Source: Iocasia fonsfrigidae (GTDB lineage: Bacteria; Bacillota; Halanaerobiia; Halanaerobiales; DTU029). Taken from it: DNA of 64,000 nt. This document shows, one piece after another, positions 1 through 64,000 of this stretch (position 1 is the first letter of the stretch; every line of letters begins with the position of its first letter). The position numbers and the translations under genes are program-made. The stretch lies in the NCBI RefSeq assembly GCF_017751145.1, contig NZ_CP046640.1:2150137-2214136 (forward strand), given 5' to 3'. The notes beneath the pieces were generated by a model that did not search any database, was not told the origin of the DNA, and saw nothing but the letters and a program-made list of their open reading frames with translations.

Positions 1-731
1 TTTACTTTAGTTTGAGCACCAATAGACTCATCACCATCTTTAATTGCCTGAGCCCGCCTTATCTCCATTCTTACAGAAGAATAAAACTTTAAAGCCCTTC
101 CACCTGGAGTTGTCTCCGGGTTCCCAAACATAACCCCAACCTTTTCCCTGATTTGATTGATAAAAATACAAATAGTCTTGGATTTACTTATTGCCCCCGA
201 AAGCTTACGCATGGCCTGTGACATTAATCTTGCCTGTAAACCAACATGACTGTCTCCCATCTCTCCATCTATTTCTGCCTTTGGAACCAGAGCAGCTACC
301 GAATCAATTACAATAACATCTATAGCATTACTCCTCACTAAGGCTTCAGCAATTTCCAGGGCCTCTTCCCCATTATTCGGCTGTGATATCAAGAGATTAT
401 CAATATTAACCCCCAGGTTTTCCGAATACTTTGGATCAAGGGCATGTTCTGCATCTATAAAAGCAGCTATCCCACCCTTTTTCTGGGCTTCAGCTATAAT
501 ATGTAAGGCTAGTGTCGTTTTCCCAGAGGATTCTGGCCCATATATCTCAATAATCCTACCCCTAGGAACCCCTCCTACACCAAGGGCTATATCAAGCGGA
601 AGAGCCCCTGTGGGTATAACCTCTACATTCATTGCTTTAGCCTCTCCCAATTTCATAATTGAACCTTGACCAAACTGTTTTTCAATTCTTTTAATCGCCA
701 TATCAAGCGCTTTTTCTTTTTCGTTAACCAC
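1..731 (-). CDS. recA: RecA recombinase (partial, C-terminus beyond window)
   Basis: RecA forms filaments on single-stranded DNA, drives homologous recombination and triggers LexA self-cleavage in the SOS response. The first 243 or so codons are present; the C-terminal third lies outside the window. Visible motifs are the Walker A stretch GPESSGKTT near residue 65 and the conserved [19 protein letters not shown] segment near residue 220. The start is GTG at 731, placed 8 nt after GAGG; the overlapping ATG is out of frame. An SOS-controlled promoter lies just upstream. Function and frame are certain; only the end is missing. Confidence 0.97.
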
Positions 732-763
732 ATTATTCACCTCACAGATAATTTCCTTCTATA

Positions 764-812
764 GAACATTTGTTTATAATTCTATTATAGAACATTTGTT
801 TAGAAAAAACAA
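764..812 (-). promoter_or_regulatory. recA promoter with two LexA (SOS) boxes
   Basis: The minus strand carries -35 TTGTTT (812-807), a 17-bp spacer and -10 TATAAT (789-784). The 12-mer GAACATTTGTTT occurs twice on the plus strand, at 764-775 and 790-801, spaced 26 bp. It fits the Gram-positive LexA consensus GAAC-N4-GTTY with one deviation inside the spacer. One box sits within the -35/-10 spacer and the other just downstream of -10, so LexA binding should block transcription. Confidence 0.88.
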
Positions 813-838
813 GTATATTTTCTTATTATACTATCATA

Positions 839-1405
839 CTATAAAGAAACTGAATATATGTCCTGATAAACAGGGCCATCTGATTTTAATTCACTCTTTA
901 TCAGTGATATTTTTTCCAGGACCATTTCCCCAACAAAAAATTCTTTATTCATTAATTCCTTAATATCACGCGACAATCTTTTCATATCAGTATTTCTTCT
1001 ACTTCTAGCTAGTGTTATATGAGGGGTATATGACCTATCTTCCCTTTTAAATCCTATTTTAACTAATTCATCTTCTAACTTATAGTGTATTATTTTAAGA
1101 TAATCTTCCCCTTTGTCTACCCCTAAATAAAATATTTTAGGATTGTCTGGATATGGAAAAGCACCACTCCCTTTAAAAAGGAGTGGAGCAATTGCTGTTC
1201 CCTGAGCTACTATATCTATAGCTTTTTTTATATCAAAAATTTTATCCCCTTTAACCTCACCCAAAAACCTGAGGGTTATATGATAATGATCCTTTTTAAC
1301 CCATTTTAATCCTGCATTAATTTCCTTTTTTAGAATATCAAGCTGTCTACAGAGATTATCCCGCAGTAAGGCAGGCAATTTAATAGCAATAAAAAGTCTC
1401 ATCAT
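839..1405 (-). CDS. thpR: RNA 2',3'-cyclic phosphodiesterase (2H family, ThpR/LigT)
   Basis: This is a cytoplasmic 2H phosphoesterase that opens 2',3'-cyclic phosphates on RNA ends; family members were first described as 2'-5' RNA ligases. Both signature motifs are visible: HITL near residue 42 and HITL near residue 129. The length (188 aa) is normal. The ATG at 1405 follows AAAGGA, and a second ATG directly behind it could serve. It starts 1 bp after the TPR gene stop, so the two are probably co-transcribed toward recA, which has its own promoter. Confidence 0.9.
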   Translation of the reverse strand: MMRLFIAIKLPALLRDNLCRQLDILKKEINAGLKWVKKDHYHITLRFLGEVKGDKIFDIKKAIDIVAQGTAIAPLLFKGSGAFPYPDNPKIFYLGVDKGEDYLKIIHYKLEDELVKIGFKREDRSYTPHITLARSRRNTDMKRLSRDIKELMNKEFFVGEMVLEKISLIKSELKSDGPVYQDIYSVSL

Positions 1406-1406
1406 A

Positions 1407-2576
1407 CTATTCCTTTAACATTTCAGCCAGCATTCTTTTTGCCTGGACATGACTACTATCTAGATGGATTGCCCTTCTAAGTTCATTAATAGCAGCCTCT
1501 TTCATATCTAAATTTTTATAAGCCAGTGCCAGACTGAAATGAGCAGGTGCATGTTCAGGATTATGCTCCAGGGCTTTTATATACTGTGCCATAGCTTTAT
1601 AAGGACTATCATCTTCCAGGTAAATATCCCCCAGCGCAAGATATGCCCTTACATAGCTTCCATTATACTTGATAGCATCATTATAATATGCTATAGCACT
1701 CTCTATTTCACCTTCCTTTTTATATATCTCAGCCAGGTAATAATATGCCTGATAAATATTTCTATTTTGTTCTACAATAAGCTCAAATTCATCCCTGGCT
1801 TTATCAATATCACCATTACTATATAAAGCAACAGCCAGCTTAGTCCTGATTGCTACAAAACTAGGACTGATCTCTACACCTTTAGACAATATATCTATAG
1901 CAGATTGATAATCTTCTAGCCCTAAATAAATATCCCCCATATTAAGATAAATTGATACATCATCTCTTTTGTCTTCCAGGGCTTTTTCATATGCTGTCAA
2001 GGCCTCTTTAAGTTGACCAGAATCCCTATATAATGAAGCAAGGTTTATATAATCATCTGTTTTACCACTTTTAGCTAAAGAAGCCTCATATTCATTAATA
2101 GCCTCTTCAATATTTCCTAATCCCTGGTGAGTTACAGCCAGATCTTTATGAAAACCAGCAGTATCTATTCCTAACTCCCTTGCTTTAATTAATTCCCTTT
2201 TAGCTTCATTATAGAAGGGACTATCAAAATAACCATCTTTATTCAAGTAAACCTGTCCTAATTCCCAGTGTAAGAGACCAAATTTGTAGCCTATTTCTTC
2301 AAGTGAATTCATATTATTCTTGGCTGCACCCACATTATTTAACTTCAAATAAGCAAGTGTTTGATAATATAAGGCATCGGCTTGATTATGACTATCTTCT
2401 GCCAGGTAATCATTAAAATTAATTATTGCATCTTCATATGAACCATTATAGTATTTACTTATCCCTTCCAGTAATAAACCATGGTCAGCAGATACTAGAC
2501 CGGTTTGTACTATCATTACAAAGGCTAATAAAAACAAAACCATATATATTCGTTTTTCTTTAAACATATCATCCAT
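1407..2576 (-). CDS. Exported tetratricopeptide-repeat protein
   Basis: The 389-aa protein has a hydrophobic N-terminal segment (about residues 11-30) that looks like a signal peptide or membrane anchor. It is followed by consecutive TPR units to the end, with repeated patterns such as A.Y..A..YN.S and A...L...Y. TPRs bind other proteins, so this is probably an extracytoplasmic scaffold. It is sandwiched between cinA and thpR and likely shares their transcript. No enzymatic domain is seen and the partner is unknown. Confidence 0.85.
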   Translation of the reverse strand: MDDMFKEKRIYMVLFLLAFVMIVQTGLVSADHGLLLEGISKYYNGSYEDAIINFNDYLAEDSHNQADALYYQTLAYLKLNNVGAAKNNMNSLEEIGYKFGLLHWELGQVYLNKDGYFDSPFYNEAKRELIKARELGIDTAGFHKDLAVTHQGLGNIEEAINEYEASLAKSGKTDDYINLASLYRDSGQLKEALTAYEKALEDKRDDVSIYLNMGDIYLGLEDYQSAIDILSKGVEISPSFVAIRTKLAVALYSNGDIDKARDEFELIVEQNRNIYQAYYYLAEIYKKEGEIESAIAYYNDAIKYNGSYVRAYLALGDIYLEDDSPYKAMAQYIKALEHNPEHAPAHFSLALAYKNLDMKEAAINELRRAIHLDSSHVQAKRMLAEMLKE

Positions 2577-2636
2577 CCTCCTTAAAGATTAATTAAGAAT
2601 ATTAAAGACACTTATTTATTATATTCATGTTTATCT

Positions 2637-3881
2637 TTAAAACTCCTGCCCATTTACCAGATATCTATAAAGGTAATATAAGGCATATTGCGTACTCATC
2701 CATTTGTTCCAGGCCCGATCATTACGCAGCTTGAGTTTGAATGTCTGGCTATAATCATCAATGGCTAATCCTAGATATACAAGTCCTACAGGTTTTCCCT
2801 GACTACCACCCCCAGGACCGGCTATTCCGGTAATCGCTATCCCTATATCAGTACTCATATTATCCTTAATGCCCTCTGCCATTTCCTGAGCAGTCTCTGC
2901 ACTCACAGCACCATATTTTTTAAGGGTATTTTCCTCAACCCCCAAAAGCTCATGTTTCACCTGGTTACTATAGACTATTACTCCTCCCTGGAAATATTCT
3001 GAACTTCCAGCTATATTTGTTATTCTATCCCCCAAAAGACCTCCTGTACAGGATTCAGCAGTTGCAATGCTTAATCCTTTTTCTTTTAATAATTCCGCAA
3101 CTACAACTGCTAACCCCTTATCATCACTGCCATAGACATATTCGCCAACTCTTTCTCTAATCCCTTTTTCAACAGCAGCAATTAATTCCCCTGCTTTTTC
3201 TTTAGAACTGGCCTTGGAAGTTATCCTAATCTTTACCTCCCCTTTGCCTGCCAGTAATGCGATAGTAGGGTTTGTCTGTTTATCAAGTATATCCTTAATT
3301 TCCATCTCTAAAGAAGATTCACCTATTCCAAAAAAATTTAAAACCCTTGATTGAATCAACCCAGCACTTAATTCCTTTAAATAAGGTAAAACCTTTCTTT
3401 CAAGCATGTCTTTCATTTCTCCTGGAACACCTGGCATTGATATTATTATTATGTCATCTCTTTCCAACAATATACCAGGGGCAGTACCCTTTTCATTAGG
3501 AATTTCAGTAGCACCTTCAGGAAGGCAGGCCTGTTTTTCATTATTTACAGTCATAGAATAGTTTTTTTCTCTAAAGTAGTTCTTGATTGCAGTTAATAGT
3601 CTTTCATCTTTCTTTAACTCCAAACCCATACTGGCAGCAATTGCTTCCCTTGTAAGGTCATCATCAGTTGGTCCCAGTCCACCAGTTGTAATAATAATAT
3701 CAGCCCTCTGTTGAGCCCTTTTGATAGTTGCAGTTATTCTTGCCAGATTATCACCAACAGTTGATACATAGTGTATATCAAAACCATTTTCAGTTAATTT
3801 TTCAGCAATATAGGCTGAATTAGTGTCTATAATATCCCCCAGTAATAACTCTGTACCAATAGAAATTATCTCTACAATCAC
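2637..3881 (-). CDS. cinA: CinA: competence/damage-inducible protein, NMN deamidase
   Basis: Two domains are visible. An N-terminal MoCF-type domain (about residues 1-165) contains GGLGPTDDDLT. A C-terminal CinA/PncC domain (about 250-410) contains ATAESCTGGLLGDRIT and GIAGPGGG; family members deamidate NMN and hydrolyse ADP-ribose in pyridine nucleotide salvage. A longer reading to TTG at 3896 is possible, but that codon overlaps the Shine-Dalgarno GGAGAGG. I therefore place the start at GTG 3881, giving MIVEIISIGTELL, the usual family N-terminus. cinA lying upstream of recA is typical of Firmicutes. Confidence 0.93.
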   Translation of the reverse strand: MIVEIISIGTELLLGDIIDTNSAYIAEKLTENGFDIHYVSTVGDNLARITATIKRAQQRADIIITTGGLGPTDDDLTREAIAASMGLELKKDERLLTAIKNYFREKNYSMTVNNEKQACLPEGATEIPNEKGTAPGILLERDDIIIISMPGVPGEMKDMLERKVLPYLKELSAGLIQSRVLNFFGIGESSLEMEIKDILDKQTNPTIALLAGKGEVKIRITSKASSKEKAGELIAAVEKGIRERVGEYVYGSDDKGLAVVVAELLKEKGLSIATAESCTGGLLGDRITNIAGSSEYFQGGVIVYSNQVKHELLGVEENTLKKYGAVSAETAQEMAEGIKDNMSTDIGIAITGIAGPGGGSQGKPVGLVYLGLAIDDYSQTFKLKLRNDRAWNKWMSTQYALYYLYRYLVNGQEF

Positions 3882-3996
3882 AAATATCCTCTCCAATCCC
3901 TTCTTGAAAAAATAGCAGTATCAATAATTATTAGATATGTAAATCATAGTATAATACCTATATTTATTATAACATAAAATATTAAAAGCAGACAGG

Positions 3997-4050
3997 GGAC
4001 ATTTTACCCGAGAGTAATAGAATAAAATTTCTTTACCAGATAAAATGTCC
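3997..4050. repeat. Imperfect 54-bp palindrome in the AAA protease/cinA spacer
   Basis: GGACATTTTA (3997-4006) and TAAAATGTCC (4041-4050) are perfect inverted arms around a partly symmetric centre. The hairpin lies 11 bp beyond the stop of the FtsH-like gene on the minus strand, but there is no clear T-tract. It may be a weak terminator or the remnant of a small mobile repeat. No second copy was found in the window. Confidence 0.5.
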
Positions 4051-4061
4051 ATCTATCCCAC

Positions 4062-5549
4062 TTAAGCAGACTTACTAATCTCCAATAATTTTCTAAGCTC
4101 ATCACCAGAAAATCTTTCATTATTAATAAGCTGGTCTGCAATATCTTTAACAATTTCTTTGTTATCTTTAATTAATCCCCGAACAAAATTCTCAATTTCA
4201 GTAAAGATTTTGGTCATCTCCTGATGTAGTAATTCTTTGGGTATAGCATTTTCATCTACTACACCAAGTTCAGTCATACCAGAGGTAACCATTATTTTTA
4301 CTAATTTTACAGCCTTTTCAAAATCATTTTTAGCTCCAGTACTTCTACTATCCAGAAGTATTTCTTCTGCCGCTGCCCCTGCAATACAAACACTGATTTG
4401 CTTTTCTATATAATCTTTGGTCTGTAAATAAAAATCATCTTCCTGATTATGTCTTACATAACCAAGGGCCCGTCCTCTTGATGTTATAGTAATAGTAGAC
4501 ACTGAACCAGGATTTAAAATTTCCCCAATCAGGGCATGACCGGTTTCATGAATAGCCACCCTTTTTAATTCTTCTTTAGCCGGGCGTCTATCAAGCTTTT
4601 CCCCCATAATCACTTTATCGATAGCTTCCATAAAATGTCTTTGTTTTATTTTTTCTGAACCTTCCCTTAAAGCAAAAATAGCTGCCTCATTAGCCAGATT
4701 TTCTAGATGTGCACCAGAAAACCTGAAAGTGTCCTGGGCTATTTTTTCTAAATCAACCCCATCATCTAGTGGTTTATTGGCTGTATGGAGTTCAAGAATA
4801 CTTAAGCGCCCTTTTTTTGCAGGAAGATCAACCTGGACTATTCTATCAAAACGACCTGGCCTTAATAGGGCCTGATCAAGAATATCGATCCTATTTGTAG
4901 CAGCCATTACCAGGAGTTGAACATCATCATCGACAGATAACCCATCCATCTCTACCAGTAATTGATTTAGGGTTTGATCATATTCTAAATGACTGGTAAC
5001 CTGTCCACGCTTACTACCAAGGATATCAATTTCATCAATAAAAATAATAGCACTATCCTTACCAGTTTTTTTAGCAGATTGTTTGGCATCTTTAAATAGG
5101 TTTCTAACCCTTTTAGCACCTAAACCAGCATACATTTCTATAAACTCACTACCTGAAGTTGCTTTAAAAACAGAGTCAGTATATCTAGCGGCAGCCTTGG
5201 CTAGCATTGTTTTACCAGTACCAGGAGGTCCGCTCAATAATATTCCTTTAATTGCCCTTATTCCCATATATTTTATTCCATTGATATCTTTAATAAAATC
5301 AAGTGCTTCCATTAATTCCTTTTTGGCAGAATCCTGTCCACCAATATCGTTAAACCTTACTAAAGGAATTTTCTTATCAGTAGAACCCTTATTAGCAGTT
5401 GATGAACCGGTAATACCTCCATTAGTCAGCATCTGCCACATAAAAAAAGTTAAGAAGGATAGAAAAATAAGTGGTAGGATATTAAACCCCTGTAAAGCCA
5501 GTATAATTAATGTGGAAATAACTATTCCAATTCCAATCTCTTTAACCAT
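4062..5549 (-). CDS. FtsH-like membrane AAA+ zinc metalloprotease, short form
   Basis: The protein has a short hydrophobic N-terminus (about residues 5-40), an AAA+ ATPase and an M41-type peptidase. Visible are Walker A GPPGTGKT (about 107-114), Walker B IIFIDEID, the second region of homology LLRPGRFDR, and the zinc site HETGH (about 334-338). It has about 495 aa and lacks the extracytoplasmic domain between two membrane helices found in canonical FtsH (about 600+ aa). The start is ATG 5549, eight nt after GGGGG; a GTG at 5558 abuts that site. It overlaps the upstream small membrane protein gene by 8 bp, suggesting translational coupling. Confidence 0.88.
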   Translation of the reverse strand: MVKEIGIGIVISTLIILALQGFNILPLIFLSFLTFFMWQMLTNGGITGSSTANKGSTDKKIPLVRFNDIGGQDSAKKELMEALDFIKDINGIKYMGIRAIKGILLSGPPGTGKTMLAKAAARYTDSVFKATSGSEFIEMYAGLGAKRVRNLFKDAKQSAKKTGKDSAIIFIDEIDILGSKRGQVTSHLEYDQTLNQLLVEMDGLSVDDDVQLLVMAATNRIDILDQALLRPGRFDRIVQVDLPAKKGRLSILELHTANKPLDDGVDLEKIAQDTFRFSGAHLENLANEAAIFALREGSEKIKQRHFMEAIDKVIMGEKLDRRPAKEELKRVAIHETGHALIGEILNPGSVSTITITSRGRALGYVRHNQEDDFYLQTKDYIEKQISVCIAGAAAEEILLDSRSTGAKNDFEKAVKLVKIMVTSGMTELGVVDENAIPKELLHQEMTKIFTEIENFVRGLIKDNKEIVKDIADQLINNERFSGDELRKLLEISKSA

Positions 5550-6096
5550 TTGAGCCACCCCCTTCTGTGTGAACTGTTATTGTCTTATTATAAGGAATCT
5601 TCTTATATAGAGATGTTTTATCTCCATTTAATTGAAAATAGACTGCCTCATTATCTATCCAGAGCTTATAATCTGTAAATTCACTTTCCTCAACAACCTC
5701 TGCTACATTCTCTTCCATAGTAACAAATTTACTGGTTTTTATACCCTCATAGATTGCATAGTGTAATCGATAATATACATTATCAAGGTCACTATTAGAC
5801 TCATTTTTTATTATTATACTGCCTTTATCATTTATCTTACTATCAGCAAAAATGCCTTCTATCTCTTTATAGACATGATAGAAATCAATAGCCGGGTCAA
5901 GACTCAAAATCATATCCATCTTACCATCTTTATTTACCATTTCTACCTCTTTAACACCATCAACCCCTGCTATCTCTTCTTTGATAGGTTTATCAATATT
6001 ATATACTTTATAAAAGTGTTGTCCTACAAAAAATGAAATTAATACTAATAAGATAACAATAGCTACAATATTTATTTTGACACCCTTAAATTCCAT
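5542..6096 (-). CDS. Single-pass membrane protein coupled to the FtsH-like protease
   Basis: The 184-aa protein has one N-terminal transmembrane segment (about residues 9-28) and an acidic soluble domain predicted outside the membrane. I recognise no family. It is translated from ATG 6096 after a strong AGGAGG, and its end overlaps the start of the short FtsH-like protease gene. Its layout (one helix plus an external domain) is what the short protease lacks, so it may be a partner or the missing extracytoplasmic module. That is inference from gene order and topology only. Confidence 0.75.
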   Translation of the reverse strand: MEFKGVKINIVAIVILLVLISFFVGQHFYKVYNIDKPIKEEIAGVDGVKEVEMVNKDGKMDMILSLDPAIDFYHVYKEIEGIFADSKINDKGSIIIKNESNSDLDNVYYRLHYAIYEGIKTSKFVTMEENVAEVVEESEFTDYKLWIDNEAVYFQLNGDKTSLYKKIPYNKTITVHTEGGGSNG

Positions 6097-6190
6097 TATA
6101 ATCCTCCTCTCTATTTAACTAAGGTACATATTTTATTATAACATCATATAACTTATGTTTCTATGATATAATGTTTGTAATCTTTTCCAT

Positions 6191-6232
6191 CAAAATAAAG
6201 ACCTGAATTAAGGCAGTTAATAAATCAGGTCT
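6191..6232 (-). terminator. Terminator-like hairpin after pgsA
   Basis: AGACCTGA (6199-6206) pairs with TCAGGTCT (6225-6232), and flanking AT pairs extend the stem. On the minus strand it is followed by a T-rich stretch (TTTATTTTGA). It lies 20 bp past the pgsA stop. The T-tract is interrupted, so strength is uncertain. Confidence 0.6.
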
Positions 6233-6252
6233 AAAATAATTATTATCTTTAT

Positions 6253-6807
6253 TCAACCCTTTTCTTCATGAAAAAAATCAATATTAGTTTTAGTAAAATA
6301 GTCAATACCAGAAATAATTGTAATAATCACAGCAATCCATAATAAAATATTTCCTATATCAAGAGGCAATCTTATTAAATCCGAGTCTATTATTACAGCT
6401 ATAACAGCTGCAATCTGTAACCCCGTTTTCCACTTGCCCCATTTACTGGCAGCTATCACCTTACCTTCACTTGCTGATATTACCCGCAATCCAGTTACTG
6501 CCAGTTCCCGGCCAATAATTATAATAGCAGGCCAGGCAGAAATCTCACCTAAAGCAACAAAAGAGATTAGAGCAGCACTTATTAATAGCTTATCAGCCAG
6601 AGGGTCAAGTATCTTTCCAAACTTGGTTATCTTCTGCTGTTTTCTTGCTAGATAACCATCCAGTCCATCTGTAATAGCGGCTACGATAAAAACAAACAAG
6701 GCAATTATTTCGAAAAAAACCGGATGGCTTTCCCTCAATAACAAGAATAACATAAAAATCGGCACTAATATTACCCTGCCTAAAGTCAATTTATTTGGTA
6801 AGTTCAT
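6253..6807 (-). CDS. pgsA: CDP-diacylglycerol--glycerol-3-phosphate 3-phosphatidyltransferase
   Basis: This enzyme makes phosphatidylglycerol phosphate in the inner membrane, the committed step to phosphatidylglycerol and cardiolipin. The CDP-alcohol phosphotransferase motif DG-x2-AR-x8-G-x3-D-x3-D is complete around residues 49-71 (DGLDGYLAR ... DPLADK). Several hydrophobic helices and the length of 184 aa are normal. Its ATG overlaps the rimO stop in an ATGA junction, so the two are translationally coupled. In Bacillus pgsA sits beside cinA-recA as here. Confidence 0.95.
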   Translation of the reverse strand: MNLPNKLTLGRVILVPIFMLFLLLRESHPVFFEIIALFVFIVAAITDGLDGYLARKQQKITKFGKILDPLADKLLISAALISFVALGEISAWPAIIIIGRELAVTGLRVISASEGKVIAASKWGKWKTGLQIAAVIAVIIDSDLIRLPLDIGNILLWIAVIITIISGIDYFTKTNIDFFHEEKG

Positions 6808-8123
6808 TTAATTATCTCTCCTATTAAATCATATTCGTAGGCATCACTGACTTTACAATAGAGCAGATCACCTTTCCTATAACTTTTTACAGCTAGATAG
6901 ACCTGATTATCAATCTCAGGCGCATCATATCTGCTCCGTCCAATTGCATATTCATCTGTAATTTCATCGATTAATACCTCTATATTTTTCCCCACTAGTC
7001 TCTGATTATTATTATAAGATATCTCCCGTTGAATTTCCATTATCTTTTGATACCTTTCTTCTTTAATATCCTCAGGAATCTGTCCGCTATATGATGAAGC
7101 CGGGGTATCCTCTTCAGCAGAATACTTAAAAACACCTAATCTATCAAACCTTATCTGCTGGATAAAATCTATTAAATCCCTGAAGTCTTCATCTGTTTCA
7201 CCTGGAAAACCTACTATTAATGAAGTTCTGAGGGCAATACCTGGTATTTCCCTTCTAATTTTTTTTATCCTAGTAAGGAGTTGAGACCTTCTACCTGTTC
7301 TATTCATTCTTTTTCTTATTTTATTTGAAGAATGTTGTACAGGAAGATCAAGGTAATTGCAAATCTTATCACTATTAGCCATTATACTAATAAGTCTGTT
7401 GTTAATCCTTTCGGGATAACTATACATTATTCTCAACCATTTAAGATTTTTAATCTCATTTAATTTTTCTAACAAGTCAGCTAGGGCAGGTTTTCCATAT
7501 ATGTCCAGCCCGTAACAGGTAGTATCCTGAGCAACTAATATAATCTCTTTAACACCCTTTTCTACAAACCCTGCTACTTCTTCGTAAATATCTTCCATTT
7601 GACGGCTGTATAAAGGACCCCTTATTCTAGGTATACTACAGTAACTACAATTATTATTACAACCTTCTGCTATTTTAACATAAGCATAATGTAGTTCTGA
7701 TAAGACCCTCGCCTGTGAAGATTTATATGAAAATGCTGGAGAAGCCACTCTATTAACCCTATTTCCACTTAGGGTAAGTTTTAGAATATTTGTTATTTCA
7801 TCAAATTTACTCGTTCCTATAATTGCATCAACTTCAGGTAGTTCATTTAGTATTTCATCTCTATATCTCTGAGTAAGACAGCCAGTTACAATAATAGACT
7901 TACACTGCCCCTGTTTTTTTAACTGACCAGCCTGAATTATTGTATCAATTGATTCTTCCCTGGCATCCTGAATAAATCCACAAGTATTAATTATTATTAT
8001 ATCAGCATTAGCTGGATTATCTATTATACAAATATCATCATCTTTCGATAAAACCCCCAACATAAGTTCACTATCCACCTGATTTTTGGAGCAACCAAGA
8101 CTGATTAATGATGTTGTAATCAT
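6804..8123 (-). CDS. rimO: Ribosomal protein S12 methylthiotransferase RimO
   Basis: RimO adds a methylthio group to an aspartate of ribosomal protein S12. The order is an N-terminal UPF0004 domain with cysteines in LGCSKNQVDSE, NTCGF and TGCL, a radical SAM core with the cluster motif CNNNCSYC near residue 155, and a C-terminal TRAM domain. SLGCSKNQVDSE and the length (439 aa) fit RimO better than MiaB. The start is ATG 8123 after AAAGGA. It overlaps pgsA by 4 bp. Confidence 0.95.
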   Translation of the reverse strand: MITTSLISLGCSKNQVDSELMLGVLSKDDDICIIDNPANADIIIINTCGFIQDAREESIDTIIQAGQLKKQGQCKSIIVTGCLTQRYRDEILNELPEVDAIIGTSKFDEITNILKLTLSGNRVNRVASPAFSYKSSQARVLSELHYAYVKIAEGCNNNCSYCSIPRIRGPLYSRQMEDIYEEVAGFVEKGVKEIILVAQDTTCYGLDIYGKPALADLLEKLNEIKNLKWLRIMYSYPERINNRLISIMANSDKICNYLDLPVQHSSNKIRKRMNRTGRRSQLLTRIKKIRREIPGIALRTSLIVGFPGETDEDFRDLIDFIQQIRFDRLGVFKYSAEEDTPASSYSGQIPEDIKEERYQKIMEIQREISYNNNQRLVGKNIEVLIDEITDEYAIGRSRYDAPEIDNQVYLAVKSYRKGDLLYCKVSDAYEYDLIGEIIK

Positions 8124-8168
8124 AAGAATTCCTTTCTAATCAAATTCTAATAAAAGTGACTGCTATAC

Positions 8169-8191
8169 AAAAAAGCCCATAAAAAGGGCTT
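8169..8191 (-). terminator. Rho-independent terminator after tRNA-Pro(GGG)
   Basis: AGCCC/GGGCT form a compact hairpin (8174-8190) followed on the minus strand by six T residues. It lies 45 bp downstream of the tRNA and upstream of rimO. Confidence 0.85.
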
Positions 8192-8234
8192 CTACTTGAA
8201 ATTTAATCTATAATTATTAATTCAAATTCTAGAA

Positions 8235-8311
8235 TGGTCGGGTTGCCGGGATTTGAACCCGGGACCTCACGCCCCCCAGACGTGCGCGCTACCTAGCTGC
8301 GCCACAACCCG
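8235..8311 (-). tRNA. tRNA-Pro (anticodon GGG)
   Basis: The 77-nt cloverleaf has acceptor CGGGTTG/CAACCCG, discriminator A and an encoded CCA. The anticodon loop CTGGGGG gives GGG. The T-arm GTTCAAATC is standard. It complements tRNA-Pro(UGG) at 15952. Confidence 0.97.
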
Positions 8312-8375
8312 AAACAAGATTAATTATATATAATTATAAATTCTTTGTCAAGAAAAGAATCCTACAGATTATAAT

Positions 8376-8690
8376 TTATTTAATAAATTCCTTTAATTTC
8401 AGGTTTTCTATTGTTTTATCCTGATTATCTGTAACCACAAATACCTCCTGGATTGAAGAACTAGTTTTTCCCAGTAATTTAATACCACTTGCAGTCTTAT
8501 ACTTCAATTGTAGATAAGCCTGTATTCCACTTCCTTTACGTCTGTTTATTCGCCCTGGAATAATACTCTTTACCGTCTTCATCATAGCAATCTCCTCTAG
8601 AAAAGGAAAAATATCACTCAAAATTGTATGTTCCTGTTTAATCTTATTGGACCGATATCTATTTTCTGACACACTTAACCACTTCCTCAT
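8376..8690 (-). CDS. Small protein resembling the DUF2103 family
   Basis: This 104-aa soluble protein is of unknown function. Its middle and C-terminus (HTILSDIFPFLEEI, IIPGRI and QEVFVVTD) resemble, from memory, DUF2103 proteins annotated as putative metal-binding; I cannot confirm that by search. The start is uncertain: ATG 8690 lacks a convincing ribosome binding site, and GTG 8672 (MSENRYRSN) is an alternative. It lies between tRNA-Pro and the degenerate tRNA-Thr copy, just outside the decayed island. Confidence 0.65.
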   Translation of the reverse strand: MRKWLSVSENRYRSNKIKQEHTILSDIFPFLEEIAMMKTVKSIIPGRINRRKGSGIQAYLQLKYKTASGIKLLGKTSSSIQEVFVVTDNQDKTIENLKLKEFIK

Positions 8691-8826
8691 TAGAAAAAAT
8701 TATATCACTATGTCTATAATTATGCAAGATTATATCATACCTATTTAATATGTATTAATAAGGTACTATAATAATTAGTAATTTTATATTTTTTAAACAA
8801 AAAAAACGTAAGGCCTTATGTTTCAA

Positions 8827-8887
8827 TGGAGCTAACAACAAGACTTAAACCAATAAGCCACCGATTACAAGTTAGCTTTTCTACCAA
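8827..8887 (-). pseudogene. Degenerate tRNA-Thr(UGU) 3' part; probable attachment-site relic
   Basis: About 61 bp align with the intact tRNA-Thr at 11262-11337, from the encoded CCA end through the T-arm and anticodon loop (GATTACAAGT retained) to the D-loop, at roughly 80% identity. The 5' acceptor and D-stem parts are missing. Many differences are GC to AT, as expected from drift in an unselected copy. Orientation is the same as the intact gene, the arrangement left by an element that integrated at the tRNA 3' end. Confidence 0.8.
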
Positions 8888-8896
8888 TAATATAGG

Positions 8897-8942
8897 CTAA
8901 AAAAAAGACCCACAAACTATGCCTGTAGGCTTTAAGTCTTTA
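8897..8942 (-). terminator. Terminator after the small coiled-coil gene
   Basis: AAAGAC/GTCTTT and CCTACA/TGTGGG form a two-part stem, followed on the minus strand by eight T residues. It is placed 43 bp beyond the stop of the 61-aa reading frame. Confidence 0.75.
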
Positions 8943-8984
8943 AAGAACTTTACTTGCTTTTTCAGAACAGCTCCTTTAGGTCAG

Positions 8985-9170
8985 CTATATCCAGGCTGTT
9001 TGGGCTGCATTATTAAGGGCTAAGTTAGCTATATTGTTGATTCTTTTACTATTATCTTTTATTTCCCTTATGTCTCCTTCTATTCTCTCTATATTACCCT
9101 CCATTTTCTTTATATGGCCTTCCACATGACTTAATCTGCTATCAAGGCTTTCAAGTTTAGACTCGTGCAC
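8985..9170 (-). CDS. Short coiled-coil protein, unknown
   Basis: A 61-aa reading frame starts with GTG 9170, which has AGGA nine nt upstream. Residues 5-45 show a heptad pattern (LESLDSRLSHVEGHIKKMEGN and onward) typical of a coiled coil. It has its own terminator. It may be a real small gene or the end of a decayed longer one; I do not recognise the family. It lies within the island bounded by the tRNA-Thr copies. Confidence 0.5.
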   Translation of the reverse strand: MHESKLESLDSRLSHVEGHIKKMEGNIERIEGDIREIKDNSKRINNIANLALNNAAQTAWI

Positions 9171-9218
9171 TTTACTATTTCCTGCATTTAGTTTTCGTAA
9201 ACAGACATCTTTTCATAT

Positions 9219-9536
9219 TCAAGAATTAAGCATAGCAAATAGTCTATAGGCATCTTTGAAGCCCTGCCAGTATCTAGTTCTTTCGGAAATTACTAGATTA
9301 CTGCCTACGTAAAAATCCAAGTCTAACAAAAGTTTTCGTTTCTCCTCAGGTAAGTCCTGACTTATTTGCTGATATATTTTTGAATAATTATCATTATTAT
9401 TTTTATATTCTTCTACAATCTCTTCAATTGGATCATCTTCAAAACGATAAAAAACATAGTTTGATAAGACCTCTTTAAACTCTTCTTTACTCTTATCTTG
9501 TAATCTAAAGAAAAAATCTAAATCCTCATTATTCAC
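9219..9536 (-). CDS. Hypothetical acidic 105-aa protein of the island
   Basis: The frame starts at GTG 9536 behind a strong GAGGAGG (7 nt), so it is probably translated. The protein is acidic and alpha-helical in character. The C-terminal stretch YWQGFKDAYRLFAML resembles small Firmicutes accessory proteins ending in a GFKDA-like helix, but I assign no family. It is divergent from the HTH gene at 9763, and the shared AT-rich spacer (9537-9762) probably carries both promoters. Confidence 0.65.
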   Translation of the reverse strand: MNNEDLDFFFRLQDKSKEEFKEVLSNYVFYRFEDDPIEEIVEEYKNNNDNYSKIYQQISQDLPEEKRKLLLDLDFYVGSNLVISERTRYWQGFKDAYRLFAMLNS

Positions 9537-9713
9537 AATTACACCTCCTCAGTTTTATATTTTTATTTTTTTATTCAATTAAGCATATCTTTATTTGTTA
9601 TTAGTATAACTATATAGTTATTTTACTAATTTATTAGTTTATTTTATAACTTCATTATAATATCTTTTTATTATAATGTCAATACTTATATGTAATTTTC
9701 TTAACTAAATCGT

Positions 9714-9742
9714 TTGCTTATTTACTATTAGCTTAGTATAAT
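9714..9742 (+). promoter_or_regulatory. Sigma-A-type promoter of the small HTH gene
   Basis: -35 TTGCTT (9714-9719), a 17-bp spacer and -10 TATAAT (9737-9742) stand 20 bp before the ATG at 9763, with AAGGAGG between. Confidence 0.8.
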
Positions 9743-9762
9743 TATTGTAAAGGAGGTTATTT

Positions 9763-9969
9763 ATGAGCATCAAAAATGAAATAAAAGCAAAAATAATAGA
9801 AACGGACTGGACTATTAAAGATGTTGCTGCTGAATTAGGAAAAAGATATAATATAAATTATTCCCCTGAAAATTTAAGCAATAAATTACGACGACAGACA
9901 ATACAATATCAAGAAGTAAAAGAAATCGCAGATATAATTGGCTATGAACTAAAATGGGTTAAGAAATAA
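9763..9969 (+). CDS. Small helix-turn-helix protein
   Basis: The 68-aa protein contains a helix-turn-helix-like segment (WTIKDVAAELGKRY ... SPENLSNKLRR) followed by EVKEIADIIGYELKW. This resembles phage-type or plasmid-type XRE-like regulators found as short stand-alone genes in Firmicutes. The promoter and AAGGAGG site are clear. It probably regulates its own or a neighbouring accessory gene in the island; the target is unknown. Confidence 0.75.
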   Translation: MSIKNEIKAKIIETDWTIKDVAAELGKRYNINYSPENLSNKLRRQTIQYQEVKEIADIIGYELKWVKK

Positions 9970-10000
9970 TTCCAGGATAATTCCTCTACTAAATAATAAG

Positions 10001-10025
10001 ACCCTGGTTCCTAAGATACCAGGGT
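10001..10025 (+). terminator. Hairpin after the HTH gene
   Basis: ACCCTGG (10001-10007) pairs with CCAGGGT (10019-10025). It lies 32 bp past the HTH stop. The downstream T-run is poor (GTAATATTATCTTTT), so termination is likely but not certain. Confidence 0.6.
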
Positions 10026-10078
10026 GTAATATTATCTTTTAGATTTATCTTATAAATATTTTTGATTAATCATATACC

Positions 10079-10231
10079 TTAGCTAAAACAAAAGTTTATA
10101 TTTTCGCTATCTTTTATTGCCAGGTTAACAGCTTGTTCTTCAATCTCAATATGAAAGAGATATTTCGCCCGAACTCCATAATCCCTTAGATTTATCCATT
10201 CATCTACAATATCTTTAAATAAATCATCATA
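10079..10231 (-). pseudogene. Open remnant of an unidentified gene
   Basis: On the minus strand a frame of about 50 codons runs from a TGA (10232-10234) to TAA (10079-10081) without a start codon. It encodes YDDLFKDIVDEWINLRDYGV and a further protein-like stretch ending FCFS. Sequence composition looks coding, but no start or ribosome binding site is left. I do not recognise it. The rest of 10026-10339 holds nothing else I can support. Confidence 0.45.
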
Positions 10232-10339
10232 TCAAATATACCTCTAATCCAAATATTAAACATTAATCATGCAATATCTTACTAAACATCCTAGTTATTA
10301 GGTTTCTATCTTCAACAAATAAACCTTTAAAGTCCTATC

Positions 10340-10678
10340 TTAGATTTTACTATAAATATCTTTCACATATTTTTCTACTTCTACCAGATCGACTTTTATA
10401 GTTTCCCAGACTATTTCTAGGTCAATTCCGTCATACTAATGGATTAAGACATCACGCATCTTGGCCATTTCACTCCAGTTAATATCAGGATACTTACTGA
10501 TAAAATACTCAGTTAATCTTTTAGTGGCTTCCCCTAATATCTCCAATCGGTGAACAACCAGATCTTGTTTTTCCTGACTGGTTAAAAAATCGTGTTTAGA
10601 GATACCATCAGTATAACGATTAATTAGATCAATACAATAAATAATATCATTCAGAGCCTTTTTGTTTCTATCTATCAT
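10340..10678 (-). pseudogene. hepT: HepT-type HEPN ribonuclease toxin, interrupted by an in-frame TAG
   Basis: HepT toxins are HEPN RNases with catalytic motif R-x4-H-x-Y, neutralised by the nucleotidyltransferase MntA. The frame reads MRDVLIH (R75, H80), then TAG at codon 81, then Tyr and 30 further codons (YDGIDLEIVWETIKVDLVEV onward) to TAA at 10340. The x position of H-x-Y has been converted to a stop, probably from CAG. The C-terminal helix is lost unless the stop is read through. The ATG overlaps the mntA stop by 4 bp, as in intact systems. Confidence 0.85.
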
Positions 10679-10968
10679 ATTATTATCATGTGTTCTTTTA
10701 AAACACGTTCCTTAAACTCAGCATCTCTGGAATAATTCAGGCCATTATATGTCAGTACATCGAACTCTTTATCCAGGGCTTTTTCTAAATCCATTTTTAT
10801 ACCAGCAATCTCAAAGAGACTTTTTTTGGCAGGTTCAATTAGCAAATCGATATCACTATTATCACTGGCATCTCCCCGGGCATAAGAACCAAAGATGCTG
10901 GCCTTTGAAACATCTCTATCCCTTAATATTTTCTCAATCTTACTAATCATTTCTTTAGATAATTGCAT
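10675..10968 (-). CDS. mntA: MntA-type antitoxin nucleotidyltransferase
   Basis: This is a minimal nucleotidyltransferase with the motif GSYARGDASDNSDIDLLIE (GSx10-DxD), the active site by which MntA AMPylates HepT. The start ATG 10968 follows AAGGGGG; a longer reading to 11016 lacks a site. The gene is 97 codons and looks intact, while its toxin partner carries a nonsense codon. The ribosome binding site lies inside the last codons of an upstream methyltransferase remnant. Confidence 0.9.
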   Translation of the reverse strand: MQLSKEMISKIEKILRDRDVSKASIFGSYARGDASDNSDIDLLIEPAKKSLFEIAGIKMDLEKALDKEFDVLTYNGLNYSRDAEFKERVLKEHMIII

Positions 10969-10972
10969 ATAA

Positions 10973-11065
10973 TCAGACCCCCTTATATATGCCAAAGTCC
11001 AGATTAGCATTATCAAATTGAAATAGCTCTTTAAGCAGCTTCTGTAATCTTATTTTATTCTCCAT
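10973..11065 (-). pseudogene. N-terminal stub of a site-specific DNA methyltransferase
   Basis: Thirty codons from ATG 11065 (GGGGG nine nt upstream) encode MENKIRLQKLLKELFQFDN, continuing NLDFGIYKGV before TGA. The LLxELFQFDNAxLDFGIYR pattern is, to my knowledge, the N-terminus of large adenine-specific methyltransferases of restriction/BREX-like type. The remaining 500+ codons are missing and mntA follows directly. I read it as a deletion relic of a defence locus. Confidence 0.6.
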
Positions 11066-11117
11066 TTAATTCTGCCCCCTAAATTACAATATACATATAT
11101 AAATTTATATATAAAGT

Positions 11118-11145
11118 TAAAAATTCCTGTTTTTTATAGCAGGAA
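11118..11145 (-). terminator. Second terminator-like hairpin below tRNA-Thr
   Basis: TTCCTG (11124-11129) pairs with CAGGAA (11140-11145). On the minus strand it is followed by TTTTTAAC. It stands downstream of the stronger hairpin at 11165. Confidence 0.6.
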
Positions 11146-11164
11146 AGGGAAATAAACTTAAAAA

Positions 11165-11204
11165 TAAAAAAGCTGACCTCCCATAAAAAATGAGAAAACC
11201 AGCT
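11165..11204 (-). terminator. Terminator of the Trp-Thr tRNA operon
   Basis: AGCTG/CAGCT (11171-11175, 11200-11204) with an inner CTCAT/ATGGGAG stem is followed on the minus strand by six T residues. It ends the transcript about 60 bp after tRNA-Thr. Confidence 0.8.
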
Positions 11205-11261
11205 ACCTGAATTAAATTATTTACTTATATTAAAAGCAATATTCCACGCTATATTAACGAA

Positions 11262-11337
11262 TGGAGCTAACGACCGGACTTGAACCGGTAACCTGCTGAT
11301 TACAAGTCAGCTGCTCTACCAATTGAGCCACGTTAGC
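11262..11337 (-). tRNA. tRNA-Thr (anticodon UGU)
   Basis: The 76-nt cloverleaf has acceptor GCTAACG/CGTTAGC, discriminator T and an encoded CCA. The loop CTTGTAA gives TGT. It is transcribed after tRNA-Trp. Its 3' portion is duplicated in degenerate form at 8827-8887, marking it as a likely integration site. Confidence 0.97.
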
Positions 11338-11346
11338 TTATTCAAA

Positions 11347-11422
11347 TGGCAGGGGCGGCAGGACTTGAACCCGCAACCAACGGATTTGGAGTCCGCTACT
11401 CTACCAGTTGAGCTACACCCCT
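11347..11422 (-). tRNA. tRNA-Trp (anticodon CCA)
   Basis: The 76-nt cloverleaf has acceptor AGGGGTG/CGCCCCT, discriminator G and an encoded CCA. The loop CTCCAAA gives CCA. It is the first gene of the Trp-Thr transcript. Confidence 0.97.
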
Positions 11423-11458
11423 GTACAAAGAAAATACTGTGTTGCAACGACAAAAACA

Positions 11459-11487
11459 ATTATATTAAAGTGGAGGTAATAGGTCAA
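11459..11487 (-). promoter_or_regulatory. Promoter of the Trp-Thr tRNA operon
   Basis: Minus-strand -35 TTGACC (11487-11482), a 17-bp spacer and -10 TATAAT (11464-11459) lie 37 bp upstream of tRNA-Trp. This is a near-consensus sigma-A promoter. Confidence 0.85.
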
Positions 11488-11589
11488 GTACTACATTGCC
11501 GGAAAATAGCCGTTAAAAGAAAATAAATGGTTTATACTATTATAAAGTCTTTGACACTGCTAATTACTATGGATGTCAACATTCAAGTC

Positions 11590-12387
11590 TTATCTCTCTT
11601 TTATAACAGTATTTTTTAATACTCCAATACCCTCTATCTCTATTTCAATAAGGTCACCTTCCCTAAGAAAAACAGGCTCTTCTCTAGCAAAACCTACCCC
11701 TTCAGGTGTACCAGTCATAATAACTGTTCCTGGAAAAAGTGTCATATTTTTGGAACAGTAACTTATTATTTCTGCCGCTGAAAAAATCATATTTGATGTA
11801 TTAGAATTCTGCATTACCCTTCCATTTAATCTTGACTGAATCTTACAATTATCAGGATTAAGCTCTGTTTCAAGCCATGGTCCTAAAGGACAAAAGGTAT
11901 CAAATGACTTACCCCTGGCCCACTGTTTATCTATCCTCAATTGGCAGTCCCTGGCACTTACGTCATTACCACAGGTATAGCCCAATATATAATCAGCAAC
12001 CTCTTCTTTTTCAATATTTTTAGCTTTTTTCCCGATAATAACGGCCAATTCTGCCTCATAATCCACTTCATTCGGAGCACTTAATGGTAGTTTTATATCC
12101 TGTTCAGGTCCAATAACACTATTAGTTGTTTTAACAAAAAGAACAGGGGCATCTGGTAATTTACCAAAATCCTGTGAACCCTCCTCAGCATGTTTTTGAT
12201 AGTTTAAGCCAACTGCAATAATATTAGGTGGATTAACTGGATTTTCTAGAACAACTTCATCCAGATTAAGAACCTCATCAGATAAATTATAATCATCAAA
12301 AACACCCCCATTAATAATTTGTATCTTACCCTCTTTTAAAATTCCATAGCTTTTCCTGTTATCTTTAGTAAATCTTACAATCTTCAT
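11590..12387 (-). CDS. Fumarylacetoacetate hydrolase (FAH) family protein
   Basis: The 265-aa protein is of the FAH superfamily, metal-dependent hydrolases, decarboxylases or isomerases acting on 2-keto acids. An N-terminal subdomain is followed by the FAH core beginning PNIIAVGLNYQKHA. Metal ligands in DYEAELAVIIGK (ExE) and GNDVSARDCQ are visible, as is MTGTPEGVGF near the end. The exact substrate cannot be told from sequence; oxaloacetate tautomerase or decarboxylase activity is common in short members. It appears to be a single-gene unit. Confidence 0.88.
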   Translation of the reverse strand: MKIVRFTKDNRKSYGILKEGKIQIINGGVFDDYNLSDEVLNLDEVVLENPVNPPNIIAVGLNYQKHAEEGSQDFGKLPDAPVLFVKTTNSVIGPEQDIKLPLSAPNEVDYEAELAVIIGKKAKNIEKEEVADYILGYTCGNDVSARDCQLRIDKQWARGKSFDTFCPLGPWLETELNPDNCKIQSRLNGRVMQNSNTSNMIFSAAEIISYCSKNMTLFPGTVIMTGTPEGVGFAREEPVFLREGDLIEIEIEGIGVLKNTVIKER

Positions 12388-12481
12388 CCAGTCACACCCT
12401 TTCCTGTTCTATCTTCTATTATAATAATTTTACTAAATTTAAATTATTCCTGCTTTTTTTTGAAAAAACCAATTATTTTAT

Positions 12482-12510
12482 TTGACATATATTATAATAT
12501 ATATTATAAT
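12482..12510 (+). promoter_or_regulatory. Consensus promoter of tRNA-CAU
   Basis: TTGACA (12482-12487), a 17-bp spacer and TATAAT (12505-12510) match both boxes of the sigma-A consensus exactly, 15 bp before the tRNA. Confidence 0.92.
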
Positions 12511-12525
12511 TGATTTTGTCGCTAA

Positions 12526-12602
12526 GGGCCCATAGCTCAGCTGGTCAGAGCAACCGGCTCATAACCGGTTGGTCCCAGGTTCGAATCCTGGTGGGCCCAC
12601 CA
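12526..12602 (+). tRNA. tRNA with anticodon CAU (Met elongator or Ile2)
   Basis: The 77-nt cloverleaf has acceptor GGGCCCA/TGGGCCC, discriminator A and an encoded CCA. The loop CTCATAA gives CAT. It is not an initiator because pair 1-72 is G-C. Elongator tRNA-Met and lysidine-modified tRNA-Ile2 share this anticodon. The C4-G69 and C5-G68 pairs are compatible with TilS recognition, but I cannot decide. Confidence 0.93.
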
Positions 12603-12609
12603 AATATAT

Positions 12610-12645
12610 GAGGGCAGGATGATAACATCCTGCCCTCTTCTTTAT
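12610..12645 (+). terminator. Strong terminator after tRNA-CAU
   Basis: A 12-bp perfect stem, GAGGGCAGGATG/CATCCTGCCCTC (12610-12621, 12626-12637), with loop ATAA is followed by TTCTTTATTT. Confidence 0.93.
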
Positions 12646-12649
12646 TTAA

Positions 12650-12687
12650 TTAAGTATCTCGCATAATTAATTATACAAAACACTTAA
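12650..12687. repeat. Collapsed 38-bp palindromic copy of the structured repeat family
   Basis: TTAAG...CTTAA with central GCATAATTAATTAT is the two outer ends of the large repeat (copy B, 52483-52675) joined without the interior. Of 38 positions 32 agree with that joined end sequence, and all six changes are transitions. It sits between the tRNA-CAU terminator and a second structured segment. Interpretation as an interior-deleted copy is inference. Confidence 0.65.
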
Positions 12688-12697
12688 TTATAAGAAA

Positions 12698-12823
12698 AGA
12701 AGTCAACAGCAAACAGAGTCACTTACAGCATCTCCTATTATATTTAAATGCTGCAGTAATTATATACCTTTCTGGTATATATTTTCCCATTGCAGAAATA
12801 ACCCTGTTTAACTATTGACTTCT
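12698..12823. repeat. Multi-hairpin inverted-repeat element
   Basis: Outer arms AGAAGTCAA (12698-12706) and TTGACTTCT (12815-12823) plus AAACAG/CTGTTT enclose two further hairpins. These are CAGCAT/ATGCTG (12726-12753) and TATATACC/GGTATATA (12761-12781). The whole folds as a three-way junction on either strand. No reading frame is present. It may be a small mobile repeat or a structured RNA. The rest of 12603-12937 holds a weak hairpin (AAAAGTAT/ATACTTTT, about 12892-12922), possibly ending the helicase transcript. Confidence 0.6.
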
Positions 12824-12937
12824 ATAAAATAATATTAACAGTTTACACAATTTTTATTCATATTACATTAAATTTTAAAGAGTCTGTTAGAAAAGTATCA
12901 GTATATAACCCCCTATTCATACTTTTTGGACACACAC

Positions 12938-14458
12938 TTAAACTGTTAAAAGTGTATTTTTTTTATCAGGATGATTATCAATAAGTTTATTACCCAAATT
13001 CTTAAAACCTTCTTCTATTTCTTTCTCAGAATCTGACTCAGCAAGAATCTCTATTATATCATGCTCAATTGATTTTACTTTATCTGGTTTTATTAATATA
13101 TCTTCCATATTTCCGATAATAGTTTTAAATAAATTAATCTTATTATACAATAATTTAATGATTTTTTCTTCAATGGTATTAGCAGTTACAAGGTTATAAA
13201 TCTCAACATCTTTTGTCTGACCCAACCTATGCACTCTACCAATTCGCTGTTCTACCTTCATAGGATTCCAGGGGAGGTCATAATTAATTATAATATTGGA
13301 AAATTGCAGGTTTAGTCCCTGACTACCGGCTTCAGTACTTATTAGAACATCCTTGTCCCTCTGAAATATATATTTAACCCATTCCTTCCCACTGGAACTA
13401 TATCCCCCGTTAAAGAGGATGGTACTATATCCCTTATCCTCCAGAAATCTTGCTATATAGACCTGTGTGGCCCTGTATTCGGTAAAAATTATAACCTGGC
13501 CATTTACTTTCCCTACTATATTTAAAACCTCTTTAATTTTAGAATTCATTTTAATTCCTTTAGCCAGTTCATAAATTTCTTTTAAAACAGGTGAGTATTC
13601 ATTCTTACGAGCCAGTGTCTGCATAATAGCAAATGAACTACTACATATTTCACGCTGATAGGTAAGCAGATTTAAAATACTAAGCCTACCAGCTTTTCTC
13701 CGCCTATACTCTGTTTTAACATAATTACTTACTTTATTATATAATTTTCTTTCTTCAGCTGTTAGCTTAACATTAATATGATATATCTTTCTTTCTGGAA
13801 ACTCAAGTCCTGTATCTGCATGGGAATTTCTAATCATTACTTTATCCAATTTTTCTTTTAAATTTATTGTATTTTTAATAAGATACTTCCCAGCCACATA
13901 CTTCTTCTTGAATTCTTCTAAATCCCCATAAAGGTCTGGATATAAGATAGATATTAAATTATATAATTCTTCAATATTATTTTGAATTGGTGTGGCAGTT
14001 AATAAAAGACAATACTTCTTTTTTAGATTATTAACAAATTTCCAGTTAAGTGTATCACAATTTTTAAGTCTATGTGCCTCATCAACTATTACCAAATCAA
14101 AATCTATTTTTTTAAGGATCTGGGCATGGTCATTCCTTTTAGCCTTATCCAGTGAGGCAATTTGATGATCAAAATAATCCCAGGCCCTTCCCTTTCTATT
14201 AAAAAAAATATTCTCAATCTCAAATTTATTAACTAATTCATTTGTCCACTGGAACCCTAAGGAAGCAGGGACTAATATTAATGATTTTTTTACCAGACCT
14301 TTTTCTATATACTCCTTTAAGATCATACCAGCCTCTATGGTTTTTCCCAGTCCAACTTCATCAGCTAATATGGCTTTACCATTTAATTCATCTATTACCT
14401 TTCTGACCGTTTTCTTTTGATGAGGCAGAAGGTCTAAATCAAGGGAATCTATTGAAAT
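12938..14458 (-). CDS. SNF2/RapA-type helicase (DEAD-like ATPase)
   Basis: This is a cytoplasmic double-stranded-DNA-translocating ATPase of the SNF2 family. Present are motif I ADEVGLGKT, motif II VDEAHRLKN, TATPIQN, and the C-terminal QRIGRVHRLGQ. At about 506 aa it is the bare helicase core without RapA N- or C-terminal domains, as in stand-alone YqhH-like proteins. The ideal Shine-Dalgarno GGGAGG is followed at 8 nt by ATT (14458), not by a canonical start. A GTG at 14467 overlaps the Shine-Dalgarno itself, so ATT initiation is likely. Its role (remodelling of RNA polymerase or other complexes) is unknown. Confidence 0.88.
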   Translation of the reverse strand: MSIDSLDLDLLPHQKKTVRKVIDELNGKAILADEVGLGKTIEAGMILKEYIEKGLVKKSLILVPASLGFQWTNELVNKFEIENIFFNRKGRAWDYFDHQIASLDKAKRNDHAQILKKIDFDLVIVDEAHRLKNCDTLNWKFVNNLKKKYCLLLTATPIQNNIEELYNLISILYPDLYGDLEEFKKKYVAGKYLIKNTINLKEKLDKVMIRNSHADTGLEFPERKIYHINVKLTAEERKLYNKVSNYVKTEYRRRKAGRLSILNLLTYQREICSSSFAIMQTLARKNEYSPVLKEIYELAKGIKMNSKIKEVLNIVGKVNGQVIIFTEYRATQVYIARFLEDKGYSTILFNGGYSSSGKEWVKYIFQRDKDVLISTEAGSQGLNLQFSNIIINYDLPWNPMKVEQRIGRVHRLGQTKDVEIYNLVTANTIEEKIIKLLYNKINLFKTIIGNMEDILIKPDKVKSIEHDIIEILAESDSEKEIEEGFKNLGNKLIDNHPDKKNTLLTV

Positions 14459-14522
14459 ATATATCACCTCCCTCTCTTAAGATACCCTTCTTCCCTCATT
14501 ATTTATGTAGGAAAGTTTTGAC

Positions 14523-14906
14523 TTAGAAATTAATACCTATAATACCACCTATGCTCCCTACTAAAAGGCCAATAAATGACAATAATAATATATGCCAGAT
14601 TGAAACAGGTATACTTATTATCCCAATAAGTATCATGATCAGCATATATATTAAACCTGATAGTCCCCCATGTAACCAACCATTGTTTTCTACTTTCCTA
14701 GCTGCAAAAAAACCTATTAAAATAATTATTAGAAAGTTAGTTATTATTAATATTGTATTTAAGGTGTTTGTCTGCAAACTAAAAAAGAACCTTGAGAAAA
14801 TAGCCATTATTATACTTAAAAACAACAGGACAATAATCCCCAGTAAGACAACCTTAAAAATGATAATATTATTTATACTTTTATTCTCATTCATCTTTTC
14901 AAACAT
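14523..14906 (-). CDS. Small four-helix membrane protein, TIGR04086-like
   Basis: The 127-aa protein has four hydrophobic segments (about residues 16-39, 49-68, 76-98 and 103-125) and a glycine-rich end (GLLVGSIGGIIG). This matches the TIGR04086/YrzE-type family of unknown function. The ATG 14906 is preceded by an eight-G run acting as ribosome binding site, which is also the distal arm of the surE terminator hairpin. Expression may therefore depend on read-through from surE. Confidence 0.75.
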   Translation of the reverse strand: MFEKMNENKSINNIIIFKVVLLGIIVLLFLSIIMAIFSRFFFSLQTNTLNTILIITNFLIIILIGFFAARKVENNGWLHGGLSGLIYMLIMILIGIISIPVSIWHILLLSFIGLLVGSIGGIIGINF

Positions 14907-14908
14907 AA

Positions 14909-14952
14909 AAATCCCCCCCCTGATTAAAATATATTATCAAAAAGGGGATTTA
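14909..14952 (-). terminator. surE terminator hairpin containing the next gene's ribosome binding site
   Basis: TAAATCCCC (14952-14944 read on the minus strand) pairs with GGGGATTT within the eight-G run (14920-14913), followed by TTTATG. The same G-run is the only Shine-Dalgarno for the membrane protein at 14906, so folding would both stop transcription and hide the site. Confidence 0.65.
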
Positions 14953-14954
14953 AT

Positions 14955-15710
14955 TCAAAAAATATTATTATCGAGTAATTCAATTGTATTATAATCAGTT
15001 AAAATAGGTTTCAAGGGGGTAATTGTTATATAATTACTATTAAGCAAATATATATCTGTATCCTCTTCTTTTTTACAATTAATAGAACCACCAGTTAACC
15101 AAAAATAACTATTTCCCATAGGATCAATTCGTTCTTCAAACTTATCTTCATATTGACTTTTTCCCAACTTAGCTACCTTAACACCCTTAATTTCATTTTC
15201 TTTAAGAGCAGGAAAATTAATATTTAATAAAACTGCTTGATTTGTTTTATATAATTTTTCACTAACAAGTTCCTCAATAAAACGGGCAGGATAGGCAAAA
15301 TTACGGGTTGAACTGCTAGCCAGTGAAACAGCAATTGCTTTATAACCTATCATCCAGGCCTCCATAGCCGCTGAAACCGTACCTGAATAAAGCACATCAT
15401 ATCCTAGATTAGAACCATCATTTATACCAGAAATAATAAAATCAGGTCTGAAATCAATTAATTTCTCGACACCAAGCTTAACACAATCAGCAGGAGTACC
15501 ATTTATTTTATAGGCTTTTAAACCCTCAATCTCTAGTTCAACCTCCTTGACCCGTAATGGATTACTAATCGTAATTGAATGCCCGGCAGCGCTCCTCTCT
15601 CTATCAGGAGCAGTAATAATAACATTATGTCCACTCCTAATTAATGCCCTGGCTAACGCCCTGATACCCTCTGCATAAACACCATCATCATTTGTTAATA
15701 GTATATTCAT
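14955..15710 (-). CDS. surE: 5'/3'-nucleotidase SurE
   Basis: SurE removes phosphate from nucleoside 5'- and 3'-monophosphates in the cytoplasm; it is a metal-dependent survival protein. The N-terminal MNILLTNDDGVYAEG holds the metal-binding DD pair, and SGTVSAAMEAW is the conserved second motif. The start is ATG 15710, eight nt after AAGG; an upstream GTG at 15719 overlaps that site. The length of 251 aa is normal. Confidence 0.95.
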   Translation of the reverse strand: MNILLTNDDGVYAEGIRALARALIRSGHNVIITAPDRERSAAGHSITISNPLRVKEVELEIEGLKAYKINGTPADCVKLGVEKLIDFRPDFIISGINDGSNLGYDVLYSGTVSAAMEAWMIGYKAIAVSLASSSTRNFAYPARFIEELVSEKLYKTNQAVLLNINFPALKENEIKGVKVAKLGKSQYEDKFEERIDPMGNSYFWLTGGSINCKKEEDTDIYLLNSNYITITPLKPILTDYNTIELLDNNIF

Positions 15711-15910
15711 ATATATCACCTTCTTTATTTAGATTATATCTGTATATTCTTCTTTTTTAATCATATATTATTAATAAAATATCATTAGTGATAAGAAATG
15801 GCAAATAAAATTATAATTTTTAAATCATATTAATCTGTACAATAAGTGAGATTCACGAAGATATAATGATTTAATCACTGATAAACTGATTTATTCCCGC
15901 TTCATCCCCT

Positions 15911-15939
15911 TTGACCTTAAAGGATTTTTCCTGTATACT
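15911..15939 (+). promoter_or_regulatory. Promoter of the Pro-Glu-Tyr tRNA cluster
   Basis: TTGACC (15911-15916), a 17-bp spacer and TATACT (15934-15939) lie 12 bp before tRNA-Pro. The rest of 15711-15910 is AT-rich and I see nothing else in it. Confidence 0.85.
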
Positions 15940-15951
15940 AATCAATGTTGT

Positions 15952-16028
15952 CGGGCTGTGGCGCAGTTTGGTAGCGCACCTGCTTTGGGAGCAGGGGGCC
16001 CTCGGTTCAAATCCGAGCAGCCCGACCA
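15952..16028 (+). tRNA. tRNA-Pro (anticodon UGG)
   Basis: The 77-nt cloverleaf has acceptor CGGGCTG/CAGCCCG, discriminator A and CCA. The loop TTTGGGA gives TGG. It is the first gene of a three-tRNA transcript. Confidence 0.97.
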
Positions 16029-16034
16029 TTCTAT

Positions 16035-16110
16035 GCCCTCATCGTCTAGGGGTCCAGGACACCAGGTTTTCATCCTGGCGGCAGGGGTTCGAATCCCCTT
16101 GAGGGTGCCA
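16035..16110 (+). tRNA. tRNA-Glu (anticodon UUC)
   Basis: The 76-nt cloverleaf has anticodon loop TTTTCAT (TTC), discriminator G and an encoded CCA. The acceptor is GCCCTCA/TGAGGGT, so the terminal pair is G-U instead of the usual G-C. Confidence 0.95.
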
Positions 16111-16121
16111 ATTAAGATGTA

Positions 16122-16176
16122 GGAAATAAGAAGTAGGACAGAGTTTCTTAGCTCTGACTCCCGACTTCTTACTTCC
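16122..16176. repeat. Inverted repeat between tRNA-Glu and tRNA-Tyr
   Basis: GGAAATAAGAAGT (16122-16134) and ACTTCTTACTTCC (16164-16176) match at 12 of 13 positions. An inner CAGAG/CTCTG stem closes the loop. It fills nearly all of the inter-tRNA spacer and lacks a T-tract, so it is not a standard terminator. It could be a processing structure or a small inserted palindrome. Confidence 0.6.
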
Positions 16177-16181
16177 AATAC

Positions 16182-16266
16182 GGAGGGGTGCCCGAGTGGC
16201 TAAAGGGAGCAGACTGTAAATCTGCCGGCGATGCCTACGAAGGTTCAAATCCTTCCCCCTCCACCA
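16182..16266 (+). tRNA. tRNA-Tyr (anticodon GUA)
   Basis: The 85-nt class II tRNA has acceptor GGAGGGG/CCCCTCC, a long variable arm, loop CTGTAAA (GTA) and an encoded CCA. Confidence 0.96.
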
Positions 16267-16270
16267 CTTT

Positions 16271-16296
16271 TACACAGTATTTAGCTGTGTTTTTTA
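16271..16296 (+). terminator. Terminator of the Pro-Glu-Tyr tRNA cluster
   Basis: ACACAG (16272-16277) pairs with CTGTGT (16285-16290), followed by TTTTTATTG. Confidence 0.88.
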
Positions 16297-16338
16297 TTGT
16301 CCAATATTATCCAATATTATTTATATATTCAAAATACT

Positions 16339-16371
16339 TTAAAAAGGCGGAATCATAAACCGCCTTTTTTA
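16339..16371. terminator. Bidirectional terminator between tRNA-Tyr and the RodZ-like gene
   Basis: AAAAAGGCGG (16341-16350) pairs with CCGCCTTTTTT (16360-16370). Flanking A and T runs make it functional on both strands, as fits two converging transcripts. Confidence 0.88.
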
Positions 16372-16378
16372 CATTAAA

Positions 16379-17224
16379 TTAAAATTTTATTTCTTTTTTT
16401 ACCACTTCACCCTTTCTGCCCCATGGTCCAAGGTCTTGACCATCTACTTCAACCTTTACACCAGCGGCATTTCCAATCGTTAAACTCAACTTATCATTAC
16501 CTGAATATTCCTTTACCTCACCCTTATCTAATATTCCTGTAAATATTTTTTTATTATCTACAACTATCTCTAACCAGGTTCTATCTATAACAAGTAATTT
16601 AATAATTTTTTTTTTGCTGTCTAGATTTTTTGACACTGTTTCATCTTGAACAGGCCTATGATTAAATGAATTAACCGTCTGACTACTGACTTCTTCTACT
16701 TCATTATAATCATTATCTACTATAACATATGTTTCAAGTTCATCTTCTGATTCAATTTCTTTTTTATCAGCAGTAATATCTATATTATAATTCTTATCTG
16801 CTATATTATTCACCTCATTTTTTGAATCATTCAAAAGAAACACATTATAAACCACAAATCCCACAACCAGTAAAACAAGTAAAACTACTATTAAACTTAA
16901 AAAAACTTTATTATGTAGTATGCTGGAATTTTTTTCATTCTTCTCATTTTCAATTATTGTTTCCTCTTCCTCTTTCTCTTGTTCTTTTCTCTCCATTTCT
17001 TTTACCTGATTATATTTATTTACCAGTTGTGCTCCATCAAGATTAAGATAATCAGCATATCCTTTAATAAACACTTTAACATAGGCCTCACCTGGTATTA
17101 ACTCATACTCTTCATTTTCCAGAGCAGCAAGGTATTTGCTTCTAATTTTTGTTTTTTCCTGTAAATCCTTTAATGATAGACCCTGTTTTTCCCTGGCCTC
17201 CTTTAATTTAGCACCTATAGACAA
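16379..17224 (-). CDS. RodZ-like helix-turn-helix membrane protein
   Basis: It has an N-terminal HTH_25 domain (SIGAKLKEAREKQGLSLKDL), a linker with a KEKEE-rich stretch, one transmembrane helix, and an extracytoplasmic C-terminal DUF4115-type domain ending near LGPWGRKGEV. This matches the RodZ/YmfM family that links MreB to the membrane and helps set cell shape. The true start is TTG 17224, seven nt after AAGGAGG; a reading from 17284 has no site. It lies just downstream of ftsK, as YmfM lies near pgsA in Bacillus. Confidence 0.85.
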   Translation of the reverse strand: MSIGAKLKEAREKQGLSLKDLQEKTKIRSKYLAALENEEYELIPGEAYVKVFIKGYADYLNLDGAQLVNKYNQVKEMERKEQEKEEEETIIENEKNEKNSSILHNKVFLSLIVVLLVLLVVGFVVYNVFLLNDSKNEVNNIADKNYNIDITADKKEIESEDELETYVIVDNDYNEVEEVSSQTVNSFNHRPVQDETVSKNLDSKKKIIKLLVIDRTWLEIVVDNKKIFTGILDKGEVKEYSGNDKLSLTIGNAAGVKVEVDGQDLGPWGRKGEVVKKEIKF

Positions 17225-17361
17225 ATTATACCCTCCTTTCCCTATAATAAGTTTTTTTATTCTTAAGCTAATTTTTCTAAACACAACAATAATCTTCTGC
17301 TAACAAACAGAAGTATTATTAAATAAAGTAATAAAATAACTACTCAATCTTTAACTTCTAT

Positions 17362-17393
17362 AAAAGATATAAAAACTCCTTTTTATATCTTTA
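17362..17393 (-). terminator. ftsK terminator
   Basis: AAAGATATAAAAA (17392-17380 on the minus strand) pairs with TTTTTATATCTTT with loop GGAG, ending in T residues. It overlaps the ftsK stop codon. Confidence 0.85.
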
Positions 17394-19613
17394 ATCATTG
17401 TCTTTAGCAAAAAACTCCTCCAGATCCTCCTGTTCAATAAAGACATCACGAGGCTTACTACCGGCATATGGACCGACAATACCATCTTCCTCCATCTGAT
17501 CGATTAAACGGGCAGCCCTGGAATGACCAATATGCAGGCGCCGCTGCAGCATAGAAATAGAAGCACGATAATTCACAACCAATTTTACAGCCTCTTCATA
17601 TAAATCATCATGGTTATCATCTAATGCAATCGCAACATCCTTGATTTCTTCCAGATCAAATTCATAATCTGGATTACCCTGGTTTTTCACAAAATCAACA
17701 ATAGCATTAATCTCCTCATTGTCAACAAAAGCACCCTGAACCCGCTTCGGTTTTTGTGTGCCAGCCGGGGCAAACAACATATCTCCTTTGCCCAAGAGTT
17801 TTTCTGCCCCACCCATATCCAGAATAGTCCTTGAATCAGTCTGGGAAGAAACAGCAAAAGATATCCTACTTGGTATATTAGCCTTTATTAAACCAGTAAT
17901 AACATCTACAGAAGGCCGTTGAGTTGCTATAACCAAATGGATACCAGCAGCCCTGGCCATTTGAGCAAGCCGACATATATTATCTTCTACCTCATTAGCA
18001 GATACCATCATCAGATCTGATAATTCATCAATAATTACTACAATGTAAGGTAATTTCTCAGCCGGTTCTACTTTTTTATTATAAGAACTTATACCTCTTG
18101 TCCCACTATCAGAAAATAGTTCATACCTGCTCTCCATCTCATCAACTACCAACTTAAGAACACTAGAAGCCTTTTTAGGATCAGACACAACTGGTGAAAA
18201 AAGATGTGGTAAACCCTGGTAAGAACTTAATTCAACCTTTTTAGGATCTATTAACAGCAATTTTACTTCACCAGGTGTAGCTTTATAGAGTATACTGGCT
18301 ATAATCGTATTAATACAAACACTCTTACCTGAGCCGGTTGCACCAGCTACCAGTAGATGTGGCATCTGTGATAGATCAGCAATAATAGGACTACCATCAA
18401 TGCCCATACCTAAAGCAAGACTAAGTTTACCCTTTGTCCGGGAAAACTCCCGGGAAGACAATATATCCCGTAGTCTGACAGTAATATTCTCCATATGTGG
18501 TACTTCAATACCAACAGCGGCCTTGCCGGGTATAGGGGCCTCTATCCTTACACCGGGTGCAGCCAGGGATAAAGCAATATCATCAGCAAGATTTACAATC
18601 TTGCTTACCTTTACCCCTGATGCTGGCTGAACTTCATATCTGGTGATTGTTGGACCATGATTAACCTTTATTACTCTGGCATCAACTCCAAAACTCTCCA
18701 GTGTTTCTTCAAGGACTTCAGATTTATTACCCGGTCTTTTTCTCTTGTGTTTTGAATCTTTAAGGAGTTTTATTCCAGGAAGAACATACTTTCTTTTCTC
18801 TTTCACACCGCCATTATCAATATTATCCTTCATCTCTTCCTGCTCTAATATCTCATCCTCTAGATCATTCTCCTGATTTATAATTTCCTCACTATCTTCT
18901 AGCTCAGTTAAGGCCTCAACAGCCGCCACTTCATCTACCGAAAAATCAAAAATATCTTCCTCATAACTAGATTCACTATCATAATATCCAGCTTCAACAG
19001 GACTCTGATCCAATTCTGAGTTTTTATTTCTCTCTTTCTTTATAAACCTTCTAAAATAAGCTGATATTAAATTTTTAAATTTCTGGATGAGTGATAATAA
19101 GAGGATATTAAACCATAAAAGAAATCCAATCAGCATAAAAGAAAACAATATAATATAAGTGCCTATTAATCCAAATAACTGTATAGATATCCAGGATATA
19201 CCTCCCCCAAGCAGACCACCACCATAACCCATCAGGGCATAATCAAGTGGAAAGCGGGGATATAATCGTGTATGAATCAGGGTAAGAAGAGTAATAAAAC
19301 AAATAATAAATCCAAGTAGTCTGCTGTTTATTTTTAAACCTTTAAAACGAATTAACGTTATTCCCCATAAAATAAAGATTAAGGGAATTATAAAGGCACC
19401 CTGACCAAAGAAAAAATTATAGGAATTTGATAATTTTTCTCCAACAATACCAGTAGTACTGGTAAAGAGTGATATTACACTTAATATACCAAAGGCAATC
19501 ATTAAAATACCCAGAATTTCATTCTTTCTTTTTTCTATTGTCTCCATATCCAGCTCATCCTGAACAAGGGTTTCATCTATTTCTTTTTCCTTTTCCTTTT
19601 CGTCTTTGTCCAC
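17391..19613 (-). CDS. ftsK: DNA translocase FtsK/SpoIIIE
   Basis: This membrane-anchored hexameric motor pumps DNA through the division or sporulation septum. Four or five transmembrane helices (about residues 30-190) are followed by an acidic linker. The RecA-like motor has Walker A GATGSGKSVCIN and DELSDLMM. A C-terminal winged-helix gamma domain (SMLQRRLHIGHSRAARLIDQM) reads orientation sequences. The start is GTG 19613, eight nt after GGAGG; the ATG at 19628 is inside that site. It lies downstream of tepA-ylzJ, as spoIIIE does in Bacillus, and may serve both division and sporulation. Confidence 0.95.
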   Translation of the reverse strand: MDKDEKEKEKEIDETLVQDELDMETIEKRKNEILGILMIAFGILSVISLFTSTTGIVGEKLSNSYNFFFGQGAFIIPLIFILWGITLIRFKGLKINSRLLGFIICFITLLTLIHTRLYPRFPLDYALMGYGGGLLGGGISWISIQLFGLIGTYIILFSFMLIGFLLWFNILLLSLIQKFKNLISAYFRRFIKKERNKNSELDQSPVEAGYYDSESSYEEDIFDFSVDEVAAVEALTELEDSEEIINQENDLEDEILEQEEMKDNIDNGGVKEKRKYVLPGIKLLKDSKHKRKRPGNKSEVLEETLESFGVDARVIKVNHGPTITRYEVQPASGVKVSKIVNLADDIALSLAAPGVRIEAPIPGKAAVGIEVPHMENITVRLRDILSSREFSRTKGKLSLALGMGIDGSPIIADLSQMPHLLVAGATGSGKSVCINTIIASILYKATPGEVKLLLIDPKKVELSSYQGLPHLFSPVVSDPKKASSVLKLVVDEMESRYELFSDSGTRGISSYNKKVEPAEKLPYIVVIIDELSDLMMVSANEVEDNICRLAQMARAAGIHLVIATQRPSVDVITGLIKANIPSRISFAVSSQTDSRTILDMGGAEKLLGKGDMLFAPAGTQKPKRVQGAFVDNEEINAIVDFVKNQGNPDYEFDLEEIKDVAIALDDNHDDLYEEAVKLVVNYRASISMLQRRLHIGHSRAARLIDQMEEDGIVGPYAGSKPRDVFIEQEDLEEFFAKDND

Positions 19614-19647
19614 CTGATACACCTCCATAATAATATTTCTACATCTT

Positions 19648-20427
19648 CTAAAATAATCCTGCTAAAATAATAATTAAAACCCCAAGTATCCAGCAGTAAT
19701 AAGCAAATACCATTAAACTGCCTTTTTTTAGGACATGTAATAGATATTTTATAGCTAGATAACCTGTAACAGCTGCCACAACAGCTCCCGTAATAATCAA
19801 TGCCCAGTTGCTACCAGCAAATCCATTATCAAGGAGTTCTTTAAGTTCCAACATTCCAGCCCCCAATATAACAGGAATAGATACCAGAAATGAATATTTA
19901 GCTGCCAATTCCCTGTCAAAGCCCTGAAAAATAGAGGCTGTAATGGTTGTACCAGAACGGGAAATACCTGGGATAATAGCTAATCCCTGGGCAATACCAA
20001 TAATAACAGCATTATGTTCTTTCATATCTGCTAATCCCTTTCTACTAACAGCAAATTTCTCTACAAGATAAAGAAATAACCCTGTAATTAATAACATAAA
20101 ACCAACATTTAAGACTGAAGAAAAAAGCCCTGTAAATAAGTCTTTTAAAAAAAAACCCATTAAACCAGTTGGTATAATCCCAACAATTATTAAGTAGCTA
20201 AGTCTTCTCTTCTCTTTTTTTAATAATAGAATGTCTTTTACTTCCTGCCAGTAAATAATCAAAATTGGAATAACCGTACCAATATGCAAAAAAATATCAA
20301 GGGTTAATTGCCCCTCGTTAATACCAAATAAATTCTGTAAAATCACTAAATGTCCTGAACTACTAATCGGTAAAAACTCTGTTATTCCCTGAACAATACC
20401 AATTATAACTACATTAATTAAATTCAT
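19648..20427 (-). CDS. uppP: Undecaprenyl-diphosphatase UppP (BacA family)
   Basis: This integral membrane phosphatase recycles the lipid carrier for cell wall synthesis, and high dosage gives bacitracin resistance. Both signatures are present: EFLPISSSGHL near residue 17 and PGISRSGTT near residue 155. Eight hydrophobic segments and a length of 259 aa are normal. Its ATG overlaps the end of the Na/Pi cotransporter gene by 4 bp, so the two are translationally coupled. Confidence 0.95.
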   Translation of the reverse strand: MNLINVVIIGIVQGITEFLPISSSGHLVILQNLFGINEGQLTLDIFLHIGTVIPILIIYWQEVKDILLLKKEKRRLSYLIIVGIIPTGLMGFFLKDLFTGLFSSVLNVGFMLLITGLFLYLVEKFAVSRKGLADMKEHNAVIIGIAQGLAIIPGISRSGTTITASIFQGFDRELAAKYSFLVSIPVILGAGMLELKELLDNGFAGSNWALIITGAVVAAVTGYLAIKYLLHVLKKGSLMVFAYYCWILGVLIIILAGLF

Positions 20428-21341
20428 CCCTTTTCCCCCCCTATAAATCTAACAAACGAATTAAAAACCGGCAAAAAAACAAATAAATTAAATATATTAA
20501 AAATAGTGTGTGCATTAGCTATCTGTCTTATCAAGCTAGTACTGGTCAGATTAATAAAATAGACAAATTTATCAAACACAGGTAATAATAAAACCACACC
20601 AATAATATTAAAGATAAAGTGTCCATTGGCCAGTATTTTAGCTTCTCTTTCACAGTTTATACTGGCAAGATAGGCAGTAATACATGTACCAATATTACTA
20701 CCCAGAGCAATAGCTATAGCAGCAGGTAAGGTAATTAAATTAGCCACCGCTAAACTAACAGTTATCCCGGTAACAGCACTACTACTTTGAATAACAGCAG
20801 TGATCATCATCCCTAATAAAATATTTAATAATACATTATTCCCACTCTTAATCAATAGATATTTAATAAAAACTGCTACCTCTTCACGTTGAAAAAAAGC
20901 TGACATCATATTCAAACCAGCAAAGATAATGCCAAAGGAAATTAAAATAAACCCCAGCATTTTTATTTTATTGAATGTTAAACACCCCAGTATAATTAAG
21001 AATAGACCCAGTATAATTAAATAAGGATAGGTATTCAAGACAGGAAATGATATAAGTTGCACAGTAAAGGTGGTACCTATATTCGCCCCCAAAAGGATAG
21101 CTAGAGCCGATTTTACTGATATCAAACCACTTTCCAGAAGACTTATTAAAACAATTGAAACAGCACTACTACTCTGTAAAATAGCTGTTACAATAATACC
21201 AGTGAAAATACTGCTAGGTAGATTACTAGCTAGTTTATGTAATATACCCTCAAAGCCAGCCGAAGAAATTAATTCTACTCCTTTTTTAGAACCCTCAAGT
21301 CCAATTAAAAATAAAAAAAGACCCAACAAAAAAATATGCAT
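20424..21341 (-). CDS. Na+/Pi cotransporter, NptA/PNaS family
   Basis: The 305-aa membrane protein has two inverted PNaS repeats, each with the QSSSA motif (about residues 57 and 187) followed by GANIGTTFT or GSNIGTCIT. The family imports phosphate or a related anion with sodium. It lacks the C-terminal PhoU-like domain of longer relatives. The start ATG 21341 is 13 nt from the weak Shine-Dalgarno AAGGGTG and is locked in a 12-bp stem (see the separate entry), suggesting regulated translation. It is coupled to uppP. Confidence 0.88.
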   Translation of the reverse strand: MHIFLLGLFLFLIGLEGSKKGVELISSAGFEGILHKLASNLPSSIFTGIIVTAILQSSSAVSIVLISLLESGLISVKSALAILLGANIGTTFTVQLISFPVLNTYPYLIILGLFLIILGCLTFNKIKMLGFILISFGIIFAGLNMMSAFFQREEVAVFIKYLLIKSGNNVLLNILLGMMITAVIQSSSAVTGITVSLAVANLITLPAAIAIALGSNIGTCITAYLASINCEREAKILANGHFIFNIIGVVLLLPVFDKFVYFINLTSTSLIRQIANAHTIFNIFNLFVFLPVFNSFVRFIGGEKG

Positions 21342-21383
21342 AGTTATATCAACACCCTTATTTTACTAATAATATAACTATGC
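21338..21383 (-). promoter_or_regulatory. Hairpin enclosing the start codon of the Na/Pi transporter gene
   Basis: GCATAGTTATAT (21338-21349) and ATATAACTATGC (21372-21383) are perfect 12-bp arms. In the mRNA the ATG lies in the 3' arm and the Shine-Dalgarno AAGGGTG lies in the 22-nt loop. Folding would block initiation. On DNA it could instead be an operator palindrome. No T-tract follows, so it is not a terminator. Confidence 0.65.
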
Positions 21384-21412
21384 TTCTTATATTAATTTTA
21401 TCATTCTATACT

Positions 21413-21637
21413 TTACAATTGCAAGCTGTTTTTTAAAATACAGCCTGGTGCAAGGTCATTGCGCAAATATATCTCCGGATTACTACTTATAACCCTGTCT
21501 ATTTTAACATTATTATCGTTCAGCCTCCTTACCTGAAGTATAACCCCCTCACTGGTAGTAAACTCCTCATATTTTAATTCAGTTTCATCCCATTCATTAA
21601 AAACAACATCTGCTGGATAAATAGAGTAATTAATCAT
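21413..21637 (-). CDS. YlzJ-like protein
   Basis: This 74-aa protein matches YlzJ by size, by sequence character ([13 protein letters not shown], and a C-terminal [18 protein letters not shown]) and by position directly after tepA. The function is unknown. It overlaps the tepA end by 8 bp, indicating coupled translation. No membrane segment or catalytic motif is seen. Confidence 0.8.
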
Positions 21638-22424
21638 TATGCAAACCCTCTTCCCTGGTATTAATCATATAGCGAAGTCTTTCTAGAGCCTGGTTTAAAC
21701 CACCTACTCCATCAATTATACCAGAATTTACAGCCTCCTCACCTACCAACACTGTTCCCACATCCCTGACCAGTTCTCCTGTTTGGAACATTAAATGGCG
21801 AAAATCATCATCTGTAATACGTGAATGCCTGGTAACAAAACTAATAACCCTATCCTGCATTTTATCTAAGTATTCATAGGTCTGAGGAACACCAATAACC
21901 ATACCTGTCAAGCGAATAGGGTGTACTGTCATACTGGCTGTTGCTACAATTAATGAATAATCTGTAGCAACTGCAATAGGAACCCCTATACTGTGCCCCC
22001 CTCCTAAGACTATGGATACTGTTGGCTTATTCATACTGCTTAACATTTCTGAGATTGCTAGACCAGCTTCTATATCACCACCAACTGTGTTGAGGATTAC
22101 TAATAATCCCTTTATATTAGGGTTTTCCTCTACTGCTACTAATTGAGGAATAATATGCTCATACTTGGTTGTTTTATTCTTGGGTGGTAAAACAAGATGA
22201 CCCTCTATTTGGCCTATAATAGAAATAGTATGTATATCACTTTTTACAGGGAGAGGTGGAGTGTTTTCCCCCAGTTGTTGAATAGATTTCATTGTATTTT
22301 GCTCCTGATTATTTTTGTTTCCTGATTTATCAGGTAAACCACCTGGCTCAAATTCTCGATCTGGTTGACCTGGGGAAGTAGCAGGTGAAAATTCTTCTTT
22401 TGAATACTCTCTATTATTATTCAT
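21630..22424 (-). CDS. tepA: ClpP-family protease TepA (translocation-enhancing)
   Basis: A ClpP-like serine protease domain follows a low-complexity N-terminus (about residues 1-65). The catalytic serine region [14 protein letters not shown] and the histidine segment TVHPIRL are visible, along with [10 protein letters not shown], which resembles the substrate-binding strand of ClpP/SppA folds. In Bacillus the orthologue improves secretion and is located between RNase J2 and ylzJ-spoIIIE, matching this neighbourhood. It lacks a signal peptide and is probably cytoplasmic or membrane-associated. Confidence 0.88.
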
Positions 22425-22626
22425 AACTCAAAACACTCCTTAAGTGAAAATTATTTTTTAATCTATGCTCCATTTAAAGATTATTATCTCTAAACAAAAA
22501 TAATAATATGTATTATTCTATATTTATTATCAAGAAAACCTATTATCCTAAGCCAGGCATTTGAGTTTTTGAAGGTATGATAAACCATTGCTATAGACAT
22601 TTCCTTCAGGGCTGTTATATTAGAAA

Positions 22627-23544
22627 TTACTTAATAAGCTTACCAATCAATTCTTTAATAGAATCAATCCCCTTATCTATTAAATAGGCTTCCAGTTCAT
22701 CAATAATTTTTAGAGCTGCATCAGGATTAATCAAGGTAGCAGTTCCTACTGCTACAGCACTGGCACCAGCCATAATAAACTCAAGGGCATCCCGGGCAGT
22801 CATAATACCCCCCATCCCTATAATAGGGATATCAACCACCTGAGCAACCTGATAAACCATCCTTAAGGCTACTGGTTTTATTGCGGGGCCAGATAATCCC
22901 CCAAAGGTATTGCCTAGAACCACAGCCTGTTTATCAATATCTATAGCCATCCCCAGTAATGTATTTATCATTGAAATAATGTCTGCCCCACCTTCTTCAA
23001 CAGCCCTGGCAATAGCCGTAATATCGGTAACATTGGGAGAAAGTTTCACAATAACTGTTCCTGGGTAATTTTCCTTAACAATTCTGGTAACCTTATAGAC
23101 TAATTCCTTATTAGTACCAAAGACCATCCCACCACCTGCAATATTTGGACAAGATACATTAACTTCCAGGGCAGCAAACTGGGGATAAGGAGCTAATCTT
23201 TCAGCTAGATAGGCAAAATCATCAAGTGAATGACCAGAGATATTAACGATTACAGGCAATTGATAGGCATCAATAATTTCTAATTTTTCTTCAATAAACT
23301 TATCAATCCCTGGATTCTCTAAGCCAATAGAATTCAATAAACCGGCAGGGGTTTCTGTAATACGGGGAGTAGGATTACCTCTGGATGGTTTAACAGTAAT
23401 CCCTTTAACAGTAAGGGCCCCAAGCCTTTCAATGTCAAAATAATCCTGTAATTCTTTACCATTACCACAGGTTCCAGAAGCAGTTATCAGGGGGTTTTTT
23501 AATTTAAGAGAGGAAAGTGTTACCCCAAGGTCTACTTTAGTCAT
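22627..23544 (-). CDS. pyrD: Dihydroorotate dehydrogenase B, catalytic subunit
   Basis: PyrD oxidises dihydroorotate to orotate with FMN; class 1B enzymes pass electrons to PyrK and NAD+. The conserved NVSCPN gives the class 1 catalytic cysteine, and the TIM-barrel motifs PLITASGTCG and GMGGIMTARDALEF are present. The length of 305 aa is normal. It overlaps pyrK by 8 bp, consistent with a 1:1 complex. It is the last gene of the pyrBCKD operon. The 200 bp before tepA is AT-rich without a clear terminator. Confidence 0.96.
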   Translation of the reverse strand: MTKVDLGVTLSSLKLKNPLITASGTCGNGKELQDYFDIERLGALTVKGITVKPSRGNPTPRITETPAGLLNSIGLENPGIDKFIEEKLEIIDAYQLPVIVNISGHSLDDFAYLAERLAPYPQFAALEVNVSCPNIAGGGMVFGTNKELVYKVTRIVKENYPGTVIVKLSPNVTDITAIARAVEEGGADIISMINTLLGMAIDIDKQAVVLGNTFGGLSGPAIKPVALRMVYQVAQVVDIPIIGMGGIMTARDALEFIMAGASAVAVGTATLINPDAALKIIDELEAYLIDKGIDSIKELIGKLIK

Positions 23545-24298
23545 TAAAAACCACCTCCTCTAATGAAAATACAGGTCCTTCTTTACAAACACGTTTATTA
23601 CCACTCTTTGTCTGACAGACACAGGAGAGACAAACGCCGATTCCACAGCCCATCCTCTCTTCCAGGGAAAACTCACCAATCATATTTCTTTTAGTGGCTA
23701 TTTTTTGTATTTCCTTCAACATTGGCTCAGGTCCACAGGAATAAAGATAATCCCCCCTGCTCCCTTTACTCTTCCATATATCAAGTACAGTACCTTTAAA
23801 ACCACTACTACCATCTATAGTTGCATAGTTTACAGCAACACCCAACTCACTAATTTTATTATATAAATACATAAACTCATTTTTACTTTTGGCACCTATA
23901 AAAACATTAACTCTACAATCTTTATATATTTGTTTTAATAAATAATATATAGGGGCAATTCCCATACCACCACCTAAAAGGGTAACCTCTTTATTTTGAG
24001 TAAGTGTAAAACTATTACCGAGCGGCCCCAGTATATCTACTTCTGTCCCTTCTTTAAAATCTGCTAAAATACTTGTCCCACGCCCTACTACCCTGTATAG
24101 AAAAACCCATCTCTTTTTTTGATAGTTAACATCATGAATACTTAAAGGGCGGCGTAACAGGGGATCAAATCCCTGTGAAGATAATTTGAAATGAAAAAAA
24201 TTACCAGGTCGTACTCTATTATAATTGTGTGGTGCAAATACTTCCAGCAAAAAATAATCTGGTCCTATCTGTTCATTCCTTACTATTTTATATAACAT
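23537..24298 (-). CDS. pyrK: Dihydroorotate dehydrogenase B, electron transfer subunit
   Basis: PyrK carries FAD and a [2Fe-2S] cluster and links PyrD to NAD+. An N-terminal FAD-binding barrel (RRPLSIHDV) is followed by an NAD-binding fold (LLGGGMGIAPIYYLL). The four cluster cysteines lie in CGIGVCLSCVCQ plus a downstream VCKEGPVF. The presence of pyrK shows the NAD-dependent type 1B enzyme, as expected of anaerobic Firmicutes. Confidence 0.95.
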   Translation of the reverse strand: MLYKIVRNEQIGPDYFLLEVFAPHNYNRVRPGNFFHFKLSSQGFDPLLRRPLSIHDVNYQKKRWVFLYRVVGRGTSILADFKEGTEVDILGPLGNSFTLTQNKEVTLLGGGMGIAPIYYLLKQIYKDCRVNVFIGAKSKNEFMYLYNKISELGVAVNYATIDGSSGFKGTVLDIWKSKGSRGDYLYSCGPEPMLKEIQKIATKRNMIGEFSLEERMGCGIGVCLSCVCQTKSGNKRVCKEGPVFSLEEVVFND

Positions 24299-24313
24299 AA
24301 AAAATACCCCCTT

Positions 24314-25624
24314 TTAATTATCATACAAAATCCTGGCTTCACCATTCATATTATTATAAACAATATTTCCCTTTACAACTGTTAAAACCACTCTGCCCTG
24401 TAGAACATTATTAGCAAAAGGAGTATTCTTACCCCTGGATTTCATTTTTTCTTTAGAAACTTTCCAGCTTATATCAGGATCGAAGACTGTTATATCTGCA
24501 GTTGAACCCTTTTTTAACCCTCCGTGTTTGATACCTAGTATTTCAGCTGGACCATAGGCCATAAAATCAAGCAATTCCTCCCATGTAAATACATTCTTAT
24601 CAATAAAATTATCATAAAGGAGAGAAAGGGCTGTCTCCAGTCCTGAAATACCAAAAGAAGCCAGGTCATACTCACCCAATTTATCCTCATAAGTATGTGG
24701 TGCATGATCAGTAGCAATTACATTAATTATTCCATCTTTTAATCCCTTACACAATGCCTTTCTATCTCTATCACTCCTTAGAGGGGGGTTAACTTTTGTA
24801 TCAGGGTTATATCCTTTAACCTTCTGGTCAGTAAGGAGTAGGTGGTGTGGGGTTACCTCTGCTGTAATTTTCAGGCCCCTTTTCTTAGCATCTCTGAGCA
24901 GTTCTACTCCCCTGGCAGTACTCAGATGGGCAATATGCAAATGGGCTCCGGTCATTTCAGCCAGGATAATATCCCGGGCAATCATAACCTCCTCCGCTGC
25001 TGCTGGTATTCCTTTTAAGCCTAGTATTGTAGAGTAATATCCCTCATGCATTACACCATCACCAGCCAGGTTTTTATCTTCACAATGGCTAATTACTGGC
25101 AGAGAAAAACTACTGGCATATTCCATTGCTCTACGCATTATTTCACTATTCATAACTGGATTACCATCATCAGATATTGCTTTAACACCTGCTTCAGATA
25201 AAAATCCTATTTCAGCAAGTTCTTTTCCTGATGAACCTTTTGTAATACTGCCAATTGGTATTACATTTACCACTGCCTCTTTAGCCCTGGCTTTTATATA
25301 CTCTATAGTTGCCTGATTATCTGCAACAGGATTAGTATTAGGCATACAGGCAATAGTTGTAAAGCCCCCTGCTGCTGCTGCTTCACATCCCGTTTTAATT
25401 GTTTCCTTTTCTTCAAAACCAGGTTCCCTTAAATGGGTATGCATATCAATTAATCCTGGTAATAAAATCTTTCCCTTCAAATCAATTATCATACAACCTT
25501 CCTGATTTATTTCCTTTTTAATTGCTACTATTTTATCAGCATCCAGTAGTAAATCATACTTACCTGCCAAATCATTTGAAGGATCAATTATAAAAGCATT
25601 TTTAAACAATTTTTTCATCTTCAT
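24314..25624 (-). CDS. pyrC: Dihydroorotase (type I)
   Basis: This zinc amidohydrolase closes carbamoyl aspartate to dihydroorotate. The metal motif [12 protein letters not shown] (about residues 59-70), further histidines (SHCEDKN, HIAHLST) and ATDHAPHT mark a complete active site. Its 436 aa fits the bacterial type I enzyme. Its ATG overlaps the pyrB end by 23 bp; a second ATG at 25618 could also be the start. Confidence 0.95.
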
Positions 25625-26537
25625 TATTCCTCCCTACCAAGAGATATAAAAGAGCCATCCTGACTGCCACACCATTTGTTACCTGTTCGGTAATTACTGA
25701 ACTATTACCATCTGCTACAGCACTCTCAATCTCTACGCCTCGATTCATTGGTCCCGGGTGCATAACCAGGATATCATCATTATTTATTCTCTCCTGGTTA
25801 ATACCATAAAAATGTCGGTATTCATTAATAGAAGGGAATAAACCCCTGGCCTGTCTTTCTAACTGAATACGCAGGATATTGATTACATCAATACCCTCTA
25901 AGGCCTTGTCCAGGTCTGTATATCTTTTAACACCCATTTTCTCTATCTCAAGCGGTAATAATGTTGCAGGACCTGCTACCCTAACCTCAGCACCCATTTT
26001 CAATAAACCCCATATGTTTGAACGGGCAACCCGGCTGTGGGCAATATCACCTATAATTAAAACCTTTAAACCCTTTATCTTACCCTTTTTTTCCCTGATT
26101 GTATATAAATCCAGTAAAGCCTGTGTTGGATGGGCATGTGCCCCATCACCGGCATTAAGTACACTGGCTCTAATATTATTAGCTAGAAATTCAGCAGCCC
26201 CAGGAATGCTATGTCTGATCACAACAACATCGGCCCCCATAACTTCCAGTGTTTTAGCAGTATCAAGTAATGTCTCACCCTTCATAACACTACTGGTACT
26301 CTTAGAAATACTCATAACATCAGCACTTAACCTTTTAGCTGCCAGATCAAAAGAAGACTTTGTTCGGGTACTCGGTTCAAAAAATAGATTTACTATTGTC
26401 TTACCCCGCAGGGTTGGAATTTTTTTAACACTCCTGGTAAAAATCTCTTTCATGGCTTCACTTGTATCAAGTATTTCCTTAATCTCAGCCCCACTAATAA
26501 TATATAAACCAAGCAGATCCTTTCTTTTCAGCGGCAT
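25602..26537 (-). CDS. pyrB: Aspartate carbamoyltransferase catalytic subunit
   Basis: PyrB joins carbamoyl phosphate and aspartate. The carbamoyl-phosphate motif [19 protein letters not shown] (about residue 52) and HPTQALLDL are complete. No pyrI is adjacent, so it is likely an unregulated Bacillus-type trimer. It is the first gene of the operon. The ATG 26537 has GGGGGATGAAAAT upstream. Expression is controlled by a PyrR attenuator at 26714-26873. Confidence 0.96.
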
Positions 26538-26706
26538 ATTTTCATCCCCCTTATAATTTTATTATGAACAAACTGGCCTAACAACCGTCCAGGCTTAATG
26601 AACAATTATTAGTGTTTTCTTAGAACCACTTTTTACACGAAGTTAAATAAATCAGACAAATATATTTGTCGGTCTTCAAAGTTAAAGTTTATCCTCAACT
26701 ATAACA

Positions 26707-26873
26707 TAAACAAAACCCCCTTACTAAATTAGTAAGGAGGTTATTATTCACCGATCAATAAATAAATATTAAAATCAGTTTAACTCATATAGGCCCCTTA
26801 CTAACCTCTCTGGATTAGTTTAAAAGGTATATTTGATTTCTTTAAATATATCAAAAATATAAAACTAAGTCAA
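26707..26873 (-). promoter_or_regulatory. PyrR attenuator leader of the pyr operon
   Basis: The minus strand has -35 TTGACT (26873-26868), a 17-bp spacer and -10 TATATT (26850-26845). Next comes AATCCAGAGAGGTT (26816-26803), which fits the PyrR-binding consensus ARUCCNGNGAGGYU exactly. The following TTAGTAAGGGG can pair with CCTCCTTACTAA as antiterminator. The terminator AACCTCCTTACTAA with TTAGTAAGGGGGTT (26742-26714) ends in TTTTGTTT. PyrR with UMP should stabilise the first hairpin and allow termination before pyrB. The remaining leader 26538-26706 has a GACAAATATATTTGTC hairpin and nothing else I can name. Confidence 0.9.
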
Positions 26874-26914
26874 TTAATATCTTTAGCGTTTTTAAAACTT
26901 CTTAATCTATCTAA

Positions 26915-26956
26915 AAAAACACAGCAGGCTATACTATAGCCTGCTGTGTTTTTTCT
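26915..26956. terminator. Terminator of the RNase J gene
   Basis: A near-perfect stem AACACAGCAGGCTATA (26919-26934) with TATAGCCTGCTGTGTT (26935-26950) has flanking A and T runs on both sides. It abuts the RNase J stop and works in both orientations. Confidence 0.92.
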
Positions 26957-28632
26957 TAAACTTGCATAATTATAGGAAGTATCATTGGTTTGCGTTTGAT
27001 TTTCTTGTAAATATAATCATTAAGTGTATCACGAATTTTGTTCTTCAATACTGACCATTCTGTTACATTATTTTTTTCGCATTCTTTAAGAGCTTCTTCA
27101 AGGCGAGAAGTAGCTTCAGCAATTAACTCTTCTGATTCCCTGATATAGACAAATCCACGGGTAACAATATCCGGACCAGAGAGAATTGTTCCATGCTGGT
27201 CTATAGTAACCACTACAATTAAAATACCATCTTCAGATAGTAAACGCCTATCTCGTAAAACAATATTCCCCACATCACCAACACCTAGACCATCAACAAA
27301 AATATGGCCTGCATTAACACTTTCGCCCTGTTTAATCTCATTTTCAGTAAAAATAATTCTATCACCATTATCTGCAATATATATATTTTCTTCAGGTATT
27401 CCAGAACTTTTTGCTAATTCAGCATGGCGGAAAAGATGTCTGTATTCACCATGAGTAGGTATAAAATACCTTGGTTTTACAAGATTAAGCATTAATTTCA
27501 ATTCTTCTTGACTGGCATGTCCTGATACATGGACACCTGAAACATCCTCATATATTACATTAGCCCCCCTCTTGAAGAGCTGATTAATGGTTTGACCAAT
27601 CAGCTTTTCATTGCCAGGGATAGCAGAGGCAGAGATAATAACTGTATCACCATTACGTATATTTATGTGATAATGGTCACCACGCGCCATTCTGGTTAAA
27701 GCAGCCATAGGTTCTCCCTGGCTACCGGTAGTAAGCAATACCAATCTATTGTCAGGCAGATCAGAACAATTACGTATATTAACAATCATATCCTCTGGTA
27801 TTGTTAAATACCCTAAATTTCGTGCTATTTCTACATTATTAATCATACTCCTCCCTGTAAAAGCTACCTTCCGGTTATATTTACAGGCAGAATTAACAAT
27901 CTGTTGTACACGATGAATATTTGAGGCAAAAGTCGCTACCACTATCCGCTCCCTGGCTCCCCTAAATATCTCATCAATTGTATTACCAACAACCTGTTCA
28001 GACATAGTAAAACCTTCCCTCTCAACATTTGTACTATCAGAAAAGAGGGCTAAAACACCTGGTTTACTATCCCCTAACTCAGCTAATTTATGAAAATCAG
28101 CCACTTCACCATCTATTGGTGTCTGATCAAATTTAAAATCACTGGCATAAATAATCGGACCCAGTGGGGTATGAATTGCTAAAGCACATGTATCTGCAAT
28201 ACTATGATTAACCCGGATAAAATCAACTTTAATATTGCCAACAGATACAGAACGTCCTGGATTAACTACTTTTAAGCGGGAGTCTCTCAGGAGATTATGT
28301 TCCTTCAGCTTCCCTTCCAACAAACCTAAAGTAAGTCTTGTGCCATATACGGGTACATTTAGTTCTTTTAACAGGTAGGGTATTGCACCTATGTGGTCTT
28401 CATGTCCATGTGTTAACACAATACCCTTAACACGATCACTATTTTCTCTTACATATGAAAAATCAGGGATTACCAGATCAATACCTAATAAATCATCCTC
28501 TGGAAACATAACACCTGCATCTATAATTAGTATTTCGTCCCCAATTTCTACTAGATACATATTCTTTCCAATATCACCTAACCCACCTAAGGGAATCATT
28601 GTAACATCCTTTATTCTATTGTTTTTTGACAT
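26956..28632 (-). CDS. rnj: Ribonuclease J
   Basis: RNase J is a metallo-beta-lactamase/beta-CASP enzyme for mRNA decay and rRNA maturation, with 5'-3' exo- and endonuclease activity. Visible are HGHEDHIGA (about residue 72), beta-CASP motifs (DSTNVEREGFTMSE, SGHASQEEL) and the C-terminal RNase J domain. I choose ATG 28632 (MSKNNRIKDV), 558 aa. The Shine-Dalgarno GGAGG is unusually far (15 nt) because nine T residues lie between. Homologues sit between dapA and tepA in Bacillus (rnjB). J1 versus J2 cannot be told here. Confidence 0.94.
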   Translation of the reverse strand: MSKNNRIKDVTMIPLGGLGDIGKNMYLVEIGDEILIIDAGVMFPEDDLLGIDLVIPDFSYVRENSDRVKGIVLTHGHEDHIGAIPYLLKELNVPVYGTRLTLGLLEGKLKEHNLLRDSRLKVVNPGRSVSVGNIKVDFIRVNHSIADTCALAIHTPLGPIIYASDFKFDQTPIDGEVADFHKLAELGDSKPGVLALFSDSTNVEREGFTMSEQVVGNTIDEIFRGARERIVVATFASNIHRVQQIVNSACKYNRKVAFTGRSMINNVEIARNLGYLTIPEDMIVNIRNCSDLPDNRLVLLTTGSQGEPMAALTRMARGDHYHINIRNGDTVIISASAIPGNEKLIGQTINQLFKRGANVIYEDVSGVHVSGHASQEELKLMLNLVKPRYFIPTHGEYRHLFRHAELAKSSGIPEENIYIADNGDRIIFTENEIKQGESVNAGHIFVDGLGVGDVGNIVLRDRRLLSEDGILIVVVTIDQHGTILSGPDIVTRGFVYIRESEELIAEATSRLEEALKECEKNNVTEWSVLKNKIRDTLNDYIYKKIKRKPMILPIIMQV

Positions 28633-28805
28633 TAATAAAAAAAAACACCTCCATAAATATTTGCACAAACCATAAATAACTTCCTAAAATCACCCGTTCA
28701 ATTACCCGTTGTTTATATTATATCCTCTTATTAGAAAAAAAACAAGGATTAAAACAAAATAAGCCTGTCTTAAAGATATAATATCTAGTCTAAATTATTT
28801 ACAAC

Positions 28806-28840
28806 AAAAGATGGGTAAACAAAAATCCCATCTTTTTGTT
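28806..28840 (-). terminator. Terminator after dapA
   Basis: AAAGATGGG (minus strand, from 28836) pairs with CCCATCTTT with a short AT loop, followed by TGTTG. It lies 12 bp past the dapA stop and ends the dapB-dpa-dap block. Confidence 0.8.
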
Positions 28841-28851
28841 AAACCATGATA

Positions 28852-29733
28852 TTAAATTAGGTTTAAATCCTGCAGAATCTGATTAAGCTTTCTATTTTCG
28901 TCAGCTGTTAAATTTACCAGTGGTGGACGGACCCCTCCAACATTCATTCCTATCATATTTAAAGCAGCTTTTACTGGAATAGGATTAGTATTTATAAAAA
29001 CACCTGAAAAAATAACCCCAAGGTATTTATTTAATTCAATTGCTTTTTCTATTTTTCCAGCCTTAAAGGCAGTAACCATTTTCTTTATTTCGTTACCAAC
29101 TAGATGTGCAGCCACACTTATAATACCTTGCCCACCTACCGAAAGCGTTGGTAAGGTAAGTCCATCATCACCACTATAGATATAAAAATCATCTGGTAGG
29201 GTTCTACATAGTGTCGATACCTGTTCTAGGTCTCCACTGGCCTCTTTAATAGCAATAATATTATCAATCATAGCAAGCCTTTGAACTGTATCCACTTCAA
29301 TATTACGTGATGTTCTTCCTGGTACATTATAAAGAATAATCGGCAAACTGGTTTCAGCAGCTATTAGCTTAAAGTGTTTATAAAGACCATCCTGTGGTGG
29401 TTTATTATAATAAGGTGTTACCAGCATAATTCCATCTACACCAATTTCCTCAGCCTTTTGGGTTAGTCTAATACTATCACTTGTTGAATATGAGCCTGTT
29501 CCTGCTACAATTGTTGAACTGTCACCAATCTCATCCACAACTGTTTTAAGTATTTCTACCTTTTCTTCAAAACTTAAAGTCGGCACTTCCCCGGTTGTTC
29601 CCAGTACAACCAATCCATCAGAACCATTATTAATCAGATGTCTTGCCAGTTTACGTACCATATCATAATCTACAGTTAACTCTTCAGTAAAAGGTGTCAC
29701 CATTGCCGTTAATACATCACCAAAATGTTTCAT
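28852..29733 (-). CDS. dapA: 4-hydroxy-tetrahydrodipicolinate synthase
   Basis: DapA condenses pyruvate with aspartate semialdehyde, the first committed step to lysine, diaminopimelate and dipicolinate. The Schiff-base lysine in IAIKEASGD and the tyrosine in YNVPGRTSRN are visible. The start is ATG 29733 (MKHFGDVLTAMVTPF), seven nt after GGGGGAG; the longer reading to 29805 is not supported. The 293 aa is the family length. Confidence 0.96.
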   Translation of the reverse strand: MKHFGDVLTAMVTPFTEELTVDYDMVRKLARHLINNGSDGLVVLGTTGEVPTLSFEEKVEILKTVVDEIGDSSTIVAGTGSYSTSDSIRLTQKAEEIGVDGIMLVTPYYNKPPQDGLYKHFKLIAAETSLPIILYNVPGRTSRNIEVDTVQRLAMIDNIIAIKEASGDLEQVSTLCRTLPDDFYIYSGDDGLTLPTLSVGGQGIISVAAHLVGNEIKKMVTAFKAGKIEKAIELNKYLGVIFSGVFINTNPIPVKAALNMIGMNVGGVRPPLVNLTADENRKLNQILQDLNLI

Positions 29734-29843
29734 TATAAATCTCCCCCAATTAAAACTAATTGAATACCTTGTTTTATAATTATTTTTATTCCCTTTATCT
29801 AACACCTGGAATAATTACTATACAATATTATACCGCTAAGAAA

Positions 29844-31052
29844 CTAATTGTTCAATTCGAAAGCATCATGTAAAAGATTTAAGGCCTTTTTCTCCTCTGT
29901 CTTTTTCAAGAGGCAGGAAATGGTTGTGTGTGAGTCTGTTGTTTGATATATGGCAATACCCTTTTCACTTAAAGATTTAACCATTTTAGCCAGAACTCCA
30001 GGTCTACCTGTCATTCCTCCACCAACCACTGATACCTTAACAAAATCACTACCTATTTTAAACTGAAAATTATTTTCTAATAATAATTTATTAACCTTAT
30101 CTTTATAACTAGCTTCAATCACAAAAGAGAGTCCGTCTGGTCTAATATTTATAAAATCAACACTAATACCATGATCAGCCAGTATATTAAAGACCAAAAG
30201 TCCTGTAGCATATTCAGCAGGTTTTTTAGGATTAATCCTGACAAAAGCAATATTATCCCTGCTGGTAACTCCGGTAACCGGATGATCACCTTTAATACCT
30301 CGTAAAGCACGGTTATGAATCAATGTCCCTGCACCCTTATCAAAGGTTGATTTAACTTTGATCGGAATTCCTTCTTTCATAGCAATTTCTGCCGCTCGCG
30401 GGTGAATTACCCTGGCCCCTTGGTAAGCCAGTTCACAGACCTCATTATAACTAACCTGATCAATAATTTTAGCATTATCAACCATATTAGGATCAGCAGT
30501 CATCACACCAGCAACATCAGTATATATTTCAACATATTCAGCAGCAATTGCGGCAGCAATAACAGTGGCAGTTGTATCACTTCCACCCCTGCCAAAGGTA
30601 GTTATATCACCACTTGTAGTAATACCTTGAAAACCAGCTATTACAGGAATTTTATCCTCTTTGATTATTGATAATACCCTTTCAGGATTAACTATTTTAA
30701 TTTCTGATTCACCATAATTATCATCAGTAATTATTCCAGCCTGTGCACCAGTAAGTGCTACAGCAGCTATTTTAGCCTTACACAATGTCTGAACCATTAT
30801 TACTGTAGAAATTATTTCACCACAGGCCATCAATAAATCTTTTTCCCGGGGTTCTAGCTCAAAATAAGCATTTTCTGCCATTTGAATAAGGGTATCGGTG
30901 GCATACGGTTTTCCTAATCTCCCCATAGCAGAAACCACCACCGCTGGTTTGTAACCATTTTCTATAGCTTTTTTTATATGGCCGACAACCAATTCCCTTT
31001 TGGCAGCAGTATCCAGTGATGTACCGCCGAATTTTTGAACAATTCTTTTCAT
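29844..31052 (-). CDS. dapG: Aspartate kinase, DapG type
   Basis: It phosphorylates aspartate for the lysine/dipicolinate branch. Domain order is the N-terminal kinase (QKFGGTSL, FGRGGSDTTA) followed by two ACT domains (about residues 265-400). Position within dpaA-dpaB-dapG-dapA matches the Bacillus DapG isozyme, which responds to diaminopimelate. A second aspartate kinase (lysC) is encoded at 58682 with threonine genes. The asd gene that lies between dpaB and dapG in Bacillus is absent here. Confidence 0.93.
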   Translation of the reverse strand: MKRIVQKFGGTSLDTAAKRELVVGHIKKAIENGYKPAVVVSAMGRLGKPYATDTLIQMAENAYFELEPREKDLLMACGEIISTVIMVQTLCKAKIAAVALTGAQAGIITDDNYGESEIKIVNPERVLSIIKEDKIPVIAGFQGITTSGDITTFGRGGSDTTATVIAAAIAAEYVEIYTDVAGVMTADPNMVDNAKIIDQVSYNEVCELAYQGARVIHPRAAEIAMKEGIPIKVKSTFDKGAGTLIHNRALRGIKGDHPVTGVTSRDNIAFVRINPKKPAEYATGLLVFNILADHGISVDFINIRPDGLSFVIEASYKDKVNKLLLENNFQFKIGSDFVKVSVVGGGMTGRPGVLAKMVKSLSEKGIAIYQTTDSHTTISCLLKKTEEKKALNLLHDAFELNN

Positions 31053-31169
31053 TATATTCCCCCTGTTAAACCAGGTTATAAGATAATATTTAAAAAAATT
31101 CTAACAGAGTTTATTTTCTTTAAAAAACTACTTTGTTTTATTTTACCATAAACATAGTATATATTACAA

Positions 31170-31763
31170 TTACAATCCCCTATATTCTATTAAAACTGGC
31201 TGTATTTGTTTATCTTCAAGGGCATATTCTGCCGCATCTTTTACTAAATCAAACCTGGCATTTAAAGAATTCTTTTTTTGTACTGGATTATCCTGACCAA
31301 ACGGTACAAAGAAGACATTTCTGGTATTTAGTAATATTCCAAGGTTTTTAGCGTTTAATCCAAGACCATCATTTGTTGCAATAGCCAGCAAAACAGGTCT
31401 TTCATTCCTGAGCTGGGCTTTTGCAGCCATAATTACTGTTTCGTCAATTATCCCATTAGCCAGTTTAGCCATGGTATTACCTGTACAGGGCGCAATAATT
31501 AAAAGGTCCAGCAGTTCTTCTGGCCCAATTGGTTCTGCCTTTACAATAGAGTTAATCAAAGGCTTTTCAGTTATATCAAGAACAGTATTAACCCATTTAC
31601 TAGCAGGACCAAACCTGGTATCACAATTTAAAATAGCATCTGATAATATAGGTGTTACTTCTGCACCATTTTCTATGAATTCTTCCAAAACTGGAATAAC
31701 TTTATCCAGGGTGCAGTGAGAACCGGTTAGTGCAAAACCAATTCTTTTACCATTAATCTCCAA
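31170..31763 (-). CDS. dpaB: Dipicolinate synthase subunit B
   Basis: DpaB is the flavoprotein-like subunit that, with DpaA, makes the spore solute dipicolinic acid in the mother cell. The FMN-binding fold is visible in RIGFALTGSHCTL and LIIAPCTGNTMAKLANGI. The start is TTG 31763 (MEINGKRIG), eight nt after GAGGAGG; the reading to 31820 is not supported. It follows dpaA with 46 bp between. Presence of both subunits implies that the organism can sporulate or descends from a spore former. Confidence 0.93.
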   Translation of the reverse strand: MEINGKRIGFALTGSHCTLDKVIPVLEEFIENGAEVTPILSDAILNCDTRFGPASKWVNTVLDITEKPLINSIVKAEPIGPEELLDLLIIAPCTGNTMAKLANGIIDETVIMAAKAQLRNERPVLLAIATNDGLGLNAKNLGILLNTRNVFFVPFGQDNPVQKKNSLNARFDLVKDAAEYALEDKQIQPVLIEYRGL

Positions 31764-31809
31764 CAAACACACCTCCTCTAAGCCTAATAACCAATTATAT
31801 ACCCTGCCT

Positions 31810-32667
31810 TTACAGGTCACTTAATAAACCAGGAAGAATATCTGCCAGGATTTTACCAGCAGTAACTGGTGCTATTTTGCCAGGAAGGCCGAGGGCAAGG
31901 ATGGCTTTGATACCTGCTTTTTCAGCTTCTGTAAAATCTGTGCCTCCAGGGGCTGATGCCAGATCAATAATTACAGAATCTTTCTTTAGTAAAGATATTA
32001 TCTCTTTACTTATTATCCGGACAGGTACTGTATTAAAAAGAATATTCGTATCAGAAATAATACCATTTAATTCTTCATAAGCAAACATCTTGATACCAAG
32101 GTCTTTCCCTCTTGCAGCAGCTTTTCTATCCCTTGTTACAGCATATGATTCAGCGCCAAGCATTCTTAACCGCCATGCCAGGGTAAGGCCGACTTTTCCA
32201 AGACCAAAAACAAGTGTTCTGCTATTATACAAAGTATAGTCCGTTTCTTCAATAGCTATTTTAATTGCACCCTCTGCAGTTGGGATGGCATTTAAAATTG
32301 CAAGGTCTGCCTGTCTGGCTAATTCAATATAATTTACACCAGCAAATTCAAGCTCTTTCTTAATAGATGGACGGGCTATTCCTATAATAAAGGGTTTTTG
32401 AGGACCTAATAAACTAAAAAAATTTCTATCTAATTTAATACTTCTATTATCAAATGTTGACTTGAGATACCCTTCATGATCTGTACTTGACATGGGAGCA
32501 AGTACGGCATCAACATCACTTATTACCTCTTTAAGATCATTAAAATATTTAACCGCTTTTGTATCTAAAGCGTTTTTTTTTAATACCTTAAATGTAAAGC
32601 CTTGTTGAGCAAGATTATCTATTAATACCTCTTCTCTTTTATCTCCACCAATTACACCTATTCTAAT
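31810..32667 (-). CDS. dpaA: Dipicolinate synthase subunit A, with ATT start
   Basis: DpaA is the NAD(P)-binding dehydrogenase-like subunit; LVFGLGKVGLTLAWRLRMLGA is the Rossmann motif. The first ATG in frame (32493) would remove a conserved N-terminus. The upstream frame encodes IRIGVIGGDKREEV, matching the family start (KIAVIGGDARQ in Bacillus). Between the stop before the Shine-Dalgarno and that ATG there is no ATG, GTG, TTG or CTG. The only codon at proper distance (7 nt) from GGGGG is ATT at 32667, with another ATT at 32670. With it the protein has 285 aa, the normal length. Confidence 0.92.
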   Translation of the reverse strand: MRIGVIGGDKREEVLIDNLAQQGFTFKVLKKNALDTKAVKYFNDLKEVISDVDAVLAPMSSTDHEGYLKSTFDNRSIKLDRNFFSLLGPQKPFIIGIARPSIKKELEFAGVNYIELARQADLAILNAIPTAEGAIKIAIEETDYTLYNSRTLVFGLGKVGLTLAWRLRMLGAESYAVTRDRKAAARGKDLGIKMFAYEELNGIISDTNILFNTVPVRIISKEIISLLKKDSVIIDLASAPGGTDFTEAEKAGIKAILALGLPGKIAPVTAGKILADILPGLLSDL

Positions 32668-32755
32668 AATTAATCCCCCTTCCTAAATCAATAAAACTTA
32701 AGGAATACAATATACTATATGAAATAAACCTAAACTAAGTGATAAATTATCTATA

Positions 32756-33553
32756 TTAATCTAAAACCTTTTCTAGACCATATACTAAACCCTTTATACC
32801 CATTACCTTATCTAAAGCAAGTTTTACCCCTGGCATAAATGACTTTCGATTATAAGAATCATGCCTGATAGTTAAACTCTGTCCTTCTGTGCCATAAATT
32901 ACTTCCTGATGAGCAATAAGTCCAGGCAAACGTACACTATGTATTTTAATACCATTGCTATCTCCACCACGGGCCCCGGGAAGTTTCTCTATTTCATCTA
33001 TATTATTTTGCTGATTGCTAATCCTGTTATAATTAATAAGTTCTGCTGTTTTAACTGCCGTTCCTGAAGGGGCATCAACTTTCTGATCATGATGTAATTC
33101 AATTATTTCAACATTATTTAAGTATTTAGCCGCTTCTGCTGCAAACCTCATCATTAAAACTGCCCCAATAGCAAAATTAGGAATTATTAAAGCTGCCACA
33201 TCATTGTCACAGGCTAATTTATCAATTCTTTGTAAATCAACTTCTGTTATACCGGTAGTTCCAACAATCATATTGATACCATTTGATAAACCTAGCTCAA
33301 TATTATCCATGACAACTGCTGGTGTTGTAAAATCTATAATAATATCTACTTCCCTTTTCTTTATACTGCTTAATAAATCTCCTTCAATTATTACTTCAGG
33401 TCCCGGAAGAGATAATAATTTCTTTATATCCTTACCTTCATTATTTTTATCACAAACACCTACTAATTCATCTGCTGTATCATTTACAATAGTCTTAACC
33501 ACTTCCTGTCCCATTCTACCACATGCACCATTTACCAGGACTCTTTTATTCAT
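32756..33553 (-). CDS. dapB: 4-hydroxy-tetrahydrodipicolinate reductase
   Basis: DapB reduces the DapA product with NAD(P)H. The Rossmann motif VNGACGRMGQEV opens the protein, and ELHHDQKVDAPSGTA holds the catalytic His-His and substrate motif. The start is ATG 33553, eight nt after AAAGGGG (265 aa). It precedes dpaA by about 90 bp and probably heads the dapB-dpaA-dpaB-dapG-dapA transcript. No lysine riboswitch is seen upstream. Confidence 0.96.
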   Translation of the reverse strand: MNKRVLVNGACGRMGQEVVKTIVNDTADELVGVCDKNNEGKDIKKLLSLPGPEVIIEGDLLSSIKKREVDIIIDFTTPAVVMDNIELGLSNGINMIVGTTGITEVDLQRIDKLACDNDVAALIIPNFAIGAVLMMRFAAEAAKYLNNVEIIELHHDQKVDAPSGTAVKTAELINYNRISNQQNNIDEIEKLPGARGGDSNGIKIHSVRLPGLIAHQEVIYGTEGQSLTIRHDSYNRKSFMPGVKLALDKVMGIKGLVYGLEKVLD

Positions 33554-33766
33554 TATTATTTCCCCTTTCATAAGATATATCTTTTACTGTATATACATTA
33601 TAACATTTTATTATCTCAAATCCACTTAAAATAGACTATGATTGATAATATTTTTATTCAACAAAATTAAATATCAAATATAATTAACATAAATTCCCCA
33701 TTATTTTCGTATAAAAGGACATTAAAAACATCAAACTAGAAAATAGAAAACCAAAAGGAGGTTACT

Positions 33767-35401
33767 ATGTCTGAAGAAAAAAAAGAAATAGCCTATTTTT
33801 GTATGGAATATGGACTTGATGAAAAATTACCACTGTATGCTGGTGGACTTGGCATACTGGCCGGTGATTATTTGAAAGCCGCCAGAGACTTAAATAGCCA
33901 AGTTGTAGGGATCGGAATCTTATGGTGGCAAGACTATACAACACAATTAATCAATCATGAAGGATATCCCTATGACACATACCCCACCCATAACTATAAT
34001 AATCTTGTAGAAGATACAGGATTATCTGTTTCAGTTGAGATTGCTGGAAATAGTGTTGAATGTAAAATTCATAAAGTTGAAAAACTTAATAATGCCCCTC
34101 TTTACCTACTTGAAACAGGAAGACCTGATAGTAAATATGGATGGATAACAGATAAACTATATGCAGGTGATAATTATAATCGAATAGCCCAGGAAATTGT
34201 TTTGGGGATTGGAGGTGTCAGGGCCTTACGAAAACTAGGCCTTAAAATAGACAAATATCACTTTAATGAAGGCCATGCCGCCTTTGCCGGTCTAGAACTA
34301 ATCAGGGAAAAAATACATAACGGCCAATCTTTTGAACAAGCACTTAAAGAAACCCAGGAAGAAATAGTCTTTACAACACATACACCAGTACAGGCAGGTA
34401 ATGAATCTCACGACCTGAACCTACTTATGGAAATAGGGGCAAATAATGGTCTTGGTTACGAACAATTAAAGCTCATCGGTGGTGAGCCATTTAACATGAC
34501 AGCATCCTGTCTCCATATGTCCAATATTGCAAATGGTGTATCACAATTACATGGCAAAACTGCCACAGATATGTGGGCACATCTAAACAATTCAGCCCCT
34601 ATCATTTCCATTACCAATGGCGTCCATCGTAAAACCTGGCAAGATAAAAATATCAATAAGGCATTCCCCAATAATAATGATATCTGGTCTGCCCACTATC
34701 AGAACAAGAAAAAACTAGTTGATTATATAGCCCAAAAAACAGATGCCCGAATGAATCCAGATAATCTGATAATTGGGTTTGCACGTCGTGCTGCACCATA
34801 TAAAAGAAGTGAACTAATATTCAGAGATACTGATGAGATTGATGACCTCTTACAAACCGGCAAAATTCAACTGGTTTTTTCTGGTAAAGCCCATCCAAAT
34901 GACCATTATGGCAAAGATATAGTAGCAACACTGGTCGCCATGGATAAAAAATATAGAGATAATGTGGCCTTTCTGGAAAATTATAATATGGAAATTTGCC
35001 GTTATCTAATTCAAGGAAGTGACGTCTGGCTGAACAACCCTAAAAGACCCATGGAGGCAAGTGGAACATCAGGAATGAAAGCTGCCATGAATGGAGTGCT
35101 TAATCTAAGTGTTCTGGACGGTTGGGTAGCCGAAGGACCTGAACATGGTATCAACGGCTGGATACTTGATGAAGAATTCCCCAACCTAGATGAAAAGTTA
35201 TCTGAAGATGAAAAAGATTTATTAGCCCTCTATAATATTTTAAGGAATGACATTATACCAATCTATTATGATGATAGAGATAGATGGGTCAGAATGATGA
35301 AAGAAAGTATTGCCATGTCACAGGATAGATTCTCTGCCCAAAGAATGCTTAAAGATTATAGTCAAAAAATGTATAAAAAGGCCGAACCTGCCCTGGTTTA
35401 A
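33767..35401 (+). CDS. Alpha-glucan phosphorylase (GT35, short form)
   Basis: It phosphorolyses alpha-1,4-glucans such as glycogen or maltodextrin to glucose-1-phosphate, using pyridoxal phosphate. The PLP lysine lies in EASGTSGMKAAMNG (about residue 437), and YAGGLGILAGDYLK is the N-terminal glucan-phosphorylase signature. At 544 aa it is the short GlgP/MalP type lacking the N-terminal extension of 800-aa enzymes. It has a clear AAAAGGAGG site. Its stop overlaps that of the converging EamA relic. Confidence 0.93.
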   Translation: MSEEKKEIAYFCMEYGLDEKLPLYAGGLGILAGDYLKAARDLNSQVVGIGILWWQDYTTQLINHEGYPYDTYPTHNYNNLVEDTGLSVSVEIAGNSVECKIHKVEKLNNAPLYLLETGRPDSKYGWITDKLYAGDNYNRIAQEIVLGIGGVRALRKLGLKIDKYHFNEGHAAFAGLELIREKIHNGQSFEQALKETQEEIVFTTHTPVQAGNESHDLNLLMEIGANNGLGYEQLKLIGGEPFNMTASCLHMSNIANGVSQLHGKTATDMWAHLNNSAPIISITNGVHRKTWQDKNINKAFPNNNDIWSAHYQNKKKLVDYIAQKTDARMNPDNLIIGFARRAAPYKRSELIFRDTDEIDDLLQTGKIQLVFSGKAHPNDHYGKDIVATLVAMDKKYRDNVAFLENYNMEICRYLIQGSDVWLNNPKRPMEASGTSGMKAAMNGVLNLSVLDGWVAEGPEHGINGWILDEEFPNLDEKLSEDEKDLLALYNILRNDIIPIYYDDRDRWVRMMKESIAMSQDRFSAQRMLKDYSQKMYKKAEPALV

Positions 35402-35823
35402 ATGGGCAGTTCTTCGGCTCCCTTTTTCATTTTGCCAAAATAATTTGTTCCAAAAATACCAGTAATAATTAAACAGGCACCAAACGCCTGATACCAGTAA
35501 AATGACTCACCCCTAAAAACAACCCCGGCCAGTATTGAAATTACTGTTGTTAAATTGGCAAAAACCGCCGAACGAGCTGCTTCTAATCTTGATAATGTAT
35601 AATTCATCATAAAGTAAGCCAACACCGAAGAAAATGCCCCTAAATAAAAAACAACAACAAAAAGAGGCCATTCCCTAACAGGTCTTATTATTTGATATAA
35701 ACTGTAATTATATTTTAAAATCATAAGTAATGTAAAGAATATAGCACCTGTCCACATCATTATAAATGTTATCTCAACAGGCTTAAATTGTAAAGAAAGG
35801 AAGCGCGATAAAATATCTTTCCA
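35398..35823 (-). pseudogene. C-terminal half of an EamA/DMT-family transporter
   Basis: The open frame runs from just after a TAA (35824-35826) and encodes WKDILSRFLSLQFKPVEITF, then MMWTGAIFF and four to five hydrophobic helices of the second EamA domain. A full transporter has about 300 aa and ten helices; here the N-terminal half is missing and no ribosome binding site precedes any start. The downstream part from ATG 35760 (120 aa) could still be translated but is unlikely to function. I read it as a decaying gene. Confidence 0.75.
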
Positions 35824-35841
35824 TTATCTCACTCTTTCTAA

Positions 35842-36990
35842 TTAATTTGCAGGGGGCCAGGGGCCGTAGTATTGATAATACTGACACTCTATACCCCCAT
35901 TATATAATTTTCTTCTCTTACTTGCCTTTTTACCAAATTCCTTCTCAAAATCATCATAAGAAGTCAAAATATAAAATGACCATGTATCAAGTCCCAGGAA
36001 TATTTTCCCCATCTCATTACATAATTTTCTAACCTCTTTTTTTTCATTTAAACGCTCCCCATAAGGGGGATTTGTAATAATATACCCATACTTTCTATTT
36101 GTACTAAATTCACTAAAAGGCTTCTGCTGAAAATGTATTATCTCAGCCAGACCTGCTTTATCTGCATGGTAACGAGCAATACCAGCAACATTTCCATCTA
36201 TATCTGTCCCCATAATCATCCGGGGATTGCATTTTTTCTTAACTAACTCCCCGGCTTCTTCACGGGCTCTCTGCCAGATTTGATCAGGAATTATCGGCCA
36301 CTCCTCAGCAGCAAACTCCCTCATTAAGCCAGGGGCCATATTTTTAGCCATCATGGCCGCTTCTATCACAATAGTACCCGAACCACAAAAGGGGTCTATT
36401 AATACTCTATCTTCATCCCAGCGACTTAATTTTATCATAGCAGCAGCCAGTGTTTCCTGCAAAGGGGCAGCAGTAGATAATTCTCTATAACCCCTTTTAT
36501 GGAGCCCTACACCACTACTATCAATTGTCAAGGTTACCCTATCTTTCATTAAAGCGACCTGAATAGGATATTCTGGTCCATCTTCAGGAAACCATTGCTT
36601 ATGATATTTCTCTTTCATATTATCAACAATGGCTTTTTTTACAATTGATTGGCAACTCGGCACACTATGAAGGGTGGACTTCACCGATTTCCCCGTAACA
36701 GGGAATTTAGCATTTTCGGGTAACCACTGGGACCAGGGTAATAACCTGGTCTTATCATATAACTCATCAAAATCAGTAGCATAGAATTCCCCTAACTTAA
36801 GTAAAACTCGCTCAGCACAGCGCAGCCAGATATTGGCCCGGGCAACAGCTGATAAATCACCTGTAAACTCAACCCGTCCATTTTCAACATTCGTTAATTG
36901 ATATCCAATTTCTTTAACTTCATCTTTAACTAATGACTCAAGCCCAAAGGTAGTAGTTGCAATTAAATTTACTTCTTCGCCTTTATACAA
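35842..36990 (-). CDS. THUMP-domain 23S rRNA-type N-methyltransferase (RlmL N-terminal/YpsC family)
   Basis: An N-terminal THUMP/ferredoxin-like RNA-binding region (about residues 1-155) precedes a SAM-dependent methyltransferase. The latter has DPFCGSGTIVIEAAMMA and the catalytic TNPPYGERL, typical of N2-guanine or N6-adenine methylation. It matches the YpsC/RlmL-N group acting on 23S rRNA. The start is TTG 36990 (MYKGEEVNLIATTTFGLE), seven nt after GAGG; the longer reading to 37095 is not supported. It has 382 aa. Confidence 0.9.
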   Translation of the reverse strand: MYKGEEVNLIATTTFGLESLVKDEVKEIGYQLTNVENGRVEFTGDLSAVARANIWLRCAERVLLKLGEFYATDFDELYDKTRLLPWSQWLPENAKFPVTGKSVKSTLHSVPSCQSIVKKAIVDNMKEKYHKQWFPEDGPEYPIQVALMKDRVTLTIDSSGVGLHKRGYRELSTAAPLQETLAAAMIKLSRWDEDRVLIDPFCGSGTIVIEAAMMAKNMAPGLMREFAAEEWPIIPDQIWQRAREEAGELVKKKCNPRMIMGTDIDGNVAGIARYHADKAGLAEIIHFQQKPFSEFSTNRKYGYIITNPPYGERLNEKKEVRKLCNEMGKIFLGLDTWSFYILTSYDDFEKEFGKKASKRRKLYNGGIECQYYQYYGPWPPAN

Positions 36991-37139
36991 AAAATCACCT
37001 CTATAACTAATTTGTATTCTTTGGATTAATAATATGCTTACAACAACTAACTTAACTTTAAGTTTTCTTTGTAACAAAAATATTAGTAAAAACATATCCT
37101 ATATGGTAAATTAAATTTTTCATATTTTGGAGGAAGGTA

Positions 37140-38015
37140 ATGGCTAACTATTTTCTTATTGGTTTAGTTGCTTTTTTATGTGAATCAATAGACTCTTCAC
37201 TTGGCATGGGCTATGGTACACTATTAACACCTATCCTGCTTTTTATGGGCTATGAACCACTCCAGATTGTGCCTTTAATACTACTCTCAGAGTTTATCAC
37301 TGGAATACTATCTGCCTTTATGCATCACAAAATAGGAAATGTAAATCTACAGCTTGGCTCTAAAGGCTTTAGAATAGCCCTTATCCTGGCAGTTTGTAGT
37401 ATAATTGGTACAGTTATTGCTGCATTTTGTGCCCTATCGATCAATCCAAGAATTATTAAAGGATATATTGCCTTTCTTTTAATGCTAATAGGGGTTTTAG
37501 CCTATATCTGCAGTCATAAACAAGGTGATTTTTCCTGGTCTAAAATATTTATTCTGGGGATTATAGCCTCATTTAATAAAGGGCTTAGTGGTGGGGGATA
37601 TGGACCATTAGTAACTGGTGGTCAGTTGGTCTCAGGTTTAGATAGCAAAAAGGCTGTTGGTATCACTTCATTATCAGAAGGGCTAACTTGTCTAATAGGA
37701 ATTATAGCTTATTTCACCCTTGACGCTAAAGACCTTGACTGGCTACTCGGTACGGCCCTAATTATAGGAGCACTACTCTCAATCCCTATTTCAGTAAATA
37801 TAGTTAAAAAAATAAAAGAAACCTATTTCAAAAAAATAATATCTGGATCAGTTCTTTTATTAGGGTTGTTTACCTTTATTAAAACGTTTAATCACCTTAT
37901 TTCTTATCAAAACCTCCCTATCATTATAGCAAGTATCATCATTACTATTCCCTTTGCCTATTACTTTGGACAAAAAAACATTCTAAACAGCAAACAGATA
38001 TATCATGACAACTAG
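37140..38015 (+). CDS. TSUP-family permease (TauE/SafE)
   Basis: The 291-aa membrane protein has about eight helices and two TauE/SafE repeats. SLGMGYGTLLTPILL and KGLSGGGYGPLVTGGQLV are the glycine-rich family signatures. The family exports or imports sulfur-containing anions such as sulfite or sulfoacetate; the substrate is not evident here. GGAGG precedes ATG 37140. Its TAG stop shares the palindrome CTAG with the stop of the converging acylphosphatase gene. Confidence 0.88.
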   Translation: MANYFLIGLVAFLCESIDSSLGMGYGTLLTPILLFMGYEPLQIVPLILLSEFITGILSAFMHHKIGNVNLQLGSKGFRIALILAVCSIIGTVIAAFCALSINPRIIKGYIAFLLMLIGVLAYICSHKQGDFSWSKIFILGIIASFNKGLSGGGYGPLVTGGQLVSGLDSKKAVGITSLSEGLTCLIGIIAYFTLDAKDLDWLLGTALIIGALLSIPISVNIVKKIKETYFKKIISGSVLLLGLFTFIKTFNHLISYQNLPIIIASIIITIPFAYYFGQKNILNSKQIYHDN

Positions 38016-38293
38016 TATTTAACAGTAAATTTCTCAAACTTATCCTGATAATCTTCTTTTCTAATTTCAATATTTTCTACCCGGGCCCATCTTGGGCCTT
38101 TTTTAGCCAGTTTTATTAAACTGGTTACCTTATCTTCCCCACCACTAAAAACCGCCTCAACCTTTCCATCATAAGTATTTTTAACCCAACCATTTACCCC
38201 GTTTTTCCTGGCATGTTGTAGTATAAAGGCCCTGAAGCCGACACCTTGAACCCGCCCAGAAATATATAAGTGCCGGCGTACAAAGCTCTGCAT
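38012..38293 (-). CDS. acyP: Acylphosphatase
   Basis: This small enzyme hydrolyses acyl phosphates. The signature GRVQGVGFRAF carries the catalytic arginine, and GWVKNTYDGKVEAVFSG carries the asparagine. The start is ATG 38293 (MQSFVRRHLYISG) after GGAGGG, giving 93 aa; the reading to 38365 would overlap the upstream ATP-grasp gene. It is downstream of the ATP-grasp/GCL pair and may share its transcript. Confidence 0.94.
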   Translation of the reverse strand: MQSFVRRHLYISGRVQGVGFRAFILQHARKNGVNGWVKNTYDGKVEAVFSGGEDKVTSLIKLAKKGPRWARVENIEIRKEDYQDKFEKFTVKY

Positions 38294-38309
38294 ATTATCC
38301 CTCCAATTA

Positions 38310-39647
38310 TTATTTCTTCTCAATGATATAATTCGGAATTGTAAAAGACTCCCCGGCAGCAGCAATTATATTCTTTCTACCAACCCTGGTATATAAACCT
38401 TGTAATAAACCGTTATAACTAAATAAACCAAGGAGATATCCATATCTCTCAATTAATAGTTTGCCCTCTTTTTCAGAGATCATTTCTCTGCCAGGTATTT
38501 CAACAAACTCCTGCAGCAAGTAATCTCTGCTCCTTACCCTTGCTACAATATCCTGCCATTTAAAATTACTAAAATCTCTTCCAGCATAAACTCCCTTACC
38601 AGCAAAACGGTCAAATGGTTTTAAGATATATTTGTTTTTATTGTCTAACAAGCTATCCATTACTTTACTGTTGGCATCAGCTATTACAGCTGTATAAGGT
38701 ATATACCTCTTTATAAAGTCATACTCCTGCTCAGTCAAAAAATCAACCTTCTTTTTATCATGTAATATAGCAAAAAACAATTTATTATGGATTATTTGAG
38801 AGACCAGACCACCCACAACGCAAACAGCTCCATCCTTATAAGCCTTTATAAAATCAGTAATTGATTTACTTTCCTCTATTAATCTACCAGTAGTTGCACG
38901 ACGGTATATTAAATCTATCTCTATATTCTTGTAATATAATTTACCATTAGTATAGTTAAAATCACGGGGGTCACAAATTACTGTCTGGTAACCAGCTTGA
39001 ATAAATCGCTTTTGAAATTCCTTAAACTCATAGATTGTCCCTTCACCATCAAAATCCATAATAGCAATATTAGGCCTGTCCTTCTTATTTTTACCTTCAG
39101 CAAATATGCGGTAGTTTTTTATAATCGTATCTAACCAGGAATAAAAAAGTTCAAAACCTGTTAATTGATAATTTTTCTTTATTATATTGAGTGCTTTAGC
39201 ATCAAGCATAACTTTCTGTAATACCCTTACTTCATTCATGGCCGATGCACCATCAGTATTCAATTCGCAGAATTTTACACTAGCATCAGGCTGATAAAAA
39301 ATATCGAACCTCCCCATTGGTATATCTACACCATATCCTGGTTCAACAAGTAAAAGTTCTTCCATTAGTTCCGGAAAGGCAAAATAACTTCTAAATTTAG
39401 CACTATTCCTATACTCATTAATAACCTTTTTAATTATCCTGTTTAAAATCATTAATAGATTCTCAAAACCTCTAACTTCCTCTTTAGTAAAAAATAATGG
39501 CTGATATAAAAAATCAACTGGCTCCCCCTTGTAAATAGCAGTAGAGTTTTTTACCCTTTCTTTAAGAAACTGATAATCCTTATAATAATTTTCAATATCA
39601 CCTTTAACCACTCTAAGATATTCATCTATTAGATTATTTGCCTGCAA
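38310..39647 (-). CDS. ATP-grasp ligase resembling glutathionylspermidine synthase
   Basis: The 445-aa protein has features of the circularly permuted ATP-grasp/glutathionylspermidine synthase-like group. Visible are FCELNTDGASAMNEVRVL, a late ATP-grasp lysine segment KYILKPFDRFAGKGVYAG, and LLQEFVEIPGREM. It follows a glutamate-cysteine ligase-like gene by 24 bp. It may therefore attach a second residue to a gamma-glutamyl product, for example to make glutathione or a related thiol. Substrate is inferred only from context. No membrane or export signal is seen. Confidence 0.75.
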   Translation of the reverse strand: MQANNLIDEYLRVVKGDIENYYKDYQFLKERVKNSTAIYKGEPVDFLYQPLFFTKEEVRGFENLLMILNRIIKKVINEYRNSAKFRSYFAFPELMEELLLVEPGYGVDIPMGRFDIFYQPDASVKFCELNTDGASAMNEVRVLQKVMLDAKALNIIKKNYQLTGFELFYSWLDTIIKNYRIFAEGKNKKDRPNIAIMDFDGEGTIYEFKEFQKRFIQAGYQTVICDPRDFNYTNGKLYYKNIEIDLIYRRATTGRLIEESKSITDFIKAYKDGAVCVVGGLVSQIIHNKLFFAILHDKKKVDFLTEQEYDFIKRYIPYTAVIADANSKVMDSLLDNKNKYILKPFDRFAGKGVYAGRDFSNFKWQDIVARVRSRDYLLQEFVEIPGREMISEKEGKLLIERYGYLLGLFSYNGLLQGLYTRVGRKNIIAAAGESFTIPNYIIEKK

Positions 39648-39671
39648 TTATTTCACCCTTTTTAAATAAAT

Positions 39672-40964
39672 TTATAATATACAATTACTTAAATCCAATT
39701 TACTATCTAATCCATCTTTAAATAGTAATTCTTTGATTGTTACTTTTCTCTCTAATAGTCTATACAAAGGGAAAAGATACTCCCTTTCTTCAATACCAAG
39801 ACCATTAACAGCTAGTTCAAGTAATCCGCTAAACTTATTCAACAATGTTTCTCCATATATCTCCACATTAAGACCATGATTTCTTATTTTTTCCTTTATA
39901 TCTAAAAAATCATCATAATTAATTGCTTTAAACTCCTTATATAATAACTCAAGATTTCTTTTATTATATAACAATCCCTTCCAGAAAACAATATAGGCTA
40001 AATTATAGGGATAAGGAAGAGCATCGGCAGCTCTTAACTCAATATATTTTTTAGCCCGCACATCAGGAAAAACCATTGATAAAAGGTGTTCTACTTCATC
40101 TGTATGCAGCTGATCATCACTATAAATCTCATTAGTAATTTTATTAGCAGTATAGAGGAGACAATCATTCCTTTTAATTATTATTGGAGGCATATTTAAA
40201 ATAAAGTCAGCATAACTATCATACGCAAAATCATCAGCAAAAATTAGTCTATCCAGGTTACACCTTTTAAAATCACAATTATCCCAGATCAGAGAGCGAA
40301 TACTCCCCTTTCTATTATATATAGAACCTTCAAAAACAGGACTATTATCAAAAATTTTATAAACCAGTGGCGATAAATAATAGGCCACAGACATTTTTTT
40401 TATAAAATCTTTTTCATTCCTGTAATCAAGATTTAATTGTAGAGATGCAGTACCTTTCATCATATTATGGGCATATTTACCTGTCTGCTTAAAGTATTGA
40501 TACATATATCGATATCTTTCCTTGGGTAGTAAAGGAATATCTTTAATTTGACTAACTGGCTGATAACCCATTGCTAGCAGACACATATTCCTATCTTTTA
40601 AAATAGGTTTTATGTCATTTAAAAAATCCTGGTAGGTTAATTCTATCCCGGTCACAGTTAATTCAGGAAAAACACTTAACTCCAACTGCCCTCCTGGTTC
40701 CAGGGTAATATTAGCATTTTTTCCCTTAAGACCAATGAGGTTTTCCCCTTCATAAATCCCTTTCCAGGATAAAGAAATTAACTCCTTTAAAATGTCTTCA
40801 ATCCCTTCTTTTTCATAATAGGATACAGCTCTATATGTATCTTTATGTAAAACAAAATGCTCTAACTCCATTCCAAGTCTGAAATCTTTTCTTTCCTTCT
40901 CACCAGAGTGAAAATATTTTATTATATAATCCCGATTACATTCTATCAAGTTTTTTGTCAGCAT
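39672..40964 (-). CDS. Glutamate-cysteine ligase-like protein
   Basis: The 430-aa protein belongs to the GCS2/EgtA-type ligase superfamily, which forms gamma-glutamyl amides from glutamate and an amine such as cysteine. The N-terminal LGMELEHFVLH, the LEPGGQLELS stretch and YIELRAADALPYPYNLAY are family hallmarks. With the adjacent ATP-grasp gene it makes a two-step gamma-glutamyl peptide pathway likely. It is divergent from the deacetylase at 41260. The 295-bp spacer holds the deacetylase promoter and a T-rich imperfect palindrome near 41092-41123. Confidence 0.82.
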   Translation of the reverse strand: MLTKNLIECNRDYIIKYFHSGEKERKDFRLGMELEHFVLHKDTYRAVSYYEKEGIEDILKELISLSWKGIYEGENLIGLKGKNANITLEPGGQLELSVFPELTVTGIELTYQDFLNDIKPILKDRNMCLLAMGYQPVSQIKDIPLLPKERYRYMYQYFKQTGKYAHNMMKGTASLQLNLDYRNEKDFIKKMSVAYYLSPLVYKIFDNSPVFEGSIYNRKGSIRSLIWDNCDFKRCNLDRLIFADDFAYDSYADFILNMPPIIIKRNDCLLYTANKITNEIYSDDQLHTDEVEHLLSMVFPDVRAKKYIELRAADALPYPYNLAYIVFWKGLLYNKRNLELLYKEFKAINYDDFLDIKEKIRNHGLNVEIYGETLLNKFSGLLELAVNGLGIEEREYLFPLYRLLERKVTIKELLFKDGLDSKLDLSNCIL

Positions 40965-41180
40965 ATTTTGATCCTTTCTCCATAAATTAATAACACTATT
41001 ATGGTTTGCTTTACTATATTATATTATAGATAATATAATATATCCCTGCATAAGTAAATAAAAAGACAGAGATAATATTATTTTGTAAGTCTAATCACAT
41101 ATTTTTTTTACATATGATTATTATATTAGAAAAAAATTATGCTGTATTACTATCTATTAGCAAGCTTAGCATATTAAACA

Positions 41181-41209
41181 TTGCCTGAATAACTAAAATA
41201 GGTTATAAT
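41181..41209 (+). promoter_or_regulatory. Promoter of the polysaccharide deacetylase gene
   Basis: TTGCCT (41181-41186), a 17-bp spacer and TATAAT (41204-41209) lie about 50 bp before the ATG. Confidence 0.75.
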
Positions 41210-41259
41210 TAAAAGAAAAATAAGTATAATATAAAATCAAATATTAGAAAGGAAAGAAA

Positions 41260-41958
41260 ATGCATAATAAAATAATCATATTATCCATTGTATTAGTACT
41301 AATAGTATTATTTACACAAACAAGTCTGGCTGAGTTTAGTATTATATTAAACTTTGATGATGCTTACCAGGGAGTTTATGTCCATGCCTTTCAGGAGATG
41401 AAGAAATATAATATACCTGCTGTGGTCTTTGTAATCACCAAATATTTAGGTCACGAAAAACACCTATCCCTTAAACAGCTAGCAGAACTTAAGTCTGCTG
41501 GATGGGAGATAGGTTCACATACCATAAACCATTATGACCTTACTACTATCATCCCTGAATTCTTACATAAAGAAATAATAGATTCTAAACAGATACTTAA
41601 AAATAACAAATTAATAGATAATGACTTTGCAAGTTTTTGCAGTCCAAACGGAAAATGGAGTCCGACTATTGAAAAAATTGTATCTGCCAACTATACGATA
41701 GCACGTGGTGACAAATTATATATATTTAATAAAATACAGAACGAGGATATTATCCCCAAGGTAATAGTTAAAACCACATCCATAAACAGAGTTAAACAAT
41801 GGATTGAAGAATATCAGAAAAAAAACCAGCCACTCATTTTAGTTTTTCATGAGGTGGCTGATGGAGGTAATGAATTTTTCTTTCCGCCCAGTAAATTTAA
41901 AGAATTAATTTTGTTATTAAAAGAATATAAGATATCCCTTTTTAAAGATTTAATATAA
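41260..41958 (+). CDS. Exported polysaccharide deacetylase (NodB domain)
   Basis: A cleavable signal peptide (about residues 1-24, ending TSLA) precedes a NodB-type deacetylase domain. The metal/catalytic motifs NFDDAY (about residue 32) and GSHTINH (H-x3-H) are present, as is a late VFHEV. The protein should act outside the membrane on cell wall or other acetylated sugars. At 232 aa it is compact. It is monocistronic with its own promoter. Confidence 0.88.
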   Translation: MHNKIIILSIVLVLIVLFTQTSLAEFSIILNFDDAYQGVYVHAFQEMKKYNIPAVVFVITKYLGHEKHLSLKQLAELKSAGWEIGSHTINHYDLTTIIPEFLHKEIIDSKQILKNNKLIDNDFASFCSPNGKWSPTIEKIVSANYTIARGDKLYIFNKIQNEDIIPKVIVKTTSINRVKQWIEEYQKKNQPLILVFHEVADGGNEFFFPPSKFKELILLLKEYKISLFKDLI

Positions 41959-41982
41959 GTTAGTTACTTACTAAATAAAATA

Positions 41983-42939
41983 CTATATTAAATTACTACT
42001 GCTTTTCTCATAAGGAACACCATCTGCAGCAGGGGCATTTGATTTTCTTATAAAGAGAACCAGTACCAGGAGAGTAATTATATAAGGCAACATTGAAAGC
42101 ACCTGTGTTGGTACCACAACATTAGTCCTGCCCCCCATATAAACCGCCAGGCCTTCAGCGGCCCCAAACAATAAACATCCCCACATAATGCCCCGAGGCC
42201 TCCAATTGCCAAAGATCATTGCTGCCAGGGCAATATATCCCTGTCCAGAAATAAGTGTTGGGCTAAATAAAGATACCACCGCCAGACTCATAGAAGCCCC
42301 GCCAAATCCCGCAAAAACACCTGAAAGTGTTACACATATATACCTTAGCGCAAACACATTTATCCCCAGAGTATCTGCAGCCCTGGGGTGTTCACCAACT
42401 GCCCTTATCCTGAGACCAAATCTTGTTTTATAAAAAATAAACCAAACAATAAATATAAGAATAAAAGCCAGGTATACAGTTGCATATTGATTGAGGACCT
42501 GAGCAGCAAATGTATTTTCAAGAGAAAGACTTCTAAGAATCCCATTAAATGGTTTCGGCATTTTGCCTTCCATTGGTATAGGCTTAGTCATTGTTGCACC
42601 ATTAAACATCAGACGGCTTAAAAACAAAGCAATACCAGGTCCAATAAAATTAATTGCAAAGCCTGATATAGTTTGATTACCAGCAAATGAAACACTGGCT
42701 ACAGCATGAAGGAGTCCTAATAAACCAGAAGCAAAACCTGCCGCCAGAAAGGCGATCCAGGGGTTTCCAGAATAATAACCAACAGCAGCCCCAATAAAAG
42801 CCCCTAAATACATCATTCCTTCAAGCCCAATATTTATAACACCAGATTTCTCACTAATAACTCCACCCATTGCAGTAAACATCAAAGGTGCTGCATACAT
42901 CAAAGCTATACCAATAATAAATCCAATATTAGTCAACAT
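41983..42939 (-). CDS. Nucleoside ABC transporter permease 2
   Basis: The 318-aa membrane protein of the BPD_transp_2 (branched-chain/sugar/nucleoside) family has about eight to nine helices. Conserved stretches are NIGLEGMMYLGAF and the cytoplasmic loop VGEHPRAADTLGINV, which contacts the ATPase. It matches NupQ/YufQ-type subunits. It overlaps the first permease gene by 11 bp, and the ATG 42939 follows GGGAGGAG. Confidence 0.92.
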   Translation of the reverse strand: MLTNIGFIIGIALMYAAPLMFTAMGGVISEKSGVINIGLEGMMYLGAFIGAAVGYYSGNPWIAFLAAGFASGLLGLLHAVASVSFAGNQTISGFAINFIGPGIALFLSRLMFNGATMTKPIPMEGKMPKPFNGILRSLSLENTFAAQVLNQYATVYLAFILIFIVWFIFYKTRFGLRIRAVGEHPRAADTLGINVFALRYICVTLSGVFAGFGGASMSLAVVSLFSPTLISGQGYIALAAMIFGNWRPRGIMWGCLLFGAAEGLAVYMGGRTNVVVPTQVLSMLPYIITLLVLVLFIRKSNAPAADGVPYEKSSSNLI

Positions 42940-44080
42940 TATCTTCTCCTCCCATCTTACCCTTAGTAAAGGAAAATATAATAGCTAGCCTGGGGAATAG
43001 TGCGATGAGTTTTGGAACTGCAACAAAAAGTAGAATTACACCAACCATAATATCAATTATCTCTGTAGGTGCACCTAGGATATACTGTACTTTACCCCCT
43101 CCATAATTAAGGGCACTAAACAACAAACCTGCAAATATACAGCCAATAGGAGAACCTCCAGCAATTAACCCAACTGCTATACCATTAAAACCATAACCTT
43201 CCATAACAGAAAGAGTGGAAATTCTATGTGATATCCCCATAACCTGAATAGCACCTGCTATACCTGCAATCCCTCCTGCTATCATCATCGAGCTTACCAG
43301 ACTTTTACTCACGTTTATTCCACCATATTCAGCTGCCTGCCGGTTATGACCTACTGAACGCAGTTCATAACCTAACACTGTTTTCCGAATAATATATGAA
43401 GCGATTACAGCTATTAAAATAGCTATTAAAATTCCCCAGTTCATCCTTGTTTTAAATATATCTTTGAAGAACAGATGCTCATTCAACCAGTTTATACCTT
43501 CTTTTGATTTTTTCCATACTTCTAAAACAATAATACTGGCTGACTGTTGTATATCATAAGTTGCCTCGGCATTTGGTTTTTTAAGACTATCTAATTGAAC
43601 AATATAATTTAAGGAATAAAACGCTACCCAGTTTAGCATTATTGTTGTAATTACTTCGTTTATATCAAATTTGGCCTTAAGAAAACCAGCAATTCCCCCC
43701 CAAATACCTGCAGCCAGTCCAGCAACTACAATAATAAGAAAAACATGTATAAGATGAGGAAGATGAAGTAAATAACCTAAAATAGCTGCTGTAATAGAAC
43801 CTATAATAAATTGACCCTCAGCACCAATATTAAAAAGACCAGTTTTATAGGCAAAAGCTATCGAAATACCTGTAAAAATTATCGGTGTACTATTGATAAT
43901 AGTCTGCACTATATATTTAGGCTTATTAAAAACACCTAAAAACATAACTTTATAGGCTTCTAGCGGATTATATCCTGCAACTGCCAGGATTAATGCTCCA
44001 ATGAAAAAACCCATCAGCAGAGAAATTATAGTCCTTCCAATATTACTGGAAAAAATTTTTTTATCCTTGAAAATTTTCAT
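42929..44080 (-). CDS. Nucleoside ABC transporter permease 1
   Basis: The 384-aa permease partners permease 2 in the heterodimeric channel. [16 protein letters not shown] and [18 protein letters not shown] are counterparts of the motifs in the other subunit, and [11 protein letters not shown] is conserved. The start is ATG 44080 (MKIFKDKK), 11 nt after GGAGG; the GTG at 44092 abuts the site. It overlaps the ATPase gene by 20 bp, so the genes are tightly coupled. Confidence 0.92.
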
Positions 44081-45611
44081 TATTTTCAGCACCTCCTCCA
44101 GCCATCATCAATCCCAGTTTATTTCTATCAGCAGTTTCAGCATCCACTACACCAACTATTTCTCCTTCATATATAACAGTAATACGATCAGAGATATTCA
44201 TTATTTCTTCAAGATCAAGCGAAACAAGTAGCACTGCTTTCCCCCTATCCCGCTGCTCTAGCAGGGCTTTATGAACATATTCTATAGCCCCAACATCTAA
44301 TCCTCTGGTCGGCTGAAAGGCTATTAACACATCCGGGTTATTTGATATTTCCCTTGCTATAATTACTTTTTGTTGATTCCCTCCTGAGAGTGAGCCGGCT
44401 AATAAAGATTCGTTCTGTGGACGAATATCAAACCTTGCTATTAATTCCTTAGAATAAGATAAAATATTATCATAATTTAAAATACCATTTCTGGAAAATG
44501 GTTCTTTAGCATAGTTTTCAAGAATCATATTTTCAGCAACAGACATATCAAGCACTAAACCCCTGTTCTGCCTATCTTCTGGTATTAGGGAAATTTTATT
44601 ATCAATAACTTGTTTTGGTTTGTAATGTGTAATATCATTACCATTCATCATGATTTTACCTGAAACAACAGGTCTCAACCCTGTTATAGCTTCCACAAGT
44701 TCTGTTTGACCATTACCATCTACCCCTGCAATACCAAGGATTTCTCCCTGCTGGATGCTTAAAGATAAATTATTGACTATTGAAATACCTCTATTATTGT
44801 TAACATTAAGCTTTTCTATACTTAGAACTGTTTTACCAGGTTTTCTTTTCTTTTTGGAAACTCTAAAATTCACTTCCCTACCTACCATCATTTTAGCAAG
44901 TTCTTCTTCTGTTGTATTATTAACCTCTACAGTATCAATCTTTGTCCCATTTCTTATTATTGTACAATAATCTGCTATCATTTTAATTTCTTTAAGTTTA
45001 TGTGTTATTATTATCATGGTTTTACCTTCACTGCTAAGATTTTTGATTATTTTCATGAGTTCCTGAATTTCCTGTGGTGTCAGAACTGCTGTTGGTTCAT
45101 CTAAAATTAAAATATCAGCTCCCCTGTATAAAGCCTTAAGTATCTCAACACGCTGTTGCATTCCAACTGAAATGTCCCTTATTTTAGCTTCAGGTTCAAC
45201 ATGCAGACCATACATTTCAGAAAGTTTTAATACTTTCTTGCTGGCAGTTTCTAAATCTAAACACCCATTTTTTATTATTTCACATCCAAGTATAATATTT
45301 TGAACTACAGTAAAAGGTTTAACTAACATAAAGTGTTGATGTACCATTCCAATACCATGTTCTATAGCAATATTGGGACTATTTACATTAACTTCTTCCT
45401 CTTTAATAAAAATCTTTCCATCTGTCGGTTGAAACAACCCATAAAGGATATTCATCAGGGTTGTTTTTCCAGCCCCATTTTCTCCCAGTAATGCATGTAC
45501 TTCACCCTTATGTACTGTTAAATCAACACCATCATTAGCTTTTAACTCTCCGAAAATCTTGGTAATCTTCTTCATCTCTATAACCTTAGTGGTAAAATCA
45601 ATACCTTCCAA
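44061..45611 (-). CDS. Nucleoside ABC transporter ATPase (double domain)
   Basis: Two ABC domains lie in tandem, as in sugar and nucleoside importers. Domain 1 has a complete Walker A (GENGAGKTT, about residue 42), a weak signature and [10 protein letters not shown]. Domain 2 has a degenerate Walker A (GVDGNGQTE) but a good signature LSGGNQQKV. The start is TTG 45611, eight nt after GGAGG. It follows the binding-protein gene bmpA by about 90 bp. Confidence 0.93.
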
Positions 45612-45703
45612 AAAAATTACCTCCTATTATTAACAAAGTAGCTCAAACCCCTGTCTGAGCTACTCTGTTAAATTGAGTAATTATACAATTATTTTAAAAA
45701 TAA

Positions 45704-46708
45704 CTAATTTAGAGTAGAAATATATTTTTCATAGGTTTCTTTATTATATGGCACAAATATTTTGCCATCAATAATATCCTGTTTTATAATTTCAACTTCA
45801 TCCAGTATTTTCTGGGGAACATGTTTATCAGAACTTGGAGCTATATCCACACCATTATCGGCAAGGCCGTAGGTTATAGTCTGCCCACCTTTAAGGTTAC
45901 CATTTTGTAAATCTACTGCAATATTGAACATTGCATTATCAACACGTTTCATTGCTGAAGTAATCATATGATCTGGAGCAAGATCACTTTGATCCCTATC
46001 AACACCAATAACATATTTATCATTCTCTTTAGCAGCTTCGATAACACCTATACCTGCACCACCTGCTGCATGGAATATAACATCTGCCCCATTTTGATAC
46101 ATCTGTGTTGCTATTGCCTTACCCTTGGCCTGATCACTAAAACTATCAGCATATTGATTAAGAACCTCTACATCTTTATTTGCATAAGCCACTCCAGCTG
46201 TATATCCATAATCAAAACCGTCAATAATTACACCTCGAATTCCACCTACAAAACCAACCGTTCCAGTTTTGCTCATCCTACCAGCAATATAACCAACAAG
46301 AAAAGAGGCTTCTTCTGCTTTAAATAATACACCAATAACATTTTCAGGTGTATTTTCATAGGCATTATCAATAATTGCATAAAGTTGATCAGGGTTTGTC
46401 TCAGCTGCATCAAGTATAGCATCAGCCATCATAAAACCAATACCCCAGATAAGGTCATTATCATAATCATATAACTGCTCAAGATTTGGGGCATAATCAG
46501 CTTCCTGCTGTGATTCAGCATATCCAACCTTAATCCCCAACTCCTCTTCTACCCTTAAAAGACCTTCCCAGGCAGATTGATTAAAAGATTGATCATTAAC
46601 CCCACCTACATCTGTAACCATCCCAATTTTTAATTCCTGTGCTGTACTTACTACAGTCAGACCAAGAACAACAAGTATTACCAGTAATAAAACACCAATT
46701 TTATTAAT
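45704..46708 (-). CDS. bmpA: BMP-family nucleoside-binding lipoprotein or secreted protein, ATT start
   Basis: This is the periplasmic-type binding protein of the Bmp/Med/PnrA family, which captures purine nucleosides. A hydrophobic signal peptide (KIGVLLLVILVVLGLTV) precedes the mature domain with TDVGGVNDQSFNQSAWEG. There is no obvious lipobox cysteine. The GTG at 46717 overlaps the Shine-Dalgarno AAGGGG; the codon at proper distance (8 nt) is ATT 46708. The gene heads the transporter operon, with a promoter at 46849-46877. Confidence 0.9.
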   Translation of the reverse strand: MNKIGVLLLVILVVLGLTVVSTAQELKIGMVTDVGGVNDQSFNQSAWEGLLRVEEELGIKVGYAESQQEADYAPNLEQLYDYDNDLIWGIGFMMADAILDAAETNPDQLYAIIDNAYENTPENVIGVLFKAEEASFLVGYIAGRMSKTGTVGFVGGIRGVIIDGFDYGYTAGVAYANKDVEVLNQYADSFSDQAKGKAIATQMYQNGADVIFHAAGGAGIGVIEAAKENDKYVIGVDRDQSDLAPDHMITSAMKRVDNAMFNIAVDLQNGNLKGGQTITYGLADNGVDIAPSSDKHVPQKILDEVEIIKQDIIDGKIFVPYNKETYEKYISTLN

Positions 46709-46717
46709 CGCAAACAC

Positions 46718-46877
46718 CCCTTGTAATTTAAAGTCTATTAAAACATTTTACCAGCTTTTCCATCTAAAATATTTTATCTAACTTAATTAAGTAAGAATTG
46801 CATTCTTAAAAAACATTTTAGATAGAACCATTTTTTACTATTAATATAATTATAGCATGAGTTTCCAGACTTGTAAA
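46718..46877 (-). promoter_or_regulatory. Promoter and folded leader of the nucleoside ABC operon
   Basis: -35 TTTACA (46877-46872), a 17-bp spacer and -10 TATAAT (46854-46849) are clear. In the leader ATCTAAAAT and ATTTTAGAT can form an outer stem around two small hairpins (AAGAATTGCATTCTT-like and ACTTAATTAAGT). TAAAATATTTTA could compete with this fold. There is no match to the known purine riboswitch core. Regulation by structure is possible but unproven. Confidence 0.6.
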
Positions 46878-46902
46878 CTTTATGTTAAAAAGACAGACAG
46901 CA

Positions 46903-47340
46903 TTATAAATTAGACTCAATTAAAACAATAAGGCTTTTCTGATATTTAATATCATCTTCCTGGGTCCTCTTACTCTCTGTTGAATGACTGCCTCCAGTCC
47001 TGCGTATTTTGGCATGCTTATGTCTTTTCATTAATAAATAATTTATATTTTTCTCTGAATAGATTCTGCCAGAAAAATCTATTACCTGGCTGTTTTTACC
47101 CAGGGCAAGAGCAGCTAGTCCATAATCAGCGGTTACTACAATATCACCTGACTGACATTGATTAACAATACACATATCTACTGACTGATTTCCTTTATCT
47201 ACTAAAATAAGTTCACCAAAAGCAATTTTAATATTATGATAAATATCAGCAAACACTTTTAATTCAATCATATATTTATTAGCAATCTCTACTGTCAAAT
47301 CTATAACCGGACATGAATCACCATCGACTAAAATTCTCAT
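46903..47340 (-). CDS. YaiI/YqxD family protein (DUF188)
   Basis: The 145-aa protein starts with the family signature MRILVDGDSCPV and contains VTADYGLAALAL and a C-terminal RRTGG segment. The family has a PIN-like/NYN-like nuclease fold but no firmly assigned role. It is a complete single gene. The region upstream (47341-47442) is AT-rich and precedes repeat copy A. Confidence 0.9.
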   Translation of the reverse strand: MRILVDGDSCPVIDLTVEIANKYMIELKVFADIYHNIKIAFGELILVDKGNQSVDMCIVNQCQSGDIVVTADYGLAALALGKNSQVIDFSGRIYSEKNINYLLMKRHKHAKIRRTGGSHSTESKRTQEDDIKYQKSLIVLIESNL

Positions 47341-47442
47341 AAAAAGTCCCCTTTTTAACCCAATTATTAATTAGAAAATATTAATTTAATTATAACAAAA
47401 ATCAAGAGATTTTGTAAGATATTATTATACAAATTACATAAA

Positions 47443-47643
47443 TAAGCATCTTGCATAATTGATTGTTTCCAGACAAAAACTCCGCAACGAATTTAGTATT
47501 AGGCAATTATGGGCTGTTTTAAACTCCCTACGGTCAAACAGCAAAACAGCCTTTTCCATAATTGCCTTTACTAAATTCTGCTCCGTTTTAATCGTCTGGA
47601 TAACAATTCAATTATGCAAAAGTTCTATTATGAAAGAGCCTTA
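47443..47643. repeat. Structured repeat family, copy A
   Basis: This 201-bp non-coding element forms a long interrupted hairpin. Arms include TTGCATAATTGA/TCAATTATGCAA, CCAGAC/GTCTGG, AATTTAGTA/TACTAAATT, AGGCAATTATGG/CCATAATTGCCT (47501-47512 and 47556-47567) and CTGTTTT/AAAACAG. The apical loop 47521-47542 contains ACTCCCTACGGTCAAACAG. Copy B at 52483-52675 has the same layout in the opposite orientation, with the same loop but different stems. It fills most of the 358-bp gap between the YaiI and LysM genes. Confidence 0.85.
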
Positions 47644-47650
47644 AATATAG

Positions 47651-47674
47651 AAAAAGACGGAATAATTCCGTCTT
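47651..47674 (-). terminator. Terminator of the LysM gene
   Basis: GACGGAAT/ATTCCGTC (47656-47672) is followed on the minus strand by TTTTTC. It lies 25 bp past the stop, and repeat copy A begins just beyond. Confidence 0.88.
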
Positions 47675-47698
47675 AATAATAAATTTTTATTATCAATT

Positions 47699-48226
47699 CT
47701 ATACAGGATTAGGAATAATCAAAATACGGCCTGGAAAGATAATATCAGGGTCAGCAATACTATTTAAACGAACAAGTGTACTGACATCTGTCCCAAATCT
47801 CCTGGCAATCTGAAATAATGTATCACCTGGTTTAACTACATAACGGATAGAATTTTCTGGTGGCCTAGGTATCTCTATAGGGAGATTAACAAGCTGACCT
47901 GCCTGTGGTTCATCAGGCAATCCAGGGTTTAACCTCCTAATTTGTGACACTGTTGTATCATATTCCAGGGCCAGCACACGCAATGTTTCACCAGGTTGTA
48001 ATATATGTTGAGCATAATAACGATTTACCGGTGGAGGCGGCTGTTCTTCTTCTAATTCAGCAATAAGACCATTTAGTATACTTAACTGCCTTGCCTGTAA
48101 ATTCCTTAAGTTTTGAGCAGTTCTTATATATCTTGGAGAGGAAAAGGAGTCTTCAAGTTGATTATATAGAGAATCCAATCTCCTTTCCATAGAATATATC
48201 CGATTAGCAATTTCTAGTGAATTCAT
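47699..48226 (-). CDS. Protein with two LysM domains
   Basis: The 175-aa protein has a helical N-terminus (about residues 1-65, possible coiled coil) and a proline linker (EEQPPPPV). Two LysM modules follow (about 70-118 and 127-174): QPGETLRVLALEYDTTV and KPGDTLFQIARRFGTDV. LysM binds peptidoglycan or chitin-like glycans. There is no signal peptide, which suggests a spore-coat or otherwise mother-cell-assembled protein, or non-classical export; that is inference. It has its own terminator. Confidence 0.85.
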   Translation of the reverse strand: MNSLEIANRIYSMERRLDSLYNQLEDSFSSPRYIRTAQNLRNLQARQLSILNGLIAELEEEQPPPPVNRYYAQHILQPGETLRVLALEYDTTVSQIRRLNPGLPDEPQAGQLVNLPIEIPRPPENSIRYVVKPGDTLFQIARRFGTDVSTLVRLNSIADPDIIFPGRILIIPNPV

Positions 48227-48296
48227 AATAACCCCCTTTCTTCTTTATACTAATAAGATATGATTAAAAAGATAAATGGTGATTAAATCGTTTATC

Positions 48297-48325
48297 TTGA
48301 TTTAATAAAAATAATATGTTATATT
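48297..48325 (+). promoter_or_regulatory. Promoter of argS
   Basis: TTGATT (48297-48302), a 17-bp spacer and TATATT (48320-48325). A hairpin AAGATAAA/TTTATCTT (48269-48298) overlaps the -35 and could be an operator. No T-box is present in the 90-nt leader. Confidence 0.65.
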
Positions 48326-48416
48326 GTTATAAATATTATTAACTGCTATAAAAAATGTTAATATGACTTGGTTACATACAATACCAGTAGTTACGATGTG
48401 ATAGGAGTGGAAAAAT

Positions 48417-50114
48417 TTGATAAATTTCAAGGAAAAACTTATTAAATTAATTATTAACAACTATGAACTTGATGAGGGGCTTATCAGTGACCTTATTGAA
48501 ATCCCGCCTCAGGAAGAAATGGGGGATTATGCCTTGCCCTGTTTTAAACTTGCCCGCAATTTCCGGAAAGCCCCTGGCAAAATTGCCCTTGAGCTTAAAG
48601 AAGCTATCGGAAAAAACAAATATTTCTCTGAAATAACAAATAATGGTCCATACCTTAATTTTTTTGTTAACAAAGAACTCTTTGCCAGAACTATTTTAGA
48701 AACTATTCTATCTCAAAAAGAAAAATATGGGGCACAGGAGATTGGTAGTGGAAAAAATATCGTAATTGATTTCTCCTCACCTAATATAGCTAAACCATTT
48801 CATGTGGGACACCTCCGTTCAACAGTAATAGGAAATTCCCTCTATAAAATCTACGAATTTCTTGGTTATAATTGTATTGGTATAAACCACCTGGGTGACT
48901 GGGGTACACAGTTTGGCAAAATGATTGCTGCTTATAAAAAATGGGGTAATGACCAGGAAATAAAAGATAATCCCATTCAGACACTCTTAAAACTCTATGT
49001 TAAATTCCATGATGAAGCTGAAAAAAAACCTGGTCTTGAAGATGAGGGAAGATTATGGTTTAAAAAATTGGAAGATGGTGATGAAGAAGCTAACAAACTA
49101 TGGAAATGGTTTGTTACCTTAAGCTTAGAAGAATTCAATACAATATATGACATCTTAAATGTCAGCTTTGATTATAATACAGGTGAAAGTTTCTATAATG
49201 ATAAAATGGCTGATATTGTTCAATCCCTTAAAGAAAAAGGGCTTCTACAGAAGAGTAAAGGTGCTTATGTAGTAGACCTGGAAGACTATGATATGCCACC
49301 CTGTCTAATCATTAAGAGTGATGGAGCAACCCTATACCCGACCAGGGACATTACAGCAGCTATTTATAGAAAAGAAACCTATAATTTTAGTAAAGCACTC
49401 TATGTTACTGATTATTCACAGAAACTCCATTTTTCCCAATGGATGAAGGTCATTGAATTAATGGGTTATGATTGGGCAGACCAACTTGAACATGTACCCT
49501 TTGGCAGGGTTAGTAGTGAAGAAGGTGCACTCAAGACCAGGAAAGGCAATGTAATTCTACTAAAAGATCTACTTGCTAAGTCCGTTGAAAAAGTAAAGAG
49601 GATTATTAATCAAAATAATCCTGAACTCAATGATAAAGATGAAATCGCAGAAAAAGTCGGGATTGGTGCTATTATCTTTAACGATTTAAGTAATTCTAAA
49701 ATAAAGGACGTAGTGTTTAACTGGGACAGAATGCTTAGTTTTGATGGTGAAACAGGACCATATATTCAGTACACTCATGCCCGGGCAAATAGTGTTCTGG
49801 AAAAAGGCCAGACAGAAATAACTACTTTAACAGACTACTCGGACTTATCTAATCCAGAGGCCTTTAACCTTATTAAATTACTGTCAGCTTTTCCAGAAAC
49901 TATCATTAAGGCCATGGAAAGAAATGAACCATCATATATAGCCAGACATATAATTAATCTGGCTCAGAGTTTTAATAAATTTTATCATGAGTACCCAATA
50001 CTTGTTGAAGATGAAACTACTAAAAAAGCACGTCTTTTACTTGTATTTGCCACTAAAACTGTTATCAAAAATGGTTTGTCATTATTAGGTATTGAAGCCC
50101 CTGATAAAATGTAG
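48417..50114 (+). CDS. argS: Arginyl-tRNA synthetase
   Basis: This class I synthetase charges tRNA-Arg. The N-terminal Add-1 domain (about residues 1-95) is followed by SSPNIAKPFHVGHLRSTVIGN with the HVGH form of the HIGH motif. The catalytic core has KTRKGNVI near residue 375 in place of KMSKS, as is usual for ArgRS. A C-terminal anticodon-binding DALR domain ends with the family KNGLSLLGIEAPDKM. The start is TTG 48417, nine nt after AGGAG. The length of 565 aa is normal. Confidence 0.96.
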   Translation: MINFKEKLIKLIINNYELDEGLISDLIEIPPQEEMGDYALPCFKLARNFRKAPGKIALELKEAIGKNKYFSEITNNGPYLNFFVNKELFARTILETILSQKEKYGAQEIGSGKNIVIDFSSPNIAKPFHVGHLRSTVIGNSLYKIYEFLGYNCIGINHLGDWGTQFGKMIAAYKKWGNDQEIKDNPIQTLLKLYVKFHDEAEKKPGLEDEGRLWFKKLEDGDEEANKLWKWFVTLSLEEFNTIYDILNVSFDYNTGESFYNDKMADIVQSLKEKGLLQKSKGAYVVDLEDYDMPPCLIIKSDGATLYPTRDITAAIYRKETYNFSKALYVTDYSQKLHFSQWMKVIELMGYDWADQLEHVPFGRVSSEEGALKTRKGNVILLKDLLAKSVEKVKRIINQNNPELNDKDEIAEKVGIGAIIFNDLSNSKIKDVVFNWDRMLSFDGETGPYIQYTHARANSVLEKGQTEITTLTDYSDLSNPEAFNLIKLLSAFPETIIKAMERNEPSYIARHIINLAQSFNKFYHEYPILVEDETTKKARLLLVFATKTVIKNGLSLLGIEAPDKM

Positions 50115-50129
50115 TTACTATTAAAATTA

Positions 50130-50165
50130 TAACCCCTCTGAAATGGAAACTATCCCAGAGGGGTC
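50130..50165. terminator. Bidirectional terminator between argS and the M20 dipeptidase gene
   Basis: AACCCCTCTG (50131-50140) pairs with CAGAGGGGT (50156-50164), with AT-rich flanks on both sides. It separates the converging genes. Confidence 0.82.
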
Positions 50166-50174
50166 ATTTAATTT

Positions 50175-51572
50175 CTATTGAGCAAGTTTCTCAACTGCAG
50201 TAGCATATATTTTAGTAATCTTAACCAGATCTTTAATTGATATATATTCATCCTTTTGATGTGCCAGCTCTTTCTGACCTGGAAATAACGGTCCAAAAGC
50301 CACCGCATTTTCAAGAGCCCTGGCATATGTTCCCCCACCAATAGCTAAAGGTTCTCTTTTTTCTCCACTAAATTTATTGTAAACCTCTGTCAAAGTACTA
50401 ACTAAACGGGAATTCTGTGATACAAATAATGGCTTATGGTTTTTCCCTTCAAGTAATTCAATACCTGTTCCCTTAAGATTACTTTTCAGACAATCTATTA
50501 CTTCCTCTTTAGTTTTAGTGACTGGATATCTGAGATCAATACCTAATTTACAGCTATTTTCATCAACATCAATCATACCTACATTAAAAGTCAGCTTACC
50601 GGAAACAGCATCTTCCATTAAACAACCAATACTCTTTCCATTAGTCTCCAACCCAATTTTTTGCTTATACAGATTAATAAATCGATCCAGACAACCATTT
50701 ATACTCTCAAGTTCACCTAAAAACACTAATAAATTAGCAACAGCATTAATGCCTTCTTCCGGCAGACTACCATGTGCTGAAACTCCATAAGATTTAATTA
50801 TTAATAAGTCATCAGCTACCTCTAATTTCAAGCTAAAACCATCTTTTAGATTGAAGTCATTTATCCTTTTTTGTATCATTGCCTGACAATTGCTCTCCAA
50901 AACCGCCTGGCAGTAATCAGGAACCATATTCACTGCATTCCCACCTGTTATAGACCTTATCTTGGTCTTTTCTGTTGTTTCTGTTTTAATTTCATATTGC
51001 ATAGTTATATTTAAGATACCCTTTTCTGCAAAAATAACTGGAAAATCTGCATCAGGAGTAAACGCCAGATCAGGTATCTCTTCATTCTTTAAATAATAGT
51101 TTAATCCCTCCCAAGAGTTTTCCTCATCTGTCCCAACAATTAATCTTACCCTTTTATTTAAGGTTATTCCAGAGTCTTTAACTGCTTTTAAGGCATACAA
51201 ACTTGCAACAGCCGGTCCTTTATCATCAATAGTCCCCCGTCCATAAATCTTTTCATGATGTATTTCCCCTCCATATGGTGGATAAGTCCAATCCTTACCC
51301 TCTGGTACTACATCCAGATGACACAAGATCCCCAACATCTTTTCCCCCTGGCCAATTTCTATATATCCTGCATGTCCAGCAATATTTTTATTCACTAAAC
51401 CCATCTTATCGGCCAAAGACAAAAACTCATTCAAACATTCATCAATACCCTTACCGAAAGGCTTCCCTTCCTCTGGAGAAGATTTAACACTCCTGATCTG
51501 CAGCAGTCCCTGCAGTGCTTTCACAATATCTCCCCGTAATTCATCAACCCTTTGATTTATTTTTTTATTCAT
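50175..51572 (-). CDS. M20 family dipeptidase, PepV type
   Basis: This zinc metallopeptidase of the PepV/Sapep group cleaves dipeptides in the cytoplasm. Motifs are LCHLDVVPEG (metal His), GRGTIDDKGP (bridging Asp), VGTDEENSWEG (catalytic Glu and metal Glu) and AFGPLFPGQKELAHQKDE (C-terminal His). A lid/dimer domain is inserted from about residue 185 to 350. The 465 aa matches the family. It is single and convergent with argS. Confidence 0.92.
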   Translation of the reverse strand: MNKKINQRVDELRGDIVKALQGLLQIRSVKSSPEEGKPFGKGIDECLNEFLSLADKMGLVNKNIAGHAGYIEIGQGEKMLGILCHLDVVPEGKDWTYPPYGGEIHHEKIYGRGTIDDKGPAVASLYALKAVKDSGITLNKRVRLIVGTDEENSWEGLNYYLKNEEIPDLAFTPDADFPVIFAEKGILNITMQYEIKTETTEKTKIRSITGGNAVNMVPDYCQAVLESNCQAMIQKRINDFNLKDGFSLKLEVADDLLIIKSYGVSAHGSLPEEGINAVANLLVFLGELESINGCLDRFINLYKQKIGLETNGKSIGCLMEDAVSGKLTFNVGMIDVDENSCKLGIDLRYPVTKTKEEVIDCLKSNLKGTGIELLEGKNHKPLFVSQNSRLVSTLTEVYNKFSGEKREPLAIGGGTYARALENAVAFGPLFPGQKELAHQKDEYISIKDLVKITKIYATAVEKLAQ

Positions 51573-51695
51573 AACGTTATGCCCCCTTTATACCATATAA
51601 TATATTATGATATACTATTTTTAATAAAGAACAAATAACTCCACCACCCAGACTTAAGCAATAATTATCAATTTTTAAAATAGGAGGTATTAAAG

Positions 51696-52481
51696 ATGAG
51701 AGATATTAAAATCAAAGCAAACCCCTCTGTTTTCAGCCTTGCCAGGGAACAGTATTTACCAGGGAACAGCCAAATTGCTGTTCTACTTATCCATGGATTT
51801 ACCGGCAGTCCATATGAGATGACTTATCTCGGAAAAGAAATAAATAATAAAATCGGACATACTGTTTACATACCACGCCTGCCGGGCCATGGCACAAATA
51901 TCAGTGACTTTAAGAACAGTAATAGACATGATTGGTTGAGAAAAGTCTATGACAGCTATCTCAATCTTAAAAAAGATTATCAAAGAATTTATCTGGGAGG
52001 ACTCTCCATGGGTGGAGTACTTGCCATTATTACCGCAGCCAGATTTAATATAGACAAATTAGTCCTAATTGCCCCTGCAATATATGTAAAAGACTCCAGG
52101 ATTATTTTCAGCCATTTTCTTAAATACTTTATAAAATCCTGTTCGACTAAAATAAACCTGACCCCTGAAGAAACAGAAGAAGAAGAAATAATAGCAATGC
52201 AGCAGGAGTATTCCTCCCGGGTATATTTAAAGCAGGTTTCAGAACTACACAAACTTATGCTACTTGCTCGAAAAAAACTACCCTTAATAACGACTAATAC
52301 CCTGGTAATCACTTCTAAAAATGATAATACTGTCCCTTTTAAAGCCGGCATTAAAATAAAAAATACAATTCAGAGCAGAAATATAAGCAGTATAACCTTT
52401 AATAAATCCAGCCATGTCATCTGTAATGGCAGAGAAAAAGAGCGATGTGCCTGTCAAGTAATAGACTTTTTAAATAATTAA
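51696..52481 (+). CDS. Alpha/beta hydrolase, carboxylesterase type
   Basis: The 261-aa protein has the oxyanion-hole motif LLIHGFTGSPYEM (about residue 28) and the nucleophile elbow GGLSMGG (about residue 106). The later Asp (SKNDNTVP) and His (KSSHVI) complete the triad. This resembles monoacylglycerol-lipase or Est30-type cytosolic esterases; the substrate is unknown. AGGAGG precedes ATG 51696. The stop is followed at once by repeat copy B, which may also act as its transcript end. Confidence 0.9.
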   Translation: MRDIKIKANPSVFSLAREQYLPGNSQIAVLLIHGFTGSPYEMTYLGKEINNKIGHTVYIPRLPGHGTNISDFKNSNRHDWLRKVYDSYLNLKKDYQRIYLGGLSMGGVLAIITAARFNIDKLVLIAPAIYVKDSRIIFSHFLKYFIKSCSTKINLTPEETEEEEIIAMQQEYSSRVYLKQVSELHKLMLLARKKLPLITTNTLVITSKNDNTVPFKAGIKIKNTIQSRNISSITFNKSSHVICNGREKERCACQVIDFLNN

Positions 52482-52482
52482 A

Positions 52483-52675
52483 TAAGAGTCTTCATATTTG
52501 AATTGCATAATTAATTAACAGGAGGCATTAAAACGTAGCCGGCTGGAGTATAATTGATTATGAAGTAGTTTGTTTTCTGTTTGACCGAAGGGAGTTTAAA
52601 ACAAACCATAATCAATTATTACGGAAGCCGTTGCGGAGTTTTTAGCCGACGTTAATTAATTATGCAAGACGCTTA
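52483..52675. repeat. Structured repeat family, copy B
   Basis: This 193-bp element lies in opposite orientation to copy A. Outer arms TTGCATAATTAATTAAC (52503-52519) and GTTAATTAATTATGCAA (52651-52667) are perfect. The inner stem GTATAATTGATTATG (52548-52562) pairs with 52607-52622, and GTTTGTTTT pairs with AAAACAAAC (52568-52576, 52598-52606). The apical loop 52577-52597 is the complement of that in copy A at 19 of 21 positions, whereas stem sequences differ. The segment CGTTGCGGAGTTTTT is also shared. It occupies the whole gap between two converging genes. Confidence 0.85.
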
Positions 52676-52691
52676 ATAATAAGGTTTTTTA

Positions 52692-54488
52692 CTAAATCAA
52701 TCCCTCTAATTTAATAACAAATTCATTAAAAGTATTTATAGCAGATTTAATTGGTTCTGGTGAACTCATATCTACACCAGCAGTTTTCAATAGATTTATG
52801 GGGTAATCTGAATCACCACTCTTTAAAAAGTTAAGATAATCCCTTACTGCTGATTCCCCCTCATTTAATATTTTTGCTGCCAGAGCAGTGGCTGCAGAAA
52901 AACCTGTGGCATATTTATAGACATAAAAATTATAATAAAAATGAGGGATTCGTGCCCATTCGAGATCAATTTCTTTATCAAGTACAACCTTACTACCATA
53001 ATAAGTTTTATTTAATTTATGATAGACCTCCTGTAGAAACTGTGGTGTAAGTGGATTTCCTTTTTCTACAGTTTGATGGATTATTTTTTCGAATTCAGCA
53101 AACATAGTCTGTCTGAAAACAGTCCCCCTGAACTGCTCCAAATAATGGTTTATTAAGTATTTCTTTTCTTCTTTATCATTAGTCTTTTTAAGCAAGTGGT
53201 GTATCAAGAGTGTTTCATTAAGTGTTGAAGCCACTTCTGCCACAAAAATCTTATAGTTAGCATAAACATAGGGTTGATTTTTATTTGAATAATAACTATG
53301 TAAGGCATGCCCCATTTCATGAGCAAGAGTAAATACATTATCAAGACCTTCTGTATAATTTAACAGAACATAAGGATGGACACCATAACACCCAGAAGAA
53401 TATGCTCCTGACCTTTTACCCCTATTCTCATAGACATCTATCCAAGCAGAATTATATCCTTTTTCCAGTAATGAAATATACTCCTCACCAAGTGGTTGGA
53501 GACCTGCTTTAACTGTTTCCTTGGCCTCATCAAATGACATTTTTATCTCTATATTACTAATCAGTGGAGTATAAATATCGTACATATGTAGTTGTTTAAC
53601 ACCCAATATTTTTTTACGAAGGTCAATATACTTATACATAGGCTCCAGATTATCTTTGACAGTTTTTATCAAATTATCATATACATCGACCGAAATATTA
53701 TCATCATCGAGTGCAGCCTCTAACGCAGAATTATACTTGCGTGTTTTACTGTAGAATATATGCCCCTTTACAGATGTATTTAAGACAGTTGCAAAAGTAT
53801 TGATAAATTCATCATATTTATTATAAAGGGCAGTGAAGGCTTCTTTCCTGACCCTTCTATCTTTACTCCGCAGAAATTCAATATACCTTCCATGGGTTAA
53901 TCTTACTTCCTCATTATTCTCATCTTTAATAACAGGAAATACCAGATCAGCATTATTTAACATGCCAAAGATATTCCCTGGACCCTGAGCCAGGTCGCCC
54001 GCCATGGCCAGTATTTCTTCCTCCCTAGCTGATAAATAATGTTCTTTTTGTCTTAATACATTTTTCAAAAGATGTTGATATAATTGCAGTCCCTGATTTC
54101 CCTCTAAATATTCCCTAAGCTGTGTAGATGATAAGGTTAATATTTCTGGAATCATAAAGGAGGTTGCACTGGCAACCCTATTATATAATCCCTGTGCCCT
54201 ATCATATAATCCCTGATATTTCTGATTATTAGTATCTTCATCCTGTTTCATATGGGCATAGGCATATAATCTGCTGACGATCTCCTCTATCTCCATAATA
54301 AGATTTAATCCAGCAAGTAAACTATCAGCAGAATCCGTCAATCCCCCTTGATAAGATTTAACCTCTTTTAATAATCCTTCAACCTTTGTAAAACCATCCT
54401 CCCATAATTCCTCACTTGCATAAATATCAGTCAAATTCCATTTAAATTTATCATCAATCTCCTCACGTAAAGGTAACTCTCTGGCCAT
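52692..54488 (-). CDS. pepF: Oligoendopeptidase F
   Basis: This M3B zinc peptidase degrades short peptides in the cytoplasm. The active site HEMGHALHSYYS lies near residue 387, and the N-terminal oligoendopeptidase domain (KWNLTDIYASEELW) is typical. I choose ATG 54488 (MARELPLREEI), 598 aa, preceded by AAGGAAGAG; an ATG at 54518 is possible. It overlaps the end of ogt by 26 bp. Confidence 0.94.
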   Translation of the reverse strand: MARELPLREEIDDKFKWNLTDIYASEELWEDGFTKVEGLLKEVKSYQGGLTDSADSLLAGLNLIMEIEEIVSRLYAYAHMKQDEDTNNQKYQGLYDRAQGLYNRVASATSFMIPEILTLSSTQLREYLEGNQGLQLYQHLLKNVLRQKEHYLSAREEEILAMAGDLAQGPGNIFGMLNNADLVFPVIKDENNEEVRLTHGRYIEFLRSKDRRVRKEAFTALYNKYDEFINTFATVLNTSVKGHIFYSKTRKYNSALEAALDDDNISVDVYDNLIKTVKDNLEPMYKYIDLRKKILGVKQLHMYDIYTPLISNIEIKMSFDEAKETVKAGLQPLGEEYISLLEKGYNSAWIDVYENRGKRSGAYSSGCYGVHPYVLLNYTEGLDNVFTLAHEMGHALHSYYSNKNQPYVYANYKIFVAEVASTLNETLLIHHLLKKTNDKEEKKYLINHYLEQFRGTVFRQTMFAEFEKIIHQTVEKGNPLTPQFLQEVYHKLNKTYYGSKVVLDKEIDLEWARIPHFYYNFYVYKYATGFSAATALAAKILNEGESAVRDYLNFLKSGDSDYPINLLKTAGVDMSSPEPIKSAINTFNEFVIKLEGLI

Positions 54489-54975
54489 TAATCTCTTCCT
54501 TTCTATATTTATTTTCATGCTTTATCAGCCATTCTTTCCTATTTAGTCCCCCATTATATCCTGTTAAATCACCATTTGAAACAATAATCCGATGACAGGG
54601 TACAAGAATTGGGATGGGGTTAGATCTGCTGGCATTTCCAACCGCCCTAACGGCCTGTGGATTACCTATAGCTTCAGCAATCTCTTTATATGTGCTTTTT
54701 TCACCATAGGGTATTTTTACAAGTTCATTCCAGACCTGAAGCTGGAACCTGGTTCCTGTCAATATTAATGGTAGCTCAAAAGACCTTAATTTACCAATAA
54801 AATATGCATTTAATTGTTCATAAATATCATTATAATAATCAGAAACTAAGTTTTTATTATATTCATTTACAGGATCCCTTTGCTTATCAACATAATCTAT
54901 CTTTATAATACCCTTTTTCTTAAAAAATATATTCAATAATCCAATTGGAGAGGGATACACAAAATTCATAACCAT
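54463..54975 (-). CDS. ogt: Methylated-DNA--protein-cysteine methyltransferase
   Basis: This suicide repair protein removes alkyl groups from O6-guanine. The active-site motif VPCHRII is present near residue 135, with AVGNASRSNPIP before it and the helix-turn-helix YKEIAEAIGNPQAVRAVG. The start ATG 54975 (MVMNFVYPSPIG) lies seven nt after GAGG; earlier ATGs reach into the neighbouring gene. It is about 170 aa and translationally coupled to pepF. Confidence 0.93.
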   Translation of the reverse strand: MVMNFVYPSPIGLLNIFFKKKGIIKIDYVDKQRDPVNEYNKNLVSDYYNDIYEQLNAYFIGKLRSFELPLILTGTRFQLQVWNELVKIPYGEKSTYKEIAEAIGNPQAVRAVGNASRSNPIPILVPCHRIIVSNGDLTGYNGGLNRKEWLIKHENKYRKEEINGQRVTFT

Positions 54976-54985
54976 ACACATACCT

Positions 54986-56845
54986 CTATTCATACCCCCT
55001 GTAAAAAGATATATCATCTGCTGTACTACAGTTTTTCAAAAATGACCCCAATATAATATATGCCTCTCTTCTGTTTAATACACGGTCAATCCTAATATTT
55101 TCAATTATATAATCAGGTATTAATTCATTGCTTATAGCCTGATGATAATATTCATCACCTGAAAGTCCTTCAATAGATTTACTGGCAGCTACCAGGAGTA
55201 GTTTAGCAGCCTGATTTCGTGTAAGACTTTGTGTACTACTAACTGATTCTAAACCGCCTGGAACCCACTCATATAAGATATCTGCCTGTCTCCTGATTAA
55301 ACCTTCAGCTATTTTATGGGCAAAATGCCGCTCAGTTATCGTGGATTTTAATTTGAAGTCATTATTATAACCACCATTAAGCAATCCCCAGGAAATTAAT
55401 TCTTCAAGATAAGGGAGTAATACTTGATCCTCTATTATTTCTTTATTAGTCTCTTTACTATAAATTTTAAGTAAAGAATCCAGTCCCAATTCCTGCTGTA
55501 TCGAATTAATCATCTCATTATCTGTAATTAATTCTGGAATGTTTTTATTATTTTCCAGGGCATAAGCTGCTGCAATACCAGCTGCCTCACCACAGGCCAT
55601 TCCTGTAGGTAAAACCCGACTGCTGGAGGCTGCCAGAGAACTAAAACCACTACTCCTACCAACAACCATCATATTCTTGAAATTATGCGGTAGTAAAGAC
55701 CTTAGTGGAATACCATATATTATGGGATTAAATAAAACATAACCAGTATTATCTGTACCAGATGCCTGATAATCAAGGGGATAAGACCCTAAAGCAATAG
55801 TATCATTGAAAACCCTATTATTAAATAAATCTGTTATCTTTAATTGATAACGAGCTACTACATGTCTACTCTCTCTAACATATAATTCCGGTAAGTAATC
55901 TATTATTTCAGCCTTTTCAAAACCTCTAAAATTAGTTTTTAGAAATTCAAGGACATTAGCAGCTTCTCTTTTTCCTCTATTGTATGCTCTAGATATTGAT
56001 TTTTTATCAAGGGGGTCAGTATCAAAAATCAACATGGAATTTATATAGACTTCATAATTACCACTTTGTTTATCTTTTTCCATTACAATATTTAACCCGC
56101 GCATCCTGATATTATTATCTAAGGGCTGGTATAGTTCACCAACCCTGACAAAACCCCAGGCATGGTCATCCTTCATATGTGCTAAACCATATCGCTGACT
56201 TCTCACTTCCTGCATGATACCATCCCCATTAACATTACCTAGATGAAGAACCATTGTAAGCGCCATATGTCTTTCGGGGAGTCCTATATCTGCACCACCA
56301 GTAAAATAATCTGCCCCTGCTATTGCTGCAAGGTCTGCATCTTGACTGGCATCTATTAACATTGAGGGGTAAAGGTGGATATCTTCTGAATTGCGACTAA
56401 CTATAATTTCTTTAACCATACCATCATTAACCTGCAGGCTCTTGATCGTGACCCCACTATAGACTGTTAAATTTTCTTCGCGGAAAATAAGTTTTTCAAA
56501 GGCTTTTTCAGCCGCATCTATAGAGAAAACAACCCTATTAGCAAGCATATGATGCCATTCAGCAAAAATTCCTTTATTTAAATTTCTTTGATCAGGACCA
56601 TAATTTAGATCTAAGAAATTCAAACCTCCATATGTCATTAACCCACCTGGTTTATCTCGTTCCATTAATAATAATGTATTATAACCCTGTCTGGCAGCAG
56701 CAACTGCAGCCATTACACCTTCCGGTTCTCCTCCATATACTACAATAGAAAATTCATTCTCCAGTTCAGCAGCTGATAAACTGTTAAATATACTCGCCGA
56801 GATCAAAAAAAACACTATTATAAGTAAAATATTTTTTGCCCTCAA
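54986..56845 (-). CDS. Exported FAD-dependent oxidoreductase with degenerate SLH-like C-terminus
   Basis: A Sec-type signal peptide (about residues 1-26) precedes a FAD_oxidored-family domain with the dinucleotide fold SIVVYGGEPEGVMAAVAAARQ and DASQDADLAAIAGAD. From about residue 470 the protein shows segments like weak S-layer homology units (YLEELISWGLLNGGYNNDFK, LTRNQAAKLLL, LNRREAYIILG). The family is often linked to polysaccharide or xenobiotic use; the substrate is unknown. Export of an FAD enzyme by the Sec route is unusual. The gene is 10 bp upstream of ogt. Confidence 0.8.
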   Translation of the reverse strand: MRAKNILLIIVFFLISASIFNSLSAAELENEFSIVVYGGEPEGVMAAVAAARQGYNTLLLMERDKPGGLMTYGGLNFLDLNYGPDQRNLNKGIFAEWHHMLANRVVFSIDAAEKAFEKLIFREENLTVYSGVTIKSLQVNDGMVKEIIVSRNSEDIHLYPSMLIDASQDADLAAIAGADYFTGGADIGLPERHMALTMVLHLGNVNGDGIMQEVRSQRYGLAHMKDDHAWGFVRVGELYQPLDNNIRMRGLNIVMEKDKQSGNYEVYINSMLIFDTDPLDKKSISRAYNRGKREAANVLEFLKTNFRGFEKAEIIDYLPELYVRESRHVVARYQLKITDLFNNRVFNDTIALGSYPLDYQASGTDNTGYVLFNPIIYGIPLRSLLPHNFKNMMVVGRSSGFSSLAASSSRVLPTGMACGEAAGIAAAYALENNKNIPELITDNEMINSIQQELGLDSLLKIYSKETNKEIIEDQVLLPYLEELISWGLLNGGYNNDFKLKSTITERHFAHKIAEGLIRRQADILYEWVPGGLESVSSTQSLTRNQAAKLLLVAASKSIEGLSGDEYYHQAISNELIPDYIIENIRIDRVLNRREAYIILGSFLKNCSTADDISFYRGYE

Positions 56846-57020
56846 TTACTACACCCCTTTATTATCAATATAACATTTAATAAAAATATTAGATAGAATA
56901 CTGCAGACTAATTTTACTCTTGCACATTTACTATATTTCTATATCTCTTATTAAATACCTGCCGACTGTATATGATTTTATCTGATATATCTTAAAAAGC
57001 TTAATATAAAATATAATTGA

Positions 57021-57070
57021 TAATCAATTCTTAATTATGCAATGAAAGTTCATTATAAAAGATGCTTAAC
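57021..57070. repeat. Partial copy of the structured repeat family (end segment)
   Basis: Read on the minus strand from 57068, TTAAGCATCTTTTATAATGA continues into GAACTTTCATTGCATAATTA. It aligns with the right end of copy A (TTAAGGCTCTTTCATAATAG and onward to TTGCATAATTGA). The interior loop and stems are absent. It looks like a solo end or a deleted copy. Confidence 0.55.
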
Positions 57071-57083
57071 TATTAATTCGAGC

Positions 57084-57119
57084 TAAAAATACCACCTTTA
57101 ATAAATAAAAGAAGGTGGT
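57084..57119 (-). terminator. Terminator-like hairpin in the 56846-57304 spacer
   Basis: ACCACCTT (57091-57098) pairs with AAGGTGGT (57112-57119), followed on the minus strand by ATTTTTAG. It is probably the end of the VIT-type transporter transcript, though 185 bp past its stop. Confidence 0.7.
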
Positions 57120-57184
57120 TATAGATATATCTTAATTAAATAAAAATTTATATAAAAAGTCTACACAATACTTAACAGTCCTGC

Positions 57185-57247
57185 AATACCAGCATGTTTT
57201 ACATATAATTCCTAATAGCATTAGATTTTCTCCAAAACACTGGTATT
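57185..57247. repeat. Imperfect inverted repeat downstream of the VIT-type gene
   Basis: AATACCAGCATGTTTT (57185-57200) is nearly complementary to AAAACACTGGTATT (57234-57247), leaving a 33-nt AT-rich loop. There is no T-tract and no reading frame. The rest of the spacer (56846-57020 and 57120-57184) shows nothing I can name. Confidence 0.5.
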
Positions 57248-57304
57248 ACTATCCTTCCTGATAAAATATATTACTTAATTATATTTATAAAAACAGAATA
57301 ATAT

Positions 57305-58183
57305 TTATATATCTACACCAAGAGTTACTCTGACCACTATACCAATTACAAAGGATAATAAAGCAACACCTAGACTAATAGAGGTCATCTCTAAAAAACG
57401 TTTCTTAAAATCAAGGTCTTTTGCTACAGAAATATAGAAATTAAAGATAAAGATAATCATAATAGCAGCAACTATGGTTAAAGAAAGTGAAAACAAATAA
57501 TTACTTATTAATAAATAAGGTAGTATTAAGAAAAATACAGTTAAAATATAGGCCCCTCCTGTATATAGAGATGATTTCAAGGCATGACTATGGCTACTCT
57601 CTGATTTTGTTGATAAATATTCTGAAGCAGCCATCGAAAAAGAAGCCGCTATACCAGTAATCATACCAGCTAAAGCAATCAATCTGGTATTCTTAAGGGC
57701 AAAACTTAAACCAGCTAGTGTACCAGTTAATTCCACAAGGGCGTCATTTAAACCCAAAACAATTGACCCCACATATTGAAGGCGCTCTTCCTCCAGAAGG
57801 GCTATTAATTCCTCTTCATGTCTATCTTCATCATCAACAATCTTTGCCGCTGCTGGAATCTCTCTGGAAATATCCTGATATATATCCTGTGCTTCAACTT
57901 CACCACGTTCCATAAGTTTTATGCTAAAAGTCAACCCTAAGATGAGAGCCAAACAGTAATAAAAATAAACCTTAAACCAGTTAGGCTTTACATCCCGACC
58001 GGTATATTCCTTCCAGAACTTATAATGAGTCAGTTCATCACTGGCTATACTTAACAGCACTTCTTTATTACCCTGATTAGTAATTCGCCTGGCCAGTCTA
58101 GTATATATCTGATATTCAGTAATCTCATTTTTTTGTAAAACCGATAAGATATTAACAGTTTCATTACTGATTGATTTATTCAT
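57305..58183 (-). CDS. Rubrerythrin-VIT1 fusion metal transporter
   Basis: An N-terminal ferritin-like/rubrerythrin domain (about residues 1-125; KNEITEYQIYTRLARR, ASDELTHYKFW, DDEDRHEEELI supply Glu and His ligands) is fused to a VIT1/CCC1 membrane domain. The latter has about five helices, LGLNDALVELTGTLAGLSFA and SMAASEYLSTKSE. Such fusions (MbfA-like) export iron or manganese across the membrane. The start ATG 58183 (MNKSISNETV) follows GGTGGAG closely. It appears to be a single gene. Confidence 0.88.
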   Translation of the reverse strand: MNKSISNETVNILSVLQKNEITEYQIYTRLARRITNQGNKEVLLSIASDELTHYKFWKEYTGRDVKPNWFKVYFYYCLALILGLTFSIKLMERGEVEAQDIYQDISREIPAAAKIVDDEDRHEEELIALLEEERLQYVGSIVLGLNDALVELTGTLAGLSFALKNTRLIALAGMITGIAASFSMAASEYLSTKSESSHSHALKSSLYTGGAYILTVFFLILPYLLISNYLFSLSLTIVAAIMIIFIFNFYISVAKDLDFKKRFLEMTSISLGVALLSFVIGIVVRVTLGVDI

Positions 58184-58308
58184 AAACTCCACCGATATTA
58201 TAAACAATATTATATTATCGGCTGCCACCTCCAATCCTAAACCATAGTTTTCTTACTCTAAACAAAAACCACAGAAAATCAAATAACTGCGGCAAATAAT
58301 ATATTATC

Positions 58309-58575
58309 CTAAGCAAATTTATAGTGTTTTTTTACATCCTTTTTTATCTTCCAGAAGCAGTCTAATCCCTTCGGAAAAGTAACCAGCTCTCCAGCAGAAA
58401 ATTCCACTTTCTGCCCATCTGTTTCAACAATCACTTCTCCTTCCAACAAGTAACAAACCTCTTCCTCATCATAATACCAGGGGAATTCTGAAGCCTCTTT
58501 TTCCCATACTGGCCATGACTTAACACCCAGTTCTTTTAACCTATCCTCACTTGGTTTTTCAACAGTAATTTTCAT
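58309..58575 (-). CDS. Small cupin-domain protein
   Basis: The single-domain cupin has about 88 aa: KSWPVWEKEASEFPWYYDEE, CYLLEGEVIVETDGQ and AGELVTFPKGLDCFWKI. This pattern is the Cupin_3 (DUF861/EutQ-like) type, with a tryptophan-rich front. The function is unknown; family members bind small ligands or have lost metal sites. The start ATG 58575 is 10 nt from GGGGG. Confidence 0.85.
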   Translation of the reverse strand: MKITVEKPSEDRLKELGVKSWPVWEKEASEFPWYYDEEEVCYLLEGEVIVETDGQKVEFSAGELVTFPKGLDCFWKIKKDVKKHYKFA

Positions 58576-58681
58576 TATAGTACATCCCCCCAACAGATAT
58601 TTCATTGAAGTCTATTTATACCTAACAACCATCTTAATATAGTTTTCCCTTATTTGTTTAAGAAAATAATTTTTATACTCA

Positions 58682-59899
58682 TTACTGTTTATCAAGTTCA
58701 AAAGATTCATGTAAAATTTCTAGGGCCTTATCAGCATCATCAGCATTGATTAAACAGGACACCTTAATATCAGAAGTAGTAATCATTTGGATGTTGATCT
58801 TATTTTCTCCTAAAGCGGTAAACATTTTAGCAGCTATCCCTGGAGTAGTAATCATACCAGCACCAACGATTGAAACCTTGGCTACATCTTGATCAATTTC
58901 TACTCCATCTGAACCAATTTCATTTGAAACTTTCATAATATATTCTTTATTCTTAATCAGATCTTCTTTATTAACTGTAAAAGTAATATCATTTTCCTTG
59001 TTATGCTGTAAATTTTGTATAATCATATCAACATTAATATTATTTTCAGCAAGCCTGGTAAATAATTGACCCGCTATACCAGGTTCATCTGGAACCTGTT
59101 GAACTGTAATCTTAACCTCATCCTTATCATAAGTTATACCAGTAACACTTTTTCTCTTTTCCATTTCATCCATCCCTTCAACAATTGTACCTGGTCTATA
59201 GTTAAAACTTGAAGCAATATATAATTTTAAGTTATATGATTTAGCCAGTTCTACTGAACGCGGATGTAAAACCTTGGCACCAAGATTAGCTAATTCTAGC
59301 ATTTCCTCATAAGAAATATAATCAAGTTTTGCTGCTGAAGAAACAATCCTGGGGTCAGTAGTATATATTCCATCAACATCTGAATATATTTCACACCTGT
59401 CGGCGTTTAATGATATAGCCAGAGCAACTGCAGTTGTATCTGAACCACCGCGACCTAAAGTAGTAAAATCATCCTGTGAATTTATCCCCTGAAAACCTGC
59501 TACTACAATTATTTTGCCTTCCTCCAGCTCGTTACGCAATCTACTATTATCAATATTCATTATCTCTGCCTTACTATGGTGGTCATCTGTTTCAATTTTT
59601 ACCTGACTACCAGTAAGTGAAATTGCTTTATAACCTTTTTCCTGAATAGCCATTGTTAATAAAGCTATTGATACCTGTTCCCCAGTAGTTAGTAACATAT
59701 CAAATTCTCGCGGGTTAGGTTGATCAGTAATCTGCTTCATTAAACCAATCAATTCATCGGTAGTATCACCCATAGCGGAGACAACTACAACTACTTCATG
59801 TCCTTTTTTATATTCTTTAATAACCCTATCTGCTACATTATTTATTTTCTCTATATTAGCGACCGAAGTACCCCCATATTTTTGTACAATTAATGCCAT
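58682..59899 (-). CDS. lysC: Aspartate kinase (LysC type)
   Basis: This is the second aspartate kinase of the window, placed with hom and thrB, so it likely feeds threonine, methionine and lysine. The kinase motif VQKYGGTSVANIEKI and LGRGGSDTTAVAL are present, followed by two ACT domains for feedback inhibition. ATG 59899 follows GAGG. At 405 aa it contains an internal beta-subunit region as in Bacillus LysC. No lysine riboswitch precedes it because it lies within the thrB-hom-lysC unit. Confidence 0.94.
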   Translation of the reverse strand: MALIVQKYGGTSVANIEKINNVADRVIKEYKKGHEVVVVVSAMGDTTDELIGLMKQITDQPNPREFDMLLTTGEQVSIALLTMAIQEKGYKAISLTGSQVKIETDDHHSKAEIMNIDNSRLRNELEEGKIIVVAGFQGINSQDDFTTLGRGGSDTTAVALAISLNADRCEIYSDVDGIYTTDPRIVSSAAKLDYISYEEMLELANLGAKVLHPRSVELAKSYNLKLYIASSFNYRPGTIVEGMDEMEKRKSVTGITYDKDEVKITVQQVPDEPGIAGQLFTRLAENNINVDMIIQNLQHNKENDITFTVNKEDLIKNKEYIMKVSNEIGSDGVEIDQDVAKVSIVGAGMITTPGIAAKMFTALGENKINIQMITTSDIKVSCLINADDADKALEILHESFELDKQ

Positions 59900-59931
59900 C
59901 TTATCATCCTCATTTCTGCCAGAATAAATAT

Positions 59932-61215
59932 TTATAGTTCTTCAACACGTATTAAATTTTTTATTGATATTACATCATCTAACCCCTTGATAGCTGTCAG
60001 TGATTTGTTAATATTCTCTTCTTTTACCTGATGGGTAACCAGTACAATTGGCACAATCTCTGACAAACGGTGTTTCTGGATTACTGAGGCAAGACTGACC
60101 TGGTTTTCACCAAATATCTTTGTTATCTGGGCAAGTACACCGGGTTTATCTTTGACCTGTAAGCGTAGATAAAATGAGTTTTCAACCTGACTAATATTAA
60201 CTAAATCATGATTATAAATTGAATCCAGATTATCTACTTCAGGCCTCTGGTAGTATATATCTCTAGCAGCCTGCATAATATCTGCTACAACTGCACTGGC
60301 AGTAGGCATCCTACCGGCACCCTGACCATATGACATTACATCTCCAACTGCATCACCATGTAAATATATGGCATTATAGACGTCATTGACCAATGCCAGG
60401 GGGTGTTCTTTTGATATAAAGGCTGGGTGTACCCTGACATCAAGACCATCTTGATGATATTTAGCAATAGCCAGTAATTTTATAACATACCCTAATTCTT
60501 CTGCTAATTTTATATCCTCTAGTTCTATGCCTTCAATACCCTCTACATAGACCCCATTTAGATCTATTGATGTCTCAAAGGCTATCGATGATAATATTGA
60601 AATCTTATAGGCAGCATCTGCCCCACTTATATCAGAATGAGGGTCCCTTTCAGCATAACCTAAGCTCTGTGCTTCAGCCAATACTTCATCAAATTCACGT
60701 TCCTCATTAGTCATTTTAGTTAAGATATAATTTGTTGTACCATTTAAAATACCATAGAGTCTCTCAATTTTATTGGCTGCAAATGATTCCTTAAGTGGCC
60801 TTATAACTGGTATTCCACCTGCAACACTGCCTTCATAATTTATCTGGACACCCTTTTCCCTGGCCAGCCCCATTATTTCCTGTTCATATTTAGCGATCAC
60901 CAGTTTATTGGCAGTTACAACACTCTTTCCACTATTAAGTGCTGCAATAATATAATTATAGGCTGGGTTTTCACCACCAATTAATTCAACAAGCAAGTCA
61001 ATATCCTTATTATTTATTATTTCATCAATATCATCAGTTAATATCTGATCATCAAAATCAAGATCACGCTGTTTATCCTTATCCTTGACCAGCACCTTCT
61101 CTATTTTTAAATCAGTGCCAACCTTTCTTTTAATTGTTTCAGCATGTTTTTCTAAAATAGAAAAAACACCACTACCTACAGTCCCTAATCCCAAAAGACC
61201 TATCTTAATCATCAT
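59932..61215 (-). CDS. hom: Homoserine dehydrogenase
   Basis: It reduces aspartate semialdehyde to homoserine. The N-terminal NAD(P) fold GLLGLGTVGSGVF, the catalytic core GTTNYILTKM and SLGYAERDPHSDISGADAA, and a C-terminal ACT domain (about 350-427) are visible. The start is ATG 61215 or the next ATG 61212, overlapping the thrB stop in an ATGA junction. The length of 427 aa is normal. Confidence 0.96.
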   Translation of the reverse strand: MMIKIGLLGLGTVGSGVFSILEKHAETIKRKVGTDLKIEKVLVKDKDKQRDLDFDDQILTDDIDEIINNKDIDLLVELIGGENPAYNYIIAALNSGKSVVTANKLVIAKYEQEIMGLAREKGVQINYEGSVAGGIPVIRPLKESFAANKIERLYGILNGTTNYILTKMTNEEREFDEVLAEAQSLGYAERDPHSDISGADAAYKISILSSIAFETSIDLNGVYVEGIEGIELEDIKLAEELGYVIKLLAIAKYHQDGLDVRVHPAFISKEHPLALVNDVYNAIYLHGDAVGDVMSYGQGAGRMPTASAVVADIMQAARDIYYQRPEVDNLDSIYNHDLVNISQVENSFYLRLQVKDKPGVLAQITKIFGENQVSLASVIQKHRLSEIVPIVLVTHQVKEENINKSLTAIKGLDDVISIKNLIRVEEL

Positions 61216-62126
61216 TTCACCCCAGTTTTTTCTACTTGAATTCCTTTGTTGTCTACTTCTGTAATAATATAAGTACTATTAATATTAAACTCAGCAAATT
61301 CAGCTGCCATGTTTTGACCAATTAATTCTTCGTCCTGCTTACAAAAAGCAAGTAATGAAGGTCCAGCACCACTTAAGGCCACACCCAGAGCACCTGACTG
61401 ATAGGCAATTTTTAATAATTTATGAAACCCAGGAATCAAATCTGCCCGATAGTCCTGATGGAGTCGATCCTCCATGGCTGACCTTAATTTAGACCAATCA
61501 TTATCATAAAAACAGGCTGTTAATAGAGCTGTCCTACTCTGATTAAAAATGGCATCCCGATATTGAATCTTATCTGGTAGAACACTACGTAAATCCTCAG
61601 TCTTAAGCTGAAAATCCGGTATAATCATTACGATTTTTAAATTATTAGAGACAGTCATTTTTTTATATACAAGACCATTATCACCCATAACATTAATAAC
61701 AAATCCCCCTTTTAAAGCAGGGAGGACATTATCCGGGTGACCCTCTATTTCAACTGAAAAATCAATAATTTCCTGTTCTGTATAGGGCTTACCCATTAAG
61801 ATATTAGCAGCCACCAATCCAGCAGTAACTGCTGTAGCACTACTACCCATACCCCTGGCAAAAGGTATATTTATTTCTTCAATAATTTTTAAGCCTGTAA
61901 ACTCCTTACCCCTTTTATTAAAAAGGAATTTCATTGCTTGATATAATAGATTATCCTCCTGAGGGATTTCAAAAATTTCACCAGTACTTTTATCCCTTAT
62001 TATTAGATCAATACCCCTATCAATCTCAGAAAAGATAAAGGTATTATAGACCTTCATAGCCAGTCCAAGTGTATCAAAGCCCGGCCCTAAATTAGCTGAT
62101 GTAGCAGGAACCTTTAATTTTAACAT
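61212..62126 (-). CDS. thrB: Homoserine kinase
   Basis: This GHMP kinase phosphorylates homoserine on the way to threonine. The ATP motif PFARGMGSSATAVTAGL (about residue 88), the start VPATSANLGPGFDTLG and the late LSGAGPSLLAF are diagnostic. It has 304 aa. thrB is first in this three-gene unit. thrC is not in the window. Confidence 0.96.
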   Translation of the reverse strand: MLKLKVPATSANLGPGFDTLGLAMKVYNTFIFSEIDRGIDLIIRDKSTGEIFEIPQEDNLLYQAMKFLFNKRGKEFTGLKIIEEINIPFARGMGSSATAVTAGLVAANILMGKPYTEQEIIDFSVEIEGHPDNVLPALKGGFVINVMGDNGLVYKKMTVSNNLKIVMIIPDFQLKTEDLRSVLPDKIQYRDAIFNQSRTALLTACFYDNDWSKLRSAMEDRLHQDYRADLIPGFHKLLKIAYQSGALGVALSGAGPSLLAFCKQDEELIGQNMAAEFAEFNINSTYIITEVDNKGIQVEKTGVK

Positions 62127-62189
62127 AGGTTAAACCCCTCTAGAATTTATTAAGACAAGTTTTATTTTTGTATATTTTATCACTAACTT

Positions 62190-62228
62190 TTAAAAAAAAC
62201 AAGGCCTTTTTAGATAATTGCCTTGTTT
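62190..62228 (-). terminator. argH terminator
   Basis: AAACAAGGC (minus strand, 62228-62220) pairs with GCCTTGTTT (62205-62197), followed by a run of T residues. The hairpin overlaps the last codons of argH. Confidence 0.88.
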
Positions 62229-63604
62229 AACCATATCTTTTCCTTATTAATAATGTTTAATGTTTCCTCAGGTGAGGTACCACCAGTTGAACGACGGTTA
62301 GCTAGCATCTTTTCAATTAATAAATTATGATACATATCCTTATTAAAAATATTATTTTTTGCAGGAAACAACTCTCTCCATTTTTCTAAAGGTATCTCTT
62401 CCAATTCTATCCCTTGCTTAAGACCATAAAGAACTGCTTTACCAACTATCTCATGTGCTTCCCGGAAAGGGAGTCCTTTTTTCGCCAGATAATCAGCTAA
62501 ATCAGTGGCATTTAAAAAACCTGAACTGGCTGCTTGCTTCATTTTTTCTTTATTAACCTTCATTGTTTTTAACATATCAGGGTATATTTTAAGAATAATC
62601 TCCAGATTATCTATGGTATCAAACAGACCCTCTTTATCCTCCTGCATATCTTTATTATAAGCTAGTGGTAACCCTTTTAAGGTAGTAAGTAATTGCATTA
62701 AATGACCATATATACGCCCGGTCTTACCCCTTACTAATTCTGCAATATCAGGATTTTTTTTCTGGGGCATAATACTACTACCAGTGGCATAAGCATCATC
62801 AAGTTCAATAAAATTGAATTCACCACTTGACCAGAGAATAATCTCCTCACTTAAACGACTTAGATGCATGATCATAGTTGCAGCAATACTTAAAAATTCT
62901 ATAATAAAATCCCTGTCACTTACACCATCAAGTGAGTTTAAACAAACAGAATCAAAATCCAGTTTATCAGCAACCCACTCCCTATCTATGGGAAAGGTTG
63001 TCCCGGCAAGTGCACCAGAACCCAATGGTAGCACATTTACCCTTTTTAGATTATCACTTAAGCGACTAAAATCCCGTTTTAACATAAAGTAATAAGCCAT
63101 CAAATGATGTGGTAGGGTAATAACCTGAGCACGCTGTAGATGGGTATATCCAGGTAAAAAAACATCAATATATTCTTCTGACAGTTCAGTAATAGTTTTC
63201 ATGAAAAGCAACAGCAATTTTTTTATTTCTTTAATTTTATCACGTAAATAAAGGCGAATATCAAGGGCTACCTGATCATTTCTGCTTCTAGCAGTATGGA
63301 GTTTCCCTCCTGTAGGACCAATTAAATCAGTTAAGTATTTCTCTATAAAAGAATGAATATCTTCAAACGAGCTATTAAATTCCAGTTTCCCTTCTTTAAT
63401 AGCCTTTTCAATCTTCTCTAACCCATCAGTAATTTCCTGAGCTTCTTTTTCACTAATTATTCCCTGTCTAGCCAACATCTCTGCATGGACCTTACTTCCC
63501 ATGATATCATAGGAATACAACCTTTTATCAAAAGTAAGTGAGGCATTAAAATCATGAACAAGTTGGTCAGTTCCTTTATTAAATCTACCACCCCATAATT
63601 TCAC
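62210..63604 (-). CDS. argH: Argininosuccinate lyase
   Basis: It splits argininosuccinate into arginine and fumarate, the last arginine step. KLWGGRF opens the protein, and the fumarase/aspartase signature GSSIMPQKKNPD is at about residue 275, with TARSRNDQVALD and the catalytic HTHLQRAQ-type stretch (YTHLQRAQVITLPHH). I choose GTG 63604 (MKLWGGRFNKG), nine nt after GGAG; the longer reading to 63622 overlaps the upstream gene. It has 464 aa. Confidence 0.96.
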   Translation of the reverse strand: MKLWGGRFNKGTDQLVHDFNASLTFDKRLYSYDIMGSKVHAEMLARQGIISEKEAQEITDGLEKIEKAIKEGKLEFNSSFEDIHSFIEKYLTDLIGPTGGKLHTARSRNDQVALDIRLYLRDKIKEIKKLLLLFMKTITELSEEYIDVFLPGYTHLQRAQVITLPHHLMAYYFMLKRDFSRLSDNLKRVNVLPLGSGALAGTTFPIDREWVADKLDFDSVCLNSLDGVSDRDFIIEFLSIAATMIMHLSRLSEEIILWSSGEFNFIELDDAYATGSSIMPQKKNPDIAELVRGKTGRIYGHLMQLLTTLKGLPLAYNKDMQEDKEGLFDTIDNLEIILKIYPDMLKTMKVNKEKMKQAASSGFLNATDLADYLAKKGLPFREAHEIVGKAVLYGLKQGIELEEIPLEKWRELFPAKNNIFNKDMYHNLLIEKMLANRRSTGGTSPEETLNIINKEKIWLNKAII

Positions 63605-63605
63605 A

Positions 63606-64000
63606 TCAATCAACTCCATCAATTTTTTTTACCCACAGACCTCTTTGATAACCATTTACTTTATCCAGTTTTAGACAGCTAAAACCAAGTTTCCTATAAA
63701 AATTAATAAGCCTTTCATCTTCCACTGATGAATATAAATAAATAAATTTACCACCATGATCCCGGGCAGCCTTTTCTGATTCACTATATAAGATCGTTCC
63801 TAAACCCTGGTCCTGATAGGACGGGTCAATAGAAAACCTCTTAAGATAAAAGCTTCCCTCAACCTCAGAAACGAGGCGAAGGGAACCAATTATTCTACCG
63901 TTTTTTTCTAAAATTAAGACAATACTATCTTTGATATCATTATAAATTTCTTCCAGGGATTCTTCCATTGCAGGATTCATCCCTTCTTTACTATAGTGGA
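63606..64000 (-). CDS. GNAT acetyltransferase, probably short N-acetylglutamate synthase (partial)
   Basis: A GNAT fold with RFSIDPSYQDQGLGTILYSESE (acetyl-CoA loop Q-x2-G-x-G type) and FYRKLGF near the end is clear. The frame remains open to the window edge (HYSKEGMNPAMEESLEEIY), and this stretch resembles the YAKEGLMLPRSLEEIY segment of short ArgA-type enzymes. The ATG at 63980 is therefore probably internal. One base separates its TGA from the argH start, which supports a role in arginine synthesis. Confidence 0.78.
   Translation of the reverse strand, partial: HYSKEGMNPAMEESLEEIYNDIKDSIVLILEKNGRIIGSLRLVSEVEGSFYLKRFSIDPSYQDQGLGTILYSESEKAARDHGGKFIYLYSSVEDERLINFYRKLGFSCLKLDKVNGYQRGLWVKKIDGVD

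Follow-up and report, generated by a model that had tools for sequence, protein, structure and literature searches.

Translation of the dipicolinate synthase gene dpaA of Iocasia fonsfrigidae most likely begins at an AUU codon, and comparison with related genomes indicates that this non-AUG start is real, conserved and not an error. The gene lies on the minus strand of the 64,000-nucleotide stretch analysed here (the window), which is part of a complete chromosome of 3,926,493 bases, and it occupies positions 31810-32667. We consider it likely that dpaA is a functional, full-length gene starting at AUU, in which a weak, conserved start codon and a strong Shine-Dalgarno (SD) sequence together throttle the production of DpaA.

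The product of this frame is recognizable as subunit A of dipicolinate synthase (DpaA, also SpoVFA) along its whole length. As the sequence-only reading had claimed, this homology requires residues encoded before the first ATG. Read from 32670, the protein scores 319 bits against the curated DpaA model NF006162 (cut-off 261), its N-terminal domain PF16924 matches from residue 4 with 85.8 bits (cut-off 29.2), and its alignments to the solved DpaA structures (PDB 2rir and 3d4o) run from residue 2-4 nearly end to end; against TIGR02853 it scores 261, under that model's own cut-off of 319.65. The genomic context is likewise that of a dpaA gene in a sporulating lineage, with dpaB adjacent downstream, the DAP-pathway gene dapB upstream and sigK present. 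The further claim that ATG, GTG, TTG and CTG are all missing between the preceding in-frame TAG and the internal ATG was also borne out. Around the 5′ end the minus strand reads TAG GAA GGG GGA TTA, then the tandem codons ATT ATT, then AGA ATA GGT GTA ATT GGT GGA GAT, and the first in-frame ATG (32491-32493, codon 59 from the second ATT) encodes an internal conserved Met within an 'APM' motif. The 58 codons ahead of it encode the conserved DpaA N-terminus, including the invariant residues GGD-R-E. A gene caller limited to ATG, GTG and TTG would choose the ATG at 32493, which is the wrong start, and would trim these 58 codons, or half of the conserved N-terminal domain.

Between the two tandem codons, the second ATT (32665-32667), not the one at 32670, is the most likely start. 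It lies 7 nt past the SD sequence GGAAGGGGG (32675-32683) and aligns with the AUU, AUA or AUC codons that six relatives have at this distance from the SD, while the preceding ATT (32668-32670), a less likely alternative, lies 4 nt past the SD and has no counterpart in the relatives. The sequence-only reading had, by its end coordinate, implied the ATT at 32670-32668 as the start of dpaA and had named an SD seven nucleotides before an ATT; that spacing holds for the second ATT and fails for the first. Its central proposal of initiation at ATT is strongly supported by the comparison, with the exact codon shifted by one, and an initiation site at the second ATT is, on these comparative grounds, well supported. 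SD strength was calculated as the energy with which the leader pairs to the 16S tail GGATCACCTCCTTTCT, a sequence found in the genome. For dpaA of the window this energy is -14.8 kcal/mol, a value within the top 3.6% among 502 genes from this genome (median -9.3). Across the family's seven dpaA genes the values lie between -14.7 and -16.3 kcal/mol, which only 0.8-3.6% of these 502 genes equal or exceed, and which fall within the top 3.4-6.2% when the genes of G012, a member of another family of the order, serve as a second reference. The spacing between SD and start codon is 7-8 nt in all seven, so that each has the strong, properly spaced SD of genes starting at AUU, AUA or AUC (AUH).

The search for dpaA covered 38 genomes of the order Halanaerobiales, ten of which carry the gene. 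Whether orthologues in sister species also have ATT had been proposed as a check, and indeed the homologous codon is AUU, AUA or AUC in all six other dpaA genes of the window's family. Counting the window, the seven genes, from five genera, comprise four with AUU (G000, G003, G004 and G006), two with AUA (G005 and G007) and one with AUC (G001), and the relatives' proteins are 58-62% identical to that of the window. In five of the seven (the window and four relatives) the interval from the -10 box to the conserved N-terminus contains no in-frame ATG, GTG or TTG. The other two have canonical in-frame codons without an SD upstream of the dpaA SD (ATG and TTG in G005; TTG TTG in G006), from which a longer product could conceivably be made. 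Elsewhere in the order, the start is apparently CTG in two genomes of two other families (G010 and G012; loci L008 and L009), one codon further upstream and behind strong SDs, and it is TTG in one further genome (G017). In outgroups from the same class an ATG or TTG is found about 7-10 codons further upstream, and more distant dpaA genes carry ATG, GTG or TTG. Similarly, a canonical ATG, GTG or TTG is available near the DpaA N-terminus in 79 of 80 GTDB loci, the sole exception (L031) being a member of the window's family whose dpaA-site sequence in this second collection is the same as that of G004.

These comparisons show that the start moved inward and turned non-canonical within the order. 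Conservation of an amino acid does not account for the unanimous AUH in the family, because the homologous codon encodes Ile in only 3 of 18 outgroup dpaA genes. Among three congeners (G005, G006 and G007) dN/dS is 0.06-0.18 upstream of the site where the window has its first ATG and 0.13-0.19 in the rest of the gene, and the former stretch is therefore evidently translated. Synonymous sites between genera are near saturation, which leaves more than enough time for a third base free of constraint to have become G. This point bears on the main rival explanation, namely that the AUU start is an evolutionary relic: after loss of the ancestral start, initiation would have shifted inward onto a near-cognate codon, with the strong SD evolving as compensation. 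Such a history fits both the displaced starts of the outgroups and an SD that appears compensatory, and the SD may indeed merely compensate for a bad start and have no regulatory role. However, a single base change would turn AUA or AUU into AUG, yet AUG has not been regained in any of the seven genomes and five genera, nor in the two families with CUG, and we consider a relic unlikely, if the most serious competitor of a start that is retained as a throttle.

How unusual such a start is within the genome was addressed by a survey of start codons in 1.2 Mb of the window's genome against 1.2 Mb of G012. This yielded homologues for 651 non-shadow reading frames, of which 584 (about 590) reach the N-terminal region of the partner, and the 32 cases in which similarity begins at least 7 codons before the first possible ATG, GTG or TTG were read by eye. 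Among the roughly 590 comparable genes only dpaA and infC (AUC) have credible non-canonical starts. General laxity of start codons in the genome was thereby rejected; the remaining hits were fragments, frames that are antisense or lie in rRNA regions, or cases in which both genomes share a canonical start and resemble each other upstream of it by chance. The count is a lower bound, since non-canonical starts with a canonical in-frame codon upstream are missed. In the Halanaerobiales loci that were read (L111-L140), infC apparently starts at ATC, or in one case ATT, behind a GGAGGTG-like SD, which indicates that AUH initiation is already in use in the order. Gene callers limited to ATG, GTG and TTG would mis-start infC across the Halanaerobiales. 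For dpaA, a literature search at title and abstract level found no relevant report of a non-canonical start.

The comparison with G012 also brought out several incomplete genes. Within the window, positions 35398-35822 on the minus strand encode only the C-terminal half of a transporter, presumably of the EamA type, which adjoins a methyltransferase-like gene ending at 35842; in G012 the frame is intact and 313 residues long, and the alignment with it begins at its residue 174; this remnant is probably a decayed gene. Outside the window, two frames (C1:2022187-2023872 and C1:2426786-2427973) retain just the C-terminal portions of long proteins whose G012 counterparts are intact. The alignment begins at residue 165 of 710 for one of them and at residue 248 of 653 for the other, which sits just upstream of infC and resembles a threonyl-tRNA synthetase. 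The two may be either real splits or indel errors of the assembly.

Upstream of dpaA we find a putative sigma-K/E-like -10 element, CATATAGTA (32713-32721, minus strand), and, 17 nt before it, the CAC of a putative sigma-K-like -35 element (32739-32741). Both this CAC and the CATATA of the -10 element are invariant in nine aligned genomes. The resulting motif CAC-N17-CATATA, conserved in these nine about 40-50 nt upstream of dpaA, is one that we take to resemble sigma-K promoters, and within the order the ten genomes with dpaA are exactly those in which sigK scores above cut-off. Downstream on the same strand lies dpaB (spoVFB; 31170-31766), encoding dipicolinate synthase subunit B, which matches NF006161 with 309 bits from residue 21 of the long open reading frame and starts, after AGAGGAGGTG, at TTG (31766 or 31763). 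The mechanically called frame of dpaB opens with a GTG at 31820, which is too early, as both the similarity and the SD point to one of the two TTG codons. In all nine loci with a non-canonical dpaA start, dpaB itself starts with ATG or TTG, and dapB (32756-33571 in the window, minus strand; TIGR00036, 267 bits) is the upstream neighbour. Vegetative read-through from dapB was considered as a special reason for a weak dpaA start and rejected: outside the order, most dpaA genes with a canonical start also have dapB upstream, so that read-through does not single out the window's family. The dapB gene was not found upstream of dpaA in G017, whose start is TTG. Two other candidates, an RNA structure hiding the start and a conserved upstream peptide, were likewise rejected, since the leaders fold no more stably than shuffled sequences (z -0.7 to 1.2) and the frames and starts in them differ between species. 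A search for Rfam families in the dpaA leader found none.

How a throttle of this kind might operate can be outlined from these elements. The dpaA mRNA would probably arise from the sigma-K-like mother-cell promoter, whose closeness to the gene would leave little leader for another start to hide in. Codons of the AUU/AUA/AUC class pair with the initiator tRNA at two positions and are discriminated against by IF3. The strong, well-spaced SD would recruit the 30S subunit and so permit some initiation. As a net result, the yield of DpaA would be a fraction of that from AUG, with dpaB, next in the operon, having an ordinary ATG or TTG. What we observe is the position of the codon, its conservation, the strength of the SD, a promoter-like motif and an intact frame under constraint at the protein level; from these we infer initiation at AUU, a low yield, IF3 as its setter and selection for a low level. 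What the throttle is for is a guess; it might limit the drain on a lysine and cell-wall precursor or set the ratio of DpaA to DpaB.

Published parallels lend this reading some weight. The sequence-only reading had cited infC and pcnB as known chromosomal genes with such starts, a list that has since grown, sigR (GTC), ccpN (AUA) and cvfC1 (AUU) having been shown to belong on it. Work in vitro shows that IF3 excludes codons with a weak pair at the third base (PMC10158994). In Staphylococcus aureus, cvfC1 and ccpN are expressed at about 10% of the AUG level, ccpN at up to 30% in rich medium, and both share with dpaA a conserved AUH start and an extended, strong SD (cvfC1 in Staphylococcus, ccpN in Staphylococcus and Bacillus); they differ in that ccpN is a transcription repressor and cvfC1 a small protein, and in that their starts were proven by ribosome profiling, whereas that of dpaA is placed by sequence comparison (PMC13009471). 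The Streptomyces gene sigR likewise combines a conserved non-canonical start, held down by IF3, with a very extensive ribosome-binding site, and is the first of a gene pair whose partner has its own site, but its codon is GTC, its product is a regulator and not an enzyme, and its dependence on IF3 was shown genetically (PMC5472188). The E. coli gene pcnB, as summarized in PMC13009471 from Binns and Masters 2002, is an enzyme gene in which an AUU start limits translation, although poly(A) polymerase is unrelated to DpaA in gene and lineage. The gene for IF3 itself, infC (AUU, AUC or AUA), pairs an AUH start with a good SD and is present, at AUC or AUU, in the same genomes as dpaA; IF3 regulates its own level, whereas dpaA encodes a sporulation enzyme without a link to initiation and has a stronger SD than infC. 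Finally, dpaA (spoVFA) of Bacillus and other Firmicutes belongs to the same protein family and has the same partner, dpaB, yet unlike the window's dpaA has a canonical start available in 79 of the 80 GTDB loci. In the literature, throttled starts are marked by this pairing of an AUH codon with an exceptional SD, and the analogy makes a low yield of DpaA probable. With infC at AUC or AUU in the same genomes, it is also plausible, as the sequence-only reading had suggested, that IF3 limits dpaA translation. A stronger version, in which the start acts as a developmental switch, strikes us as improbable: IF3 activity, or the ratio of IF3 to ribosomes, would drop in the late mother cell, and DpaA would be translated only during spore maturation and stay silent in growth even if read-through from dapB transcribed dpaA.

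Other explanations fare worse than a throttled AUU start. AUU, AUA and AUC all encode Ile, and the codon could be an internal one, with translation beginning at another non-standard start upstream or entering by a frameshift from a small upstream frame; short ATG reading frames do exist in the leaders of G003 and G004. We judge this very doubtful, as the window has an in-frame TAG five codons upstream, the upstream frames differ by species and lack an SD, the residue is not constrained in the outgroups, and the codon falls 7-8 nt past an SD every time. That dpaA is a pseudogene, or yields a shortened protein beginning with the ATG at 32493, is scarcely credible: the Met at this position is conserved, but the short form would have lost the N-terminal domain's first half along with the invariant GGD-R-E, purifying selection spans the N-terminus, and the frame is intact in all genomes compared. 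A sequencing error masking a true ATG, for which one might point to the split genes in this genome, can be dismissed, as ATG is absent at this codon in six other genomes and the second collection agrees for one of them.

Few chromosomal genes are known to hold a start of the AUU class by selection. If dpaA is indeed one of them, a gene for a spore-biosynthesis enzyme would be doing so in five genera, and IF3-sensitive initiation would reach beyond regulators into the metabolism of a developmental process.
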